Positions 1 through 64,000 of a stretch of DNA of 64,000 bases are shown piece after piece. Each line of letters begins with the position of its first letter. The first letter of the stretch is position 1. The DNA is from Acidobacteriota bacterium (lineage in GTDB: Bacteria > Acidobacteriota > Holophagae > Holophagales > Holophagaceae). The notes beneath the pieces are model-generated. The model made no database searches. It saw only the letters and a program-made list of their open reading frames with translations, and was not told the origin of the DNA. Location: positions 1 through 64,000 of the forward strand of contig BJFQ01000005.1 in NCBI GenBank assembly GCA_014189895.1, in the 5' to 3' direction. The translations under genes and the position numbers were made by a program.

Positions 1-1
1 T

Positions 2-139
2 TTACACGAACTTGATATTGAATACCGAGAGATCGCCGAAAAGATTGGCATACGTAATTATGCAAGAGTTCAAACCGTTGGAATCAACAAAGAGTACATT
101 CATTGTCTATCAGATTTAGTGATACAGAACCTGAAGTAG
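2..139 (+). CDS. hemH: Ferrochelatase, C-terminal end (partial)
   Basis: The open frame runs in from the left edge and ends at TAG 137-139, giving about 45 residues. The stretch HELDIEYREIAEKIGI followed by NYARVQ and a final hydrophobic DLV matches the usual end of ferrochelatase, where a DIEYRELA-like helix precedes a RVP-type segment. Ferrochelatase inserts iron into protoporphyrin IX as the last step of heme synthesis. The next gene, starting one base after the stop, is the enzyme that makes protoporphyrin IX, which supports the call. The catalytic residues lie outside the window, so the assignment rests on the tail and the neighbour. Confidence 0.72.
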   Translation, partial: LHELDIEYREIAEKIGIRNYARVQTVGINKEYIHCLSDLVIQNLK

Positions 140-1411
140 ATGAGTATGAAGAAAATCCTCATCATCGGCGCTGGTATCTCTGGGCTCACTGCAGCATACC
201 GTCTCAGATTAGATGGCCATGATGTCACGGTCGTTGAATCGGGTAATGCCCCAGGAGGCTGGGTTCAGACAGATCGGGATTCACATGGAGGAAGAATTGA
301 AAAGGGTCCTCAATTGATGGCAGTTGAAGCCGGAACTCCTCTTCATCTACTTTTGTGTTCACTGGAAATACCCCTAACTACTCACCGACATCTATCGAGG
401 TTTATTGGTATCGATGGCAGACTGATACGCGTTCCGAGAAATTTAATGGAATTTCTCAAGAGCCCCTTGTTGACTTTACAGGGTAAGCTACGCATTTTCT
501 TAGAACCGTTCTTTTATCATTTTGTGGACAAAGATAAGGAGTATACCCTCCACGAAGCTATTGAAAAGAGGTTTGGTTTTGAAGCTGCCAACCGTCTTGC
601 TCCAGCACTAGTCAATGGCATTCTTGCTGTTCCTGCATCCGAAGTGTCACAGGAGTCCTTTCCTATCTTTAGCAAATCTAATGACCGAAGCCTATTATGG
701 GAGTCGATCAAGCGAGGTTCTACAATCTTGGCAACTCCGAGTAGGGGAATGGGCCAGCTTACCCAGGTCCTAGCGTCTAAATGCACCATCGTTTTCAATA
801 CCGAAATTACTACCCTAGAGTATCGGCAACAACATTGGCATGCATCCGGTGCTAGTTACCATGAAAAATTCGATTCTATTTTCTTAGCAACTGCAGCCCA
901 CAAGGCTGCGACCCTTTTAACTTCAATATCCCCACGCTTATCAAGTGTTCTAAGGAATATCGAATATACATCCTTGCATTTATGTCATTCAACCCACTCT
1001 TACAATAAGACTTTGGATGATAGCCTTGGATTTCTTCTACATCCCAACGAATCGGAATTTCTTTTAGGCTGCTTCGTTTCTTCATCTCTAGAGCCGCTAG
1101 ATAAATCCAAAACTCTTAAATTGAGAACTTTCATAAAGGCAAACCAGAGCCCAGCCCCTAATTGGCAGGATATTTATAGCGAATTACTCAAATGGCTTCC
1201 GGACTTAAGCCCTTGTGCTTTTAGTCGTATTGAAACAGCTCTATTGGCTATTCCCAAACTGCAGTTAGGACAATCTCCCGAGATTATTACCGCACTAAAA
1301 GACCTCCCTATGGGCCTAGATTGGATTGGTGGAGCTCGATTTGGCCCAGGTGTCAAAGACATTGTGGAGGGCATTGATTCTTGGATGAAGAGATCTAACT
1401 TGGAAGCCTAA
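140..1411 (+). CDS. hemY: Protoporphyrinogen oxidase (FAD-dependent, HemY/HemG type)
   Basis: A 423-residue flavoprotein of the amine-oxidase superfamily. The N-terminus shows the Rossmann FAD motif GAGISGLTAAYRL, then an acidic residue ending strand 2 (VTVVES) and the GGWVQT turn. The C-terminus has the second FAD-contact region (GARFGPGVKDIVEG). It would oxidise (copro)protoporphyrinogen to the porphyrin, just before ferrochelatase, whose stop codon abuts this start. A second ATG six bases downstream (MKKILIIG) is an equally possible start. Length is slightly below the usual 450-480 residues. The family and the hemH neighbour make the role fairly secure; whether the substrate is copro- or protoporphyrinogen cannot be told from sequence alone. 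Confidence 0.85.
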   Translation: MSMKKILIIGAGISGLTAAYRLRLDGHDVTVVESGNAPGGWVQTDRDSHGGRIEKGPQLMAVEAGTPLHLLLCSLEIPLTTHRHLSRFIGIDGRLIRVPRNLMEFLKSPLLTLQGKLRIFLEPFFYHFVDKDKEYTLHEAIEKRFGFEAANRLAPALVNGILAVPASEVSQESFPIFSKSNDRSLLWESIKRGSTILATPSRGMGQLTQVLASKCTIVFNTEITTLEYRQQHWHASGASYHEKFDSIFLATAAHKAATLLTSISPRLSSVLRNIEYTSLHLCHSTHSYNKTLDDSLGFLLHPNESEFLLGCFVSSSLEPLDKSKTLKLRTFIKANQSPAPNWQDIYSELLKWLPDLSPCAFSRIETALLAIPKLQLGQSPEIITALKDLPMGLDWIGGARFGPGVKDIVEGIDSWMKRSNLEA

Positions 1412-1438
1412 CTTCTTAATGTGTGAGAAAATATAAAT

Positions 1439-2653
1439 ATGTCGACCTTGGCCTTGAAATATAGACCCCTTTTGCTCAAAGACCTGATTGGTCAAGAAAT
1501 GAGTGTCGGCGCTCTCACAAATATTTTAACCCGAGCAAAAGAGAAGGGTTCTCTCCACCAAGCTTATCTATTTGCGGGCTTAAGGGGTACTGGCAAGACC
1601 AGTACGGCTCGAATCATGGCCAAGGCTCTTAATTGCGAGTCAGGGCCTACGCCTCATCCTTGCGGGAAGTGTCCCTCTTGCCTTGCTTCCATTTCTCCGG
1701 ATGGACACCTGGATATAGTGGAAATTGATGCGGCCAGTCGCTCATCCGTTGAAGACGCCCGCAATCTTAGGGAACAAGTCCAAACGCTTCCAGCATTTAG
1801 TCGCTATCGTATCTATATCATTGACGAAGTTCATATGCTTTCAAAGCAAGCTTTTGATGCTTTGCTTAAAATGCTTGAGGAGCCGCCTAGCCATTCTATA
1901 TTCATTCTTGCTACGACTGAAATTGATCGTGTACCTGACACCATAAAAAGCAGGGTTCAAATATTTCCATTCAGACTAATCCCTGTACCTCTGATCGATG
2001 AAAGATTGCAATCAATTTCTTCAAAAGAGTCCTTTCAATTAACTCCCGATTCCTCCCGTCTGATAGCTGAAACAGCGGATGGATCTATGCGAGACGCTTT
2101 AACTACGCTTGATCGCATTATTGCTTCAACTACTGCCTCTAGCATTTCTGAAGAGGCTGTGAGATATCAGCTTGGGGTTGTACCGAAGGCTACTATGCAA
2201 GAAATATCTGATGCCATATCCCGGTCGGATACATCAAAACTAATTATATTGATCGATTCTTTGGCTCAGCTAGGCATTGATTGGATTGTTTTTTGGAAAG
2301 AATTAGTGATTAACTTTCAAGATCGTCTTCACTCCGAAATTAAATCGAACTCCACTCCTCAAGCTATTCTTAAATGGGCAAGAATTCTCCAAATCTTGGT
2401 CTCACGCGAGAGGGACATTAAAGAGAGTTCACTGCCTAGAGTTATTATAGAAATTACCTTGGTGACACTCTCTAAATTACCCAACCTTGCACCACTTGAG
2501 GCACTGCTCTCTCCCTCTACGTCACAAATCCGACCTGAGCCATCTGTATTCAAGGAAAAAGATAAGTCTCCTTCTACCGTTCCGACTATAGTTGCCAAAC
2601 CAGACAAAGGGCTAGATGATCTTTTAAAGATGACCGGTGGAACCATAGGTTAA
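1439..2653 (+). CDS. dnaX: DNA polymerase III subunit gamma/tau (short form)
   Basis: The clamp-loader ATPase of the replicative polymerase. Visible: N-terminal KYRP motif, Walker A GLRGTGKTS (Lys53), zinc module with Cys66, Cys75, Cys78 and Cys81, Walker B IIDEVHM, and sensor 1 LATTE. The product is 404 residues, about the size of the E. coli gamma form. It ends after domain III plus a short tail, so the tau extension that binds the polymerase and DnaB is missing or encoded elsewhere. I see no slippery A-AAA-AAG heptamer that would give two products. It follows hemY by 27 bases and ends three bases from the convergent moaD. Confidence 0.93.
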   Translation: MSTLALKYRPLLLKDLIGQEMSVGALTNILTRAKEKGSLHQAYLFAGLRGTGKTSTARIMAKALNCESGPTPHPCGKCPSCLASISPDGHLDIVEIDAASRSSVEDARNLREQVQTLPAFSRYRIYIIDEVHMLSKQAFDALLKMLEEPPSHSIFILATTEIDRVPDTIKSRVQIFPFRLIPVPLIDERLQSISSKESFQLTPDSSRLIAETADGSMRDALTTLDRIIASTTASSISEEAVRYQLGVVPKATMQEISDAISRSDTSKLIILIDSLAQLGIDWIVFWKELVINFQDRLHSEIKSNSTPQAILKWARILQILVSRERDIKESSLPRVIIEITLVTLSKLPNLAPLEALLSPSTSQIRPEPSVFKEKDKSPSTVPTIVAKPDKGLDDLLKMTGGTIG

Positions 2654-2656
2654 GAA

Positions 2657-2878
2657 TCAACCCCCGCTAACAGGGGGTAAGAAAGATACCTGTGCGCCCG
2701 ATTCGATGGTTTCTGACCTTGACGCAACTCTATGATTAATAGCGATAATGGCATCGGGTGGTATTCGAACAAACTCATCTCGGTTAAGGAGGTCATTTAG
2801 GCTTCCTGTGAATTCAATTTTAAAGTTTTTTTGGCCCATGAGTTCTCGATATCGAGCATAAAAAACAATTTGTATCAT
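2657..2878 (-). CDS. MoaD/ThiS-family sulfur carrier protein
   Basis: A 73-residue ubiquitin-like protein. It begins MIQIVFYARYRELMG, typical of MoaD strand 1 and helix, and ends PPVSGG, the diglycine tail that is adenylated and thiocarboxylated. Its ATG at 2878 overlaps the TGA of the upstream tamB-like gene (ATGA), so I prefer this start to a longer frame beginning at 2893, which adds only five residues. MoaD supplies sulfur for molybdopterin, but no other molybdenum-cofactor gene is in the window, so a role with a different sulfur acceptor is possible. Coupling to TamB looks positional rather than functional. Confidence 0.8.
   Translation of the reverse strand: MIQIVFYARYRELMGQKNFKIEFTGSLNDLLNRDEFVRIPPDAIIAINHRVASRSETIESGAQVSFLPPVSGG
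2661..2677. other. Stem-loop between convergent dnaX and moaD
   Basis: CCCCC and GGGGG arms separated by seven bases. It covers the moaD stop region (the GGG codons of its Gly-Gly tail) and lies just past the dnaX stop. It has no T-run on either side, so it is at best a weak 3'-end structure; the coding requirement of the Gly codons may explain one arm. Confidence 0.3.
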
Positions 2879-5800
2879 TTGCGCGAACTCCAATTAAATC
2901 TTACTTCACCCGAAGGGTAAATAGAGTACCCAGCTGCTTGACTAAGTCCCAAGTTGGCGAGCCCAAAAGGGAAATTCCATTGAAACTTAGCTGAGTTGAT
3001 TCTGAGGTCACCAATCTGATTCTGACTCAAAATAAGAGGGTATGCAGTATCCCATACATTGATCCCCACTTGATAGCTACTCTCCAGTCTCCCACTAGGT
3101 CCGGTGTGAATATTGATTAGAACCCTATCTAACCCTAAAGACTTCCTCAGTCGAGTTTGGAGATTCGAGAGAATAAGAGAGGTGAAGAGGCTACTGCCAC
3201 TAGTGCTATAGGCTTGGTTTGTAAGCACTTGGTAACCTGTACCACCCGTATAGGATACAGTTGACGAATACAGACGTGTTGCATAGTCAGGATCCATCAA
3301 CAAAGCAAATATTTCGTCCCTTTTTAGAGCAGGAGTTGACGCAGCTTGAATTCTGAGATCTGACAACTTTCCTATTAAACCTAGATTAAGTTTGTAGCCA
3401 GGTAAGAGAAGAGATCCCTGAAGGTCTAGTTGCGGATCCCTGAAGTCTTCTATTATTTGTATTACTCCTCGCTCTAACACCAAGTCCCCTGCAGGGAAGA
3501 CATTAGATAGCCTTCCGCCAGGGACGAGTAAAAGTTGTCCTTGGAAACTAGGCTGCAGAAGGGTACCGATGGCTTTGATTCTTCCACGTGGCTTGAATTC
3601 AGCCTTAATAAATTCTGAGTTATAACGCCAAACATTATTAGAATCAACATCGATATCTAACTCAATATTATTAAGTAGAGAGTCTCCTTTTAAAGATGCG
3701 CTCCCTTTGTTCTCCCCTCCAAAGGATATGACTTCATATAGTTGCTTCTCGTCGAGATAAGAAAACTCATGAATTATGAGTTGACCGGATAATTTTGAAG
3801 AGGGTGATGAATTAAAGTCTAATGAAAGATCACCTCGAATTCTAAGTCCTTCCCATCCAGGTAAACTTTGTATCTTGATATTCTGAGCTTCGCCCGATAG
3901 CGATATATTTCCAATTGTCCTTAAATTCCAATCAGCACTTCCAAATATTTTTATTGGAGACCCGAGAAGACTCCCATCCATCGGATTTTTAGAATCGATA
4001 TGAATTCGTTGATCAGTCAGATTAAATTTGCCCTTAAAGCCTTCCAGCAATCTTACCTTTTCAAAGATTAAAGAAGCATCTTGGACATCAATCTCTCCCG
4101 ATAAGATAGGAACATCAATGGCGCCCTTAGCTTTTATTCGATAAAGACTTCGTCCGCCCAATTCGTACTCATTTCTACCCAAAGGACCCTTATCGGTGGC
4201 AATGCGCATGAGTATGCTGGAGAGATCTTTGATCGTACTCTGGCCTGAAATTTCAAGATCGAATTGACCAGCAGAGGTTAAGGGCAATAAGCCCTTAAGT
4301 GTGAAGAATGATGATTGGGTAGTTGTTTCTTCGCTCAAATTGGCAAACGATAAGTTTACCGTTATCTGATCTTGATTACCCTCGAGATTGAATGCTTTTT
4401 TCTTGTCTAATCCGTAATGATCCAAGATGCCGCCGAGGTTCAAAACGTTAACTGAGTAATTAAATGTGGAGGGGCTTGAAACATACCGTCCTTCCACTTC
4501 GAAAACCGACGATCCCAAGAATCGATCAAAATACGTATCAGCAAGAAAGTAATTCAAATACTTATTATCCAACTGCTTCAATGAGAAGGTGCCCTTACTC
4601 GAAGCTTGGTTTCCAATTGCATTGAGTTCGATTAGGCGCCGTTCCGATTCAACGTCATCAAGGTTTATAGTTAATTCATCTCCATCAAAAATATATAAGA
4701 AACTTAGTTTTCTTTTTGAGTCCGGATAAGGAGTGATCTTTATCTGACCTAGTGGAAAGTAGCCATATCCAAAAGGCCTCTTTAAATCTCCCTCGAGGTC
4801 GACATCGATCAAACCAGAAATAACATCTCCTCGCGTTTGGAGGGTAGACTTCAAATCGCCATTGAGCTTTATCGAGGATGTGTTTTCTCTGAAATTGAAT
4901 ATCGCTTGCCCCTTGAGACCGGATGATTCAGTAGTAGGAGTTGAAGTCGATAAGTTCGAAGTTATGGTTTTAAATTCTGTTATACCGAGACTCTTCTGAT
5001 TCTGGTCGTAGGTAAGATTAAAAGAAAGCGGAGGTAGGGAGTAGTCCAACCATCTTGGATTATCTAAAATAATCGATGAACTTATATATATGCGGGATGG
5101 TTGTCCGGAAATATCCAAACGCCCAGTTAGATTTGAATCTAATATAGAGCTTAAACCCCATAAACTCATCAATTGTCGATAATCACTTTGAATAAAAGCG
5201 ATTCGGCCCTTAATGCCCTCTTTTGAAGCACCAATAGGGTAATTTAGAGATCCGGAAAACTGAGTTTCCCCCTGAGATTCTAAATCTTCTAAATAGATAT
5301 TATTTGGTGTGAGTGATAGCTTCCCCGAAAGAGTGTTAACACGGAGCAAATTAAAATTAAGGTCTTTAACGATGAAATCTGCATGGATAGAACTCGAACC
5401 CTTTTCCAGAAAAAGGGACCCTTTTGCTTCGATACGTCCCTTGAGAGTTCTTGTTCCATCATTGAAGAAAGGAGTATAGACACTCAAAGATTCAAGGTTA
5501 GATTCACAGATAAAAAGGGTTCTACCCATAGATGATGAATTCGATGGAATTGTCCTAAATGAAAAGTCGTGACTATTGAAAAATAGATTATTTAATATCA
5601 TTTTCCCATTTACAAAATCGAAATCAAACCTACCTAAGTCCTTGTCCTTTCTGGAGAAATCTCCGGTTAAACTTAAAGAATTAACTTCATTGATGGCCAA
5701 AAGATTATTTATCCTGATTCGCCCGACTGCATTAACATTCGTATTGTTTAGATCATTGATTAAAAGGGCTTGGTTGAATAATCCCATTGAGTATTGCCTG

Positions 5801-6810
5801 ATCTGAATTGAAAACTCTCCTTCTGATCTCTTTATTAATTTCATCAGACCCTGGTTTATTGCAATCTGTGCGTAGTCTAATTTGAGTACTTTTAAATTTA
5901 TGTTATTGGGAATATGAGCGACTAGTTGGGCTTTGATAGGATGATATATAGAAATCGACTTTATATCCGAGCTGATAAAAAATCTCCAATCAGAGTCTTT
6001 GGAATCTCGGTTAACTTTAATCGTTGTTTTGGAACTTTCAATATTAGAGCCCTTCATAAAGGATAGAAAGGTATCGAATTTAGAAAAAATATTACTACTG
6101 GAATAAAGTGAATATCTGGTTTCACCAGTATCGAGTTGAATCTGACCATCTCCATTACCAGACATCACTGGCGTAGTGAATGAAATTCTAGTCGTCAAAT
6201 AATTATTTGGAGACAATTCGCCAACCAAACTTATACTAGCGGGTTCAACTATTTTCTTTTTTTTGAAAGTGAATCTAGATTCACCTGTGAAGTTGATATA
6301 GCCATTTTTTCCATGAAAGAGAAGGGCTTCAAACCGATAAAGGCCTTTCCCCAAAAGTAGGCTCTGATCTAAAACATTAGCTGTACCCGATTTGATGATG
6401 ATTTTAGGGATCACGAAAAATCTTGCTGACGGTGCCTGGGTTGTCCATCGAATCTTGGATCGAGTCTTTTTTGAAAGGTTAACTATAGGGCTTTCTAGCG
6501 AAATAGATTCAATTCCAATCCCCCCATTAAAAAAATCCATCAGAGTCAATTTAATATTCACTTCGGGTACGGAGATTAATCCGTCGCCTAGCTCAACTTG
6601 ATGTAAGGTAATAGTGCGATTGATAAATTGAACGGATACATTCCTTACTTGTATATTTAGACCAGTGCGCTTCTCAATTTCCGTTGAAACTATACTAATT
6701 ACTTTTGTCGTAATCCATGACTCTTGGACAGACTTATCCACATCGAAGCTCAAGGTCCGAGCCCCAAGTAAATTAACCAATAGAAAAATTACTAGTTTCG
6801 CTCGCCACAT
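2875..6810 (-). CDS. tamB: TamB-like (AsmA/DUF490 superfamily) envelope lipid-transport protein
   Basis: A 1311-residue protein with one N-terminal signal anchor (WRAKLVIFLLVNLLGARTL), then an AsmA-like start (SVQFINRTITLHQVELG) and a very long stretch of alternating polar/apolar beta strands. The C-terminal ~300 residues carry the TamB-domain pattern: GGRLSNVFPAGDLVLERGVI, a RDPQLDLQGSL strand and an ending of short amphipathic strands. TamB-like proteins form beta-taco bridges that carry phospholipid from inner to outer membrane and help assemble outer-membrane proteins. Its first 19 bases overlap the end of the upstream kinase gene and its stop overlaps the moaD start, so the three are probably co-transcribed. 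No TamA gene is visible nearby. Confidence 0.85.
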   Translation of the reverse strand: MWRAKLVIFLLVNLLGARTLSFDVDKSVQESWITTKVISIVSTEIEKRTGLNIQVRNVSVQFINRTITLHQVELGDGLISVPEVNIKLTLMDFFNGGIGIESISLESPIVNLSKKTRSKIRWTTQAPSARFFVIPKIIIKSGTANVLDQSLLLGKGLYRFEALLFHGKNGYINFTGESRFTFKKKKIVEPASISLVGELSPNNYLTTRISFTTPVMSGNGDGQIQLDTGETRYSLYSSSNIFSKFDTFLSFMKGSNIESSKTTIKVNRDSKDSDWRFFISSDIKSISIYHPIKAQLVAHIPNNINLKVLKLDYAQIAINQGLMKLIKRSEGEFSIQIRQYSMGLFNQALLINDLNNTNVNAVGRIRINNLLAINEVNSLSLTGDFSRKDKDLGRFDFDFVNGKMILNNLFFNSHDFSFRTIPSNSSSMGRTLFICESNLESLSVYTPFFNDGTRTLKGRIEAKGSLFLEKGSSSIHADFIVKDLNFNLLRVNTLSGKLSLTPNNIYLEDLESQGETQFSGSLNYPIGASKEGIKGRIAFIQSDYRQLMSLWGLSSILDSNLTGRLDISGQPSRIYISSSIILDNPRWLDYSLPPLSFNLTYDQNQKSLGITEFKTITSNLSTSTPTTESSGLKGQAIFNFRENTSSIKLNGDLKSTLQTRGDVISGLIDVDLEGDLKRPFGYGYFPLGQIKITPYPDSKRKLSFLYIFDGDELTINLDDVESERRLIELNAIGNQASSKGTFSLKQLDNKYLNYFLADTYFDRFLGSSVFEVEGRYVSSPSTFNYSVNVLNLGGILDHYGLDKKKAFNLEGNQDQITVNLSFANLSEETTTQSSFFTLKGLLPLTSAGQFDLEISGQSTIKDLSSILMRIATDKGPLGRNEYELGGRSLYRIKAKGAIDVPILSGEIDVQDASLIFEKVRLLEGFKGKFNLTDQRIHIDSKNPMDGSLLGSPIKIFGSADWNLRTIGNISLSGEAQNIKIQSLPGWEGLRIRGDLSLDFNSSPSSKLSGQLIIHEFSYLDEKQLYEVISFGGENKGSASLKGDSLLNNIELDIDVDSNNVWRYNSEFIKAEFKPRGRIKAIGTLLQPSFQGQLLLVPGGRLSNVFPAGDLVLERGVIQIIEDFRDPQLDLQGSLLLPGYKLNLGLIGKLSDLRIQAASTPALKRDEIFALLMDPDYATRLYSSTVSYTGGTGYQVLTNQAYSTSGSSLFTSLILSNLQTRLRKSLGLDRVLINIHTGPSGRLESSYQVGINVWDTAYPLILSQNQIGDLRINSAKFQWNFPFGLANLGLSQAAGYSIYPSGEVRFNWSSRK

Positions 6811-7748
6811 TTAGGACATACCGTTGACATTCTGGCCAGGGGCGTATAGCAAAATGCGCAAACCTTGCCTGTTAAGGGGTTTTTGGGGTTAGGATCGCCC
6901 GATAGGGTCCTTGAAAGGGTATTTAGTGTTGGATGGTTAGGCCCTTCTGTATCACCTTCTTTAACGGATCTCAGGGCGCCTAATAATTTCTCTGTTGAGG
7001 CAAATCGTTCACCCAAATTGATTCGAAGGCATTTCATAATAATTTCGGAGAAAAGTTTGGGCACTCCTATTACTTTCAGGTGTGGTGAAATAATTCTCTG
7101 TTCATCGATCGATTGAGCTATTTTTAAGGGGTCTGGATCATAATAAGGTACAGTCCCCGTTAGCATTTCGTAGAAAGTTATTCCCAAACTCCAAACATCG
7201 GATTGAAATGTCGCAAGTCCTCTGAAGTGTTCAGGCGCCATATAGGGTGGGGACCCAACACGGGTCATGGCAGGTGTTAAGGCTAAGATACGGCTTGTGC
7301 CAAAATCTGTAACTTTAGCTATACCATCCTTTGTGATCAAAATATTTGCAGGTCTGATATCCCGGTGCAAGACTTTTTTTGAATGGGCAAAGGCGACACC
7401 TGACGTGATACCAATTGCCAGATCCAAAGCCAAACCCGGTAAGAGTTTCTTATCTCTTCGGATCATCTTATCGAGGCTTTCCCCCTCAATATATTCCAAG
7501 ACCATAAAAAATATTCCATTGGTTCTCTCGGCCGTAATCATTTCTGCAATGTTGAGATTCTTGAGCTCAGACATAATGCGAGGCTCTTTAAGCATTTCCA
7601 CCACTTCTTCTTCTTGCTGGTGAGGAACCTTTATCGCAACTTTTCGGTTAACCCAAGTATCGAGTGCTAGGTAGACGGAACCAAATCCACCTGAGCCTAG
7701 TCGATCAAGAATCTGATATTTACCGAGTGTTTGATCTTTAGAGAGCAC
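6792..7748 (-). CDS. Ser/Thr protein kinase with C-terminal zinc ribbon
   Basis: A 318-residue Hanks-type kinase. Visible: glycine loop GSGGFGSV (18-25), ATP lysine Lys40 in VAIKV, catalytic loop HRDIRPAN with Asp130, DFG at 148-150, APE at 171-173 and DVWSLGI. All catalytic residues are present, but Arg132 replaces the usual lysine of the HRDxKxxN loop. After a linker (about 265-295) a zinc ribbon with Cys297, Cys300, Cys311 and Cys314 ends the protein. There is no membrane segment, so it should be cytosolic. The gene overlaps the tamB-like gene by 19 bases. Targets are unknown; the ribbon may bind a partner or nucleic acid, or sense metal or redox state. Confidence 0.9.
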   Translation of the reverse strand: MLSKDQTLGKYQILDRLGSGGFGSVYLALDTWVNRKVAIKVPHQQEEEVVEMLKEPRIMSELKNLNIAEMITAERTNGIFFMVLEYIEGESLDKMIRRDKKLLPGLALDLAIGITSGVAFAHSKKVLHRDIRPANILITKDGIAKVTDFGTSRILALTPAMTRVGSPPYMAPEHFRGLATFQSDVWSLGITFYEMLTGTVPYYDPDPLKIAQSIDEQRIISPHLKVIGVPKLFSEIIMKCLRINLGERFASTEKLLGALRSVKEGDTEGPNHPTLNTLSRTLSGDPNPKNPLTGKVCAFCYTPLARMSTVCPKCGERN

Positions 7749-7810
7749 CCAAGGACTCCTATCTTCTAGATTGTCCTATACAGAGCGGTAACCTCAAAAT
7801 AAGGCGTGAA

Positions 7811-9532
7811 TTAGCCCAAGAAGGCCTTTAAGGTCTTTGAGTGCCTCGGGTGGCGAATTTTTCTAAGGGCTTTGGATTCGATCTGCCTGATGCGCTCACG
7901 AGTAACAGCAAACTCACTACCTACTTCTTCAAGTGTATGTTCCGAGGCTTCCTCGCCAACCCCGAACCTCATACGGAGAACCTTTTCTTCACGTTCCGTC
8001 AGCGTTTTGAGTACTTGATTCACTGTGTCTTTAAGCCTGGAATTAACGACCTGCTCAATTGGTGAATCGACTGTTTTATCTTCGATAAAGTCGCCCAAAT
8101 GAGAGTCCTCTTCCTCTCCGATGGGCGTCTCTAAAGAAATAGGTTCTTGAGCTATCTTCATAACCTTTCGAACTTTGCCCACTGGCATATCCATTTCTTT
8201 AGCGATTTCTTCACTAGTGGCCTCACGACCTAGCTTTTGGACGAGTTCACGTTGAGTGCGGATTAATTTGTTAATGGTCTCAATCATGTGAACAGGAATA
8301 CGTATCGTCCTTGCTTGATCAGCGATAGCTCTTGTAATCGCCTGTCTTATCCACCAAGTTGCATAGGTTGAAAACTTGAAGCCCCTTGAATATTCGAATT
8401 TATCGACCGCCTTCATGAGGCCTATATTACCTTCTTGAATTAGATCTAAAAACTGGAGGCCTCGGTTCGTGTAGCGTTTTGCTATTGAGACTACCAATCT
8501 TAAATTAGCTTCAATAAGTTCTGCCTTTGCAGACCTGGAAATTTTTGTAGCATCAATAAGAAATTGATAGTCCTGATGGAACAGTTCGCTTGTTGTTTCA
8601 TTCTTTATGAAAAAGTCCTTTAGTTCTTTTTCAATGTGAAGAACTTCCTCTTTGTAAAATTCTTTTTTCTTGGCATAGAGAGGGTTCTTAATGTACTCCT
8701 TGATTTCTCTGAGGCGACGCTCGCCTGCAACTACGCGGTCATGTTTGTTATTAATCTTATCAATCAGTCTTGTGATAGCGAGGCTATTTAATCCCAATTT
8801 TCGAACTTGTCTCGATAGATGCGCGCGCGATTTGATGATTTCTCGATCTAACTTTCTTCGCTTTGCGATAGATTTAGTTCCAGCCGCAACATCCACCTTT
8901 AGGTTCAGTAAATCTTGGAGGGCAGCATCGTAGGTTAATAACTTCTCGAACTGATGATGGACATGCTGTGTAGCGCTTGTGTTCTCCGCATCCTCATCAT
9001 CATCGAGTTCATCAGAAAGACCCACGACTTCTCGTATCTTACCTGGATTGTCTTTAAGCATCTTCCCAATCTCGATGAGTAAACCTACGGCAAGACGAGA
9101 CCTCGACAAGGAGCGCATGACTGACCTAACCCCAATTTCGATGCGTTTGGCTATTTCGACTTCATCCTCTCTTTTTAAGAGCGGAACGGTCCCCATCTCT
9201 TTTAAATACATGCGGACAGGATCATTAAACTTGTCGCCCTCAGAGCCTCCTTCTGAAACATCATCACCGTCCCCTTTCTTATCAGTCGCAAAAACTCGAT
9301 ATTCGGGTTCGATGTTTTCTTTGGCTGTCAGACCATCTTCTTCTGTTTTACCGTAACCAATATTCAATCGTTTTAAGCAGATAATAATTGCGTCTATATC
9401 TTTAGGCGAAAAGCCATCAGGTAAAAAATTGTTCAATTCATCAATTAAAATGTAGCCGCGTTTCTTACCTAATCGAACCAAATGGGTGGTGAATTCAAAA
9501 AATTCTTCTTGAGCTAAGAAAGGACTAATCAC
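7811..9532 (-). CDS. rpoD: RNA polymerase primary sigma factor RpoD
   Basis: A housekeeping sigma-70 of about 573 residues. In order: region 1.1, region 1.2 ([16 protein letters not shown]), a long charged non-conserved segment, region 2 (the [20 protein letters not shown] core, then [14 protein letters not shown]), region 3, and region 4.2 with the helix-turn-helix [20 protein letters not shown] place the start at the GTG at 9532, because an AGAGG sits five bases ahead of it; a GTG at 9538 overlaps that site. It follows dnaG in the macromolecular-synthesis order, with an 85-base gap that holds its own -10 box and an inverted repeat. Confidence 0.96.
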
Positions 9533-9572
9533 TCGCACCTCTTAATTTGTAGAAATAGTTGAACTAACTCCT

Positions 9573-9578
9573 ATTATA
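9573..9578 (-). promoter_or_regulatory. rpoD: Candidate -10 box of the rpoD promoter
   Basis: Read on the minus strand this is a perfect TATAAT, about 40 bases upstream of the rpoD start. No good TTGACA-like -35 lies 16-18 bases upstream; that stretch is an A-rich tract. It suggests rpoD can be transcribed independently of dnaG. Confidence 0.45.
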
Positions 9579-9596
9579 TCTCTTTTTTGGGATTTT

Positions 9597-9621
9597 TTTA
9601 TAAACCCAATGAGTTTATAAA
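9597..9621. repeat. Perfect 9-bp inverted repeat between dnaG and rpoD
   Basis: Arms TTTATAAAC and GTTTATAAA flank a 7-base spacer (CCAATGA). The element starts two bases beyond the dnaG stop and lies about 20 bases upstream of the rpoD -10 box. On the transcribed strand it is followed by a run of A, not U, so it is a poor intrinsic terminator. It fits an operator or an mRNA end-stabilising hairpin better. Confidence 0.6.
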
Positions 9622-9623
9622 GG

Positions 9624-11354
9624 CTATTTAGTCCGGCGGTCCTTGGCTAAAAGATCGCTCTTTCGTTTGATTAAAATTGATATTTCATTTTCTAATTGCT
9701 TAACCATTTCTGGATTTATTAAAGTCGATGGCTCTTGCGTCTTTCGCTGCAAACTCAGCCTTTCTCGGTCTAAAAACGCCATTTCTAGCCTACTTCTCAC
9801 GCTATCTATATTGGGGAGGTATTCGCCACCTCCGCGGGAGGAATAATGAGCGTCAATCGCTGAAATAACCTGTTCAAGCTCTTCTTTCCGGGTGCCATCC
9901 CCATATTCAGATTCCAAGGCTCTTTGAAGATAGTCTGAGCCCTCTAGTTCGATCCACCACGCTTCAGGAATCTGCCGTATTTCATCTTTGCCATGCCCTT
10001 TAGAGAAGAGGTAGATCATCTCTTTGACAAGATCATTAAACGATAGCTTTGGTAATCTCTGGGGTTTAATTTCCCGAGATTGATCTTGTGTTTTGATGCC
10101 AGTTGTATTCATTGCTTTGCTCATCTCGCTTGTTGGGATTTGTAATTGATGCCCTAGCGAAGCAAGGAGTGATCTAGTTTCAGTATTCTTAGGGAGATAG
10201 GGCAGAAACTCCATCATCGATTTATAGACCGACATCCTCTCTGAGAGCCGTGATAAATCCCTACCGGATAGCAGCCTGTTGAGTACAAATGAAGTCCATT
10301 CAGGTGAATGAACAATAGCTTCCCTGAATCCTTCAGATCCTAATTTCAAAGACCAACTATCAGGATCTTCACCTTGAGGTAATTCTAGTAGGCGAACCTC
10401 AAATTCCATCGGCAGGGCAGTTTTCAAAGAAGAGTACATCGCTTTTCTTCCCGCATCATCTCCGTCAAAACAAAAAACTAATCGATTAGTGTAGCGTTTT
10501 AATGCTTTAAGGTGATCTTCGGTGAGTGCTGTACCCATGGGGGCTACAGCCTGATAGATATTCAGTTTCTGAAGCTGGAGGACGTCAAAGTACCCCTCGA
10601 CGATCAGTAGGCCATCTTTTGCGTTATGACGTGCTTTATCCATCCCAAACAGCGTATGACTTTTTTTGAACAGTTGGGTTTCTCTTGTATTCAAATACTT
10701 AGGTTGTTGATCTCCCATAGTACGACCGGCAAAAGCTATAATTCGACCCCTTGAATCCCGAATTGGTATCGTAATGCGCTCCCTAAGGAAGTCAATAGAT
10801 TTGCCTTTCTCGGTCTTTGAAGACAAGCCCGATAGATGAATTTGATCAATGGAAAAACGAGAAAATTGAAGATGATTAATCAACTCATCCCATGATTCAT
10901 TTGCAAAGCCAAAGGCAGAGTCAGAAATCTGAGGTTCGGTAAATCCCCTGTTCTTAAGATAAGCGATAGATTTTGGGCTTTTTTCGAGGTTCTTTTGAAA
11001 AAATAGTTGAGCTTGGTCCAGGATATTCCTTAGAGATTCATCTTGAGATATTTCTATTGAAGACTTCGTCTTCCGGTTAGGTAATTCGATGCCAGATTGT
11101 TGAGCTAGCAATTCTAGCGCTTCTGAAAAAGTTATATTCTCTCTTTCTTGAATCCAATGAAAAACATCACCTGTTTTCCCACAACCAAAGCAGTGAAAGT
11201 ATTGGCCTTGGGGGTTGACATAAAAACTAGGAGTCTTTTCTGAATGAAAAGGACATAATCCTTTGAAATTTGCACCCATCTTCTGAAGTTTGACATTCTG
11301 ACTAATCAGAGCCACTAAGTCGATTGCGTCTTTAACTTGTTTCGTAACGCTCAT
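9624..11354 (-). CDS. dnaG: DNA primase DnaG
   Basis: A 576-residue primase that lays down RNA primers on the lagging strand. The N-terminal zinc-binding domain has Cys34, His37, Cys55 and Cys58 (CPFHSEKTPSF ... YFHCFGCG). The catalytic core includes RERITIPIRDSRGRIIAFAGR and the TOPRIM motifs LLIVEGYFDVL and FCFDGDDAGRKA. The C-terminal region is helical and fits a DnaB-binding domain. It is followed by rpoD on the same strand, the common dnaG-rpoD pair. Its start is 26 bases beyond the end of the upstream transporter gene. Confidence 0.96.
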   Translation of the reverse strand: MSVTKQVKDAIDLVALISQNVKLQKMGANFKGLCPFHSEKTPSFYVNPQGQYFHCFGCGKTGDVFHWIQERENITFSEALELLAQQSGIELPNRKTKSSIEISQDESLRNILDQAQLFFQKNLEKSPKSIAYLKNRGFTEPQISDSAFGFANESWDELINHLQFSRFSIDQIHLSGLSSKTEKGKSIDFLRERITIPIRDSRGRIIAFAGRTMGDQQPKYLNTRETQLFKKSHTLFGMDKARHNAKDGLLIVEGYFDVLQLQKLNIYQAVAPMGTALTEDHLKALKRYTNRLVFCFDGDDAGRKAMYSSLKTALPMEFEVRLLELPQGEDPDSWSLKLGSEGFREAIVHSPEWTSFVLNRLLSGRDLSRLSERMSVYKSMMEFLPYLPKNTETRSLLASLGHQLQIPTSEMSKAMNTTGIKTQDQSREIKPQRLPKLSFNDLVKEMIYLFSKGHGKDEIRQIPEAWWIELEGSDYLQRALESEYGDGTRKEELEQVISAIDAHYSSRGGGEYLPNIDSVRSRLEMAFLDRERLSLQRKTQEPSTLINPEMVKQLENEISILIKRKSDLLAKDRRTK

Positions 11355-11380
11355 AGTTGATCATTTTACTATCAACATAT

Positions 11381-12739
11381 TTAAGATTCAGGTTGGTTCT
11401 CGCTCGGGACCCTAGAAGTTGGGATTTGTCCCCATATCTTCAACATTGCAAAAGCCCCAAACAAACTACAGGGCAGAAGTGAAGCCATCCAATACCAAGC
11501 ATTAAGGCCCATAGGCCCGGGTCCCCATCCATAGGTTTTCAAAATCCAACCCAACACAAACCCGCTAAATCCACTTCCAAAGTATTGAAAAGAATCCACA
11601 AAACCTACCACCGTTGCAGCGCCGCGGGTCCCGCCAAAATCTGCTCCCGCTGTTCCACTCAAAAGCCCATGGATTCCAAGTGCCAGCAAGGCTCCGAGAC
11701 CAATGCACATAATGGCTATGATTTGGCCTAAAGTTGTAGTGGCGTAAGGCGAATAACCGAGGAGACCAAAAACAAATAATTGAGCCACAAAGAATATGAA
11801 AGCAGATGGGGCTCTTCTTGATTGAAAATATTTATCACTAATCCAACCGCTTAGTAATCCCCCTGATGCACCGCCCACAAAAAGAGCAATTCCTGACCAT
11901 GCAAATAATCGGTCAGTCTTAGATATTAATTGAACTTCATTGAGGTATTCGGTGGAATAAAGCAGGAGCCCTTGACGAATAAACCCTGTGAAAAACTCAG
12001 CCATAACTAGCATGAAAATCACACGATTACTAAAAAGCTTTTCCTTGAAGTGCGACAAGGTAATTTCGGCTAACCGTGTATCACCCTTAACAGACCCATC
12101 GCCCGTATCGATGTCATCCAAGCCACATTCACTGGGTGTATTTCTCACAAGAAAATAATCGATGATCGTAAAAGTGAACATCAGTGCCGATGGTACGAAC
12201 CAAATCATCGTCCAAGAATAGTGAGAAATAATCCAAGCACCAAAAGTATTTGTGAGAATGAAACTTGTAGATAGTATTGCCCCAAACAGACCACCGAAGA
12301 CTCCTCGTTCTTTAACCGGAAACCAGGCGCTGTTAATTTTGACAATCGAGAGTCCACCCCAACTTTGAAAATACATGTTCAGAGACCAAAGCATACTGAG
12401 GGGTATAAGAATTTTGGTCACTTGAGTGTTTAGGAAAAAAAAGCCAATCACGGCATTCAAAATAGCAGACCCAATGGCGCCCACGATTATTCCTTTTCGC
12501 CCGCCCAAACGATCGATAATGGATCCATTGATTGCAACCGATAGTGCGTAGGTCCAGAAACCACAGGCAGCGATTAACCCCATTTCGGCTTTATCTAAAT
12601 GATAGGTGAGCCCAATATCGCTTTTTACTAAGTTGAAATTAAAGCGACCCATGTACATACACGAGTAAGTTAAAGCTAGTGGGATCCAATTCAAAGATCG
12701 CCGTTTAGTGAAGGATCGACCCCATGCTTTAAGATTCAT
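11381..12739 (-). CDS. MFS transporter, organophosphate:phosphate antiporter-like
   Basis: A 452-residue membrane protein with about twelve hydrophobic segments. The N-terminus (SCMYMGRFNFNLVKSDI) and the loop 2-3 signature DRLGGRKG place it in the major facilitator superfamily. The spacing and the YMGRFNFN segment resemble the OPA family (GlpT, UhpT, UhpC), which swaps sugar phosphates or glycerol phosphate for inorganic phosphate. The substrate cannot be read from sequence. It starts 119 bases from the divergent class I aldolase gene, so uptake of a phosphorylated three- or six-carbon compound is an attractive guess. Confidence 0.78.
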   Translation of the reverse strand: MNLKAWGRSFTKRRSLNWIPLALTYSCMYMGRFNFNLVKSDIGLTYHLDKAEMGLIAACGFWTYALSVAINGSIIDRLGGRKGIIVGAIGSAILNAVIGFFFLNTQVTKILIPLSMLWSLNMYFQSWGGLSIVKINSAWFPVKERGVFGGLFGAILSTSFILTNTFGAWIISHYSWTMIWFVPSALMFTFTIIDYFLVRNTPSECGLDDIDTGDGSVKGDTRLAEITLSHFKEKLFSNRVIFMLVMAEFFTGFIRQGLLLYSTEYLNEVQLISKTDRLFAWSGIALFVGGASGGLLSGWISDKYFQSRRAPSAFIFFVAQLFVFGLLGYSPYATTTLGQIIAIMCIGLGALLALGIHGLLSGTAGADFGGTRGAATVVGFVDSFQYFGSGFSGFVLGWILKTYGWGPGPMGLNAWYWMASLLPCSLFGAFAMLKIWGQIPTSRVPSENQPES

Positions 12740-12858
12740 CTTGTCTTAAGGTTATCTTAACTTCGCAATTCTTTACTATCGGTGCTCACTGTCCCTATTT
12801 ATGATTAGTAGAGTCCCCCAATGTGGATTAAAATAAAGAAACCCCCAAGGATTGATTA

Positions 12859-13776
12859 ATGAGCAACCGAATTGAAGAAATTTTATCTTGGTACGAATCC
12901 GATTCTCCTGCCGTGAGAGCAAATCTCAAGAGGCTAATGAATCACGGGGCGCTCGCTGGGAGTGGAAAATTTGTGATTCTACCTGTGGATCAAGGCTTTG
13001 AGCATGGTCCAGCCCGATCCTTTGCTATTAATCCACCCTCATATGATCCTAATTACCATGTCGAACTGGCTATTGAATCAGGTTGCAATGCCTACGCAGC
13101 TCCGTTAGGCTTCATCGAGTTTGTTGCAACAAAATATCGAGCAAAGATCCCCTTCATTCTGAAGATTAATAATTCGGACGTCCTAAGCAAAGGACATGAT
13201 CCTCAAAGCGCAATCACTGCTTCTGTAAAAGATGCCGTAAGATTAGGCTGTACCGCCGTGGGTTACACCATTTACCCCGGGAGTACTCTAAGGAACCAAC
13301 AATACGAATCGCTTCGGGAAATTATTGCTGAAGCGAAGGACGCAGGTCTTCCGTCCATTGTCTGGGCGTACCCAAGAGGCCAAGGCCTTTCGAAGGAGGG
13401 CGAGACTGCCGTAGACGTAGTTGCCTATGCCGCCCACATTTCCTGCCAGCTAGGTGCTCATATTGTTAAAGTTAAGCCTCCAAAGGATCACATTGAGCAT
13501 CCGGCAGCCCTCGACGCTTTCAAGAAAGGATCCATATCGACCTCGACGCTAAAAGATAGAATCAGCGAAGTCGTTCGAAGTTCTTTTGCAGGTAAGCGCA
13601 TTGTTATATTTTCAGGCGGTGAAGCTAAATCCAAAGAAGAAATCTTGAGAGAAGTATCTGAAATTGCTGCAGGTGGAGGGTTCGGTTCCATTATGGGCCG
13701 AAATGCTTTTCAACGCCCCCGCAATGAAGCACTCACTTTACTTCGAGAAGTCATCGATATTTATAAAGCACATTAG
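12859..13776 (+). CDS. fbaB: Class I fructose-bisphosphate aldolase (FbaB/DhnA family)
   Basis: A 305-residue TIM-barrel aldolase that interconverts fructose 1,6-bisphosphate with two triose phosphates through a Schiff base. Features: PVDQGFEHGP near residues 42-51, KINNSD at 102-107, YPRGQG at 171-176, the HIVKVKPP strand carrying the likely Schiff-base lysine (Lys204 or Lys206), and a phosphate-binding FSGGEAKSKEE. An AAGGA sits ahead of the ATG. It is unrelated to the zinc-dependent class II enzyme. The gene is divergent from the transporter and convergent with a tiny cysteine-rich gene. Family confidence is high; some relatives act on other aldol substrates. Confidence 0.9.
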   Translation: MSNRIEEILSWYESDSPAVRANLKRLMNHGALAGSGKFVILPVDQGFEHGPARSFAINPPSYDPNYHVELAIESGCNAYAAPLGFIEFVATKYRAKIPFILKINNSDVLSKGHDPQSAITASVKDAVRLGCTAVGYTIYPGSTLRNQQYESLREIIAEAKDAGLPSIVWAYPRGQGLSKEGETAVDVVAYAAHISCQLGAHIVKVKPPKDHIEHPAALDAFKKGSISTSTLKDRISEVVRSSFAGKRIVIFSGGEAKSKEEILREVSEIAAGGGFGSIMGRNAFQRPRNEALTLLREVIDIYKAH

Positions 13777-13793
13777 TTCATCTTTTTCTAAAA

Positions 13794-13928
13794 TCATGTC
13801 AATTGGCAAGTTTCGCCATTGCAACACTCTTGAGAATTAATCCCACAAATTGAGCATTGACCATGGCCATGGACCCAAATTATATCTGTTTGGTTGCCGC
13901 ACCATTGACAGAAGTTGTTAGAAAGCAT
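13794..13928 (-). CDS. Small cysteine-rich protein (44 aa), probable zinc or metal binder
   Basis: A 44-residue frame on the minus strand with an AAAGG site eight bases ahead of its ATG. It carries seven cysteines: a CxxC at 7-10 (CQWCG), a CxxC at 25-28 (CSICG), a CC pair at 35-36 and Cys41. Between them is WVHGHGQ, with two histidines. The regular knuckle-like spacing, good ribosome site and clean fit between two genes argue that it is real. From memory, similar short proteins with an HGHGQC core occur in other aquatic bacteria; I cannot verify that here. It is convergent with fbaB. Function unknown; a zinc ribbon or metal chaperone are possibilities. Confidence 0.6.
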   Translation of the reverse strand: MLSNNFCQWCGNQTDIIWVHGHGQCSICGINSQECCNGETCQLT

Positions 13929-13972
13929 TAAATTAACCTTTCAATATAATGAAATTATTATAAGGCTTAAAA

Positions 13973-14617
13973 ATGTCGATAGAAAAAGTGTTTCAGCGAA
14001 TGCCGGATCTATTCCGACCTGACCGTGCTATTGGGCTGACAGTTACTTATCTTTTTATCTGCGGACAGGCAGAAAATGACACCTTTCAGGTCAGTATTGC
14101 AGATCAAGCTATTTCCATCCAGAAAGGGCAGTCTAAAAAACCCGACGTCACCATTAGGGTTAACGCGGACGACTGGATAGCAATATCTGAAAACAGACTC
14201 GATGGCCTTAAGGCTTATCTAGAAGGCAAAATAAAAGTCGAAGGTAGTCTCGCTCTTTTTCAAAAGTTCCCCAAGCTCTTCAAGCCCCTTCATCGTCGAA
14301 GTTCTGGTCGACCACTGGAAGAGATTATTGTTCGTCAAGTTACAAACAGCAGAGAGGACATCAAGATAGGTCCCTTAAAACCATCTTCTTTGACTCTGAC
14401 TGGCCTCTGGGGATCCGAAGATTATCTTAGACCTGTTCTTGAAGGCTATTGCTCTCCTAACGCCCTGTTTTTATCGGGGCATTTAGAATGGTCAGGAGAT
14501 GCCGAATCTATAAATAGGTTTTGTAATTACTGCAAATTAAACCCCATCAAAGCCCCTAGACTCTCACTTTGGCGACTAATGATAAGCTTCATTAAATCTA
14601 AACTAAGGTTTATTTAG
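13973..14617 (+). CDS. SCP2 sterol-binding-domain protein
   Basis: A 214-residue soluble protein. Residues 1-105 look like an SCP2 fold: an amphipathic start (VFQRMPDLFRPD), a beta-rich middle, the PDVTIRVNADDW segment and the LEGKIKVEGSLALFQKFPKLF end. SCP2 domains bind lipid or fatty acyl molecules in a hydrophobic pocket. Residues 106-214 have no family I recognise. Its last 15 bases overlap the end of the convergent lipoprotein gene. There are no membrane segments or signal peptide. The first domain is fairly clear; the biological ligand is unknown. Confidence 0.65.
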   Translation: MSIEKVFQRMPDLFRPDRAIGLTVTYLFICGQAENDTFQVSIADQAISIQKGQSKKPDVTIRVNADDWIAISENRLDGLKAYLEGKIKVEGSLALFQKFPKLFKPLHRRSSGRPLEEIIVRQVTNSREDIKIGPLKPSSLTLTGLWGSEDYLRPVLEGYCSPNALFLSGHLEWSGDAESINRFCNYCKLNPIKAPRLSLWRLMISFIKSKLRFI

Positions 14618-15133
14618 AGATACCGAATGGCTGGTAAGGGAAGGATCTAAAATATTGTGAGGAATAGGTTTAGCTTCAGCTCCCATGGAGAAAACCTGAT
14701 AGGAAAACTCTTGAGACACTGAATTAAGAGTATAAAAAAATGGATGCTTCCAAGCATCAAGAGGAATTGTGTTTAAGTAATCAGGGTAAAGATCATTGAG
14801 AGTAGCAGGTAGTTTCTTTTTATCTGAGCGATAACGCTCAATAGCGCTCACGATCCTAGTAATCGATCTCTTAGTTTCTAACATCCGATTATCGAAGTCT
14901 TTTTCAAGTCTTTTATTTACAAAGAAAAGTTCTGCTTTTGCTTTTGTTGCCTCCTCAGTATTCGGATAATCAGTAATGATCCGATTTAATAAAACTTGAG
15001 CTGCTAGGTATTGGTTCTCATTTATTAGGGTTCTCGATTGGCTCAACAATAGCTTGGCGGTACCCGAAGAGCAGCCTAGTATTGCAATTAGCACTAGGGT
15101 ACTCACAGATCGGTAGGCTTTTGTTATGAACAT
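14603..15133 (-). CDS. Lipoprotein with TPR-like helices and GspG-like C-terminal domain
   Basis: A 176-residue lipoprotein: lipobox LILIAILGC-type with Cys21 (AILGC). Residues 25-70 form a tetratricopeptide-like pair (AAQVLLNRIITDYPNTEEA). Residues 90-165 resemble the globular part of major pseudopilins: a helix ending AIERYRSDKKKLPATLNDL, then YLNTIPLDAWKHPFFY and YQVFSMGAEA. Pseudopilins normally carry an N-terminal prepilin helix; here a lipid anchor and a TPR replace it. No other secretion gene is nearby. It may be an envelope protein that borrowed the fold. Function unknown. Confidence 0.65.
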   Translation of the reverse strand: MFITKAYRSVSTLVLIAILGCSSGTAKLLLSQSRTLINENQYLAAQVLLNRIITDYPNTEEATKAKAELFFVNKRLEKDFDNRMLETKRSITRIVSAIERYRSDKKKLPATLNDLYPDYLNTIPLDAWKHPFFYTLNSVSQEFSYQVFSMGAEAKPIPHNILDPSLTSHSVSLNKP

Positions 15134-15163
15134 AGACTGAAGTATATCGACGCCGAGAGTAAG

Positions 15164-15817
15164 ATGTTAAGTGGGGATTCAACTATGAATATAGGGCCTT
15201 GGCTCATCGGAATTGTAGGCGGATCTGGAAGCGGGAAAACTTCTGTCGCTAAAGCCCTGTTTCAAAAACTTAAAGAAGAAGGGGTTTCTCCTACATTACT
15301 TGATTTAGATGCTTACTATAATCCAAAAGAAGTTAATAAAAATAAGTTCGCACCTGATCCCATTAATTACGATCATCCCAAAGCGCTAGATGTCGAATTG
15401 ATGGCTAATCATCTATCACAACTTAAGCTCGGCCAAGCTATACAGAAACCCCTCTACGACTTTACAGTGTCCGACCGTAAGGGCTGGGATGCTCCTATGA
15501 GCGCAAAAGAAGTCGTCATTTTAGAGGGCTTACTACTTTTCGCTTTACCTGAGATTAGAAGCCAGTTGGATGTCAAAGTGTTTGTAGATACGGACCCAGA
15601 CATTAGGCTCATTCGAAGGCTCAACCGGGACATGAATGAAAGAAAGAGAACGTTTGATAGTGTAATCCGACAGTACGAATTCAGCGTGAGGCCCATGCAT
15701 TTAGAATTTGTTGAGCCCAGTAAAAGATGGGCTGACATTATCATCCCTGTCGGGGTAGAGAATGTAACTGCGTTGGATATGCTTTTTCATCATGTTCTTG
15801 CCCGGATAAAAAAATAG
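15164..15817 (+). CDS. udk: Uridine kinase / phosphoribulokinase family
   Basis: A 217-residue P-loop kinase that phosphorylates uridine and cytidine to the monophosphates. The Walker A is GGSGSGKTS, followed by LDLDAYY, FAPDPINYDHPKALD, YDFTVSDR and a lid with RRLNRDMNERKR. An alternative ATG at 15185 (MNIGPW) would drop seven residues and sits nearer the conserved core. The gene diverges from the lipoprotein gene and is followed 11 bases later by a threonine dehydratase-like gene. Length and motifs fit uridine kinase well. Confidence 0.88.
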   Translation: MLSGDSTMNIGPWLIGIVGGSGSGKTSVAKALFQKLKEEGVSPTLLDLDAYYNPKEVNKNKFAPDPINYDHPKALDVELMANHLSQLKLGQAIQKPLYDFTVSDRKGWDAPMSAKEVVILEGLLLFALPEIRSQLDVKVFVDTDPDIRLIRRLNRDMNERKRTFDSVIRQYEFSVRPMHLEFVEPSKRWADIIIPVGVENVTALDMLFHHVLARIKK

Positions 15818-15828
15818 AGGTCCTTACG

Positions 15829-16740
15829 ATGAACAATGGACTCATAGAGATTAATAAGGCTCACGAGAGAATTTCTTCGTTCATACGTCGAACACCCTTA
15901 TTCGAAACTGAAATTCATCTCAAAAATGGGACTCAGAAGTTATTGCTTAAACTCGAATATCTCCAAATTGGAGGTAGTTTCAAATCACGAGGGGCCCTTA
16001 ATAAAGTAGCTACTACTCCGGGTTCAACTCTTGTCGCTTTTAGTGGAGGCAATCACGGTATAGGGGTCGCCTATGCTGCTAGATGCTTTAATAAAAAAGC
16101 GATTATTTATCTTCCAAGTTGGGCACCCCCTTTTAAGAAAAATATCATCGAGTCTTTTGGAGCTGAGTTAAGGATCTTAGATGATCCAATGCATCTGATC
16201 TATGAAAAAGCTATTGCCTTTGCTCTGCAAAATACTGCTACTTTCATTCATCCCTACGATGATCTAGACGTAATTTATGGCGCCGGGACGATTGGTTTAG
16301 AACTCGATCATAGTCTACGCCCTGATCGCTGGCTTGTCGGAGTAGGTGGAGGAGGGTTGATTAGTGGCTTAACTCTGGCGCTTCCTACCCAGAAGGTTCT
16401 TCCGGTTGAAAGCCTGCTTTGCCCCAGTTTGCACGAAGCTCAATTAAATAATCACCCTGTTCTTGTTACATCTTCCGGAATAGCCCAAAGTGGGCTAGGG
16501 GCTCCCTCAATTGGTCAATACAATTGGGACATCATCAGTCAAAAGAGCCACCCCGTTATGCGCGTTTCGGATGAAATGATTCAGTCAGCTCAAAATTGGC
16601 TTTGGAATCATTGTCGAATTTTATCGGAGCCTTCGGGGGCTACAGCCTTAGCTGCCCTATTTGATGATAGTTGGCAATTCTCGACAGATCCCGTGGGTGT
16701 CATTCTCTGTGGTGCAAATACGGCTGAAATGCCATCATAA
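15829..16740 (+). CDS. Threonine dehydratase / serine racemase-like PLP enzyme
   Basis: A 303-residue fold-type II PLP enzyme. Lys52 in GGSFKSRGALNK binds pyridoxal phosphate, FSGGNHGIG follows, and the phosphate loop is VGVGGGGLISGL. It has no C-terminal ACT domain, so it resembles the unregulated (catabolic) threonine ammonia-lyase or serine racemase rather than the isoleucine-pathway IlvA. Products would be 2-oxobutanoate and ammonia, or pyruvate if serine is used. An AGGTCC lies ahead of the start. Substrate choice cannot be settled from the sequence. Confidence 0.8.
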   Translation: MNNGLIEINKAHERISSFIRRTPLFETEIHLKNGTQKLLLKLEYLQIGGSFKSRGALNKVATTPGSTLVAFSGGNHGIGVAYAARCFNKKAIIYLPSWAPPFKKNIIESFGAELRILDDPMHLIYEKAIAFALQNTATFIHPYDDLDVIYGAGTIGLELDHSLRPDRWLVGVGGGGLISGLTLALPTQKVLPVESLLCPSLHEAQLNNHPVLVTSSGIAQSGLGAPSIGQYNWDIISQKSHPVMRVSDEMIQSAQNWLWNHCRILSEPSGATALAALFDDSWQFSTDPVGVILCGANTAEMPS

Positions 16741-16765
16741 AATAAAGGAATGGAGAGTCTAGCCT

Positions 16766-17269
16766 ATGGCTTCAGAATGTAGTTTTGACGTAGTCTCTAA
16801 GGTGGATTTTCAAGAAGTGAAGAATGCCACAGAACATGCCTTGAAAGAGATCAAACAGCGGTATGACTTCAAAGGCTCGATATCGAATATTGAATTGAGT
16901 GGCACGGATAAGATCATCCTCACTAGCGATGATGAAATTAAGCTCAAAGCAGTTATTGATGTACTTCAGAGTAAGCTTTTTAAGCGCGGTGTTAGTATAC
17001 GCTCCTTGACTTATGGCAAGATACAACAGGCTTCCAAAGGAACAGTGCGACAAGAAATCAACATTTCCCAGGGTATTGCACAAGATAAAGCAAAGATTTT
17101 TGTTAACGGTATAAAAGAAAAAAAATTCAAGGTTCAAGTATCAATCCAAGGCGATCAGCTGAGAATATCTGGCAAAGACAAAGATGCACTCCAAGAAGTC
17201 ATTGCCTTTATCCGTCAGGAACAAAATAGAGCCAATATTGATATTCAGATTGTCAATTTAAGAGGATAA
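16766..17269 (+). CDS. yajQ: YajQ family nucleotide-binding protein
   Basis: A 167-residue protein with the family's start (SFDVVSKVDFQEVKNA), the KQRYDFKG segment, LTSDDE and a final RQEQNRANIDIQIVNLRG. YajQ has two ferredoxin-like domains and binds RNA or nucleotides; in some bacteria it is a cyclic di-GMP receptor that works with a transcription factor. Its TAA directly abuts the ATG of the polyprenyl synthase gene, so the two are probably translated from one mRNA. Confidence 0.93.
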   Translation: MASECSFDVVSKVDFQEVKNATEHALKEIKQRYDFKGSISNIELSGTDKIILTSDDEIKLKAVIDVLQSKLFKRGVSIRSLTYGKIQQASKGTVRQEINISQGIAQDKAKIFVNGIKEKKFKVQVSIQGDQLRISGKDKDALQEVIAFIRQEQNRANIDIQIVNLRG

Positions 17270-18268
17270 ATGAACATCACTACAACCACTAGCATCTTCG
17301 ATTCGATTCGCGAAGATTTACTAAAGGTCGAAATAGAACTCTCAAGTATTCTGACTCATAATAAAATTGAGGTCGTTGATAAATTCTCTTCACACATTCT
17401 CAATACGTCAGGTAAAAGACTTCGTCCAGCCCTTCTACTCTTATCAGCTAAATCATTCAATGTGTCGTCTGAAGTTGCTGTTAAATTTGCATGCGTTTTT
17501 GAATTAATTCACACGGCTACCTTAATCCATGACGATGTCATCGATCACTCATCGACTCGTAGGGGTAGTAGAACGTTAAATGTACTTTGGGGCGATACCC
17601 TGACAGTTCTCTTTGGAGATCTGCTTTATCTCCGAGCCATGTCCTCTGCTATTGAAGGTCGAAATTGGAAAATGATGGAAGTTCTCTCTGGCGTAACTTC
17701 AAAAGTCATAGAAGGAGAATTAATACAGCACGATCACCTTTTTGACATACATCTTGATCGAGAACAATATTTTGAGATCCTAGAGCGCAAAACAGCCCTT
17801 TTATTCGCTGCGTGCTGTAAGTCTGGAGCCATTCTTTCAGGCGCATCCTCCCAGACTGTTCAAGACTTTGAAAACTATGGATTACACCTCGGTAGAGCCT
17901 TCCAACTCATAGATGATCTTTTGGATTATTCTTCAACAGCAACCGAATTGGGTAAACCGGTATTTACTGACCTTAAGGAAGGTAAACTAACCCTCCCGCT
18001 TTTACTTCTGAAGGACGCAAACCCTCAAACAACACAAGCCCTCATTGAAGATTTTTGGTCTGTAAATAGCACTAAATCCACTCTAGATTCAGTAGGCTCT
18101 CATTTGAGAACATTGTTACATCAACACCAAGCTCTCGATCAGACTTACGATATTGCGAAGAAAGAAACTGAAAAAGCTGTGGCGATTCTAAATAATCCCG
18201 CATACGAACGCGAATCCTTTCACTTTTTCAGGTTGTTACCTAATTTATTACTAGATCGGTTAAAATAA
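17270..18268 (+). CDS. ispB: Trans-polyprenyl diphosphate synthase (IspB/HepT type)
   Basis: A 332-residue all-helical prenyl chain-elongation enzyme. First aspartate motif DDVIDHSSTRRG, second DDLLDYSS, with GKRLRPALLLL upstream and GKPVFTDLKEGKLTLPLL downstream. It joins isopentenyl units into a long chain, most likely the menaquinone side chain, given the futalosine genes elsewhere in the window. It could also supply C20 diphosphate for carotenoid and retinal synthesis; product length depends on residues before the first motif that I did not model. Start codon abuts the yajQ stop; the rhodopsin gene follows after 49 bases. Confidence 0.88.
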   Translation: MNITTTTSIFDSIREDLLKVEIELSSILTHNKIEVVDKFSSHILNTSGKRLRPALLLLSAKSFNVSSEVAVKFACVFELIHTATLIHDDVIDHSSTRRGSRTLNVLWGDTLTVLFGDLLYLRAMSSAIEGRNWKMMEVLSGVTSKVIEGELIQHDHLFDIHLDREQYFEILERKTALLFAACCKSGAILSGASSQTVQDFENYGLHLGRAFQLIDDLLDYSSTATELGKPVFTDLKEGKLTLPLLLLKDANPQTTQALIEDFWSVNSTKSTLDSVGSHLRTLLHQHQALDQTYDIAKKETEKAVAILNNPAYERESFHFFRLLPNLLLDRLK

Positions 18269-18317
18269 GCACTTAGTCCTTATATCTACATAACCAGTTC
18301 TCACCAAGGGGTTGCCC

Positions 18318-19007
18318 ATGTTACCTAGCCATGATCTTGTCAGTAGTTCATATTCTTTCGCAATCGCTTGTTTTGGAGCTGCTACTGTTTTCTTGTTTCT
18401 CCAAAGACAACAAGTGGCATCTCAATATAGAACAGCTGTAACTATATCTGGGATCGTGACTTTGATTGCTTGCTATCATTATTCTCGTATTGCCTATGAT
18501 TATTCTCTTGGTCGCTCGGTAGATCTCTATCGATATGTTGATTGGCTGCTAACTGTCCCCTTGTTATTAATTGAGTTCATCTTATCACTTCGTCTGTCTG
18601 AGAATGAAACGCGCTGGAAATCATTCCTATTGTCTGTTCTAGCTCTGTCAATGATCGTTTTCGGTTATTTTGGTGAGATAGCACCTGTAAGTAGTTCAGA
18701 TTCCTTAAAATTCTTCATTCTTTCCTGTATTCCCTTTTTAGCTATCATCTATCAGCTCTTTTTTGGTTTATCTAAAGCCATTTCAGCCCAACCTGCTTCT
18801 TCAAAATCACTGATTGCAAACGCTCGGAATCTAATCGCCATAACATGGCTTTTTTATCCTATTGTTTATGCGTTGAGGTTTAAAGGGTTCGATCCGGGCT
18901 CCCCATCCATCCAGTTGGGCTATACCCTTGCTGACATCATAGCTAAAGCGGGACTAGGCATCATGATTTATTCTGTCAGCATGAGGAAAACATCGTCTGG
19001 TAATTAA
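18318..19007 (+). CDS. Proteorhodopsin-like light-driven proton pump
   Basis: A 229-residue seven-helix protein. Helix B holds His54 (the proteorhodopsin His75 equivalent) and helix C reads RYVDWLLTVPLLLIEF: Asp75 (proton acceptor), Thr79 and Glu86 (donor), the DTE set of outward proton pumps. Leu83 is at the spectral-tuning site, predicting green absorption. Helix F has ITWLFYP and helix G LADIIAKAG with Asp206 and the retinal lysine Lys210. I start at ATG 18318 because AAGGGG lies six bases ahead; an in-frame TTG at 18312 directly abuts that site. Retinal-synthesis genes are not in the window. Neighbours are polyprenyl synthase and sucC. Confidence 0.95.
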   Translation: MLPSHDLVSSSYSFAIACFGAATVFLFLQRQQVASQYRTAVTISGIVTLIACYHYSRIAYDYSLGRSVDLYRYVDWLLTVPLLLIEFILSLRLSENETRWKSFLLSVLALSMIVFGYFGEIAPVSSSDSLKFFILSCIPFLAIIYQLFFGLSKAISAQPASSKSLIANARNLIAITWLFYPIVYALRFKGFDPGSPSIQLGYTLADIIAKAGLGIMIYSVSMRKTSSGN

Positions 19008-19018
19008 CAACGTATAAC

Positions 19019-19042
19019 GGCAACTTCTTTTCCATCGTTGCC
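19019..19042 (+). terminator. Stem-loop after the rhodopsin gene
   Basis: GGCAAC and GTTGCC arms around a 12-base loop, starting 12 bases past the rhodopsin stop. No T-run follows, so it may be an mRNA 3' hairpin rather than a classic intrinsic terminator. Confidence 0.4.
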
Positions 19043-19087
19043 AAACTTACTTATAAAGTTAATTATGAAACTTATTAAACTTACTTA
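19043..19087. repeat. Two exact 11-bp direct repeats upstream of sucC
   Basis: AAACTTACTTA occurs at 19043-19053 and again at 19077-19087, with a partial copy (AAACTTATT) from 19068. The copies are 34 bases apart start to start, roughly three helical turns, and end 24 bases before the sucC start codon. They could be binding sites for a regulator of sucC, or simply AT-rich duplication. Confidence 0.55.
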
Positions 19088-19111
19088 AGAAATATTCTAG
19101 TAGGGTCGACA

Positions 19112-20281
19112 TTGAATATTCACGAATATCAAGCTAAAGAACTCTTGAGAAAGTTTAAAGTACCTACGCCTGATGGTCAGATTGTTGGGACGTCGGATGA
19201 AGCACTTGCAGTCACGAAGTCTTTCGGTGGAACTACGATACTTAAGGCCCAGGTTCATGCGGGTGGGCGTGGTAAGGCAGGCGGTGTCAAATTTGCTAAA
19301 ACTCCGGAAGAAGCGAAGGCTCTTTTTGATTCGATCATGGGGATGACTTTAATTTCTCCCCAAACAGGGCCTCAAGGAAAGATTGTGAAGAAGGTTTACC
19401 TTAGTAATCCTGTGGATATCGATCGAGAGTTTTACTTGAGTTTGCTAGTTGACCGTAAAACTGGCCGAGTAGCCGTGATTGCGTCGAAGGAGGGTGGGGT
19501 CGAAATCGAGAAGGTCGCCCATGAGACTCCCGAGAAAATTCTGACATTCACTATCGATCCCGCGCTTGGGCTCACAGGCTTTCAGATTAGAAGACTTTTG
19601 GCTCTTTATGGGCTCGATTCCTCCCAAATAAAATCACTAAATTCTTTCTGTACTTCTCTCTATGAATTATTTCTGAATAGTGATTGCTCTTTAATCGAAA
19701 TTAATCCTTTGGTGGTCACGAAGCAGGGGGCGTTGATCGCTTTAGACGCTAAGATGTCGATCGATGATAATTCGTTGGGACGCCATCCGGAACTCTTAGC
19801 TTATCGTGATATAGATGAAGAAGTGGCTGAAGAAATTGAGGCTTCTAAATATGGTTTGAACTTTATCAAATTGAACGGCTCTATAGGTTGCATGGTCAAT
19901 GGGGCAGGTCTGGCTATGGCGACCATGGACATAATCAATTTCTATGGATCCTCGCCAGCTAACTTTTTGGATGTAGGTGGAGGGGCCAGTGAAGATGCTG
20001 TAAAAAATGCGTTTAGAATTATTCTCCAAGATTCTCAGGTTAAAGCTGTTCTAGTAAATATCTTTGGCGGTATTATGCGGTGTGATATTGTGGCCTCAGG
20101 GATTGTTAAGGCTACTAAAGAAATGGATCTCAAGGTTCCCGTTGTGGTACGTTTGGAAGGAACAAACGTTGATTTAGGCAAAGAAATATTAAAAAAGAGT
20201 GGTTTGAATCTCATTGTTGTAGATAATCTTCGGGACGCTGCTGAGAAAGTCGTCAAAGCCGCTAAGGGCAACCGTGGTTGA
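19112..20281 (+). CDS. sucC: Succinyl-CoA synthetase beta subunit
   Basis: 389 residues, the family's standard length. The canonical beginning MNIHEYQAKELL coincides with a TTG codon at 19112 and no ATG is near, so TTG must be the start; AGGG lies six bases ahead. ATP-grasp domain (HAGGRGKAGGV), then the CoA-ligase domain with LDVGGGAS and VNIFGGIMRCD. With SucD it converts succinyl-CoA and ADP or GDP to succinate, CoA and a nucleoside triphosphate in the TCA cycle. Unusually, a membrane-protein gene separates it from sucD. Confidence 0.96.
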   Translation: MNIHEYQAKELLRKFKVPTPDGQIVGTSDEALAVTKSFGGTTILKAQVHAGGRGKAGGVKFAKTPEEAKALFDSIMGMTLISPQTGPQGKIVKKVYLSNPVDIDREFYLSLLVDRKTGRVAVIASKEGGVEIEKVAHETPEKILTFTIDPALGLTGFQIRRLLALYGLDSSQIKSLNSFCTSLYELFLNSDCSLIEINPLVVTKQGALIALDAKMSIDDNSLGRHPELLAYRDIDEEVAEEIEASKYGLNFIKLNGSIGCMVNGAGLAMATMDIINFYGSSPANFLDVGGGASEDAVKNAFRIILQDSQVKAVLVNIFGGIMRCDIVASGIVKATKEMDLKVPVVVRLEGTNVDLGKEILKKSGLNLIVVDNLRDAAEKVVKAAKGNRG

Positions 20282-20621
20282 TCATGATTCAGATAAATAT
20301 CAAAAACTTCTATTAGAATTCAGAGAAGTAATGCACCAGAGTACCTGGCGCTTAGGTTGGAATTTCTTTTTCTTATTTGTTGGACTCTTGCCCCTTATGT
20401 ACTCTTTTGTATGGATAATTGGCCCCTCGAATTGGGAACTTACCCTCTTTCATACTCCGACCCTAATGCTTGTAGGTTCTTTCTTTTCGCTTTTTGTTGT
20501 CGTAGCACTGTTAGTTAAAATCTATCGAGATAATCTCAAATTGGACGCTCTAAAAAAACAGTATTTAATTCAACTTAACGCCATTAAACCAAATCTAGAT
20601 AAAGACAAATCTCAACTATAA
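20274..20621 (+). CDS. Unknown two-helix membrane protein between sucC and sucD
   Basis: A frame of 115 residues that starts at GTG 20274 and overlaps the sucC end by eight bases. Two membrane segments are visible, about residues 29-49 ([20 protein letters not shown]) and 62-84, with a charged N-terminus and a lysine-rich C-terminal tail (residues 85-115). The likely topology is both ends in the cytoplasm. Met19 is a possible later start. I recognise no family. It sits tightly inside the operon, 13 bases before sucD, so co-expression with succinyl-CoA synthetase is expected, but a functional link is only inference. Confidence 0.7.
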
Positions 20622-20634
20622 AAAAGGTGATCCT

Positions 20635-21504
20635 ATGTCCGTGCTCGTTACCCCATCAACTCGACTCATCGTTCAGGGTATTACTGGCAAAGAAGGTCTT
20701 TTCCATGCAAAAGGTTGTCGGGATTATGGAACTCTAGTAGTCGGAGGAGTGACGCCGGGCAAGGGAGCCACTTCAATTGATGGCTTCGATGTTTATAATT
20801 CAGTCGAAGAGGCCATCGCAAAATCTTCTGCTAATGCTAGTATGATTTTTGTTCCTCCTCTTTTCGCTGCCGATGCCATTTTAGAATCACTCTATGCAGG
20901 GATTGAACTAATCGTCTGTGTTACCGAGGGTATTCCTGTATTGGATATGGTGAAAGTCAAGCGCTCCTTGTCTGATTTCCCTAAATCTAGACTCATCGGC
21001 CCAAACTGCCCCGGGGTCATTTCGCCGGGGATTGGAAAAATTGGTATTATGCCAGGCCCAATACATAAACAAGGACACATTGGCGTAGTCTCTAGATCCG
21101 GCACCCTAACCTACGAAGCTGTTGGGCAACTCAGCGCTCTTGGTATTGGTCAATCAACCTGCATTGGTATCGGAGGCGATCCAGTTAATGGGACCAGTCA
21201 TATTGATGCCTTATCTCTCTTTGCTGAAGACGATGATACACACGCGGTGATCATGATCGGAGAAATCGGCGGGACGGCAGAGGAAGAGGCTGCAGAATGG
21301 ATTAAAAAATTCTTCAAAAAGCCTGTAGTTGCTTTTATTGCGGGGCAATCAGCACCACCAGGGAGGAAAATGGGTCATGCGGGCGCAATCATATCGGGAG
21401 GCGCAGGAACCGCCTTATCTAAAATGGAAGCCCTTAGAGTGGCTGGCGTTCACGTCATAGAAAGCCCTGCAGAATTAGGTTCCACACTCCAATCCTTGAT
21501 TTAA
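20635..21504 (+). CDS. sucD: Succinyl-CoA synthetase alpha subunit
   Basis: 289 residues. The N-terminal CoA-binding Rossmann domain shows [15 protein letters not shown] and VTPGKG; then [20 protein letters not shown], and the phosphohistidine loop [10 protein letters not shown]. The histidine in that loop carries the phosphate during catalysis. AAAAAGGTGAT precedes the ATG. It pairs with sucC, from which it is separated by one small membrane-protein gene. Confidence 0.97.
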
Positions 21505-21530
21505 TGTCTTTTATAATTGACTATTAATTC

Positions 21531-21938
21531 ATGCTAATTAAACGTGAGATGGCCCTAGATCAGGATATCGGGCTTAATGGAGCTCTATTTGGCGGTGACA
21601 TGATGTCGCATATGGATCAGACGGCAGGAATAACTGCAAGCCTAGTTAGTTATAACCGTCGTTTTGTCACTCGTAAGGTATCGGAATTAATTTTCCACAG
21701 TCCCGTCAGGCCTGGAGATATTATGGAATTTTATGCCCATGTTACCCATATGGGAACAACTTCAATAACGGTTACCTTGAAGGTTAAGGTCTATCAGCCC
21801 ATATCTGATAAACGTAAAGATGTAACAAGTGGCGAATTTGTGATGGTAGCTGTGGACGAGGGTCTTAAGCCAGAACCAATCTTGTGGAAAAAGGAAATGA
21901 TCGATAAGTGCAATAAGCCTGATGAATTCGATGCCTAA
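21531..21938 (+). CDS. Acyl-CoA thioesterase (hot-dog fold, YciA/BFIT type)
   Basis: A 135-residue single hot-dog domain. LNGALFGGDMMSHMDQTAGI carries the helix with the catalytic aspartate, and FVTRKVSELIFHSPVRPGD and VTSGEFVMVAV are the expected strands. It would hydrolyse acyl-CoA thioesters to free acid and CoA. Its last 17 bases overlap the next gene. The family is clear, the chain-length preference is not. Confidence 0.82.
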   Translation: MLIKREMALDQDIGLNGALFGGDMMSHMDQTAGITASLVSYNRRFVTRKVSELIFHSPVRPGDIMEFYAHVTHMGTTSITVTLKVKVYQPISDKRKDVTSGEFVMVAVDEGLKPEPILWKKEMIDKCNKPDEFDA

Positions 21939-22803
21939 TTCACGACTCAAAGCCCACGAGGATCACAGAAGGGAATGGCGTGAATTTGATTATGCTTACC
22001 CGGTTTTATCTCGACGCTCAAAAGGAATAAGTTTAGGGGTTAACCTCAATCCAGATAAGATCTGTAATTTTGATTGTGTTTATTGTGAAGTAGATCGAAA
22101 TACTCCAGGAAAAAGATCCGATATTTCAATATCTCAAATTACTGATGAAGTTATAGAACTTTTAGATCTTATTGATCAGAAAAACCTATACAATGTCCCA
22201 CCCTTTATAGGGATTCCTGATCATTTAAGACGCCTTAATGATATTGCTTTTTCCGGCGATGGAGAACCTACGACATGCTTGGAATTGCCTTTGGTAGTCC
22301 AGAAAATAGTCAGCATATTGAAGTCGAGGAATGACTCTTCAACTAAACTCATTCTGATTACTGATAGTAGCAACCTTCTGGCACCTCATGTTGTTGAGGC
22401 ACTGGGTATTATGATGCCTAATCGGGGAGAAATCTGGGCAAAACTTGATGCAGGAACAGACGAGTATTACAAAGAAATCAATCGCACCCATATCCCCTTG
22501 GGTAAAATTCTCCGAAATATCGAAATCACCTCGCAACAATGGCCGGTGACTATTCAGTCACTCTTCCTCAAATGGAAGGGCCTTGGGCCGAGTCGAGAAG
22601 AGATTAAATCCTTTGCAAACCATCTCCAAAGATTCATAGCCAGTGGATCGAAAATACAAACACTCCAGATTTATACTGTCGCACGACCTACGCCCGAGTT
22701 AGCCGCCACTGCACTGACTTTAAGCGAATTGATTCTGATTAAAGAATGGGTACTGGATAAAGTTCCTTCGCTTTCAATCGAACTATACGAAGGGAACGCC
22801 TAG
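21922..22803 (+). CDS. Radical SAM protein of unknown substrate
   Basis: A 293-residue protein with a CNFDCVYC cluster (CxxxCxxC), which binds the 4Fe-4S cluster used to cleave S-adenosylmethionine. Downstream are AFSGDGEPTTCLELP (a GGE-like motif) and ILITDSSNL, typical of the TIM-barrel half. No second cluster is visible. It resembles a group of uncharacterised single-cluster proteins, not MoaA or PqqE. An alternative start lies at 21931. It overlaps the thioesterase gene upstream and the convergent mutase gene downstream by four bases. Confidence 0.75.
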   Translation: MNSMPNSRLKAHEDHRREWREFDYAYPVLSRRSKGISLGVNLNPDKICNFDCVYCEVDRNTPGKRSDISISQITDEVIELLDLIDQKNLYNVPPFIGIPDHLRRLNDIAFSGDGEPTTCLELPLVVQKIVSILKSRNDSSTKLILITDSSNLLAPHVVEALGIMMPNRGEIWAKLDAGTDEYYKEINRTHIPLGKILRNIEITSQQWPVTIQSLFLKWKGLGPSREEIKSFANHLQRFIASGSKIQTLQIYTVARPTPELAATALTLSELILIKEWVLDKVPSLSIELYEGNA

Positions 22804-24521
22804 ACCAAGAAAGCCCGAACCTTTTGTTCAAGGTGTCGTAGGTGCTCAAGGCTAGTACAGCTTTGAATATAGATCTTTAACTTTGGCTCTGTGCCACTGG
22901 GCCTGAATGCGATAAAGCTGTTGTCATCTAAATAAAACTTCAATACATTTGATGTGGGTATCGGCATGGCTTTTGCCAGGTCATCCTCTCGGTCTAAGAG
23001 TGGAGTTATACGGCCGTCTGAATGGGTAGTTGACCCGACTAAATAATCTTGACGAGAAACTACCGGAAGACCCCAAAAACTACTAAGATCCATGGTTCTT
23101 AGTTCCTTCATGAATCGGTTAAATTTCTCAAGCCCAGTAGAAGAAGGGTCTTCAAGATTCACCAAGTCATTATAGAAACAACCTGTGGATTGCTGCAGGT
23201 CTGAGATAGCATCCCATACTGACATTCCCTTAGATTCTATATCTTGGAGCATTTTGGCTACAAAAACGGAACTGCTCACGCCGTCTTTATCACGGAGACG
23301 TCCATCAATTAAAATGCCATAACTCTCCTCTGCGCTGAATACATATTGATCTCCAATATCGGCGAGCCGATTCATTGAATTTGCAATATTCTTGAAGCCC
23401 GTTAGGGTCTTGATAACTCCCAATTGGTGCTTTCTGGCTACGGCAGATAAGAAATCAGAAGTAACTATAGTTGTTATGATTGACCCGCTCATCGGCCTAG
23501 TCTTTGCAAGATAATCTAAGGTTAGTGAAGCTAAGTCATTTCCTGTCATTAATTTCCATCTATTTCCTAGTTCGTTAATATATCCTTTTTGTTCTGCCAC
23601 TAAGCCGATGCGGTCGGCATCAGGGTCGTTCGCCAATATATAACGTGCATCGGATTGCATTGCATCGGCAATGACCGATGCATAACTTCTAATCTCTTCA
23701 GGATTGGGTCTAGGACAAGTTGGGAAATTGCCATCCATAACCGATTGAGAGGCCGATAGTAAGAGTGGTACTTCTGCTTTTTTGAAAATCCTTGCCACAA
23801 GAGCGCCCCCGGTTCCGTGAAAAGGTGTGTACATAATCTTTGGAAAAAGATTCGATTTCGTGTTCAAAGGTAAAAATGAACATGCATTAAGGACAAATTC
23901 CTCTTCAATTTCGGAGGGTATCAAGTCAGCATTAGCAATAGGACTAGAAGGAGGCCTCATGATGAGCGGAGATTCTAGAATAAGTTCCGCAATGCGCTTG
24001 TCCCATGCTTCAACAATTTGACCTCCTTGGTTATCGTACGCCTTAAGCCCATTGTATTTTTTTGGGTTATGGGAAGCCGTGATAATGATTCCGCAAGAAG
24101 CCCCAAGTCTTCTCATCGCAAAGCAGAGAAATGGAGTGGGTGAGGGTGTGGAAGATATCCATACCTTGAAACCCTGATCTAAGAGGACTGAGGCAGCATG
24201 TTCCGCAAACTTCTTTGAGTTTATTCGCGTGTCATAACCCACTACTGCAATCATCTGACCTTTAGTGAGCTCCTTAGCTGCTTGTCCTAAGGCATTAGTT
24301 ACTTTTCGGATGGTGGGAAGGTTAATGCGGTTGGTCCCAGCACCCATTAGGCCTCTTACACCCCCGGTTCCAAATGAAAGCTCAGAGGAAAAACGGGATT
24401 GAATTTCTTCCAGTTGCGCTGAATCTAGGTGTGCCTTATCTGGGAAGATGGATTCAAGCTCCTCTCTGTACTCATTCTCTAAGGAGACATCTTTTAAGTA
24501 ATTTAAAAACTTCTCAAGCAT
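22800..24521 (-). CDS. Phosphoglucomutase / phosphomannomutase
   Basis: A 573-residue alpha-D-phosphohexomutase. Motifs in order: FGTGGVRGLMG, the phosphoserine loop TASHNPKKYNG (Ser150), the metal loop DPDADRIG, the sugar loop AEESYG and the phosphate-binding RPSGTEPKLKIY. It moves a phosphate between C1 and C6 of glucose or mannose, feeding glycogen, lipopolysaccharide sugars or nucleotide sugars. Length and the FGTGG start resemble the PgcA-type long group. CoaE lies upstream on the same strand. Confidence 0.9.
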   Translation of the reverse strand: MLEKFLNYLKDVSLENEYREELESIFPDKAHLDSAQLEEIQSRFSSELSFGTGGVRGLMGAGTNRINLPTIRKVTNALGQAAKELTKGQMIAVVGYDTRINSKKFAEHAASVLLDQGFKVWISSTPSPTPFLCFAMRRLGASCGIIITASHNPKKYNGLKAYDNQGGQIVEAWDKRIAELILESPLIMRPPSSPIANADLIPSEIEEEFVLNACSFLPLNTKSNLFPKIMYTPFHGTGGALVARIFKKAEVPLLLSASQSVMDGNFPTCPRPNPEEIRSYASVIADAMQSDARYILANDPDADRIGLVAEQKGYINELGNRWKLMTGNDLASLTLDYLAKTRPMSGSIITTIVTSDFLSAVARKHQLGVIKTLTGFKNIANSMNRLADIGDQYVFSAEESYGILIDGRLRDKDGVSSSVFVAKMLQDIESKGMSVWDAISDLQQSTGCFYNDLVNLEDPSSTGLEKFNRFMKELRTMDLSSFWGLPVVSRQDYLVGSTTHSDGRITPLLDREDDLAKAMPIPTSNVLKFYLDDNSFIAFRPSGTEPKLKIYIQSCTSLEHLRHLEQKVRAFLV

Positions 24522-24538
24522 TTTCAGCCTTTAGGTTA

Positions 24539-25171
24539 TTAATTTCTTGACTCGGACCATAAATTAATTGTTTCGTTGCATACTTTTTCTATCTCTTGAT
24601 GGAGATCTCGGCCGTCATTGATGATTGTAAACATAGGTACATTGACTTTAGACGCTGAATATTGCTGATTGAGCTCAATCTTGCTATAGAGGTCTGCCCC
24701 TTCGGGGTACTTGGTCAAAAAACGTCCAACTCTTAAATGATTAGGTGCTTCAACGACCCACATGGAATCAAAGTGGGGTACCTCCTCTAGTCGTCTCCAT
24801 ATTGCCGATTCAAGCAATACTCCCTTAGGGTATGGGGGTATTAAGGAATCGAGAGATACTTTTATTTGTTCGAAGACCATTGGATGAATGAAGGACTCAT
24901 ACTCGCTGAGCATTTTGGGGTTAGAAAAAAGGGCCACGCCGAAGGCTTTTTCGATACATCTATCGGGTCTGACTGGGTAGATACCGGTGAGTTTATGCGC
25001 CCATTCTTGAACTTGCGGAACTTCAACTAAGATCTTTTTTGCAATATCGTCTGAATTCAGGTGTTGGAATCCAAAGGACTTTGCAATCTTCGCCACATGG
25101 GTTTTCCCTGAACTTATGGACCCAGTGAGACCTACGATAGGTAGATTGCAGTGTCTTTGCCATACTTTCAT
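24539..25171 (-). CDS. coaE: Dephospho-CoA kinase
   Basis: A 210-residue P-loop kinase that adds the 3'-phosphate to dephospho-CoA, the last step of coenzyme A synthesis. P-loop GLTGSISSGKTH, then the substrate-binding LNSDDIAKKIL, IHPMVFEQI, and a lid with SKIELNQQYSASK in place of the usual R-x-x-x-Q lid pattern. Ends are close to neighbours on both sides: 17 bases to the mutase and 2 bases from the exported-protein gene upstream. Confidence 0.87.
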   Translation of the reverse strand: MKVWQRHCNLPIVGLTGSISSGKTHVAKIAKSFGFQHLNSDDIAKKILVEVPQVQEWAHKLTGIYPVRPDRCIEKAFGVALFSNPKMLSEYESFIHPMVFEQIKVSLDSLIPPYPKGVLLESAIWRRLEEVPHFDSMWVVEAPNHLRVGRFLTKYPEGADLYSKIELNQQYSASKVNVPMFTIINDGRDLHQEIEKVCNETINLWSESRN

Positions 25172-25173
25172 AA

Positions 25174-25719
25174 TTATTTTTTCTTCATAACATTGATGAG
25201 TAAGCTGTAGGGCTCGCCGAATGAATGATCTTCCGTAGTATCCAAAACCACGAATATTGTTCTAATTCCATTGGATTTATTGATATAACTGGCGTAGGGA
25301 TAACCTCTTTGAATTATATTTTGCGTCATTCCTTCTTCTACTTGCCCCCATTTATTAACTACACGAAGGGTAAACCAAGATTGGCGTTCAGCCTTAATTC
25401 CAAATTCATATGATGAATTTGGTGGAATATCAAATCGATAGGCTTTCCAGCCTGCTTGATCATTGACCTTATCCTCAATGATCGATTCCATCATTGGTGC
25501 AGCGACAGAAGGAATAGTTGATGATCTCCGTGCCATTCTCCTAAAGTCCAAACCCTTAGAACTTCCTGGCCAGCGACTAGGATCCATTCTTGAATCATCG
25601 ACTAAGGGTCCTGGGACTGTCGTTAATTTTGCGCCATCTACTTTAGGGAAATCATCCGATCCCATCAAGCTTATGCAAGCCACCAGGATAAAGCAGGACT
25701 TAAGTTTCATTTTATTCAT
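25174..25719 (-). CDS. Exported protein of unknown function
   Basis: About 181 residues, starting MNKMKLKSC. I chose ATG 25719 because GGGAGG sits just ahead; ATG 25710 is possible. The hydrophobic start (CFILVACISLMG) is a signal peptide, and the VAC could be a lipobox, though the hydrophobic stretch before it is short. The mature part has a proline- and serine-rich first half and a compact beta-rich C-terminal half (AYRFDIPPNSSYEFGIKAE to YSLLINVMKKK), which looks like a pre-peptidase-type or jelly-roll domain. No family recognised. Confidence 0.6.
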   Translation of the reverse strand: MNKMKLKSCFILVACISLMGSDDFPKVDGAKLTTVPGPLVDDSRMDPSRWPGSSKGLDFRRMARRSSTIPSVAAPMMESIIEDKVNDQAGWKAYRFDIPPNSSYEFGIKAERQSWFTLRVVNKWGQVEEGMTQNIIQRGYPYASYINKSNGIRTIFVVLDTTEDHSFGEPYSLLINVMKKK

Positions 25720-25977
25720 AACCCTCCCAAAAAAATAAGCTCCAAACAAGTGTCATCATCTATGATTTTCCCATAAGTGTCCCTTCGGACCCCCTTAAGT
25801 TCACGAAAGGCACATTTTAAGCATTCTATTAGACTTAGAGTATGGCAAGGTCAACCCTGTACCTACTGAATTGAAAGGCTCTTTGTTCTCTTACATCCTC
25901 AGCGAAGTCTTTTTTCTATATTCTCCAAAGATTGGTAACGTCCATGAACTTAGTTCACCCATATTTGAGATCCTAAA
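25720..25977. promoter_or_regulatory. 258-base divergent gap, promoters only inferred
   Basis: This gap separates two divergent genes, so it must hold a promoter for each strand. I find no convincing coding frame longer than about 25 codons and no strong hairpin apart from a 4-bp stem GTCC/GGAC near 25787. No recognisable riboswitch. A ten-codon frame ending just before the lptC-like start is noted but unsupported. Confidence 0.35.
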
Positions 25978-27678
25978 ATGATAGATTCTAAAACCATTAC
26001 TCGATTCGGGTGGGGTTTATTAATTGTGATCATCTGCCTAACTCCTTTATTAATTAGAAATATTAAATCTGTCGATAAGAATATTACCTTCAAGAGCTAT
26101 ACAGAAGGTATTGAAGGTAAAACGGGGACTCTAAAAGAGACGTATGAAAACCGCCAAATAACCCTTGCCTATGATTCAATTTCCACACGCACATCCCAAA
26201 TATTTATTAAGCCTGCTCGTGTAACCTTCGAAGATCAATCCGGTAAATGGTTTATCGAGGGTTCTTCCGCTATCCGAAGCGATGACCAGTGGACAATCTA
26301 CGGCCCGCTTTATGTGTCTTTTAGAGACTCTAACAATATTCTCATCGGTGAAGGGCTAGCTAATGAGGACAGCCCTTGTCTTCTTTGGTCTCGGGGCTCA
26401 TGGCAGGGCTTGATTCCGATAAAGTGGTCATCACGGCCAGGCCTTTTTGGGGGGCTCTGGACTCTTCCGAAAGGTTGGATTCGGAGACCTAATGGGGCCT
26501 TTGAATCCCAAGCCTCACCTACAACCTTTCTAGCTAAGGACGACGGTCAAAGTAATCTTAAATCTCTACAAGCCGATGTAATCACAACAACAGAAGACCT
26601 GAATGAAATATTCCTGATGCGGATTCGATCAACTCTCCTTTTGGGTAATCTTGAGACGAGCAAAGCGACGGTAACGGATAATGAGATTAATTTTCCAACT
26701 ACGGTATCTTTTGAGCGTGAGAAAGAACTCATGTTAAAAAGCGACAATGCCCACTATATCGATAGAGAGTTTTCATCCATCCTAAGCCTAAATAACGTCA
26801 ATGGATCGAGGTTTGAGAACAATATTACCGAGACTGTCCGTTCGGATAATGCATCAATCTTCATAGATATCTCCAGATTTAACGGGAATGTTGAGTGGAA
26901 TCGTATTGATGGATCCAATACAGCAAAAATCACAAGTCCCGAAATATATATACGTGAACGACAAGGAAGTTCTTATCCCAGTGATGTTCAACCTAATGAA
27001 ATCTTTTCACCTAAGTCAACGGAGGTAATTTTAAATGACATTAAATTCTCATCTGAAACTCTACGTTTCAACAAAAGAGATTTTATTTGGTCATTAGGCC
27101 CGACTGTTCGAGGGAAGAGCAAAGATGGCATCTACAGCGGAGGAACAGCATCCGGTAACCGTGATTCATGGAAGATGCAAGGTCCCATTAAATATGAACT
27201 CCTAAATGATCAGGGCGTACTTTTGGGCGCGTTTCTAACGGGTACTAAACTCCAATGGACGCTATCGGGTGAACCTGTACTTTGGCGACGCGGTTCGGAT
27301 TTGATTACGACTGCCAACATTATTAAGAATGGGTCCCTTATCAAGTTTCCGGGTCAACTCCGCGGTGTGTTCCGAGAACAAAAAGGCGATATTACGGTCG
27401 ATGCGCCTAGTGGTTTATTCGAAAATAATGTGATGCAACTTGATGGCCCGATTGTCCTCAATGGATTGGGTTGGTCATGTAATGCCCGCAAGGCCTCGAT
27501 CACTTTTGATAGTTCTAGAAAAATATCTATCATAAGGCTAGAAGGTGAGGTAACTCTAAGGGGTGGATTGGGAGAAGGTACTGGAGATCGACTCGAGATT
27601 GTGCCTAAACCCGGAGATAAAACCTATACTATTCACTGGGAAGGCCGCGTGAGAGGAACCAACAAGATCTATGACTAA
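25978..27678 (+). CDS. LptC/LptA-like lipopolysaccharide-transport protein, enlarged
   Basis: A 566-residue protein with one N-terminal membrane anchor (residues 10-27, FGWGLLIVIICLTPLLI) and then only beta-rich sequence. Two segments resemble each other: about 95-140 (WTIYGPLYVSFRDSNNILIG) and about 397-441 (WKMQGPIKYELLNDQGVLLG), each ending in an LLW- or VLW-RRG/SRG motif. A later part (455-530) looks OstA-like. LptC is normally about 190 residues with one jelly-roll. The gene overlaps lptB by eight bases, where lptC or lptA normally stands, which is the main support for the role. It probably combines LptC and LptA functions. Confidence 0.65.
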   Translation: MIDSKTITRFGWGLLIVIICLTPLLIRNIKSVDKNITFKSYTEGIEGKTGTLKETYENRQITLAYDSISTRTSQIFIKPARVTFEDQSGKWFIEGSSAIRSDDQWTIYGPLYVSFRDSNNILIGEGLANEDSPCLLWSRGSWQGLIPIKWSSRPGLFGGLWTLPKGWIRRPNGAFESQASPTTFLAKDDGQSNLKSLQADVITTTEDLNEIFLMRIRSTLLLGNLETSKATVTDNEINFPTTVSFEREKELMLKSDNAHYIDREFSSILSLNNVNGSRFENNITETVRSDNASIFIDISRFNGNVEWNRIDGSNTAKITSPEIYIRERQGSSYPSDVQPNEIFSPKSTEVILNDIKFSSETLRFNKRDFIWSLGPTVRGKSKDGIYSGGTASGNRDSWKMQGPIKYELLNDQGVLLGAFLTGTKLQWTLSGEPVLWRRGSDLITTANIIKNGSLIKFPGQLRGVFREQKGDITVDAPSGLFENNVMQLDGPIVLNGLGWSCNARKASITFDSSRKISIIRLEGEVTLRGGLGEGTGDRLEIVPKPGDKTYTIHWEGRVRGTNKIYD

Positions 27679-28420
27679 TCCACATGTGCCATCAAAGCCG
27701 GTCTTATCTATTAGGAATCTGCGTAAATCTTACGAAGGTCATCCAGTCGTTAAAGACGTATCCCTTGAAATTGGTCCTGGAGAGATTGTTGGCCTTTTGG
27801 GCCCTAATGGAGCGGGGAAAACTACCACTTTTTACATGATTGTTGGCATTGAATCTCCTGACGAGGGTTCTATTTTCTGGAATAACATCGATATCTCTTC
27901 TTTGCCGATGCATAAAAGAGCCCAACTTGGCATAGCTTATCTCCCTCAGGAATCTAGTATTTTTAGAGGCCTTACTGTTCGTGAAAATATCATGGCGATA
28001 GCTGAACTCTTAGCAATACAACTGTCTGAACAGAAACTCATCACCGATAAACTTATCGAATCTTTTCGTCTATCTAAAGTTGAAAATGTTCTAGGTCGGC
28101 AACTTTCTGGAGGCGAGCGCCGTCGCTGTGAATTAGCGAGAGCTTTAGTCTCTAATCCAAAAGTTATGCTACTCGATGAACCGTTTGCCGGCATAGATCC
28201 AAAAAGTATCGATGAAATTCATGAGTTAATCTACGACCTGAAGGCTAGGGGCATTGGCGTTCTAATTACCGACCACAATGTCAGAGAGACACTCCAAATA
28301 GCTGAGCGAGCGTATATTCTTGTCGACGGCGTGATTTTTAGAAGCGGGACGCCTCAGGAAATTGCTGCTGATCCCGACATCAAAAAGGTCTACCTAGGTG
28401 AAGGCTTTTCGTTAGCCTAG
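27671..28420 (+). CDS. lptB: Lipopolysaccharide export ABC transporter ATPase LptB
   Basis: A 249-residue ABC ATPase. Walker A GPNGAGKTT, Q-loop YLPQESSIFRGLTV, signature LSGGERRRCELARAL, Walker B VMLLDEPFAG, and the switch histidine in ITDHNVRETL. The YLPQE..FR.LTV stretch is characteristic of LptB. It powers removal of lipopolysaccharide from the inner membrane together with LptF and LptG, which here are fused at 58-60 kb. It overlaps the LptC-like gene and is followed by a small zinc-ribbon gene. Confidence 0.95.
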   Translation: MTNPHVPSKPVLSIRNLRKSYEGHPVVKDVSLEIGPGEIVGLLGPNGAGKTTTFYMIVGIESPDEGSIFWNNIDISSLPMHKRAQLGIAYLPQESSIFRGLTVRENIMAIAELLAIQLSEQKLITDKLIESFRLSKVENVLGRQLSGGERRRCELARALVSNPKVMLLDEPFAGIDPKSIDEIHELIYDLKARGIGVLITDHNVRETLQIAERAYILVDGVIFRSGTPQEIAADPDIKKVYLGEGFSLA

Positions 28421-28457
28421 TATTATTGATAAAATAAAACTTGAAGGAGCGTTCCTC

Positions 28458-28622
28458 ATGCCTGATCCCACCAACATCACAGCTCCTAAAGATACTCAAG
28501 AGCCCGTTCAAGTCTGCGATAAATGTCGCGGTCGTTTCGTTATGGACCACTTTAATCATGGAATATCTGGACAGGACTCAGTTTGCAAACGATGCCTGGT
28601 TGTTATGGGTTATCGTTTATAA
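28458..28622 (+). CDS. Small zinc-ribbon protein (54 aa)
   Basis: A short frame with a strong GAAGGAG site ahead of its ATG. Cysteines at 20 and 23 (VCDKCRGRF) and at 43 and 46 (VCKRCLVVMGYRL) form a two-knuckle zinc ribbon; the first 17 residues are acidic and proline-rich. It ends three bases before mqnC. A different, longer frame covers the same bases, but it lacks a ribosome site and family features. The function is unknown; a nucleic-acid or protein adaptor is possible. Confidence 0.7.
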   Translation: MPDPTNITAPKDTQEPVQVCDKCRGRFVMDHFNHGISGQDSVCKRCLVVMGYRL

Positions 28623-28625
28623 CTG

Positions 28626-29744
28626 ATGCCTCTCCTAACCGCTGAACAATCCATAGACTCCCTCTTGGACAAGGTCTATTCTTCACAGCGCTTATCAATA
28701 GACGATGCTGTCTCGCTGTATGAACAAGCAACCCTTCCGCAATTGAGTCAGGCAGCGACTTTCGTTAGGAATAAGCACAATGATTCCTCTAAAGTCAGTT
28801 ACGTTATTGATCGCAACGTTAACTATACGGACATCTGCAATATCTACTGTACTTTTTGCGCTTTTTATAAGAAACCCGGTGATCCCCGAGGTTATGTTCT
28901 TACAAAGGAGCAGTTGAGGCAAAAAGCCGAAGAAACTAAGGCGCTCGGTGGAACTGGATTTCTTTTGCAAGGGGGGGTTAACCCTGATCTCCCATGGGAA
29001 TACTATTTAGATCTAGTTTCTTTCTTGCATCATGATCTTGGACTGTGGGTTCATGGATTTTCACCTGTGGAAATTCAAATGATGTCTAAACTCAATCAAA
29101 AAACATTACACCAAACGATCTCTGAATTAAAACAAGCTGGACTTGGGTCGATCCCCGGGGGAGGCGCCGAAATCTTAGTTCCTAGAATTAGGAAGAAAAT
29201 TGCACCCTTGAAGGGTGGTCCCGAGAAATGGCTCGAAGTAATGGCGGCGGCTCATGACGAAGGAATGAAAACTACGGCCACCATGATGTACGGCATTGGT
29301 GAAACAACTCTTGAGAAAATACAACACTTTGACGCTATTCGCCTCCAGCAAGATCGTGCCTTGCTGACTCCCAATGAAGGCGGGTATACCGCATTCGTTG
29401 CATGGCCTTTTCAGCCTGGAAATACTGTCTGGGACGGTAAGCTTCCGATCGCTAATGATGATGAATACCTTAGAACAATAGCGGTATCTAGGATCTACCT
29501 CGATAACATTCCCCACATTCAGTCTTCATGGGTCACGATGGGGAAAAAAACTGGGCAGGTTGCGCTGGCTTTTGGTTGTGATGACATGGGTTCCCTCATG
29601 CTTGAAGAAAACGTTGTAAGTGCTGCAGGAACTTGCTATACCGTCAACTTGGAAGAGATGAAGCACCTCATTGTTTCTGCGGGATTCACGCCGTGGCAAA
29701 GGGATAATGTATACGGCCCTGTTCTGAGTGTTGGATCTATTTAA
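28626..29744 (+). CDS. mqnC: Cyclic dehypoxanthinyl futalosine synthase
   Basis: A 372-residue radical SAM enzyme of the futalosine menaquinone pathway, which closes the ring of dehypoxanthinyl futalosine. The cluster is CNIYCTFC in the NVNYTDICNIYCTFCAF context, followed by LLQGGVNPDLPWEYY, which separates MqnC from MqnE. Further family features are IPGGGAEIL, TTATMMYGIGET and LDNIPHIQSSWVTMG. MqnE is at 39.6-40.7 kb; MqnA, MqnB and MqnD are not in the window. The last eight bases overlap the convergent nucleotidase gene. Confidence 0.92.
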   Translation: MPLLTAEQSIDSLLDKVYSSQRLSIDDAVSLYEQATLPQLSQAATFVRNKHNDSSKVSYVIDRNVNYTDICNIYCTFCAFYKKPGDPRGYVLTKEQLRQKAEETKALGGTGFLLQGGVNPDLPWEYYLDLVSFLHHDLGLWVHGFSPVEIQMMSKLNQKTLHQTISELKQAGLGSIPGGGAEILVPRIRKKIAPLKGGPEKWLEVMAAAHDEGMKTTATMMYGIGETTLEKIQHFDAIRLQQDRALLTPNEGGYTAFVAWPFQPGNTVWDGKLPIANDDEYLRTIAVSRIYLDNIPHIQSSWVTMGKKTGQVALAFGCDDMGSLMLEENVVSAAGTCYTVNLEEMKHLIVSAGFTPWQRDNVYGPVLSVGSI

Positions 29745-30636
29745 TATTTTTGATTCCACTTACAACATGACCAGTAGGAATAATATTTTTGGCTGCGTCC
29801 TCACAATGACCCGTTTGATCATCGAAGAAGAAGTCAGGTTCGAATTCTTTTAAATAATCAGTCTTTGGGAGACCACCTAGAAACATAGCTTCATCAACGT
29901 GAATATCCCATGACATCAAGGTTCTAATAGCCCTTTCGTGGCTGGGTGCACTCCTAGCCGTAACCAAAGCTGTTCGTATCTTCATATTGGAGCCTTTTGA
30001 TCGATCTTGGAGAAGGTTTAATGCTGATAAAAAGGGTTTAAAGGGACCTTCGGGCAGTGGATTTAATGCATTCGTCTTTTCATGTTGCTGGAAACCGGCC
30101 AACTTCGATTTTAGGTAAACGATTTCAGCTTCGTCGCTGAATAGAACAGCATCTCCGTCAAATGCGATGCGGACTTCATTGGGGTGGTGATCGGCATCAT
30201 TCGAGGATAAAGGGTAGACACGGGCTGCGGGATATCCGGACTTTAATGCTTGGCGTACATCATCTTCTTTGGCTGAGAGAAAGAGGGTGGCACCTAATGG
30301 TTTGAGGTAAGGAAAGGGGGGACGTCCCTTAATGAAAACACCCCGTTTAACATCAAGTGACTCTGCCTGAGCACTTTTGAAGACGCGCATTCCGCTCACG
30401 GGATCATTTCTTGATAGGATAACTACTTCGACTAAGCTTTCATCGTGTGTGTTGAAAGCCATGAGCTTCTTGATAAGCGGGAATGCAACTCCTCGTTTAG
30501 CAGGTATGTCTAAACGGGAGAGCTGTAATCGCATGTAAGCTTGATCACCTTCTGTTTCAAAAAGTTGATTTTCATCCTCAAAATCAAATAGAGCTCGAGA
30601 AGATATTGCCACTACTAGTTGCTGGACATTGTTCAT
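29737..30636 (-). CDS. 5'-nucleotidase, NT5C1 (cN-I)-like
   Basis: A 299-residue protein that resembles the cytosolic 5'-nucleotidase I family, known mainly from animals but present in some bacteria. Features: LVVAISSRALFDFEDE (first aspartate loop), VVILSRNDPVSGMRVF, IAFDGDAVLFSDE, and LVTARSAPSHERA, ending with ADFLGGL-like MFLGGLPKTD and FFDDQTGHCE. It would release phosphate from nucleoside monophosphates such as AMP. The next upstream gene, eight bases away on the same strand, is an exported phosphodiesterase, suggesting nucleotide scavenging. Confidence 0.78.
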   Translation of the reverse strand: MNNVQQLVVAISSRALFDFEDENQLFETEGDQAYMRLQLSRLDIPAKRGVAFPLIKKLMAFNTHDESLVEVVILSRNDPVSGMRVFKSAQAESLDVKRGVFIKGRPPFPYLKPLGATLFLSAKEDDVRQALKSGYPAARVYPLSSNDADHHPNEVRIAFDGDAVLFSDEAEIVYLKSKLAGFQQHEKTNALNPLPEGPFKPFLSALNLLQDRSKGSNMKIRTALVTARSAPSHERAIRTLMSWDIHVDEAMFLGGLPKTDYLKEFEPDFFFDDQTGHCEDAAKNIIPTGHVVSGIKNIK

Positions 30637-30643
30637 AGGTTTG

Positions 30644-31876
30644 TCATCTCAGGCGTTTTATAGGCTTACCATCTCGTGGCGTTTCCCATTCAATTGATAG
30701 CCATTCAGCGATGGTCGGAGCGATATCAACACTGTTAAAGGTACCTAAATGGCCAACCCGCTTTCCTATGAATACAAAAAAACTAGCCATCAAAGCCGAT
30801 ACTCGGAGATCTTCTTTTCTTGGATTTCTACCCGGTGAGATAGCGGCCGATGAAATGTAAGAGTGAGCGCCTTTGCGCCCTATGATCTCCCCAATAGCCT
30901 CGAGTTCATTTTTGCTATCCGAAAGCCAATTAGGTAAGTCAGCCATTATGAAAATATCACCAGTTCTAAAATTGTTTCTGAGATAAAACTCCTCAGGAAT
31001 ATCAGATCGTTTCCACGCCCGCAGACCCGGAAGAGCATTTAACCTCTGAAGGATTGATGGAATTTGCTCACTATTTGCGTAGATGAAGGCTGAGCCTCCA
31101 AATGCAAAAGCTTTAATATCAAATTCACTCAACAATGGGTAAAGGCTGATTTTTCTAGTAGGTGACGCCATTCCATGGTCAGAAGTCATAATGATTTTGA
31201 GATTGGGGTACTTAGTTCTACTCGACAGAATCCAGTCAGACAAGAGATCGTCAGTAACCTTTAGTTTTGTTAGTACTTCAGGGCTAAGGGCCCCGTAAAA
31301 GTGCCCTTCCGAGTCGGTACCACTAAGATAGGCCATGATGAATTGGATTCCCTGGGACAGCCCCTCGGAACATCGTGTCAAGTTCTCTTGATCGCTAACT
31401 TTTTTATCATAGATCTTGTAAACTTCGGGAGAAACCCCCTTCCACACACCGGTAGCACAAGGCCAATGGTAGACAGCGGTTCTAATGCCTTTGCGAGTAC
31501 TGGCTACCCACAGGGGTTCTTCATTAAGATATTCGATAAATGCTGACGACTTGACAGTCTGATTTGTCGAAGAATCGTAATAAGAGTTCGAGACTATGCC
31601 ATGTCGTTCAGGATGAACCCCTGTCGCTATGGAGACATGGGAAGGAAAGGTCATGGCGGGAGTTGTAGGAATAGAAGAACCCCAACCCCCCGATTCGTTG
31701 ATTATTTTCCATAGACGGGGCATTGTTTTGTCGTTGAACTGATCAACTCCAATACCGTCTAAACTAAATAAAACGACTTTAGGAGCATGATTCGCCTGTC
31801 CTTGAATCGGTTTCCCTATCAATACAGTCAGAGTCAAGGCAAGAACGAAATAACTTAAAATACGCTTCATACACAC
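30644..31876 (-). CDS. Exported nucleotide pyrophosphatase/phosphodiesterase-like phosphatase
   Basis: A 410-residue protein of the alkaline phosphatase superfamily. A signal peptide (KRILSYFVLALTLTVLIG) leads into VVLFSLDGIG, with the first metal aspartate, and TTPAMTFPSHVSIATG, whose Thr is the nucleophile. Later metal ligands lie in DSEGHFYG, MTSDHGMA and KGAHSY. Such enzymes split nucleotide phosphodiester or pyrophosphate bonds outside the cytoplasm. With the neighbouring 5'-nucleotidase it could recover phosphate and nucleosides. The ATG at 31870 is an alternative start. Confidence 0.82.
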   Translation of the reverse strand: MCMKRILSYFVLALTLTVLIGKPIQGQANHAPKVVLFSLDGIGVDQFNDKTMPRLWKIINESGGWGSSIPTTPAMTFPSHVSIATGVHPERHGIVSNSYYDSSTNQTVKSSAFIEYLNEEPLWVASTRKGIRTAVYHWPCATGVWKGVSPEVYKIYDKKVSDQENLTRCSEGLSQGIQFIMAYLSGTDSEGHFYGALSPEVLTKLKVTDDLLSDWILSSRTKYPNLKIIMTSDHGMASPTRKISLYPLLSEFDIKAFAFGGSAFIYANSEQIPSILQRLNALPGLRAWKRSDIPEEFYLRNNFRTGDIFIMADLPNWLSDSKNELEAIGEIIGRKGAHSYISSAAISPGRNPRKEDLRVSALMASFFVFIGKRVGHLGTFNSVDIAPTIAEWLSIEWETPRDGKPIKRLR

Positions 31877-31893
31877 ATCCCAGGGTCAACTCA

Positions 31894-33084
31894 ATGTTAG
31901 ATACAACTAAACCTTATCCTATAGTCAGGCTAAAAAAAGACAAGGATAGCCTTGTTGGAAAACGTCACCCATGGATATTTAGTGGTGCTCTTCAATCTCT
32001 GCCGGATGAGCCCTTGGTAAGAATTGCTGATTCACAGGGTTCAGTCTTTGCTGTAGGGATGACTTCGAATGAAGGAATGTCGATAGCTATCCGTGTGTTG
32101 TCTTTTGAAGATGTCAGGATCGATGAAGAGTTCTTCTTCAAAGCCATCGAAAAATCAATTTCTTATCGACAACTCCTAGGTCTTTTCTCAATCAATCGTG
32201 CTTGTCGATTGATTAATGCAGAAGGTGATCGTATACCCGGTTTAATTATTGATCAGTACTCCCATGTCTGGGTCCTACAATCAACAAACTCAGGAATCGA
32301 AAAGCTAAGAGAATTATGGCTCCCGGCTATTTATCGTGTAGGGACCTCCCACGGGGCTCTTGTGTTTGTTGAACGCAGTAACTCCGGGCGGAAAACTGAA
32401 AACCTTACAATAGTTAATTCCCTTCTCAAAGGCAGTCTGTCTGGTCCAGTTGAAATACAAGAAGGACAGGCTCGTCTCTCCGTTCCTGTAATGACTGGTC
32501 AGAAAACTGGAATTTTTCTAGATCAAGCAGCTAGTCGATTGAAGCTTAATAAGCTAGCTTCATCCCTAGATATCCTGAATCTCTTCGGGTATACCGGTGC
32601 CTTTTCTATTCAAGCAGGCCTCGGCGGGGCTAGGCATGTCACTACAGTCGATATCTCAAAGGTTGCACTATCTATAGCTGAAAGAGATTGGATTAGTAAT
32701 GGCCTAGACCCCAATCGTCACAACATCATTGAATCAGATGTCTTTGAATTCGTGCGAAAACAGACTTCAACCTTTGATTGCGTAATAGTGGATCCACCTG
32801 CGTTTGCTAAGCAAAAAAAAGATATACCCTCAGCCTTTAAGGCCTATAAAGATATTTTCAGAGAGTCCTCCAAATTAGTGAGACCCGGTGGGTTATTTTG
32901 GGTTTTTTCTTGTAGTCATTACTTTGACACCGAACGTTTTCAGGAAGTTGTATGGACCTCGCTCCTCGAATCGGGTCGCGAGGGATCTATTTTCGAGCAT
33001 CTAGGAGCTCATTGGGATCATCCTTACAATATCAACCATCCCGAGGGGACCTACTTGAAAGGTTTACTGTTAGGCCTCAGCTAG
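31894..33084 (+). CDS. Class I rRNA methyltransferase, RlmI/RlmK-like
   Basis: A 396-residue protein with an N-terminal PUA domain (residues 1-75, KRHPWIFSGAL), a central fold and a C-terminal SAM-binding methyltransferase: VMTGQKTGIFLDQ, LNLFGYTGAFSIQAGLGGA, and CVIVDPPAFAKQKK. This layout matches RlmI, which methylates a 23S rRNA cytosine at C5, but the substrate is unproven. It is divergent from the phosphodiesterase by 17 bases and its last eight bases overlap the convergent Rrf2 gene. Confidence 0.88.
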   Translation: MLDTTKPYPIVRLKKDKDSLVGKRHPWIFSGALQSLPDEPLVRIADSQGSVFAVGMTSNEGMSIAIRVLSFEDVRIDEEFFFKAIEKSISYRQLLGLFSINRACRLINAEGDRIPGLIIDQYSHVWVLQSTNSGIEKLRELWLPAIYRVGTSHGALVFVERSNSGRKTENLTIVNSLLKGSLSGPVEIQEGQARLSVPVMTGQKTGIFLDQAASRLKLNKLASSLDILNLFGYTGAFSIQAGLGGARHVTTVDISKVALSIAERDWISNGLDPNRHNIIESDVFEFVRKQTSTFDCVIVDPPAFAKQKKDIPSAFKAYKDIFRESSKLVRPGGLFWVFSCSHYFDTERFQEVVWTSLLESGREGSIFEHLGAHWDHPYNINHPEGTYLKGLLLGLS

Positions 33085-33592
33085 GGTTCCTGATCAAACT
33101 GGCACATCCCATAGGTTTACCGTTGGCCATAATGGATTGAACTTCAGCCACATGGTCTTGGCAGTTACATTTATGGCACGTGTTGCTATAACTTTCTGCA
33201 CATATGTCGGCTATGGTTATGGTTTCGAGAATTCCTAAAAGACGTTCATCAATTTGCCGCCAGAGAAGATTTGACATAGATTCAGGTGTCGATCTTGGTG
33301 GCTTAGACTTATTTCTTTTGACAGTTGAGCTCAGATTTGACTCTACAATTCGAAGCACTTCACCAATACTAATCTCATTGCACTTTTGTGTTAGTGCATA
33401 GCCTCCCTTGGCGCCGGGGGAGGACTTAAGAACTCCGGCTTGTGCAAGTTTTCTGAATACTTTTTCTAGAAAGGGAAGGGGCAAATTTTGGTTGAGAGAA
33501 ATTTCTCTAAGCGGTACGGCTTTACCGTGACTTAAGTGAGCCAGGTCGAAGATGGCAAGAATGGCATATCGGCCTTGTGCAGTAATTTTCAT
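33077..33592 (-). CDS. Rrf2-family transcriptional regulator with C-terminal cysteine cluster
   Basis: About 171 residues from the canonical MKITAQGRYAILAIFDLA start; a frame extends six residues further to 33610. A winged helix-turn-helix fills residues 1-80 (REISLNQNLPLPFLEKVFRKL, GAKGGYAL). IscR-type members hold three cysteines near 92-106; here that stretch has none, and instead C-x7-C-x2-C-x-C plus one more cysteine occur at 131, 139, 142, 144 and 163. It may bind an iron-sulfur cluster or zinc there. Divergent from a thioredoxin-like gene. Confidence 0.85.
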   Translation of the reverse strand: MKITAQGRYAILAIFDLAHLSHGKAVPLREISLNQNLPLPFLEKVFRKLAQAGVLKSSPGAKGGYALTQKCNEISIGEVLRIVESNLSSTVKRNKSKPPRSTPESMSNLLWRQIDERLLGILETITIADICAESYSNTCHKCNCQDHVAEVQSIMANGKPMGCASLIRNPS

Positions 33593-33645
33593 AGACACCG
33601 CTCGCATCACTATTTTGTTAGATTTATTGGTATTACTATAAAGGC

Positions 33646-34188
33646 ATGGCCACTATCAAACTAAAGACTATTTTAACCTTTTTGGTCATTTGTATATCTT
33701 TATCTTCGCAAGATGTAGATTTACTCCCCTGCGATCCGAAGGATAATCAGCCAGTCATCCTTGGGGTCACATCTAGGGATATGATCTTAAAGCATCGAAC
33801 CATATTCAGTACCCAAGAGTCCGTTATCAAGTTATCTCCGGAGACAGTTGAAAAGTTACAAAAGCTAGATCAAGATCTTCAAGTTATCGTTGCTTTCGGA
33901 TCTTGGTGTTCAGATACTCATCACCATCTCCCAGGAATCCTAGCGCTTGATCGAATCAAGAATCCGCACATCACCATCTCCTACATAGGGGCCGGAAGAT
34001 CAAAACAGATACAGATAGAGAATTGGCCATCAGCACTCCCTTATCAATTCACGACTAAGGTTCCTTCTGTTTGGGTCTTTAGGAAGAATAGAAAGAACCT
34101 CTGGGCCCTCAAGGGTTCAATTATTGAGCATCCATCAGACCCTACAAAAACCATGTCTGATGAGTTACTCGAGATCCTATCTAAGTAA
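33646..34188 (+). CDS. Exported thioredoxin-like protein with single active-site cysteine
   Basis: A 180-residue protein with a signal peptide (residues 5-20, KLKTILTFLVICISL). The thioredoxin fold follows: VIVAFGSWCSDTHHH, where Cys88 is the first active-site cysteine and Thr91 takes the second's place, and cis-proline in TKVPSVWVF. A monothiol site rules out ordinary disulfide-exchange chemistry but permits reduction through an outside thiol such as bacillithiol. The adjacent regulator with a cysteine cluster suggests redox control, an inference. Confidence 0.75.
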   Translation: MATIKLKTILTFLVICISLSSQDVDLLPCDPKDNQPVILGVTSRDMILKHRTIFSTQESVIKLSPETVEKLQKLDQDLQVIVAFGSWCSDTHHHLPGILALDRIKNPHITISYIGAGRSKQIQIENWPSALPYQFTTKVPSVWVFRKNRKNLWALKGSIIEHPSDPTKTMSDELLEILSK

Positions 34189-34193
34189 TTATT

Positions 34194-35129
34194 TCACTCT
34201 GTCTCTGATCTTGGGTGAAGTGTATGATAAATCTTCTTTAGACGGCTGGTATGAATATGAGTATAAATCTGGGTGGTGCTGATATTTGTGTGACCTAACA
34301 TACTCTGAACTGATCGCAAATCGGCCCCATGGTCTAGAAGATGAGAAGCGAAAGCATGTCGAAGGACGTGAGGGCTTATCCGATCTGCCGGAATGTCTGA
34401 AATAGATCCGTACTTCTTGATCAACCTCCAAAACTGCTGTCGAGTTAAGGGCTTCCCCTTTAGCGAGACAAATAGAGACATTGATTTTGTCTCAATAAAT
34501 GATCTCTGCTGGAGCCATCGGCGTAACCAAAGTTCTGCACCATCCCCAAAAGGAATTAGTCTTTCTTTTTTACCTTTGCCCATGACTTTGAGAAAGCCTT
34601 CATCGATGAAAAGTGAGTTAAGCGGTAACTGTGCTAGTTCAGTGATGCGTAAACCACTGGCGTATAGAAGCTCAAGCCAAGCCCGATCCCTAACTCCTCT
34701 CGGGGTATCTAAAGACGGCGCATTGAGGAGACGTTCCACTTGTTCTTCGTTGAGGTATTTAGGTAAAGATCGAGGATTTATTTTGATCTGTGTTACGTCT
34801 TCGGGTCGAAGCGATTGATCACCTTCGAGATTAAGATATAAAAAGAAGTGCCTCAAACTGCTATTCATTCTCGCGATTGTCCGATTAGTTTTGTCTAAGC
34901 TCTGTTGATAAAGAATGAATGCATTCATCTTTTCTCGATTCTTGGATGAGGTAAAACTAAATTTGTATTGCGATGCCCAACTGACAAATTGTCTGAGGTC
35001 TGAGATATAAGACTGGACGGTATTTGGACTTAAGCCTCGTTCCGAAATCAGATAGCCCTCGAAATCTTTGAGGGTCAAAAGCCATTCTGATTTGGTCGAA
35101 ATGAGGTTAGATTTAGGCATATTGTCCAT
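34194..35129 (-). CDS. xerD: Tyrosine recombinase XerC/XerD type
   Basis: A 311-residue site-specific recombinase that resolves chromosome dimers at dif. The N-terminal SAM-like domain ([19 protein letters not shown]) precedes the catalytic domain with Arg in ASGLRITEL, Lys in [22 protein letters not shown], the second His in LGHTNISTT, and Tyr in QIYTHI. The XerC versus XerD choice is uncertain; the window shows only one Xer gene. A dif-like site occurs at 60269-60296. Its first 71 bases lie opposite the region before acpP. Confidence 0.9.
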
Positions 35130-35199
35130 CAGCCTTTCCTTGTTGTCTCAAGGCTATCCCTATGTTAATCTCACAACACATTCATTGTGGAGATTTCCT

Positions 35200-35436
35200 A
35201 TGTCTGAAGTCAAATCTAAGGTTATATCGATCATCGCAGAGCAATTAGCTAAACCCGAGGAATCAATTAAGGAAACAAGTCGTTTCATCGATGATCTGGG
35301 TGCCGATAGTTTGGATACTGTCGAAATTATTATGGCTATGGAAGAAGCTTTTAGTATTGAAATCCCTGATACCGAACAAGAAAAAATCAAAACTGTAGGC
35401 GATGCCATTAACTATATCCAAAAAAACAAAAAATAA
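35200..35436 (+). CDS. acpP: Acyl carrier protein
   Basis: 78 residues from the ATG at 35200, which has TGTGGAG eight bases ahead; a longer frame starting at 35068 lies over the recombinase gene and has no family support. [16 protein letters not shown] carries Ser37, which receives the 4'-phosphopantetheine arm. The strongly acidic four-helix protein carries growing acyl chains in fatty-acid synthesis and in lipid A making. fabF follows 23 bases later, the usual order. Confidence 0.97.
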
Positions 35437-35458
35437 TTAACTCAACCATCTTAAAAAA

Positions 35459-36709
35459 ATGTCTAGTTCTTCCAAGCGTCGTGTCGTTGTTACCGGAATG
35501 GGTACTATCAATCCATGTGGTAATACGGTTAACGATACATGGGATGCTCTAGTCAATGGTCGAAGCGGCATTTCATTAATTGATCGCTTCGATACATCCG
35601 AGTACGCCTGTAAAATTGCCGGCCAAGTCAGAGGGTTCAACCCTGATGACTTCATTGAGAAAAAAGAACAAAAAAAAATGGATATTTTTATTCAATACGC
35701 GATGGCGGCTTCGTCTGAAGCCTGGGTTTCTGCTGGGCTGGATCAATTTGAGCTTACCCTTAGTCAAAAGGAGCGTTTTGGGGTCTATATAGGCTCAGGG
35801 ATAGGGGGTTTAGACACGATCTGGGGTGAAGCAAGCCAATTTAAAGGCCCTAGGCGGATTAGCCCATTCTTTATCCCTTCGCTCATCGTTAATATGGCAT
35901 CGGGCTCGGTTAGTATCCGATATGGCCTAAAAGGCCCTAATTCTTCAGTCGCAACCGCTTGTGCAACTGGCAATCACGCTATTGGCGACGCTTTCCGTCT
36001 TATTGCCCACGATTATGCAGACTTGATGATAGCGGGTGGTTCAGATTCGGTTATCAATCCCTTGGGCGTCGGAGGCTTTGCAGCAATGAGAGCTCTGAGC
36101 ACACGCAATGATAGTCCTACAACTGCTAGCCGTCCTTTTGATAAAGATCGGGATGGTTTTGTAATGGGTGAAGGAGCAGGGGTCTTGGTTCTCGAAGAGC
36201 GAGATCACGCGCTTGCTAGAGGAGCGAAAATATATGCAGAGATTCTAGGCTACGGTATGACTGGAGATGCATATCATATTACAAGCCCTCCACCTGATGG
36301 AGATGGAGGCTCTCGTGTCATGAAATTGGCAATGAAAGATGCCAATATAACTCCAGACCAAGTAGGTTATATCAACATGCACGGCACCAGCACGCCCGTG
36401 GGTGATCAGATCGAATGCAAGGCCATACATAATGTATTTGGCCCTCATGTCGAATCACTCCTTGTCAGTAGTACCAAGTCAATGCACGGACATTTACTTG
36501 GAGCAGCTGGAGGACTTGAAACTATCGTAACGATCAAAGCCCTCGAGACCCAAGTTATTCCTCCGACCATGAATGTCGAAAACCAAGATCCTAATTGCAA
36601 TTTAAACGTGACACCCAACAAGAGCCAACCTAAGACACTGACTATCGCTTTGAATAATGGGTTTGGTTTTGGGGGGACGAACGCTTGCTTAGTTCTTGGA
36701 AAGGGTTAG
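35459..36709 (+). CDS. fabF: 3-oxoacyl-ACP synthase II
   Basis: A 416-residue condensing enzyme that elongates acyl-ACP with malonyl-ACP. Catalytic Cys168 lies in VATACATGNHAIG, the two histidines in MHGTSTPVGD and SMHGHLLGAAG, and the glycine-rich end is NNGFGFGGTNACLV. Length and motifs are canonical. It forms an operon with acpP and is followed by uvrB 22 bases later. Confidence 0.97.
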   Translation: MSSSSKRRVVVTGMGTINPCGNTVNDTWDALVNGRSGISLIDRFDTSEYACKIAGQVRGFNPDDFIEKKEQKKMDIFIQYAMAASSEAWVSAGLDQFELTLSQKERFGVYIGSGIGGLDTIWGEASQFKGPRRISPFFIPSLIVNMASGSVSIRYGLKGPNSSVATACATGNHAIGDAFRLIAHDYADLMIAGGSDSVINPLGVGGFAAMRALSTRNDSPTTASRPFDKDRDGFVMGEGAGVLVLEERDHALARGAKIYAEILGYGMTGDAYHITSPPPDGDGGSRVMKLAMKDANITPDQVGYINMHGTSTPVGDQIECKAIHNVFGPHVESLLVSSTKSMHGHLLGAAGGLETIVTIKALETQVIPPTMNVENQDPNCNLNVTPNKSQPKTLTIALNNGFGFGGTNACLVLGKG

Positions 36710-36730
36710 GCCTTCCTAAAGTAATGGTTT

Positions 36731-38779
36731 ATGGGCAACTTTAAACTTTGCTCCCCTTATACCCCCTCAGGCGATCAACCTACCGCAATTAAAAGTCTCG
36801 TAGAATCAATCAATAACGGAGATTCCTACTCAACACTCCTAGGGGTTACAGGCTCAGGTAAAACCTTCACGATGGCTTCTGTTATAGCCGAACTTAATCG
36901 GCCCGCGTTAATCTTTGCCCCTAACAAGACCTTGGCAGCTCAACTTTATGTTGAGTTCAAACAATACTTTCCAGAGAATGCTGTTGAATACTTTGTTAGT
37001 TACTACGACTATTACCAACCCGAAGCGTATGTCCCCCATCGTGATTTATTCATCGAAAAAGATGCAAAGATTAACGAAGAACTTGAGAAATTTCGACTGA
37101 GCGCCACTAGAAATCTTTATGAGCGCCGAGATACGATCGTTGTCGCTTCCGTTTCTTGCATTTATGGACTCGGCAATCCTACAGCGTATCTAAATTTAGC
37201 GATAAAACTTGAAGTAGGTCTGCATATTGATCGACCACTCTTGCTAAGGAATCTAGTGGCGATCCAGTATCTCCGTAATGACATTGCTTTCGATCGGGGA
37301 ATGTTCAGAGTCCGTGGGGATATGATCGATATTCATTCGGCCTATGAAGATGTTGCCTATCGAGTTCATCTGTTCGATAACGAGATTGAAAAACTATCCC
37401 TTATTGACCCCCTAACTGGGAAAATTATAGAAAATCGAACTCAGATAACGATTTGGCCTAAAACACATTATGTCACTCCGGATGAAACTCTAAGGAATGC
37501 AATTAATGAGATTAGTTCAGAATTGGAAACCCAAGAAAAAGATTTTAAAAAAATGGGCAAAATCGTTGAGGCACAACGATTACACCAGCGGGTTAGCTAT
37601 GACATCGAGATGATGCGAGAAATGGGTTATTGTTCCGGCATCGAAAATTATAGCCGGTTCTTGGATAACCGAACGACGGGGCAACCCCCCAACACACTTT
37701 TGGATTATTTCCCTGATGATTTTTTACTCTTCATGGACGAAAGCCATGTGGCTATTGGCCAACTGAATGGTATGTATAACGGCGATCGTAGTCGTAAACA
37801 GACTCTCGTCGATTACGGTTTTCGCCTACCTTCAGCACTAGATAATCGCCCATTAAGGTTCGATGAGTTTGAAAAAAGGGTGAAACAAATTGTTTTCGTA
37901 TCAGCTACTCCTGGGCCTTATGAACTAGATAAATCGGGAGGTGTTGTCATAGAACAAGTAGTTAGGCCCACGGGCCTAATCGATCCCGAGATCATACAAC
38001 GACCACTTGATAACCAAGTCGATGATCTGATTGATACTATCCGTTCTGTTACGAAAGAGAATCATCGTGTACTGGTAACAGTACTAACCAAAAAACTAGC
38101 AGAACAATTAGCATCCTATTGCTCCGAAATGGGTATTAAAGCTGAATATATGCACAGCGAAATCGATACTCTGCAGAGAGTTGAGTTGCTTAAAAACCTT
38201 AGAAAAGGGGTCTTTGATGTCTTGATCGGGATTAACCTTCTCAGAGAAGGACTTGATCTTCCTGAGGTTGCTCTTGTTGCGATTCTGGATGCCGATAAAG
38301 AAGGATATCTGAGGAGTAAGAGTTCACTAATTCAAACAATCGGGCGCGCCGCTAGAAATATCAAGGGCAAGGTGATCCTTTATGCAGATCGTACAACAGA
38401 TTCGATGAAATATGCGATTGATGAAACTAGCCGAAGAAGAGCCAAGCAACTAAAACACAATAAGGAACACGGTATTACTCCACAATCCATAATCAAGAAA
38501 ATCGATGACGTTATGGGCTCAGCTTATTCTGATGAATTTGTATCTCCCATGATTAAAAACCTTGATCAAAAGATTAATCCAGCTGTTTATGCAAAAGAAG
38601 ATGAATATCGAAAAATGGTAACCTCTCTTGAATCTCAGATGAAACAATTGGCTCTTGAGATGAAGTTCGAGGATGCTGCTTCGGTTAGAGACCAAATCAA
38701 AGGCCTTGAGCGACAAAGACTTGTTTTTTCACCATTAATCGAGCATGAGGGTTCCCCCGATGTATCATCTGACGACTAA
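36731..38779 (+). CDS. uvrB: Excinuclease ABC subunit B
   Basis: A 682-residue DNA repair helicase. Walker [10 protein letters not shown], beta-hairpin [16 protein letters not shown] box, the helicase motif [29 protein letters not shown], and a C-terminal UVR motif ([19 protein letters not shown]) that contacts UvrC. It checks damage handed over by UvrA and guides incision. Its last 20 bases overlap the yhbY-like gene. Confidence 0.97.
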
Positions 38780-39074
38780 AGATCGAAAATATTTAAAAGC
38801 ACGAGCCCATCAGTTAAAGCCAATTCTCATTATCGGCAAGGATGGGTTAACTCCCTCCTTTGCATCTGAACTGCTACTAATTATTGAAAAAAAAGAACTT
38901 ATTAAATGCAAACTTTCAAAAGTTGCATGGGAACAAAAAGAGATCATTGAAGCAGCCATTTGTAAAATATCGGGCGATATTATTATCATTCATCGCATTG
39001 GACACACGCTTATTTTATTCAAAGGAAAGTCCTCTGATAAAACAAAGTACCCTTTAGAAAATAGTAATCCCTGA
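38760..39074 (+). CDS. yhbY: YhbY-type CRM-domain RNA-binding protein
   Basis: A 104-residue protein from ATG 38760, with GAGGG nine bases upstream; a frame starting at 38745 begins within that site. [29 protein letters not shown] is the standard beginning of a CRM domain, and the GHTLILFKG strand ends it. YhbY binds pre-50S particles and aids ribosome assembly. It overlaps uvrB and, by 21 bases, the end of the convergent folate gene. Confidence 0.87.
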
Positions 39075-39590
39075 TTCTGTTACAACAGCATCGAGTCTAT
39101 GGTCGTGAGACTCTGCCTTAAATGTCGATCTAGAAAAATTGTATGCGATACCTACTATATGCGGCCGGATTTTTAAACGGTTCAGGTAAGAGTCATAAAA
39201 ACCACCACCGTACCCTAAACGATAGCCTTGGTTATTAAATCCAACGCAAGGAACCAGAACCAAATCTAAAGTTACATCTTTCTTAATTTCTATGGGCTCC
39301 AAAATTCCCTTAAACCCTTCCTCCAGGGGCCTCTTACCCCAAACTAGAAGCCTCGACTTTAGATCCATTACTCTAGGGAGGTAAAAATTAGCCTTAGGTA
39401 ATTTAAGTTCAATTGGTTCTAAGTTTATCTCCCTCTGGATGGGAGAGTAGGACCCAATTGTAGTGAAGTTGCTAGGTTCAATATAATCCAGAATATACCG
39501 AACGACTCTCGTCTCTGCGAATGAGACAACTTCTTCAGGCAAACTAAGCCTTTGATCTATTAGGTCTTTACGAAGCTGATCTTTATCCAT
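39054..39590 (-). CDS. 5-formyltetrahydrofolate cyclo-ligase
   Basis: A 178-residue enzyme that converts 5-formyltetrahydrofolate to 5,10-methenyltetrahydrofolate with ATP. The signature is PCVGFNNQGYRLGYGGGFYDSYL, and the N-terminal DLIDQRLSLPEE helix is typical. It overlaps yhbY at its 3' end and lies two bases downstream of mqnE on the same strand. Confidence 0.9.
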   Translation of the reverse strand: MDKDQLRKDLIDQRLSLPEEVVSFAETRVVRYILDYIEPSNFTTIGSYSPIQREINLEPIELKLPKANFYLPRVMDLKSRLLVWGKRPLEEGFKGILEPIEIKKDVTLDLVLVPCVGFNNQGYRLGYGGGFYDSYLNRLKIRPHIVGIAYNFSRSTFKAESHDHRLDAVVTESGITIF

Positions 39591-39592
39591 GA

Positions 39593-40726
39593 CTAAACAT
39601 GTGCCGGTATTTCTGGGTACTCCCTATAGAGATGATCTCGCTCTACTGCTGTATAACCTGCTGACGTGATCAATTCTCGGAGTCGCTGCTTGGTTAACAT
39701 TTGAGGCGTTTTCGCGCCAGCATTATGGGCAATCTCCTCCTCAATAATAGTTCCATCTAGGTCGTTGGCTCCAAACGAAAGCGCTACCTGTGCGAGACCT
39801 TCGGTAATCATGACCCAGTAAGCTTTAATATGTGGAATATTATCCAAAAATAACCTTGCGACGGCTATTTCTCTTAGGTCAGCAAAGCCGGTCGTTTCCT
39901 TAATAGGGTATGTGCGGCCTAGTTCATTATCTTCAATTTGATAGGCTAGGGGGATATAAGCGAGGAAACCCTTCGTCTCATCTTGCAGGGTACGGAGTCG
40001 GTTTAGATGGTCGATCTTGTGAATAGGTTTTTCAATGTGTCCATAAAGCATCGTGCAATTAGTTTTTAATCCCTTTTGGTGACAGATCCTTGCATTATTT
40101 AGCCAAATGTTTGCATCCTTTTTACCTATACATATTTTCTGCCTTATTTCTTCATCGAAAATCTCGGCACCGCCTCCCGGACAGCTTTCTAGACCTGCCG
40201 CAATGCATCGATCAAGAAATTCCTCGATCGATATCCCGCTCACTCGAGCGTAATAATCCATCTCGACCATGGTAAAAACCTTCAAATGAATATCGGGGAA
40301 CTTTTTTTTAATCTTTATGAATAAATCCTCGAAGTATTCAATTTTAAGTTTAGGGTAATGCCCTGCAACCATATGAAGCTCTCGAACTCCTTTATTGATA
40401 TCTGAAGACAAATCTTGAATGATATCTTCGGCTGTCAGTACATACGCACGTGGATCTTCAGGTTTTGCCTGAAAGGCACAAAATTGGCAGTGGGTATAGC
40501 AAATATTCGTATAAGAAAGTCTCCGACTATGGACATAGTAACTTTTTCGACCATGCCTAGTATGCCTTACGTGATTGGCCAGGGAACCCAAGGTAGGTAA
40601 ATCCTCGGTTTGGTAGAGAAGTAACCCATCATCAATATTAAGTCTTTGGCTCTCCAAGACCTTTTGGGCAATAGGAATCAAACGGGAATCACGGATGCCA
40701 CTCAGGAGTGCGTGATTACTAGTCAT
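39593..40726 (-). CDS. mqnE: Aminodeoxyfutalosine synthase
   Basis: About 377 residues starting MTSNHALLSG (ATG 40726; an in-frame TTG at 40738 gives four more). It joins an enolpyruvyl benzoate to SAM-derived adenosyl, an early futalosine step. The cluster is CYTHCQFCAFQ; MVAGHYPKLKIEYFEDL, PGGGAEIFDEE, TMLYGHIEK and the AHNAGAKTPQML ending are diagnostic of MqnE rather than MqnC. Located in a minus-strand group with rpoZ upstream and the folate enzyme downstream. Confidence 0.91.
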   Translation of the reverse strand: MTSNHALLSGIRDSRLIPIAQKVLESQRLNIDDGLLLYQTEDLPTLGSLANHVRHTRHGRKSYYVHSRRLSYTNICYTHCQFCAFQAKPEDPRAYVLTAEDIIQDLSSDINKGVRELHMVAGHYPKLKIEYFEDLFIKIKKKFPDIHLKVFTMVEMDYYARVSGISIEEFLDRCIAAGLESCPGGGAEIFDEEIRQKICIGKKDANIWLNNARICHQKGLKTNCTMLYGHIEKPIHKIDHLNRLRTLQDETKGFLAYIPLAYQIEDNELGRTYPIKETTGFADLREIAVARLFLDNIPHIKAYWVMITEGLAQVALSFGANDLDGTIIEEEIAHNAGAKTPQMLTKQRLRELITSAGYTAVERDHLYREYPEIPAHV

Positions 40727-40771
40727 TAAGAAAGCCAAGTAAGGGAAGGATAAATTTTTTTAGTTTTTTAT

Positions 40772-41056
40772 CTATTCGACTGAAATAGGAGTTTCAAAAA
40801 TATCACCTGCTTCTTCGACCTTACGTTCTTCCCATGCGATCTTGTCTTGTTCGACTTCCTGGATAGCAACATTCGACCAGAAACTAGCAAGTCTTGGTGC
40901 ATCCTGCGCTTGGCCATTCTTAGCCATGGGAACGACAACCTCTACTTTAGGGAACGCATCTTCCTGAAGTTGGGCACAACGACGACCTGTGATCACCGCA
41001 AATCTATACTTATTACCAATTTCTTGTGGAATGCGAACTATAGTACGTCGAGGCAT
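40772..41056 (-). CDS. rpoZ: RNA polymerase omega-like subunit
   Basis: A 94-residue protein whose middle, NKYRFAVITGRRCAQLQED, matches the omega pattern (a helix that latches the beta-prime subunit). A later KVEEAGDIFE segment is unlike gammaproteobacterial omega. The length fits omega. I call it omega-like because the N-terminal part (PRRTIVRIPQEIG) is unusual. It sits upstream of mqnE and downstream of a mini-lipoprotein gene. Confidence 0.7.
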   Translation of the reverse strand: MPRRTIVRIPQEIGNKYRFAVITGRRCAQLQEDAFPKVEVVVPMAKNGQAQDAPRLASFWSNVAIQEVEQDKIAWEERKVEEAGDIFETPISVE

Positions 41057-41110
41057 GAATTACTCCTAAGACTAATAGAGACAGAATTTAAGTCTACCAT
41101 CTAAAGGAAG

Positions 41111-41221
41111 TTATTTAGTAGCAATCTTTCTAGATGGGATGGGATCTGCCTTAAAGCCACAAGCGGTAATTCCACTCAACAAACAGGTTAGTAGCAATAG
41201 GTTGATAAATTTGGAGTTCAT
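41111..41221 (-). CDS. Mini-lipoprotein (36 aa), LptM-like
   Basis: A 36-residue frame with a hydrophobic signal (FINLLLLTCLLSG) and lipobox ITAC with lipidated Cys21, followed by GFKADPIPSRK. The CG-[FLY]-K-x-P pattern after the cysteine resembles LptM (YifL) and other tiny LPS-machinery lipoproteins, which help LptD maturation. No strong ribosome site is visible and the resemblance is short, so the LptM link is an inference. It is divergent from accC and precedes rpoZ. Confidence 0.55.
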   Translation of the reverse strand: MNSKFINLLLLTCLLSGITACGFKADPIPSRKIATK

Positions 41222-41251
41222 TGTAGTTAATCATGACTTAATCTAGAAGAT

Positions 41252-42751
41252 ATGGCTATCAAGAAAATTCTAGTTGCTAACAGGGGCGAAATAGCTTGTC
41301 GAGTAATGAGAACCTGCTCCATGATGGGCATAAAAACCGTTGCCGTTTATTCAGAGATTGACCGTCAGTCTCAACATGTTCGATTGGCTGACGAAGCTTT
41401 TTGTATTGGACCAGCTCCTTCATCGGAAAGTTACCTTGTTGTCTCTAAGATTATTGATATAGCCAAACGGACTGGTGCAGATGCGATACATCCAGGTTAC
41501 GGCTTTCTGAGTGAAAATGCAGATGCTGTTGAACAAATACGATCAGCAGGCATTACTTTTATCGGTCCTAGTGAAGAGTCGATGCGTCTCATGGGTTCAA
41601 AGACGAGCGCAAGGAAAGTGGCTATCGCCTCGGGATGTCCAGTCGTTCCCGGTATTCAGGAGACGCTAAAAGACGATGAACTATTGACTGAGTGTCAAAA
41701 AATTGGATACCCCATCATGCTTAAAGCGGCCATGGGAGGCGGTGGGAAGGGGATGAGATTGGTAACTTCCGAATCTCAGTTTCTGAGTTCCCTCCAACGC
41801 GCCCGGAGCGAAGCTCTCAATGCTTTTGGCGATGATTCTGTCTATGTTGAAAAAGCCATTGTTGCCCCAAGACACATCGAAATTCAGGTTTTTGGAGACT
41901 CTAAGGGCAATTTAGTTTATTTATGGGAACGTGAATGCACAATCCAAAGACGTCACCAAAAGGTAATTGAAGAGTGTCCTTCCCCTTTTATCAGTCCCGT
42001 TACTCGTAAAGCCATGGGTGAAGCTGCGCTTAAAGTTGCTAAAGCTGTTCAATATGTCGGAGCCGGTACTGTTGAATTCTTAGTCGATAAAGACGAGAAG
42101 TTCTATTTTTTGGAGATGAATACTCGTCTTCAGGTTGAGCACCCCGTCACAGAATGGGTAACTTGCCAAGATTTAGTCTCATGGCAAATTATGGTTGCTG
42201 ACGGAAAAAGCCTACCCTTAAAACAAGACCAGATTCCGATGCAAGGCTGGTCCATAGAATGTCGTATATATGCAGAGGACCCAGACCGTAAGTTCATACC
42301 AAGTCCTGGAAAAATTACTTACATGAGTACACCTTCGGGCCCCTATGTTCGTAATGACTGCGGAGTATACGAAGGAAGTGAGGTCTCCAGTTACTACGAC
42401 CCAATGATTTCAAAACTTAGCGTTTGGGCCCCTGATCGAATAACGGCTATCGGAAGAATGAAATCCGCCTTGTGTGAATATCAAATAGGTGGGATTCGAA
42501 CCAACTTGCAGTTTCATCGGACTGTTATGGATAATGAGGCTTTCAAAAAGGGTCTCTTTGATACAAGTTTCTTAGACAAACCCTTTTGGATCACCACTTC
42601 ATTTCCTAGTGAAATTATTCCCTTTGCCATTGCAACCGCATTATTAGATGAAATTAAATCCTCATCAACGCCAATTATTATTGGTGCAGCAACATCATCT
42701 TGGTCAGCTCCTCGAGCCGGTGGAATCTTCAATAGACTAGGAACGCAATAA
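41252..42751 (+). CDS. accC: Biotin carboxylase subunit of an acyl-CoA carboxylase
   Basis: A 499-residue ATP-grasp enzyme that carboxylates biotin. KKILVANRGEIACRVMRTC start, HPGYGFLSENA, the glycine loop GGGGKGMRLV, EMNTRLQVEHPVTEW, and a C-terminal extension of about 50 residues (FPSEIIPFAIATALLDEI). The extension makes it longer than E. coli AccC (449) and closer to subunits of propionyl-CoA or general acyl-CoA carboxylase. The next gene, four bases on, is the biotin carrier. Substrate is set by the carboxyltransferase, which is not in the window. Confidence 0.9.
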   Translation: MAIKKILVANRGEIACRVMRTCSMMGIKTVAVYSEIDRQSQHVRLADEAFCIGPAPSSESYLVVSKIIDIAKRTGADAIHPGYGFLSENADAVEQIRSAGITFIGPSEESMRLMGSKTSARKVAIASGCPVVPGIQETLKDDELLTECQKIGYPIMLKAAMGGGGKGMRLVTSESQFLSSLQRARSEALNAFGDDSVYVEKAIVAPRHIEIQVFGDSKGNLVYLWERECTIQRRHQKVIEECPSPFISPVTRKAMGEAALKVAKAVQYVGAGTVEFLVDKDEKFYFLEMNTRLQVEHPVTEWVTCQDLVSWQIMVADGKSLPLKQDQIPMQGWSIECRIYAEDPDRKFIPSPGKITYMSTPSGPYVRNDCGVYEGSEVSSYYDPMISKLSVWAPDRITAIGRMKSALCEYQIGGIRTNLQFHRTVMDNEAFKKGLFDTSFLDKPFWITTSFPSEIIPFAIATALLDEIKSSSTPIIIGAATSSWSAPRAGGIFNRLGTQ

Positions 42752-42755
42752 ACTT

Positions 42756-43286
42756 ATGAAACGACTCTGGAAATACCAAGATCAGACTTTAGAGGTCACC
42801 ATGGAGGCCATCGGCGATTCTTTCGAATTAAAGATTGGGGAACAAAAATACATTACCCATATTGCAGAAATCAGACCCAATTTATATTCTGTATCCATTG
42901 ATGGAAGAGTTTATGAAGTAAAGTCTGAAAAAATTAAGTCTGATAAAAGCTATCTTTCTATATTCAGGCTTCTATTCAAAAATCAGGACCTTAAGGTTGA
43001 GCTTATTAACCCAACTAAACAACACGCAGGTAACCTTGTGGCTGCTTCAGGAGGTTCAGAGCAAATATATCCCCCTATGCCAGGTCGAGTCATCAAAATC
43101 GTGGTTAAAGTCAATGATTCAGTGAAGTCCGGCGACACACTTCTGATCCTAGAAGCGATGAAGATGCAAAACGAAATAAAAGCCAGTATTGAAGGCAAAA
43201 TTAAGTCTATTTCAGTTTCGGAAGGTGCTGTTGTTGACCCGTCTGTTTCGATGATCGAAATTGCCCCTGATCCCTCAAAAGACTAG
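42756..43286 (+). CDS. Biotin carboxyl carrier protein of an acyl-CoA carboxylase
   Basis: A 176-residue protein. Residues 1-95 are a beta-rich region like the BT/linker of propionyl-CoA carboxylase alpha; residues 100-172 form the biotinyl domain with LEAMKMQNE, biotin on Lys136. The long N-terminus differs from the short proline/alanine linker of E. coli AccB. Together with the preceding gene it looks like a split PCC-alpha. Confidence 0.85.
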   Translation: MKRLWKYQDQTLEVTMEAIGDSFELKIGEQKYITHIAEIRPNLYSVSIDGRVYEVKSEKIKSDKSYLSIFRLLFKNQDLKVELINPTKQHAGNLVAASGGSEQIYPPMPGRVIKIVVKVNDSVKSGDTLLILEAMKMQNEIKASIEGKIKSISVSEGAVVDPSVSMIEIAPDPSKD

Positions 43287-43356
43287 TTCCTAGACAAATC
43301 TTTCCTCGTGTTAGATTATTAATTAAACCGAACGCACGACGGCGGAAGGAGAGTAA

Positions 43357-46173
43357 ATGCCAAACGAAGAATCACCGGCAAAAAAGTATCCCGTATTCTT
43401 GCCTCGAACTAATTTCCCAATGAAGGCAGATCTGCCCCAAAGAGAACCAAAGTTAGTTGAGAAGTGGGAGCACACAGGGATTTACAACATAATTGAGATG
43501 GTCAAAAAAGAACAAAATACACAGGGCAAAGGTAAAGGCCGCCGAATATTGCATGATGGACCGCCATATGCTAATGGCCCGATTCATATTGGTCATGCAC
43601 TCAATAAAATATTGAAAGATTTTGTCATCAAATCAGCTTGGCTCGATGGCTATGAATCTCCCTATGTCCCCGGCTGGGACTGTCATGGCCTTCCGATAGA
43701 ACATGCAGTTGAAAAAGAGCTCGGAAGTTCGCGAAAAGATCTTTCTAAGGAACAGTTCATAGAAAAATGCAGGAATTATGCCAAGAAATGGATTCATACC
43801 CAATCTGAGGGTTTTAAGAGGCTAGGAGTGCTCGGCGATTTCCGCAATCCATATACAACAATGACTCCGGCTTATGAGGCGGAAACGATTCGAAACCTAG
43901 CGAAACTATTCGACGTAGGCCTAATTACAAAGAAATTGAAGGTTGTCCATTGGAGTTATGGTGCCCGAACAGCCCTTGCTGAAGCAGAGGTGGAGTACGA
44001 TGATCATGATACAACTGCCGTAACAGTTTCATTCAAGATTCAGTCAGTCTCGAATGCTTCGATCAAACTTCCACAAAACTGTTACGCCTTAGCTTGGACA
44101 ACAACCCCTTGGACACTCCCGAGTAATAAAGCGCTCGCTGTTAATCCGAACCTAGATTATTGTTTCCTTAGTGTTGCTGATGTTGGGTATCTAGTCGCCT
44201 ATGAACTGAAGGATAAGATCAATCAAGATTTGTTTAGCTCTAAAGCGACAACAGGGGAACCATTTAAAGGAGCGCTTCTGATTGATGCTTATGCCGTCCA
44301 TCCCTGGATTGATAGACCATCACCATTTCTAATGGGTGAACACGTAACCTCTGAAACAGGAACGGGCATTGTCCATACAGCCCCGGACCACGGTGTTGAC
44401 GACTTTAATACTGCCCAACATCTAGGTCTTTTCCAGTATGTCGGATCAGATGGTAAATATTTACCCCATGTAAATGATGAAGAACTCGTGGGCATTAATG
44501 TATTTAAGGCAAATGAAATTATTCTCAATAAATTAAAGACCCATAAAGCTTTATATGCTGAAGAGCCTCTCAGGCATTCATATCCACACTGCTGGCGTAC
44601 TAAGACTCCAATTCTATTCCGCGCTACAGAACAATGGTTTATTTCGATGGACAACCTTTCATCCACATCCAATCGAACTCTTCGAAATATGGGTTTAGCC
44701 AATATTAAAAAGGTCCAATGGATACCTTCTCAGGGAGAAACCCGGATTACCTCGATGATCAGCGCTAGGCCTGATTGGTGTATCTCTAGACAGCGGTCCT
44801 GGGGAACGCCTATTCCCATCCTTAAGCATAAAAAGACTGGAGAACCATTGGTGCACCCCCAGTTCTTTGAAAAAGTGGCCCAATTAGTTGAGATTAATGG
44901 GATTGAAGCCTGGCAGAAGGTTTCCGTCGACGAACTCTGCCGTGGGATCGATATGAATCCTTTGGATTGGGAAAAGGAAACCGACATACTCGACGTATGG
45001 ATGGATTCGGGGATTTCAGCCTCCGTTATTACAAAGACACACCCCTGTATCCTGGAATCTGATTTTGGTAATTTTATCTATTTTGAAGGTAGCGATCAGC
45101 ACAGAGGATGGTTCCATAGCTCTTTACTTTTCAATTTGGCGGTGTCGGGGGATAAACCTTATTCCACGGTCATTACTCATGGATTCGTTCTTGACGCTAA
45201 AGGTCAAAAGATGTCCAAGAGCCAAGGTAATGTCGTTAGCCCTGATGCAGTATTTAAGACCTACGGAGCAGATATTCTTCGATGGTGGACTGCTTCGTCT
45301 AATTTTCATGAAGATGTTCGAATCTCTAATGAAATCCTGGATCGTTCAGCAGATTCGTATCGAAAGATCAGGAATACTATCCGCTTTATGTTGGGTGCCT
45401 TGAGTGACTTTAAACCCACTGAGCCTTCCATACCGTTCAAAGAAAGAAATCCCATCGACCAGTGGATTCTCACGAGGTTGAATGATGAAAGTCGTAAAAT
45501 TATTTTAGCTTATCGATCGTTCGATTATATCGAAGCAACTCGAATCATTCTATCCTTTTGCCAAAATGAATTGTCGAGTGTGTACTTTGATGTGATTAAA
45601 GATTCACTTTACTGTGATGCGCTAGGGAATAGAAAAAGAGTCTCTTATCTGTTCACCCTGCAAGAGATTCTTAACTCACTCCTCAAACTTCTTGCCCCCA
45701 TACTTTGCTTCACAGCCAGTGAGGCCTGGGAGATCCTTCATCCTGAGTCGAATATCTATGAGTCAACTTTCACGGAACTTGATAATGACTCCCCGATCGA
45801 TATTTCAGATTGGAGCACTTTCTGGCAACTTAGGAAGGAGATACATGCTTCGATGGAACCACTCAGAGCTGGCAAGACTATTGGAACAAGTTTGGATACC
45901 AAAATCACTCTCGAGGACTCTCCTTCAAGTAGAGCGATCCTCCAAAAACTGGGAGATCGTCTTAGTGACTACTTTGTATGCTCGGAAGTAGTCTTAGGAA
46001 CATTGAGAGAGCCACAACAGTCTAATGCTATAACTTCTTCTTTCGGTTTTAGGTATTACGTTGAACCAAGCAAACTCCCCAAGTGTCCGAGATGCTGGAA
46101 GCACGTGAATCTAGACCCGAGGCCTGATCATAGAGAATTATGCCTTCGTTGCTATAAGGTAGTTCTCTCTTGA
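43357..46173 (+). CDS. ileS: Isoleucyl-tRNA synthetase
   Basis: A 938-residue class I synthetase that charges tRNA-Ile. HIGH at 77-80 (PIHIGHALNK), KMSKSQGN at 618-625, editing domain with WTTTPWTLPSNKALAVNP, FWFDSGxxx-like LDVWMDSG, and a C-terminal zinc finger with CPRCWKHV and CLRCYKVV. A GGAAGGAGAG site lies ahead of the ATG. lspA follows, overlapping by four bases, the standard ileS-lspA pair. Confidence 0.97.
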   Translation: MPNEESPAKKYPVFLPRTNFPMKADLPQREPKLVEKWEHTGIYNIIEMVKKEQNTQGKGKGRRILHDGPPYANGPIHIGHALNKILKDFVIKSAWLDGYESPYVPGWDCHGLPIEHAVEKELGSSRKDLSKEQFIEKCRNYAKKWIHTQSEGFKRLGVLGDFRNPYTTMTPAYEAETIRNLAKLFDVGLITKKLKVVHWSYGARTALAEAEVEYDDHDTTAVTVSFKIQSVSNASIKLPQNCYALAWTTTPWTLPSNKALAVNPNLDYCFLSVADVGYLVAYELKDKINQDLFSSKATTGEPFKGALLIDAYAVHPWIDRPSPFLMGEHVTSETGTGIVHTAPDHGVDDFNTAQHLGLFQYVGSDGKYLPHVNDEELVGINVFKANEIILNKLKTHKALYAEEPLRHSYPHCWRTKTPILFRATEQWFISMDNLSSTSNRTLRNMGLANIKKVQWIPSQGETRITSMISARPDWCISRQRSWGTPIPILKHKKTGEPLVHPQFFEKVAQLVEINGIEAWQKVSVDELCRGIDMNPLDWEKETDILDVWMDSGISASVITKTHPCILESDFGNFIYFEGSDQHRGWFHSSLLFNLAVSGDKPYSTVITHGFVLDAKGQKMSKSQGNVVSPDAVFKTYGADILRWWTASSNFHEDVRISNEILDRSADSYRKIRNTIRFMLGALSDFKPTEPSIPFKERNPIDQWILTRLNDESRKIILAYRSFDYIEATRIILSFCQNELSSVYFDVIKDSLYCDALGNRKRVSYLFTLQEILNSLLKLLAPILCFTASEAWEILHPESNIYESTFTELDNDSPIDISDWSTFWQLRKEIHASMEPLRAGKTIGTSLDTKITLEDSPSSRAILQKLGDRLSDYFVCSEVVLGTLREPQQSNAITSSFGFRYYVEPSKLPKCPRCWKHVNLDPRPDHRELCLRCYKVVLS

Positions 46174-46634
46174 AATCCATGACCCTAAAGACTTTATGGC
46201 TGATAACCCTTATTGGGATCGATCAGTATACGAAATCCTTAGCCGTTTCAATTAAGTTCAAAGAGATTGTTCCTTCTTTCGTCAACGTTAGTCTCACTGA
46301 AAATCCAGGAATTATCTTCGGCTTTTTATCAAGTTCTGACCATCAGAACAAAACTACATTTCTGATAATTATTGGATTAATAACTATTATCTATTTTGGA
46401 ACTCTTTATTTCCGAAACTCCTATTCGGGGCTATCCAACTTCTCCCTTGGAATGATCCTTTCGGGCAGTATTGGAAACATTCTCGATCGAACTCGCTATG
46501 GCTATGTTATAGATTTTATTGATGTCTATTACCAACAATGGCACTATTGGACATTCAACTTTGCAGATACCTTTATTGTCCTCGGTCTTATAGGTTGGCT
46601 TATTTGTGATCTTGTATTGGATAGAAAAACCTAA
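46170..46634 (+). CDS. lspA: Lipoprotein signal peptidase II
   Basis: About 154 residues with four membrane helices. LTENPGIIFGF, GNILDRTRYGYVIDFIDVYY and FNFADTFIVLG hold the aspartate pair that cleaves the prolipoprotein. The start is a TTG overlapping the ileS TGA; an ATG at 46179 is the alternative. It matures lipoproteins such as those at 14.6 and 41.1 kb. Its stop lies three bases from the convergent glycosyltransferase end. Confidence 0.92.
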   Translation: MKSMTLKTLWLITLIGIDQYTKSLAVSIKFKEIVPSFVNVSLTENPGIIFGFLSSSDHQNKTTFLIIIGLITIIYFGTLYFRNSYSGLSNFSLGMILSGSIGNILDRTRYGYVIDFIDVYYQQWHYWTFNFADTFIVLGLIGWLICDLVLDRKT

Positions 46635-46637
46635 TTG

Positions 46638-48149
46638 CTACTCGACTTCAAGAACTTGTTCGTCAGAGATCTCTTCTTTAGTGAAAAAACTTAAAGTATC
46701 TGCACTGACTAAAGACAGTAGACTCATATAGGCATAGCCATTAAAAAATAATATCAAGAAGGGTAGGGATGCCCACTTGTGTAAATAGACACTAACGAAA
46801 ATAGAAACTAGAAACATGAAGGCAAAAAGCAGTTCTAGATAAGTAGTAAAGCTTTTGCTAACTCGGTACTTAATCTTTCCCGTATTCTCACCTTTTACGT
46901 CTCCCATCTTTGGGGTTCTAGTGAATTCAGTATCTTCAGTAAAGAACCCCTCGAGAACGGCTTTAGATTGATTGAAAGCTAATCCGACTCCCAAACTCAT
47001 GAGTCCTGGTATATATTTTAGGCGTGATTTCCATCCCACATTGTCCGACAACTCTTTCTGGCTGAGTCCGAAATATAATCCGATGCTAAGTGCATTGAGT
47101 GCGAAAAAGGGTCCGTCGGTCATGAGTAGTACGTGAATTGGTGTACCTGCCCTTAAAACCATTGCGGGAATCATTAGGATGCTTAGAATAACCACTAATA
47201 AATAGTTACAGTTGGCTGTGAGGTGAAACCAACATTCAATTTTTGTATGTAATGAAGCTTTCGATTTCCATATGGTTCCCATCAACTTTCGTATGACCTG
47301 TGCATTACCTTTCGCCCATCGGTGTTGCTGACTTTTGAAAGCGTTAACATCCGTGGGTAACTCCGCGGGCACTAATAGATCTTTTAAATAGACACCACAC
47401 CAGCCCTTAAGTTGTGCCCGGTAACTCAAATCAGCATCTTCAGTTATCGTGTCATGCTGCCAACCTCCAGCATCTTCAATCGCTGATACACGCCACATAC
47501 CTGCCGTACCGCTAAAATTGAAGAAGGCGTTTGATCGATGTCGGACGGTATGCTCAAATACAAAATGTCCATCGAGAAGAATGCCCTGAACCTGGGTTAA
47601 AAGTGAGGATGACCGATTTAAATGAGTCCAACAACCCTGAATAAAAGCAATCTTTGGATCTTTGAAGTATGGAATAGCATGTTTCAAAAAATTGGGATTG
47701 GGGACAAAATCTGCATCAAACATCGCCACAAACTCACCCTTGACTACTTTTAGGCCTTCTTCGAGTGCCCCGGCTTTATAGCCCCGCCGATCTATGCGGT
47801 GAAGGGAATAGATATCGAAACCTAATTGTCGGTATCTAGCAACAATAGAATCAACTAGGTCTCTTGTGTGATCTGTCGAGTCGTCCAAGACTTGAATTTC
47901 GAGTTTGTCTTTAGGGTAGTCTAGCTGCGCTACTGAAGAAATAAGTCTTTCGATTACATTGTATTCATTGAAAATAGCCAATTGAACGGTGACTTTAGGC
48001 AAAAAAGAAGCATCGCCAAGAGGAACAGGTATTTCGTCTTTATGTTTATAGTAAAGGTATAAAATCCAAAGTCTGTGAGTTCCGTAGATACTCAAGATCG
48101 TCAGGATGGTGAAATAAACACCAAGTACTATTTCTCGATAGAACAGCAT
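46638..48149 (-). CDS. Family 2 glycosyltransferase, cellulose-synthase-like
   Basis: A 503-residue membrane glycosyltransferase. An N-terminal helix (LGVYFTILTILSIYG) precedes the GT-A domain: VLDDSTDHT (first aspartate), MFDADFVP, TITEDADLSYRA and QQHRWAKGNA (QxxRW). Three or more helices follow. This processive layout makes beta-linked glucan or mannan, or glycolipid; the product is unknown. It ends three bases from lspA and lies 82 bases from tRNA-Gln. Confidence 0.87.
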   Translation of the reverse strand: MLFYREIVLGVYFTILTILSIYGTHRLWILYLYYKHKDEIPVPLGDASFLPKVTVQLAIFNEYNVIERLISSVAQLDYPKDKLEIQVLDDSTDHTRDLVDSIVARYRQLGFDIYSLHRIDRRGYKAGALEEGLKVVKGEFVAMFDADFVPNPNFLKHAIPYFKDPKIAFIQGCWTHLNRSSSLLTQVQGILLDGHFVFEHTVRHRSNAFFNFSGTAGMWRVSAIEDAGGWQHDTITEDADLSYRAQLKGWCGVYLKDLLVPAELPTDVNAFKSQQHRWAKGNAQVIRKLMGTIWKSKASLHTKIECWFHLTANCNYLLVVILSILMIPAMVLRAGTPIHVLLMTDGPFFALNALSIGLYFGLSQKELSDNVGWKSRLKYIPGLMSLGVGLAFNQSKAVLEGFFTEDTEFTRTPKMGDVKGENTGKIKYRVSKSFTTYLELLFAFMFLVSIFVSVYLHKWASLPFLILFFNGYAYMSLLSLVSADTLSFFTKEEISDEQVLEVE

Positions 48150-48231
48150 TAAACAGACCTTTCCTGAAGTTCTATTATCTTCTCAGATTGCACATTAAAT
48201 TCAACACTTATTGCATTGTAATTCGTAAGGT

Positions 48232-48306
48232 TGGCTGGGGAGGTAGGATTCGAACCCACGATAAGCTGAACCAAAATCAGCTGCCTTACCACTTGGCCAC
48301 TCCCCA
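48232..48306 (-). tRNA. tRNA-Gln (UUG)
   Basis: A 75-nt cloverleaf with acceptor TGGGGAG paired with CTCCCCA, anticodon loop TTTTGGT giving UUG, a T-loop GTTCGAATC and genomic CCA. The discriminator is G. Confidence 0.97.
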
Positions 48307-48340
48307 AAATAAGAAACTTTATTCTATCGCAAAAAAGGGC

Positions 48341-48706
48341 TTATTTTGATGAGTTATCTGATTTGGGTGTGAGTCCAAATTCTTCAGCACTGAGAAGATC
48401 GGGTCGTACTACCCCATCTGTATGGTCAATATTTGATATGGTTTTAGACCCAGAAATCTTTTCAAACGCCACGAGCACCTGTCTTTCAATTTCAATTCTT
48501 AAATCATTATTTAATGGATAGGCAATGTCCTTGAAACTCCCGTCACGTTTTCTACGACTTGGCATAGCTACAAAGAATCCATCATCAGACTCAATGACTC
48601 TTAGGTCACTTACTAAGAAACTGTCATTGATGATGATAGTGGCGTAGGCTTTAAGTTTATCGTCGCCTTTAACGAGATTGATACGTATATCTGTAATAGT
48701 AATCAT
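48341..48706 (-). CDS. spoVG: SpoVG family protein
   Basis: 121 residues beginning MITITDIRINLVKGDDKLKA; LKAYATIIINDSFLVSDLRVIE and FFVAMPSRRKRDGSFKDIAYPL are the conserved family core. SpoVG was named in Bacillus sporulation but binds DNA and RNA widely, in spirochetes and other non-spore formers. Here it follows tRNA-Gln and leads, on the same strand, from pgeF. It may regulate mRNA or division; no sporulation gene is present. Confidence 0.92.
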   Translation of the reverse strand: MITITDIRINLVKGDDKLKAYATIIINDSFLVSDLRVIESDDGFFVAMPSRRKRDGSFKDIAYPLNNDLRIEIERQVLVAFEKISGSKTISNIDHTDGVVRPDLLSAEEFGLTPKSDNSSK

Positions 48707-48716
48707 ATTGTTTAGT

Positions 48717-49364
48717 TTATTCGATTTTTACCCAACCGTACTGACGATCTTTGAGATCACCTCTCCGGTATGAGTAGTAGCGCTCAACATTGCAATAAGT
48801 ACATTCGGATTGACCGAACTCCAAATCTGGATCGAGGCCTTTAGCTCTTGCTTGTAAACGTATAAATCCAGGTAAATCAAAATAATCCTTTTGGTTTTCG
48901 TTCCTGCCGTTCGCTTGGATCCAATGTTGATGGGACTCGGCGGCTTTAAAAACTTCATTACCAACCTGAAAATGACACTTTAATATACACGGACCTATGG
49001 CCCACGCGGCGGTCTTTAAAAGACCGCCGCGTGCAATGAATAGGTCTATAAATTTACCCCAAATGCCACTTGTTGCGCCTCTCCATCCTGCATGAACAAC
49101 GCCGGCAAATACTCTGCCATCAATTAATTCTCCTCCAAATAAAATCGGGGCACAATCCGCCACTTTTACTCCAATTTTGACTCCACTCTGAGTTGTGAAT
49201 AGTGCATCTGCCGAGCCTAAGCTCTGATCAGAAATATATTCGGCAATATGATTACCGTGAACCTGTGATGCAGTTTTAATATCCTGTCCGGCCGAGAAGT
49301 CATTACGGTCAGTAAAGCCCCAAGTAATTGGGAGGTGTTTCGGGGACTTCAATTGCAGGACCAT
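48717..49364 (-). CDS. pgeF: PgeF/YfiH-type multicopper-like (laccase domain) purine/peptidoglycan-editing protein
   Basis: A 215-residue protein. VKVADCAPILF, VHAGWRGATSGI and WAIGPCILKCHF carry the histidine and cysteine ligands of the metal site. Family members act as purine nucleoside phosphorylases or edit peptidoglycan in E. coli. A perfect 15-bp inverted repeat lies within the gene at 49003-49033 without breaking the frame (the residues ARGGLLKTAAWA). Confidence 0.86.
   Translation of the reverse strand: MVLQLKSPKHLPITWGFTDRNDFSAGQDIKTASQVHGNHIAEYISDQSLGSADALFTTQSGVKIGVKVADCAPILFGGELIDGRVFAGVVHAGWRGATSGIWGKFIDLFIARGGLLKTAAWAIGPCILKCHFQVGNEVFKAAESHQHWIQANGRNENQKDYFDLPGFIRLQARAKGLDPDLEFGQSECTYCNVERYYSYRRGDLKDRQYGWVKIE
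49003..49033. repeat. Perfect 15-bp inverted repeat inside pgeF
   Basis: Arms CACGCGGCGGTCTTT and AAAGACCGCCGCGTG are exactly complementary, with one central A. The outer twelve pairs are GC-rich in an AT-leaning gene. Pairing was checked base by base. It would make a very stable hairpin in mRNA or a cruciform in DNA. Confidence 0.95.
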
Positions 49365-49367
49365 TTT

Positions 49368-50237
49368 TCAGTACCTAGAGAAATGTGCGCCCACAACAAT
49401 TAGATCAGTCAACGGCCATAAGCCCAGGAAGATATACATAAACTTCTTATGATCTAGTCTAGACATTGTGAGTAACCGGCGTTGCCAATGAGATAGCAAA
49501 ACAAGCCAAACCAAGAGATTTAGTAAAAGGAGGATTGAGTATCCAGAATTATGGAGAGTTCCCCAAATGAACCATAAAAAAGCCACAAGCGAGAAACCCA
49601 TTGATAGAGTCAGAGCTTTGTCTGTGCCCAACCAAAGAGTCAGGGTCCGATCACCACGGCGATTATCTTCTTCGTTTTGATAGATTTGGGTCAGGGGATA
49701 AAGAGCGCCAAATAGAAAAGCGAAGCCGACCGATAATTTGATAATCTCTGGAGTAATGATATTGCCCATGGATACGAATCCTGCCATGAACACAAAGAAG
49801 CCAAACCCCAGGGCATTAATAAATAGATCGAAGCCAGGCCTAGATTTGAGTCGAATTGGCGGGGTCGAATAAGCAATACTCATCAAAACGCATGTCATTA
49901 CAATCTCAAAAAAGTATTTATCACCGATCGTTCTATTTGCTTTATACATTGATGCAAAAAGGGATGAAAATAAAAGCAAAAACCCCCAAATTGCTAGATG
50001 CTTTGGAGGCTTAGGCGGGTTATTCAAAAAAGCAATATCGCCATCGTCTTGGTCGAAAGAGGAATTCAAAGCGAGGGTTCCTCCGTTGAGGAGTAATACA
50101 AAGATGAATACGGACATAATGGCATCTGATAGATCAAAGTATTTAGAGCACATCATTCCTGCAGCCAAGTGGAAGGTAACGACAGGCCACTCTTTGGGCC
50201 TCATATGTAAAAAATAAGCTCTAGCTGTGCTGTACAT
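49368..50237 (-). CDS. UbiA-family prenyltransferase
   Basis: A 289-residue protein with eight or nine membrane helices. The first aspartate-rich motif is NSSFDQDDGD and the second region is STPPIRLKSRPGFDLFINALGFG. UbiA enzymes attach a prenyl chain to an aromatic ring. In a futalosine organism this could be the MqnP-type menaquinone enzyme, or a different family member; the substrate cannot be read. It overlaps the DUF116 gene by one base. Confidence 0.8.
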   Translation of the reverse strand: MYSTARAYFLHMRPKEWPVVTFHLAAGMMCSKYFDLSDAIMSVFIFVLLLNGGTLALNSSFDQDDGDIAFLNNPPKPPKHLAIWGFLLLFSSLFASMYKANRTIGDKYFFEIVMTCVLMSIAYSTPPIRLKSRPGFDLFINALGFGFFVFMAGFVSMGNIITPEIIKLSVGFAFLFGALYPLTQIYQNEEDNRRGDRTLTLWLGTDKALTLSMGFSLVAFLWFIWGTLHNSGYSILLLLNLLVWLVLLSHWQRRLLTMSRLDHKKFMYIFLGLWPLTDLIVVGAHFSRY

Positions 50238-51010
50238 TAGCCGTGTTTAAGAATCTTGATTGCAGGTTTATTAACTTCGCGCCTGTGGGCTAGTAGGGAC
50301 ATAGCAGATGAAAGATGATTGTAATTGAAAGTAGCATCAACGCACATACCGTAAGGGAGCTCTAGTGGAATCAAAAAAGAGGGATAACTCGAGAGCTTCC
50401 GGACACCTTTAAGGAGTCTATCTGTACAACTAACAGCCACAATCAGATCTGGATTTGACTTCTTTGCTTCGATATAGGCCTTGTAACTTCTATTTGTAAT
50501 CCTAACGTTCCATTGTTCTTGTACGCTATCTTCCACTAGGTTTTCTATGTGGCATAACCCACAGTTATAGCAAGACGACATTTCTTCGAGAATAGGGGCA
50601 GTACAATTGGACCACTGGATACAGTGCGGCAAAAGAAGGAGCGTCTTCCTCGATTTAGTATTTACGAAGGATCGAGAAACCTTCTCGTTATTCCATTTGA
50701 AGAAACTCATCAGAAAAGTCTCTTCGTTCTTTATGAATTTAAAAAAGGGCCTTAATATGTCCACAAAAAATAAATCCACACGCATTACAGAGGAATGATA
50801 AGCGATATAGCGATCACCCTCCCTCATTCCTAATTCCATCAAGATGATGGAAATGATCGAAAGAATCAGGTACCAAGACGCATAGTTATCCTGCGTTACA
50901 ACGAAGAGGTAGAGAGACGCCACCAGTGAGGCAAAGGGGATTCCTAGGCGTAATACCCTGAAAAGCCTAGAGCCAATGAGGGTCTGTATACCGGAGGATT
51001 CCACTGTCAT
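50237..51010 (-). CDS. DUF116 family membrane protein
   Basis: A 257-residue protein with two N-terminal hydrophobic segments (residues 15-55) followed by the DUF116 core: LLLLPHCIQWSNC, CYNCGLCHIE with CxxCxxC, and IVAVSCTDRLLKGVR with a final IPLELPYGMCVD. The cysteines suggest a metal or iron-sulfur site. The family has no assigned function that I know. It overlaps mlaD and UbiA neighbours by a few bases, so the run is one transcript. Confidence 0.8.
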   Translation of the reverse strand: MTVESSGIQTLIGSRLFRVLRLGIPFASLVASLYLFVVTQDNYASWYLILSIISIILMELGMREGDRYIAYHSSVMRVDLFFVDILRPFFKFIKNEETFLMSFFKWNNEKVSRSFVNTKSRKTLLLLPHCIQWSNCTAPILEEMSSCYNCGLCHIENLVEDSVQEQWNVRITNRSYKAYIEAKKSNPDLIVAVSCTDRLLKGVRKLSSYPSFLIPLELPYGMCVDATFNYNHLSSAMSLLAHRREVNKPAIKILKHG

Positions 51011-52383
51011 CTCCCGAGGGAAGCGAGACCTAGAAGTTTTTTTAGGTCTTCATCTTTCCAGCGAATTCCACCACCCACGAACATAGTTCTGAAATCTTTA
51101 TTGGCAATGTCCTGAACCCCAGCTTGGATATAGAAATTCTTATAAAACTGGTAACTGGACGTTAAGCGATATCGAGGATTATTCTTGTTAATCGTTGGAT
51201 CTTTAGAAAAATCATAAGCGGTAACGCCAAATCTTAAGGTGTCATCAAGGTTTCTTAGCTCGATAGACCCCCCGCCTTTTCCGTCGAAAATACCTGCAGA
51301 GAAAACAACATTACCCACTTTTTTGTTGAATGCTGCCGATACAGACATAGTTTTATCAGAAGTGGTAAGGGATTGTGACGATACGAGGCCTGAAGGCAAG
51401 CCTGTAGTCGGATCAATGTTGGCAGACGTCTTGATAACATTTGAATTCTTACCATCCGGCGAGCTATTAAGCTCCAAGCTATACCAGTAGTCAGTTCGAG
51501 GAGCCATCTCTATTCGTAAGCCCGACCGTGCATCGCTTCTTTCGGACCAGTAAGCGGCTGAAGCATCTAGCGTTAGATCGAGTTTAGAATACCCACTTAG
51601 GGCTGATTCTAGAGAATCGAGCGTCTTATTGATTTTTTCACCTGTTGCCCCATCATTTAAAAGCTTGCCAAGAGTACCCTCGCCATTATTTATCTTCTGA
51701 CTCATGGCGTTAAGATTATCCGCCGTGGTTTGGAACTTTGTCGCCAGTAATCTTATATCCTTGATGGCGGCGGAGGTATCTGACTCATTCGCTTTGATAA
51801 AGGCATTAAAGGTTTTTGCAGCAGTTTGGAATTCATCAGCTAATTGGGGAAGTCGTAACCTCAAATCTGAGGTAATGACATTCAAGTTATCAATAATAGA
51901 AGTTAAGTTGCCCCCATCGCCATTAAAATTTCCAGTGATACTTTTAATATCCTTTCCCACGTCGATCAAAACGGCGACTAACTCATCTAACCCCGCGCCT
52001 TGAGCCGTTTTTAAGGTTGATCCCGATATCAAAACCGAATTCGTTAAATTACCATTAGTGAAATCAATATACTTCTCTCCCAGTATTCCTAAAGAAACAA
52101 GGCTCACTTGAGCGTCAGCATAGACAAGTAGATTTTCCGGTAGCGAGAAAACAACTCTTGCTTTTCCCCTGTCCAGATCAATTGACTCTACTTTGCCTAC
52201 ACGAACTCCAGCTGCGCGAACATCACTTTGACGACTCAGACCAGCAACTTGATCGAAATAAGCTGTGTAAATCTTTAGGCCTTGCTTTGAGGATAGACCC
52301 AATTTATCTAGAGATAGAACCAAGGTGACCAACGCCAAACTGGTAGCTATAAAAAAAATACCTACTTTAAATTCTGTTTTCAT
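51007..52383 (-). CDS. mlaD: MlaD-like MCE protein with barrel-like C-terminal domain
   Basis: A 458-residue protein: signal anchor (residues 7-26), MCE domain (about 38-115, DQVAGLSRQSDVRAAGVRVG), a long helical/coiled-coil part (140-270), and a beta-rich tail with aromatic strands that ends VGGGIRWKDEDLKKLLGLASLGR. E. coli MlaD has only the MCE part (183 residues). Barrel-like tails occur in deltaproteobacteria-type MCE proteins, as I recall. It receives lipid from MlaFE. ATGA-type overlap with DUF116. Confidence 0.85.
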   Translation of the reverse strand: MKTEFKVGIFFIATSLALVTLVLSLDKLGLSSKQGLKIYTAYFDQVAGLSRQSDVRAAGVRVGKVESIDLDRGKARVVFSLPENLLVYADAQVSLVSLGILGEKYIDFTNGNLTNSVLISGSTLKTAQGAGLDELVAVLIDVGKDIKSITGNFNGDGGNLTSIIDNLNVITSDLRLRLPQLADEFQTAAKTFNAFIKANESDTSAAIKDIRLLATKFQTTADNLNAMSQKINNGEGTLGKLLNDGATGEKINKTLDSLESALSGYSKLDLTLDASAAYWSERSDARSGLRIEMAPRTDYWYSLELNSSPDGKNSNVIKTSANIDPTTGLPSGLVSSQSLTTSDKTMSVSAAFNKKVGNVVFSAGIFDGKGGGSIELRNLDDTLRFGVTAYDFSKDPTINKNNPRYRLTSSYQFYKNFYIQAGVQDIANKDFRTMFVGGGIRWKDEDLKKLLGLASLGR

Positions 52384-52425
52384 TGGGTTTTCATGTGTCC
52401 TTATAGATCTTTATAGTAACGTTCT

Positions 52426-53193
52426 TTACCTTTTCGGGGGAGAGTCTTCGAGGAAAGGCCCTTCAGAAGTTCCCTTTATAAACTGTTGAACTAAGGGATC
52501 TTGGATGGCGGCAAACTCTACAGGATTCCCAGATGCAACGATTGACCCTCTATGGAGTAGAGATATATTTTGACCAATCATAAATGCAACTTTAAGATCA
52601 TGCGTAATTGTTATCGTAGTTGCCCGTAATTCATTTCTCAAATCTGTAATAACTTTAGAAATGACATCGGTCATCACTGGATCGAGACCCGTTGTAGGCT
52701 CGTCAAAAAGAAGGATCTTCGGCTTGAGGGCGATAGCTCTAGCAAATCCAACACGACGCTTCATTCCCCCTGATAGTTCTGATGGATAGAGATCTCCAGT
52801 ACCCCTTAGGCCTACTAAGCTCAAACATTCGTCGACCCTAGACTGAATTTGTACGGGCGAATATAGAGTGTGTCGCGACAATCCGAAAGAAATATTTTCT
52901 GTAACTGTCATCGAATCAAATAAGGCAGCCATTTGGAAACACATGCCTATCTTCTTTCTTATTTCGAAAAGGGCAAGGGGCTCGTCTAAATCAACCTCGG
53001 CTCCGTCAACAAATATACTTCCATTGTCTGGACGAAGGAGCCCCAGAACGACTTTGAGTAATACAGTTTTTCCGGTTCCTGAACCACCTAAAATTACCCT
53101 ACTTTCAGATTCTTCTACGTTTAGTGAAACGCCATCGAGAACTCGGTTATCTCCGAAGGCTTTCGATACGTTATGAAGTGTGATCATGGGCAT
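52426..53193 (-). CDS. mlaF: ABC ATPase MlaF
   Basis: A 255-residue ATPase of the lipid-transport complex. Walker A GGSGTGKTVLL, Q-loop MCFQMAALFDSMTV, signature LSGGMKRRVGFARA, Walker B ILLFDEPTTGLDP, switch ITHDLKVAF. The GGSGTGKTVLLK and FQ-AALFDSM features are typical of Mkl/MlaF. Energises phospholipid movement with MlaE. Confidence 0.93.
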   Translation of the reverse strand: MPMITLHNVSKAFGDNRVLDGVSLNVEESESRVILGGSGTGKTVLLKVVLGLLRPDNGSIFVDGAEVDLDEPLALFEIRKKIGMCFQMAALFDSMTVTENISFGLSRHTLYSPVQIQSRVDECLSLVGLRGTGDLYPSELSGGMKRRVGFARAIALKPKILLFDEPTTGLDPVMTDVISKVITDLRNELRATTITITHDLKVAFMIGQNISLLHRGSIVASGNPVEFAAIQDPLVQQFIKGTSEGPFLEDSPPKR

Positions 53194-53196
53194 TGG

Positions 53197-53970
53197 TTAA
53201 ACCAGGAGAAGCTTCGTAAGGACAAAGTCGGAAATTAAAATCCAAAGACTTGAAGTAACCACACTACTGGTAGGCGCAGCACCGACTCCAACAGCACCCC
53301 CTTGAGTTCTATAGCCTTTCCAGCATCCTACAAGGGAGATGATGACGCCGAAAACAAATGCCTTAATGAGGGCTATTCGCAAATCGGAGGAAGAAATTAG
53401 CTTGAAGAACTCGGATGTGTAAAAATCTGAACTCTGAAATGATAAATTGACAAGAATAAAATGACCACCCCAGAAACTGATATAAATAGAAAGTATGGTT
53501 AGCATTGGGACCATGAGGATCGAAGCTAAGAACCTTGGAACAAATAAATAATGCACCGGGTCAGTTGCTAAACATTCCAGGGCATCAATCTGCTCGGTTA
53601 TCCGCATGGTTCCGATCTCTGCGGCCATCGCCGATCCCACACGCCCCGCAAGCATTAAACCAGTAATGACAGGTGCCAACTCCCTTATAACAGCGAGGCC
53701 TTCAACCTGGCTGGCTAGGCCTTCAGCCTGAAATTGCTTAAAGCCAAAGGCTAATTGAACGGCGAATACCATACTGACCGCAAGAGAAGTCATCAAAACT
53801 ACAGGAACAGAGGAAACTCCAACCAAAGAGCATTGGCTTAAAAAATATTTCGTATCAAAGGGTCGCCTAAAAATACTCCTTATACTTTTCATACCAACTA
53901 TTATGAAATCTCCAAACGATGAAGTATTAGATATGATCCAAGTCCCCAGAAATTCAACGAATGAAGTCAT
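53197..53970 (-). CDS. mlaE: MlaE/YrbE permease
   Basis: A 257-residue membrane protein with about five helices. AGRVGSAMAAEIGTMRITEQIDAL and LVGCWKGYRTQGGAVGVGAA are the family's core motifs. It forms the transmembrane pore of the Mla system. Its start directly abuts the glmU stop on the same strand, so glmU-mlaE-mlaF-mlaD looks like one transcript. Confidence 0.95.
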   Translation of the reverse strand: MTSFVEFLGTWIISNTSSFGDFIIVGMKSIRSIFRRPFDTKYFLSQCSLVGVSSVPVVLMTSLAVSMVFAVQLAFGFKQFQAEGLASQVEGLAVIRELAPVITGLMLAGRVGSAMAAEIGTMRITEQIDALECLATDPVHYLFVPRFLASILMVPMLTILSIYISFWGGHFILVNLSFQSSDFYTSEFFKLISSSDLRIALIKAFVFGVIISLVGCWKGYRTQGGAVGVGAAPTSSVVTSSLWILISDFVLTKLLLV

Positions 53971-55338
53971 TTATTTTTTCGCCTTATTAATTGGCCGATT
54001 AACCTGAGGAACTCTACTTTTGGCTTTGTGGTGTCGAGGAACATCTTCAGTTACGGTCGTACCTGCTGCCACTAGAGCTCCATCTCCTACACTAATAGGA
54101 GCTATCATTTGGGTATTGCTACCGATAAATACATCATTGCCAATAATTGTTTTATGTTTGTTGACTCCATCATAGTTACAGGTAATGACTCCAGCACCTA
54201 TGTTCGAATTCGTTCCAATGGATACATCCCCAAGATAAGTGAGGTGGTTAGCCTTGGTACCCTTGGATATCTTGGCTTTCTTAGTCTCTACAAAGTTTCC
54301 TATTTGCACATGATCGGCTAATTCTGTCCCCTCTCTTAATCGTGAAAAAGGCCCTACAATAACGTGGTTTGTAAGCACAGACCGGTCGATCAAGGTGTAA
54401 GGTCTTACTATCGTGAAATTACCTAATTTTGAATCTTCTATACGTGATCCAGTTTGTATTTTGCTGCCCGTTCCGATACTTACTGCACCGATTAAGCTGA
54501 CATTAGGCTCAATCAACACATCGGTACTTAACTTGACTCGAGGTCCTATAAAAGTATTCGAGGGGTCTAAAATTGAAACCCCTTGTTTAAGCCACGCATT
54601 ATTAATTTTCTTTTTGGCATAGTCATGGAGTAGTGATAGATCAGCTCGAGTATTTAATCCAGAGATTTCTTCTAAACCAAATCTAATCGATTTAATTTTG
54701 AGACCTTTAGCAAGGCTATTGATTGCATCAGTTAGGTATAATTCTTTTTGCTTATTACTATTCTTTACCAATTTCAAAAAAGGTAATAGAGTCTTCCAAG
54801 AAAGAGCATAGAAGCCACTATTTATAACCTTGTGAAGGTACTGAGCTTCAGTTGCATCTTGATCTTCTACTATCGAAACTAGGTTGACTCCGGATTTCTC
54901 GATGAAGACCCTTCCATAACCCCTGGGGTCAACTACTTCTGAAATCCCTAATGATGGACAGTTCTTTATCAGTTTAGATAAGTTTGATTCTGTTATGAGA
55001 GGTGCGTCGGCACTCAGAATGAGTACATTATTCGCTTTAAGTTTATCAATTAAGGGTTTTGCAGATAGGAGCGCATCAGAAGTCCCTTTTGGCGCAGATT
55101 GAACAGCAAAATAAATCTTAGTCTTGAAAAGTTTATTTTCTTCCCAAATCTTGATTGACCGCTTAATTTCATCATGATTCTTGTTGACAACTATCACCGT
55201 ATTCTTAACTTCTTTAGGGATAGCCCGTAAGACCCATAAAAGGGAAGGGTCACCAAGGATTTCATGTAAGACTTTCGTCTTAGGCGAGACCATTCTTTTG
55301 CTCTGGCCGGCCGCCAATATAACTGCAGTGAATGACAA
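53971..55338 (-). CDS. glmU: Bifunctional GlcNAc-1-P uridyltransferase/glucosamine-1-P acetyltransferase
   Basis: A 455-residue enzyme that makes UDP-GlcNAc for peptidoglycan and lipid A. The N-terminal pyrophosphorylase has LAAGQSKRM and LILSADAPL; the C-terminal left-handed beta helix has hexapeptide repeats (IGTGSKIQTGSRIEDSKLG, GNFVETKKAKISKGTKANHLTYLGD, IGAGVITCNYDGVNKHKT). Complete by length. Confidence 0.96.
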   Translation of the reverse strand: MSFTAVILAAGQSKRMVSPKTKVLHEILGDPSLLWVLRAIPKEVKNTVIVVNKNHDEIKRSIKIWEENKLFKTKIYFAVQSAPKGTSDALLSAKPLIDKLKANNVLILSADAPLITESNLSKLIKNCPSLGISEVVDPRGYGRVFIEKSGVNLVSIVEDQDATEAQYLHKVINSGFYALSWKTLLPFLKLVKNSNKQKELYLTDAINSLAKGLKIKSIRFGLEEISGLNTRADLSLLHDYAKKKINNAWLKQGVSILDPSNTFIGPRVKLSTDVLIEPNVSLIGAVSIGTGSKIQTGSRIEDSKLGNFTIVRPYTLIDRSVLTNHVIVGPFSRLREGTELADHVQIGNFVETKKAKISKGTKANHLTYLGDVSIGTNSNIGAGVITCNYDGVNKHKTIIGNDVFIGSNTQMIAPISVGDGALVAAGTTVTEDVPRHHKAKSRVPQVNRPINKAKK

Positions 55339-55391
55339 ACGACACCTCTATTAATTTATTATCCTACTGATCTATCAATCTGCAGATAACA

Positions 55392-56564
55392 CTATTCAAA
55401 TAAGCCTTTCGACCGCATGGATAATCTCAGGGCTAACCTCGAAGATTCGAGAAAATTGCGATGATCCGCAATCCCGAGACCAGCAATGTCAAATCCCGTT
55501 CCATGATCGGGGCTTGTGCGCACAAAGGGGAGGCCAAAGGTCACATTCACGGCGAGAATAGGTTCAGCAAACTTGATCGGTATTAATCCTTGATCATGAT
55601 ACATGGCAACTGTAAGGTCAAAATCCCCATCATGTGCTCTCTTGAAAACAGAGTCAGCCGATAGTGGCCCCTTGATTTGGAGCGTTGCTTGTCTTTTAAC
55701 GACATCTTGATGGGGGTAGGGATTCCATTGGCCAAATGGTTTATATTTTGAATATATAGAGGCACCGAATTTCTCTTTATCTAAGGAGTAATTATTTTGA
55801 TTAAATGCATCAATTGATTTTTTAACAGCTCCTTCAATCAAACTATCCTCAGTTCCGAAGGCTCCATTTTCGCCTGCATGTGGGTTTAGAGCAGCAACAC
55901 CAACCCTAAGGCGTGAAGTCCCCACCATTTCAATAAAAGATCCTACAGAAAATTGAATACTTTGGGCAATAGATTCTTCGTCCATAGATTCGATAACTTT
56001 TCTTAAGCTCATATGGACTGTATGGAGCGCTACATTCATCTTGGGGCTCATGAAGATCATTTGCGTATACTTTGATCCTGTCGCTTCCTGTAAATATCCT
56101 GTGTGACCGGTGAAAACTTCTCCTGAAGCAATAATGGATGATTTTGAAATCGGTAAAGTGACTAGCGCATCAGCCTTATGGTTATTCATTAGCCGAGTAG
56201 CAAGTATCAATGCCTCCATGGATGACTTCCCCGAGTTAGACGATGGGACACCGATATTTAATTTATTTAACGACAAAGGATAAGGATCTAACCATAGCGC
56301 AGAATACATCTCGGTGGGATTACTTGGGTCGACTAGATAAAAGCCGAAGGACTCTGTTGTGCACCCTATGGCGAAAGGGGCATCGCCCCATAACCATTTA
56401 TGATTATTATGTTGAGATTTTGAAAAAAGCTCGATACCAGCACGACTACCAATAATTACTATTCTTGCTCGATGAGTTAATTGGGGCAGTGATTTAAGGA
56501 GTATTTCCGGACCAATGCCGGACGGGTCGCCCAAAGTAACGATAAGGGTTGGTAGAGGGGTCAT
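55392..56564 (-). CDS. pdxA: 4-hydroxythreonine-4-phosphate dehydrogenase
   Basis: A 390-residue NAD-dependent dehydrogenase of vitamin B6 synthesis. TLGDPSGIGPEI start, SKSSIIASGEVFTGHTGYLQEAT, LNPHAGENGAFG, YHDQGLIPIKF and FVRTSPDHGTGFDIAG are all diagnostic. It is about 60 residues longer than E. coli PdxA, mainly in the N-terminal half. Followed by glmU 53 bases later. Confidence 0.93.
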   Translation of the reverse strand: MTPLPTLIVTLGDPSGIGPEILLKSLPQLTHRARIVIIGSRAGIELFSKSQHNNHKWLWGDAPFAIGCTTESFGFYLVDPSNPTEMYSALWLDPYPLSLNKLNIGVPSSNSGKSSMEALILATRLMNNHKADALVTLPISKSSIIASGEVFTGHTGYLQEATGSKYTQMIFMSPKMNVALHTVHMSLRKVIESMDEESIAQSIQFSVGSFIEMVGTSRLRVGVAALNPHAGENGAFGTEDSLIEGAVKKSIDAFNQNNYSLDKEKFGASIYSKYKPFGQWNPYPHQDVVKRQATLQIKGPLSADSVFKRAHDGDFDLTVAMYHDQGLIPIKFAEPILAVNVTFGLPFVRTSPDHGTGFDIAGLGIADHRNFLESSRLALRLSMRSKGLFE

Positions 56565-56656
56565 ATACGCATTCCAATCAATGACAGGTTACTAATAATT
56601 AGATACTTTTCTAGAAACTAGTTTTCAGGTGCTCATAACTGTTATTATTAAACTTC

Positions 56657-56731
<75 letters not shown>

Positions 56732-56745
56732 TTCCTTGTTCTATC

Positions 56746-56820
56746 GGCGCCGTCGCCAAGTGGTAAGGTCCGGGACTGCAAATCCTGTATACGTCGGTTC
56801 GAATCCGACCGGCGCCTCCA
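56746..56820 (+). tRNA. tRNA-Cys (GCA)
   Basis: A 75-nt cloverleaf 14 bases after tRNA-Gly: acceptor GGCGCCG, anticodon loop with GCA, GTTCGAATC, discriminator U and encoded CCA. Confidence 0.97.
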
Positions 56821-56821
56821 C

Positions 56822-57193
56822 TTAGCCCGTAAGGGCTGAGCCATTGATACAGAAACGCTTTTTTGATGGTTCAGGCCCATCATCAAACACATGACCCAGG
56901 TGACCTTTGCAAATCGAACAAACAACTTCGATGCGTAGCATCCCATGAGAACTATCTGATCTTAGCTCAATTGAATCTTCTCGCAGTGGTCGAGTGAAAC
57001 TAGGCCAACCGGAACCTGATTCATACTTATCTGCGAGCGTAAAAAGTGGATTTCCGCACCCAGCGCAAGACCATACATCAAATCCACCAGGCATTTGTAA
57101 CGACAAAAACCTCGGGTCCGTTCCTTTATTTCGCAACACTCGATATTGCTCAGGTGTGAGCCTCTTTTTCCACTCTTCATCTGATAACTTCAT
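56822..57193 (-). CDS. msrB: Peptide methionine-R-sulfoxide reductase MsrB
   Basis: A 123-residue MsrB. Two zinc CxxC pairs (CAGCG and CSICKG), GSGWPSF, HLGHVFDDGP and the catalytic Cys in RFCING. The usual second cysteine replaced in GSGWPS (normally GCGWPSF) implies that the resolving cysteine is absent and an outside thiol is needed. The 3' end is two bases from tRNA-Cys. The ATG overlaps the ferredoxin gene stop by four bases. Confidence 0.92.
   Translation of the reverse strand: MKLSDEEWKKRLTPEQYRVLRNKGTDPRFLSLQMPGGFDVWSCAGCGNPLFTLADKYESGSGWPSFTRPLREDSIELRSDSSHGMLRIEVVCSICKGHLGHVFDDGPEPSKKRFCINGSALTG
56824..56837. other. Small hairpin across the msrB stop and tRNA-Cys end
   Basis: AGCCC and GGGCT around GTAA, placed four bases after tRNA-Cys and over the msrB stop. 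No T-run, so its terminator value is doubtful; a processing or end-stability role is possible. Confidence 0.3.
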
Positions 57194-58026
57194 TTATTAC
57201 CCCTAAAAGTGAGGAGAGAATCCTTACCTTGGTGTCCCTGAACAACAGTACATATGTCTACGCAATCTCCGCAATTAAAGCAACCCTCTCCATAGCCTAT
57301 AAATAATGAATCCGATCTTGGGTCTAAGTCAACAAAACATGTATTCAGGCAAGCAGTGCAGGTACCGCATGCACTTAACTCTGAAGTAAATCGGGGCCTT
57401 AACTTGCTGTCCTGGTCATTTGAACTGTAAATTATGGATTGCCCCATCCCATAGATGCAAACTATTCTGCAAAAGTCGAAACGCACGATGAACCCACAAA
57501 TCCATGTCAGTACGATAAACAAAAAGATCCAGGAGATTAGGAGAACTCCTTCGGTATTTAAAGTCGATAGATTCAGGATGGTATTGAGAATGCGAGATGG
57601 GTCAACAAGATAAGCGGAAAGCCCTAGTGCAGTAATTATCGGGGCTATGAACAAAAATAGTATGCAAAGTGTTTGGGCTAAGATTCGGTGCATACTCGAC
57701 CTATTCATAAATCCGTAAACCCACCGGTTTGTGCCTGATCCAAAAACCGTTCGAATTACATTAAAAAACTCGATTGTGCTTCCATAAGGGCATGACCATC
57801 CACAGAATACGCGACCTTTTGAATAACTAAGAATGATAAAGAAAGACAAAAAGATAACAAACCCCAAAGCTAAATAAATCCCATTCAAAGTCGTGAAGGA
57901 ATAGTGTTTACCAAGGGATATAAATTCATTTTCTTTGATATCAATGCGAAAAATATCAAGGAAAGGAACTAGAAATAGAAAAATGAAACTTAAAGTCTGA
58001 GTGAATCGCCTGAATAGATGGAACAT
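57190..58026 (-). CDS. NapH/CcoG-like membrane ferredoxin
   Basis: A 278-residue protein with about four membrane helices, a FCGWSCPYG motif (CxxxCP), CRIVCIYGMGQ, and two C-terminal 4Fe-4S sites (CGTCTACLNTC and CFNCGDCVDIC). NapH-like proteins relay electrons from quinol. Overlap with msrB suggests that it may feed electrons to a thiol or sulfoxide pathway, an inference. Not complete enough to match NapH, NosR or CcoG specifically. Confidence 0.83.
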   Translation of the reverse strand: MFHLFRRFTQTLSFIFLFLVPFLDIFRIDIKENEFISLGKHYSFTTLNGIYLALGFVIFLSFFIILSYSKGRVFCGWSCPYGSTIEFFNVIRTVFGSGTNRWVYGFMNRSSMHRILAQTLCILFLFIAPIITALGLSAYLVDPSRILNTILNLSTLNTEGVLLISWIFLFIVLTWICGFIVRFDFCRIVCIYGMGQSIIYSSNDQDSKLRPRFTSELSACGTCTACLNTCFVDLDPRSDSLFIGYGEGCFNCGDCVDICTVVQGHQGKDSLLTFRGNK

Positions 58027-58029
58027 ACC

Positions 58030-60258
58030 TTAAGTATGAACTCGAGAATGTCTAATTAGGCCAATAGCGAATAAAAAGACCAAAGGCGCAAGAACTCCCC
58101 ACCAAACAGGTATTTCTCCAGTCTGCGTAGCTCCCACTATGATTGAGTTGATACCAAAAAATAACAAGCTTGAAAAAAGAATAATGCCTAAAGCTCGAGT
58201 TCTACCTGCCTTGGGGTCGGGCAAGGTATGAGCTAGAAGTGCGAATAGCAAAAGTGGTCCAAGGAGCCATCCGAAAAAACGGCTTATAAATTCATAGTTT
58301 CTCTCTGGGTCATTCGACCAGATCAGCCATGGGAGCAAGTCAACAGTCGAGGTAGTAGAAGCAGGCGTAATCGTCCTCAAGGCCTTACTAGGAAAATAGA
58401 CATCCCATGATGATGGATTCTCACGCCTCTGTCCGGTCCAATCGTAAACCGTACCCTGACCATTTTTCTCATCAAACTTGATGATTGGGTCTGACTCCAG
58501 GTAATTGGCTAGCGGAAAACCCCAACGGAGGCCTTGCTGGGGTGAGGTGTACCAAAGAATGGTTGGTTTAGAGAGGTCAGTCTTAAGGGTTACCCAACTA
58601 TCGTTTAGGGTCTGCATTTGACCCGAACTTCGACCGATTATTTTCCGGTAAAGACGATCGCCGGGAGTAATTGTAGAAGGGCCTATCCATAGAGAAAAAA
58701 GAAGTGACAACGTAACTATGAAGGTTAAGGTTGGATAACTAAACTTCATCCAATCGAGTAGATTGACGCCGCTTGATTTCAGGGCGACCCATTCTCTAGA
58801 TATCGATTTCTCAGTTAAGGTTAACGCTGCAGATGTGAGAAAAATGATTGGGCCGACAATAGTCATAAACTCCGGAAGCGATACTAACCAATACTGGAAG
58901 AAAAGTGAAAAAGGGTGTTTATTTTTGATGATATCGGCAGCAAGGTTAGAGAAAGTGACGACGAGATGTATCAACAAAATGGATGATGTGACGATTAGCC
59001 AGTTTCTAAGAAGAGCTGAACTAAGGTACCTTACGAGGGTTCGATTAGATTTGGAGATCTGGTCGGATCTCGACTCTAAGTAACTATTAAAATTGGAATA
59101 AATTTTAATTATGATTCGATTAACTTTATTAACTAAAAACAAGTATAGAGATACTTTGTTTTTCGGCTGAATTGGCTTTAGGCTTTGATAGAAAGCATAA
59201 CCAGCGACCACGAATACTAATGCTGATGTCGAGTATAGGATTACCCTGGAAGGATCATCGGTAATTAAGTATAAATTCTCCATATAGCGGTATAAAAAGT
59301 AGTAAGCCAAGACGCAAAGTAAAGATGTGATTGAGGCGCTAGATCTCTTGAATCGCGGGTGACGAAAGCCAATTGATATTCCAAGCAAAAGGAATGCTAT
59401 AGAGGCGAAGGGGAGGGACCAACGCCTAGATAATTCAATAGCGCGAACCTTATTATCTTGAACAGTGCTAACTTGCAATTCTTGGCGATTATAGAGGGAT
59501 GCGGTACTCATCGTCCGTAATGGAGTAGCTTTCCAAATCCTCTTTGGCGGCGGGATCTGGAACATTAAGGTCTGCTCCAATTGATCAATAAGAATAATGG
59601 AATCGTTGGCCGGCTGATAGAGAGCGCCGTTAAGGTTTTTAAGTTGAATAGACGCGTTAGAAGAACCGTCATAATTATTTGAGAAGATGTAGTTTATATC
59701 TTGTCCAATCATGTGTTGAACTTCATTTCGACGAACCTCAGCAATGTGTGTTTTACCCGTGTAATCACTCCAAATAGTCATGTTAGGGTTGCTTGGAGGA
59801 CTCCAAGGCTGACCACCCGGCTTAATGACTCTTGATTTAAGAGTTTCTGACATTGAATCTCTGAAGGTTTGTTGCTGAGAATTTGACCAGGGTGTAATGA
59901 AATGAGAATTGAGTAACCCGACTGAAAGTACTAGAGCTGCGAATATCGACCAGGATTTGATCCAACTTCTATAGCCAACGCCCATGCCTTGCGCTGCAAC
60001 AACCTCTGAATTAATTGAAAGGGTTTGGGTTCCTATAAGCCCGGCCAAAAGAGATGCAATAGGTAAGATGATCGATAGTAGTTCTGGCAAAGAAGATAGA
60101 AGCAGTAGGGCTAGCCAGATAATTGAAGCACCTTGGATAAAGACCTCTTTTGAGAGGGCCATTGCTTCATTGGTAACAATCAGGGCACCGTAAAAAACTA
60201 CAGCTCCGATTAGTGGATATATCCAGGTTCTGATTAGATATTTATTAATTATGCCCAT
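58030..60258 (-). CDS. lptFG: Fused LptF-LptG lipopolysaccharide export permease
   Basis: A 742-residue protein with two YjgP/YjgQ-family halves. The first half (about 1-370) begins MGIINKYLIRTWIYPLIG and has IILPIASLLAGLIGTQ, and its C-terminal helices (FASIAFLLLGISIGFRH). The second (about 395-742) begins RTLVRYLSSALLRNW, with LPEFMTIVGPIIFLTS and a C-terminal helix set ending NSIIVGATQTG. Each carries a periplasmic beta domain. In most bacteria LptF and LptG are separate genes of about 360 residues. The start lies 11 bases from the dif-like site. Confidence 0.88.
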   Translation of the reverse strand: MGIINKYLIRTWIYPLIGAVVFYGALIVTNEAMALSKEVFIQGASIIWLALLLLSSLPELLSIILPIASLLAGLIGTQTLSINSEVVAAQGMGVGYRSWIKSWSIFAALVLSVGLLNSHFITPWSNSQQQTFRDSMSETLKSRVIKPGGQPWSPPSNPNMTIWSDYTGKTHIAEVRRNEVQHMIGQDINYIFSNNYDGSSNASIQLKNLNGALYQPANDSIILIDQLEQTLMFQIPPPKRIWKATPLRTMSTASLYNRQELQVSTVQDNKVRAIELSRRWSLPFASIAFLLLGISIGFRHPRFKRSSASITSLLCVLAYYFLYRYMENLYLITDDPSRVILYSTSALVFVVAGYAFYQSLKPIQPKNKVSLYLFLVNKVNRIIIKIYSNFNSYLESRSDQISKSNRTLVRYLSSALLRNWLIVTSSILLIHLVVTFSNLAADIIKNKHPFSLFFQYWLVSLPEFMTIVGPIIFLTSAALTLTEKSISREWVALKSSGVNLLDWMKFSYPTLTFIVTLSLLFSLWIGPSTITPGDRLYRKIIGRSSGQMQTLNDSWVTLKTDLSKPTILWYTSPQQGLRWGFPLANYLESDPIIKFDEKNGQGTVYDWTGQRRENPSSWDVYFPSKALRTITPASTTSTVDLLPWLIWSNDPERNYEFISRFFGWLLGPLLLFALLAHTLPDPKAGRTRALGIILFSSLLFFGINSIIVGATQTGEIPVWWGVLAPLVFLFAIGLIRHSRVHT

Positions 60259-60268
60259 GTTATATGGT

Positions 60269-60296
60269 AGTTATGATAATGTATATTATGTAACCT
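60269..60296. other. Candidate dif site for XerC/XerD recombination
   Basis: The 28-bp element has AGTTATGATAA as left arm, TGTATA as centre and TTATGTAACCT as right arm. The inner 16 bases ATAATGTATATTATGT are identical to the core of the E. coli dif sequence as I recall it, and the right arm differs at one base from the Bacillus form. Located in a 58-base gap between lptFG and kdsD. Alternative: part of the lptFG promoter. Confidence 0.6.
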
Positions 60297-60316
60297 ATAA
60301 TCAAACATCAAACAAA

Positions 60317-61288
60317 TCATAGGACTTTTAACCTAAGCAAATCATGGATATGGAGAACTCCGACTGGGTTCTTCCCTTCGACAACACAGATAAAGGTAAT
60401 CTTCTTACTTTCCATTAGGTTAGCTGCATCGATAGCCAAGCTATTGGGATCAATCCTGACCGGATTTGCTGACATCATAGACTTAGCGGTAAGCAAATGG
60501 GCATCGACTGGGTTTTTTTGGATCGATCGTCTGATGTCACCGTCTGAAATCACGCCTGCCAGGTTGTTGTCCTTCTCTTCCACGACTACCATCCCTAGTC
60601 GGCCTTCTGTTGATTTTGTTAAAACTGTAATTAGGTTATCGCTAACATTGACCGTCGGAAATTTACCATTCATAACATCCCGTACCTTCAATAATTTAGA
60701 ACCAATACTTCCACCCGGGTGGTTTAGGGAGAACATTTCGTCGGTAAAACCCTTCATATTGGCCAGTACTGCACTCAGGCAGTCTCCGATAGCTAATTGG
60801 CAGGCTGAGCTAGCCATAGGGGCAGATAAGCCATTAGGGGACCCTTCTCCTTGAGGCAAAGCATAGTAAAAGACCCAATCTGAATGGGCGCTTAATTCTG
60901 AGTTTTTATTAGAGGTTATAAGTGCAATTTTAATCTTAAGCCGTTTAGTACTGTTTATGAGTCGAGATAGTTCTTCACTCTCGCCACTATTCGAAAGCAC
61001 GACAAGATGATCTTCTTGGCTTACATTTCCAAGATCTCCATGGAGAGCATCCGTTGGATGCATGAATAAAGAAGGCGTTCCTAGAGAAGCCATCGTTGCT
61101 GCGATCTTTTGTGCAATAACTCCTGACTTACCGACGCCGCTAAAAATAACTCTTCCAGAACTTGACGTGACCGAAGAAGCCCATTCATTCACTTTCTGAG
61201 AGTCGAGGGATACCAAAAGAGCCCCTAAAGCCTGCTCTGAGGCTCTAAGTACCTGATTTAGGGTATTTTTAACAGCTTGCTGGTCCAA
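60317..61288 (-). CDS. kdsD: Arabinose-5-phosphate isomerase
   Basis: A 323-residue isomerase that makes arabinose 5-phosphate for KDO, a lipopolysaccharide core sugar. SIS domain (residues 25-175: VIFSGVGKSGVIAQKIAATMASLG, LHGDLGNV, SNSGESEEL) and two CBS domains (about 205-320) with a pattern VISDGDIRRSIQ. The combination of SIS plus CBS pair is typical of KdsD/KpsF/GutQ. Confidence 0.93.
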   Translation of the reverse strand: MDQQAVKNTLNQVLRASEQALGALLVSLDSQKVNEWASSVTSSSGRVIFSGVGKSGVIAQKIAATMASLGTPSLFMHPTDALHGDLGNVSQEDHLVVLSNSGESEELSRLINSTKRLKIKIALITSNKNSELSAHSDWVFYYALPQGEGSPNGLSAPMASSACQLAIGDCLSAVLANMKGFTDEMFSLNHPGGSIGSKLLKVRDVMNGKFPTVNVSDNLITVLTKSTEGRLGMVVVEEKDNNLAGVISDGDIRRSIQKNPVDAHLLTAKSMMSANPVRIDPNSLAIDAANLMESKKITFICVVEGKNPVGVLHIHDLLRLKVL

Positions 61289-61321
61289 TCGATCTCCCTA
61301 AAAGGTAAAATAAGACTCCTA

Positions 61322-61972
61322 ATGATACCTACGATATTACCTATTTTCCCACTTCCTAATATTGTTCTATTTCCGCATACCTTCATGCCACTCCATATTT
61401 TTGAGCCAAGATACCGGGAGATGCTTAATGACATTGTTCCAAGTCATGGAACATTCGTCATCACGCAAATTAAAGATCCATCGTCCTCGGACGGCAACTC
61501 AAATTCAAACTATTACCCTATTGGATGTATGGTCCGCATTGTCCGCGCAGACCCCCTACCCGATGGTCGATGGAATATCCTTGTCCAAGGCATGGCTTTA
61601 ATCAATATTAACGAAAGCCTGGACGGGAAACTATACCGGCAAGCTCATATTACGCTCAGGACCTTTCAGGATGAAAAAGGGTTATCCCCTGAGCAACGAG
61701 AGACTCTACAAAACCTCTTTATTGATTATGTCATTCAGTCAGATTCAGAAGAGCAAACCAAATCTGAAATCCAAGAACTTTTGGATTCTGACTTAGGTGA
61801 CGAAGTGCTTCTCAACACCATAGCCATGTCCATGGAGATTGACCCTGTAGAGCGCCAATTCCTCTTAGAGGCCAGAAGCGTTCAGGATTTATACGATCGT
61901 ATTTATCAACTTTGGGACTTTATGTCCAAAGGAAGGAATACAACCGAGGGTGATCAGTGGTGGCCCCTGTAG
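61322..61972 (+). CDS. LON substrate-binding-domain protein
   Basis: About 216 residues from ATG 61322 (MIPTILPIFPLPN). An in-frame ATG at 61277 would overlap the divergent kdsD start. The N-terminal LON domain has ILPIFPLPNIVLFPHTFMPLHIFEPRYREM, the usual beginning of the PUA-like fold, followed by helices. There is no AAA ATPase or protease domain. Such stand-alone proteins are common and of unknown function. The last 15 bases, including the stop codon, lie over the 3' end of tRNA-Ile on the other strand. Confidence 0.82.
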   Translation: MIPTILPIFPLPNIVLFPHTFMPLHIFEPRYREMLNDIVPSHGTFVITQIKDPSSSDGNSNSNYYPIGCMVRIVRADPLPDGRWNILVQGMALININESLDGKLYRQAHITLRTFQDEKGLSPEQRETLQNLFIDYVIQSDSEEQTKSEIQELLDSDLGDEVLLNTIAMSMEIDPVERQFLLEARSVQDLYDRIYQLWDFMSKGRNTTEGDQWWPL

Positions 61973-62033
61973 GGTTCGAACCTACGACCAAGCGGTTATG
62001 AGCCGCCAGCTCTGACCACTGAGCTAAGGGGCC
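61958..62033 (-). tRNA. tRNA-Ile2 (CAU), lysidine-type candidate
   Basis: A 76-nt cloverleaf with acceptor GGCCCCT, anticodon loop CTCATAA, a G27-U43 wobble and encoded CCA. It closely follows the E. coli tRNA-Ile2 pattern, where the C of CAU is modified to lysidine and reads AUA. An elongator tRNA-Met follows in the same order. Confidence 0.85.
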
Positions 62034-62076
62034 ACATTGAGTTTATCCTCTCAATGCAAAACCTAAAAGATCTGAA

Positions 62077-62153
62077 TGGTGGCTGGAGGCAGACTCGAAC
62101 TGCCGACCTAGGGATTATGAGACCCTCGCTCTAACCACCTGAGCTATCCAGCC
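62077..62153 (-). tRNA. tRNA-Met (CAU), elongator
   Basis: A 77-nt cloverleaf with acceptor GGCTGGA and TCCAGCC, anticodon loop CTCATAA, GTTCGAGTC arm and encoded CCA. It lacks the initiator features (mismatched first pair and three G-C pairs in the anticodon stem). Confidence 0.9.
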
Positions 62154-62194
62154 GTGCTCTTAGTTTAACGAGCCCTCTGTAATATGGGTAGTCC

Positions 62195-63310
62195 TTACTT
62201 ATGACTTAACACGCGCTGATAGATTGCTTCATAGGCATCAATCACGTGTTTTTCTCCGAATGAATCAAAAGCTCGTTTTTTTGATGACACACTCATTTGT
62301 GATCGTAAAACTTTGTCCTGAAGTAGGGATGAAACACTCCGCGCCATTGAATCAATATCCCCTAAGGGGTGCAAGAAGCCGTCGATTTTATCGCGAATGA
62401 GCTCCGGTAGCCCTCCTATCGCAGTAGCCACTACAGGAACCCCCAATGACATTGCTTCTAGGGCTGATAAACCAAAGCTTTCTGTTTCGCTTGGCAAAAT
62501 GAACACACTCGATTTTGCTAGGTAATTCTCAACTTGGTTTTGTTTTCCTAAAAAATGAATATCATTCCAAAAAGGCAATTTTCGACAATAGGTTTCGATT
62601 TCAGAGCGATCGGGTCCATCGCCAATCAAAATGAGATTACACGGTGACGTCATTCTTACTTTTTCATAGATTTTGACTACGTCTAAGACCCTTTTGACTG
62701 GCCTGAAGTTGGAGACATGGATAAGACTCGGGACTTCGTGTAACGGCGGTGTTTGATTATCGGGTTGGGTGTAGATCAAATCATGGCCACAGACAAAATT
62801 CGAAATGACTTCGATCTGTTCACCGACCCCAAACGTTTCGATTGTCTGCTTCTTTAAAAAGCGAGATACCGCCGTAACCGCATCACTATGTTTGATGGCT
62901 AATCGGACCATTGGGAAATAACTGGGGTCGGCGCCGACAATGGTTATGTCGGTTCCGTGTAATGTGGTCACAACTTTCACCTTATTATCGCAGGCCATCT
63001 TTGCCAGTAAGGCCGATGAAGCATGTGGGATTGCATAATGAGCGTGAATGATGTCTAAGTTATATTTCTGCGTAATATCAGCCATCTTTGAAGCGAGGGC
63101 ATCACCATAAAGAGGCGATTCGAATAAGGGATAGGGGCTAGGCGTTACTTCGTGAAAATACACTTCGTTTCGATGAATATTGAGTCGAGGGGGTATGGCT
63201 GAGCTGAGAATATGAACCTCGTGACCCCGATTTGAAAGCCCAATACCAATTTCACTAGCAACCGATCCGGAACCCCCAAAAGTCGAATAACAGCTGATTC
63301 CAATTCTCAT
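62195..63310 (-). CDS. bshA: N-acetyl-alpha-glucosaminyl L-malate synthase
   Basis: A 371-residue GT4 glycosyltransferase and first enzyme of bacillithiol synthesis, which joins UDP-GlcNAc and L-malate. MRIGISCYSTFGGSGSVASEIG, LIHAHYAIPHASSAL and TTLHGTDITIVGADPSY are the diagnostic BshA motifs; ETESFGLSALEAMS is the C-terminal nucleotide-sugar site. BshB and BshC are not in the window. The gene is divergent from yggT. Confidence 0.93.
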   Translation of the reverse strand: MRIGISCYSTFGGSGSVASEIGIGLSNRGHEVHILSSAIPPRLNIHRNEVYFHEVTPSPYPLFESPLYGDALASKMADITQKYNLDIIHAHYAIPHASSALLAKMACDNKVKVVTTLHGTDITIVGADPSYFPMVRLAIKHSDAVTAVSRFLKKQTIETFGVGEQIEVISNFVCGHDLIYTQPDNQTPPLHEVPSLIHVSNFRPVKRVLDVVKIYEKVRMTSPCNLILIGDGPDRSEIETYCRKLPFWNDIHFLGKQNQVENYLAKSSVFILPSETESFGLSALEAMSLGVPVVATAIGGLPELIRDKIDGFLHPLGDIDSMARSVSSLLQDKVLRSQMSVSSKKRAFDSFGEKHVIDAYEAIYQRVLSHK

Positions 63311-63349
63311 TGATTGCTCGTAGTAGTAAGATGAAAACTAAGGAAAAAA

Positions 63350-63613
63350 ATGATTCAGATTCTGGTAGTTTTACTTTCTAACATTATATCATTGTGGTCT
63401 TTACTTATTTTTATTTGGGCCATCTCCACTTGGTTCTCACCTAACCCCTCTGCAACATGGTTTCGTATTCTGAATGCCGTCGTGGAGCCCATCTTGCTGC
63501 CATTTCAAAGGTTAATTCCTAAGCTAGGACCGCTTGATCTGAGTACTTTATTTGCTCTCCTCGCCTTGCGTTTCATCAATGAACTACTCGTCACTCGCAT
63601 CGTTGTAAATTAG
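63350..63613 (+). CDS. YggT family membrane protein
   Basis: An 87-residue membrane protein with two hydrophobic segments separated by a polar loop. The [18 protein letters not shown] and [25 protein letters not shown] pattern matches YggT, found near cell-division or proline genes. It lies ten bases before the thiolase start. Confidence 0.86.
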
Positions 63614-63623
63614 GAGTCTCGCT

Positions 63624-64000
63624 ATGACTAAGGCAGTCATTATCGATTGTTTAAGAAGCCCGATCGGGAAGTTTCAAGGAGCCCTATCCTCTCTTTCTGC
63701 CCCCGACTTATGTGCGCAAGTTATTCGAGGTCTCTTAGCTAAATACCCCAATGTAAAACCCACCGAAGCTATTTTAGGCAACGTCTTATCCGCAGGCGTT
63801 GGACAGGCCCCTGCCCGTCAAGCCTCTTTACGAGGGGGCATGGATGTTTCATCCTCTGCATTAACTATTAACAAAGTTTGTGGCTCAGGGCTGAAGGCCG
63901 TCCAATTAGCCGCAGCTTCGGTCCTCATGGGTGACCATGAGATCGTTCTCGCAGGTGGAATGGAATCCATGAGTAACGCCCCTTATTTACTGCCGAAAAT
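63624..64000 (+). CDS. Acetyl-CoA acetyltransferase (thiolase), N-terminal part
   Basis: The first 125 residues, cut by the right edge. [33 protein letters not shown] and the active cysteine near residue 86 in [10 protein letters not shown], then [13 protein letters not shown], are typical biosynthetic thiolase features. Start ATG has TAGGAG ahead. The enzyme condenses two acetyl-CoA or cleaves 3-oxoacyl-CoA, depending on type. Confidence 0.93.

Follow-up and report, generated by a model that had tools for sequence, protein, structure and literature searches.

A perfect 15-bp inverted repeat inside an intact pgeF gene, a possible mutational scar of template switching

Introduction

How might a long and perfectly symmetrical palindrome come to lie within a gene whose protein remains intact? 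The window analysed here, a stretch of 64,000 nucleotides, raises this question in a pgeF/yfiH-type gene, where 31 bases at 49003-49033 form a near-perfect palindrome with 15 of 15 pairs around the single unpaired A49018. The initial annotation had offered three ideas on its origin, namely the perfection of a quasi-palindrome by template switching, a hairpin in the mRNA, and a DNA site for a chromosome-organising protein.

In E. coli, template switching makes quasi-palindromes perfect or at least more nearly so (PMC7202029); template switching can also create hairpins in one step (PMC8794818). In yeast genes, multinucleotide mutations have been linked to perfect repeats whose arms reach 16 bp (PMC8604942). 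Template switching has also been proposed as the cause of an overabundance of short inverted repeats in the genes of prokaryotes, according to the citation of Ladoukakis and Eyre-Walker (2008) in PMC4060949.

The genome under study is a draft of 1.17 Mb (1,165,493 bases) in 42 contigs. Its genus comprises three small genomes (G000, G001 and G002; 0.9-1.2 Mb), the rest of the family having mostly 1.6-5.2 Mb. A congener contig is found in the public collection as JALRCU010000042.1, labelled Holophagaceae bacterium HTM.8.

Results

The palindrome lies in frame within pgeF, the translation running ...ARGGLLKTAAWA..., and the minus-strand codons across it are GCA CGC GGC GGT CTT TTA AAG ACC GCC GCG TGG, encoding ARGGLLKTAAW. 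As the initial annotation had stated, the repeat leaves the reading frame unbroken: the open reading frame of 215 residues is intact and its product matches PF02578 (E = 9.7e-38). The position, the mismatch-free pairing of the 15-bp arms and the central A also proved exact (Table 1). With perfect arms and a spacer of 1 nt, the repeat has the form expected of a quasi-palindrome corrected by template switching, and no other inverted repeat in the window combines a perfect arm longer than 13 bp with a separation of at most 200 nt. In the predicted fold, a further pair of 7-bp arms flanks the palindrome, separated from the 15-bp stem by an asymmetric interior loop of 4 and 6 nt; this pair, a post hoc observation, has P = 0.00135 under synonymous recoding. 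Symmetry outside the outer pair was not significant. We rejected the idea that the palindrome is the core of a longer, ancient inverted duplication, as its flanks were not significant (P = 0.15 and 0.8).

Table 1. Coordinates of pgeF, its palindrome and other inverted repeats in the same genome and genus
Feature	Position	Sequence	Context
pgeF/yfiH-type gene, polyphenol oxidoreductase laccase family, Cu-oxidase_4	48717-49364		minus strand; 215 aa, intact
First arm	49003-49017	CACGCGGCGGTCTTT (+ strand)	pgeF palindrome
Central unpaired base	49018	A (+ strand)	pgeF palindrome
Second arm	49019-49033	AAAGACCGCCGCGTG (+ strand)	pgeF palindrome
Outer flanking arm	48992-48998	GACCTAT (+ strand)	seen in fold; partner 49040-49046
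Outer flanking arm	49040-49046	ATAGGTC (+ strand)	partner 48992-48998
18-bp perfect inverted repeat, 12-nt spacer	C3:19639-19686	GATTTGTTCAATTGCAGG / CCTGCAATTGAACAAATC	inside mdh
13-bp perfect inverted repeat, N11 spacer	C14:16580-16616	TCATGCAGACCCC-N11-GGGGTCTGCATGA	argG 3' end, spanning stop region
Genus-conserved palindrome	C8:12521-12549; G001 C7:88679-88707	AAGCCCCTTGCCAA-N-TTGGCAAGGGGCTT	upstream of threonyl-tRNA synthetase-like gene in own genome
Genus-conserved palindrome	C4:47681-47709; G001 C12:110495-110523	TAATTGTGGACTTTTTAAGTCCACAATTA	just upstream of SufB-like gene in own genome
Palindrome	C7:7340-7365; also G001 C14:1180-1207	TTTTGAATAGTGTACACTATTCAAAA	start of S24-peptidase (LexA-like) gene in own genome
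Identical 12-bp palindrome, reverse-complemented	C3:84010-84041; C25:12427-12458		near contig ends

To estimate how improbable such a repeat is, we scanned 1,163,834 of the 1,165,493 bases for perfect inverted repeats with loops up to 20, and we used as the null model 400 shuffles reassigning synonymous codons within genes over about 1.08 Mb of coding DNA. The shuffles yielded five perfect repeats with arms of at least 15 bp, corresponding to 0.0125 per genome, one such repeat in about 80 genomes of comparable size, and about 0.0007 per window. The view that chance would very rarely place such a repeat in 64 kb therefore holds, and across an unselected scan of many genomes a 15-bp palindrome is not extreme. 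Part of the symmetry is provided by the protein. Random synonymous codings of the peptide form 7.8 +/- 1.4 of the 15 pairs, and the exact probability of all 15, given the peptide and the codon usage of the genome, is 1.2e-6. The protein sequence thus sets up a quasi-palindrome in advance, the perfection of which it leaves unexplained. Ordinary codon choice, which the initial annotation had named as refuting its observation if it accounted for both arms, goes only part of the way, because the codons are ordinary singly and highly improbable jointly.

We found pgeF orthologues in 34 of the 41 genomes searched, own genome counted, and no relative of the gene among viral contigs. Only one congener carries the gene (76% amino-acid and 73% nucleotide identity), at the same length (645 nt coding); there is no insertion in pgeF and its flank is not duplicated. 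At the site of the palindrome the congener has ATCGTGGGGGCCTACTGGAGACTGCGGCATG, with 6 of 15 pairs, matching the 6.5 +/- 1.3 expected from its peptide alone. Among 21 relatives, the congener included, the mean is 4.2 of 15 pairs, which is about chance. The two arms are identical to the congener at 8 and 10 of 15 positions, versus 73% gene-wide, and all 8 of the conserved degenerate codons within them differ, versus 48% gene-wide; these differences sit in the longest such run of pgeF, and an equally long run anywhere in the gene has P = 0.09. Allowing up to three mismatches, the 31-mer occurs once in its own genome and was not found in any of the 40 relatives.

Perfect repeats with arms of at least 13 bp elsewhere in the genome are mostly terminators, lying between genes as hairpins with A/T tails. 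Well inside genes, there are two repeats with arms of at least 15 bp, the one in pgeF and an 18-bp repeat in a gene that we judge from its sequence to be malate dehydrogenase (mdh). Two cases versus 0.0125 expected correspond to a Poisson P of about 8e-5, an excess suggesting a mutational process. The congener has GACCTGTTCAATTGCCTA / CCTGCAGTTGAGCAAATT at the mdh site, with 10 of 18 pairs. The differences completing the symmetry fall in both arms and include replacements of L by R and of V by I; the outgroups have diverged too far to show the polarity of these changes. A 13-bp repeat at the end of argG is likewise imperfect in both congeners, in forms such as TCATGCAGAT...ATCTTCATGA. In the 0.84 Mb of coding DNA of the congener G001 we found no clear intragenic repeat of at least 15 bp, and we therefore claim no genus-wide excess.

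Discussion

The best-fitting reading is that the pgeF palindrome is a mutational scar from template-switch correction of a quasi-palindrome, a reading to which we lend slightly more belief than doubt. The segment coding for (A/H)RGGLL(K/E)TAAW is an imperfect inverted repeat owing to the protein sequence (GGN GGN ... ACN GCN). Replication probably stalled at this segment in the lineage of the present genome, and the nascent strand might have folded back or switched template. One arm would thereby have been recopied into an exact reverse complement of its partner, after which synthesis resumed on the proper template. Since the resulting codons would have been synonymous or tolerated, the change was not purged. 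The switch itself, the identity of the rewritten arm, the timing and the absence of a function are what we infer from these data.

Several lines of evidence favour template switching. Perfect arms of 15 bp are rarely expected from the codon shuffles, the longer mdh repeat provides a second in-gene case that is only partly paired in the congener, and the congeners carry imperfect forms of the argG-end repeat. The peptide predisposes the segment to pairing, and the conserved degenerate codons in the arms all differ from the congener, within the longest run of such differences in the gene (P = 0.09 for a run as long anywhere). The mechanism is, moreover, established in E. coli, with similar traces in yeast. 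Counting against it, the single congener bearing pgeF differs in each of the arms, and the relatives compared all diverge by more than about 5%, too far for a one-step event to be seen. The pairing in that congener equals the expectation from its peptide, so that no elevated quasi-palindrome is seen there, mdh and argG being clearer in this respect. The excess rests on two cases, and G001 has no clear counterpart.

Chance is a serious rival given the number of places searched, and we regard it as a real possibility, less probable than a template switch. The palindrome might have come from an ordinary choice among synonymous codons for a peptide whose coding sequence pairs by half in any case, and have been noticed since many windows were read. 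Every codon used is common in the genome, about half of the pairs come free with the peptide, roughly one in 80 such genomes is expected to carry such a repeat, G001 has none, and divergence from the congener affects both arms, as ordinary drift would give. The low probability of perfection given the peptide and the second, longer case in mdh, which together with pgeF exceeds the shuffle expectation, argue against chance. An artefact of assembly or amplification at a fold-back might be considered as well, because the genome is a draft and palindromes can induce template switching in vitro. We deem it very improbable, as the palindrome lies mid-contig, the frame and the protein family are intact on both sides, and neither the length of the gene nor its flank betrays a duplication.

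The palindrome could instead have been selected as a hairpin in the pgeF message, slowing ribosomes, protecting the transcript or attenuating transcription. The transcript strand is indeed predicted to fold strongly (-50.1 kcal/mol over 117 nt, z = -6.3), and the outer 7-bp arms extend the structure. The congener counterpart folds less strongly (-33.7, z = -1.3), however, without the strong hairpin, and the relatives pair at about chance, so that a conserved function of the palindrome is not supported by the sequence comparison and a conserved RNA structure element was rejected. Structure in the flanks beyond the palindrome, with the palindrome held fixed, reached only P = 0.07. Rfam gave no match at the site, its only matches in the window being tRNAs. 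An intrinsic terminator was also rejected, since the palindrome, flanked by GGCCATAGG / CAATGAATA, has no U-tract and is missing from the terminator scan. We thus find a selected mRNA hairpin improbable. Perfect dyad symmetry might suit the binding of a dimeric protein, or of a chromosome-organising factor, to the DNA. Chromosome-organising sites are recurrent and conserved, and the search of the genome and its relatives that the initial annotation had called for contradicts this idea: the palindrome is neither recurrent in the genome nor conserved among the 40 relatives, and it sits in the middle of a gene. We consider such a site exceedingly improbable. A mobile or repeated palindromic element of the REP, RPE or MITE type was rejected by the single copy and the lack of an insertion relative to the orthologues. 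The interpretation in the initial annotation is partly supported. Among its three ideas, template-switch perfection has the best support, from the mdh and argG cases, the excess and the peptide, whereas the mRNA hairpin is not supported as a conserved function and the chromosome-organising site is contradicted.

SbcD is a subunit of a hairpin nuclease; a search for it (TIGR00619) found none in the three genus genomes (G000, G001 and G002), and it is present in many, not all, other members of the bacterial family. The large subunit of exonuclease VII is present in the genome studied here. The absence of SbcD may let hairpins persist. That this small-genome lineage, with no SbcD found, would have a raised rate of in-gene template-switch perfection, accumulating long perfect hairpins and driving clustered synonymous and amino-acid changes, seems unlikely to us.

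The kind of event proposed for pgeF is already known, and the present instance is slightly more striking than usual given its companion in mdh. In the quasi-palindrome reporters in E. coli thyA and lacZ, an imperfect in-gene repeat similarly gives way to a hairpin that is perfect or more nearly so (PMC7202029, PMC6357072). Those changes were selected as mutants, whereas the pgeF event is deduced from divergent congeners and would have kept the frame and been tolerated. Template-switch changes in yeast also comprise perfect in-gene repeats, with arms of 7-16 bp, that are absent or imperfect in relatives and involve synonymous and amino-acid changes (PMC8604942); the yeast cases were polarised on a dense strain tree, whereas the pgeF palindrome was compared with divergent congeners. 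The excess of inverted repeats in prokaryotic coding sequences, as presented in PMC4060949, represents the same phenomenon with the same proposed cause, with arms of 6-9 bp compared with 15 bp in pgeF and 18 bp in mdh. In the mitochondria of Nematomorpha, perfect in-gene inverted repeats likewise occur where a conserved protein is still encoded, although those palindromes are numerous and far longer, up to 284 bp (PMC6649704). Together, pgeF and mdh might provide a clean natural example of an in-gene hairpin arising without selection for the hairpin, so that a coding region may be predicted to form a strong RNA or DNA structure that serves no function.

Other palindromes in this genome lie upstream of genes, at a gene start or near contig ends (Table 1). 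The one upstream of the threonyl-tRNA synthetase-like gene is possibly a regulatory site, and the one preceding the SufB-like gene might be an operator for an Fe-S regulator, while the palindrome at the LexA-like gene is likely an autoregulatory operator. The identical palindrome near the ends of contigs C3 and C25 suggests a repeat common to two assembly ends.
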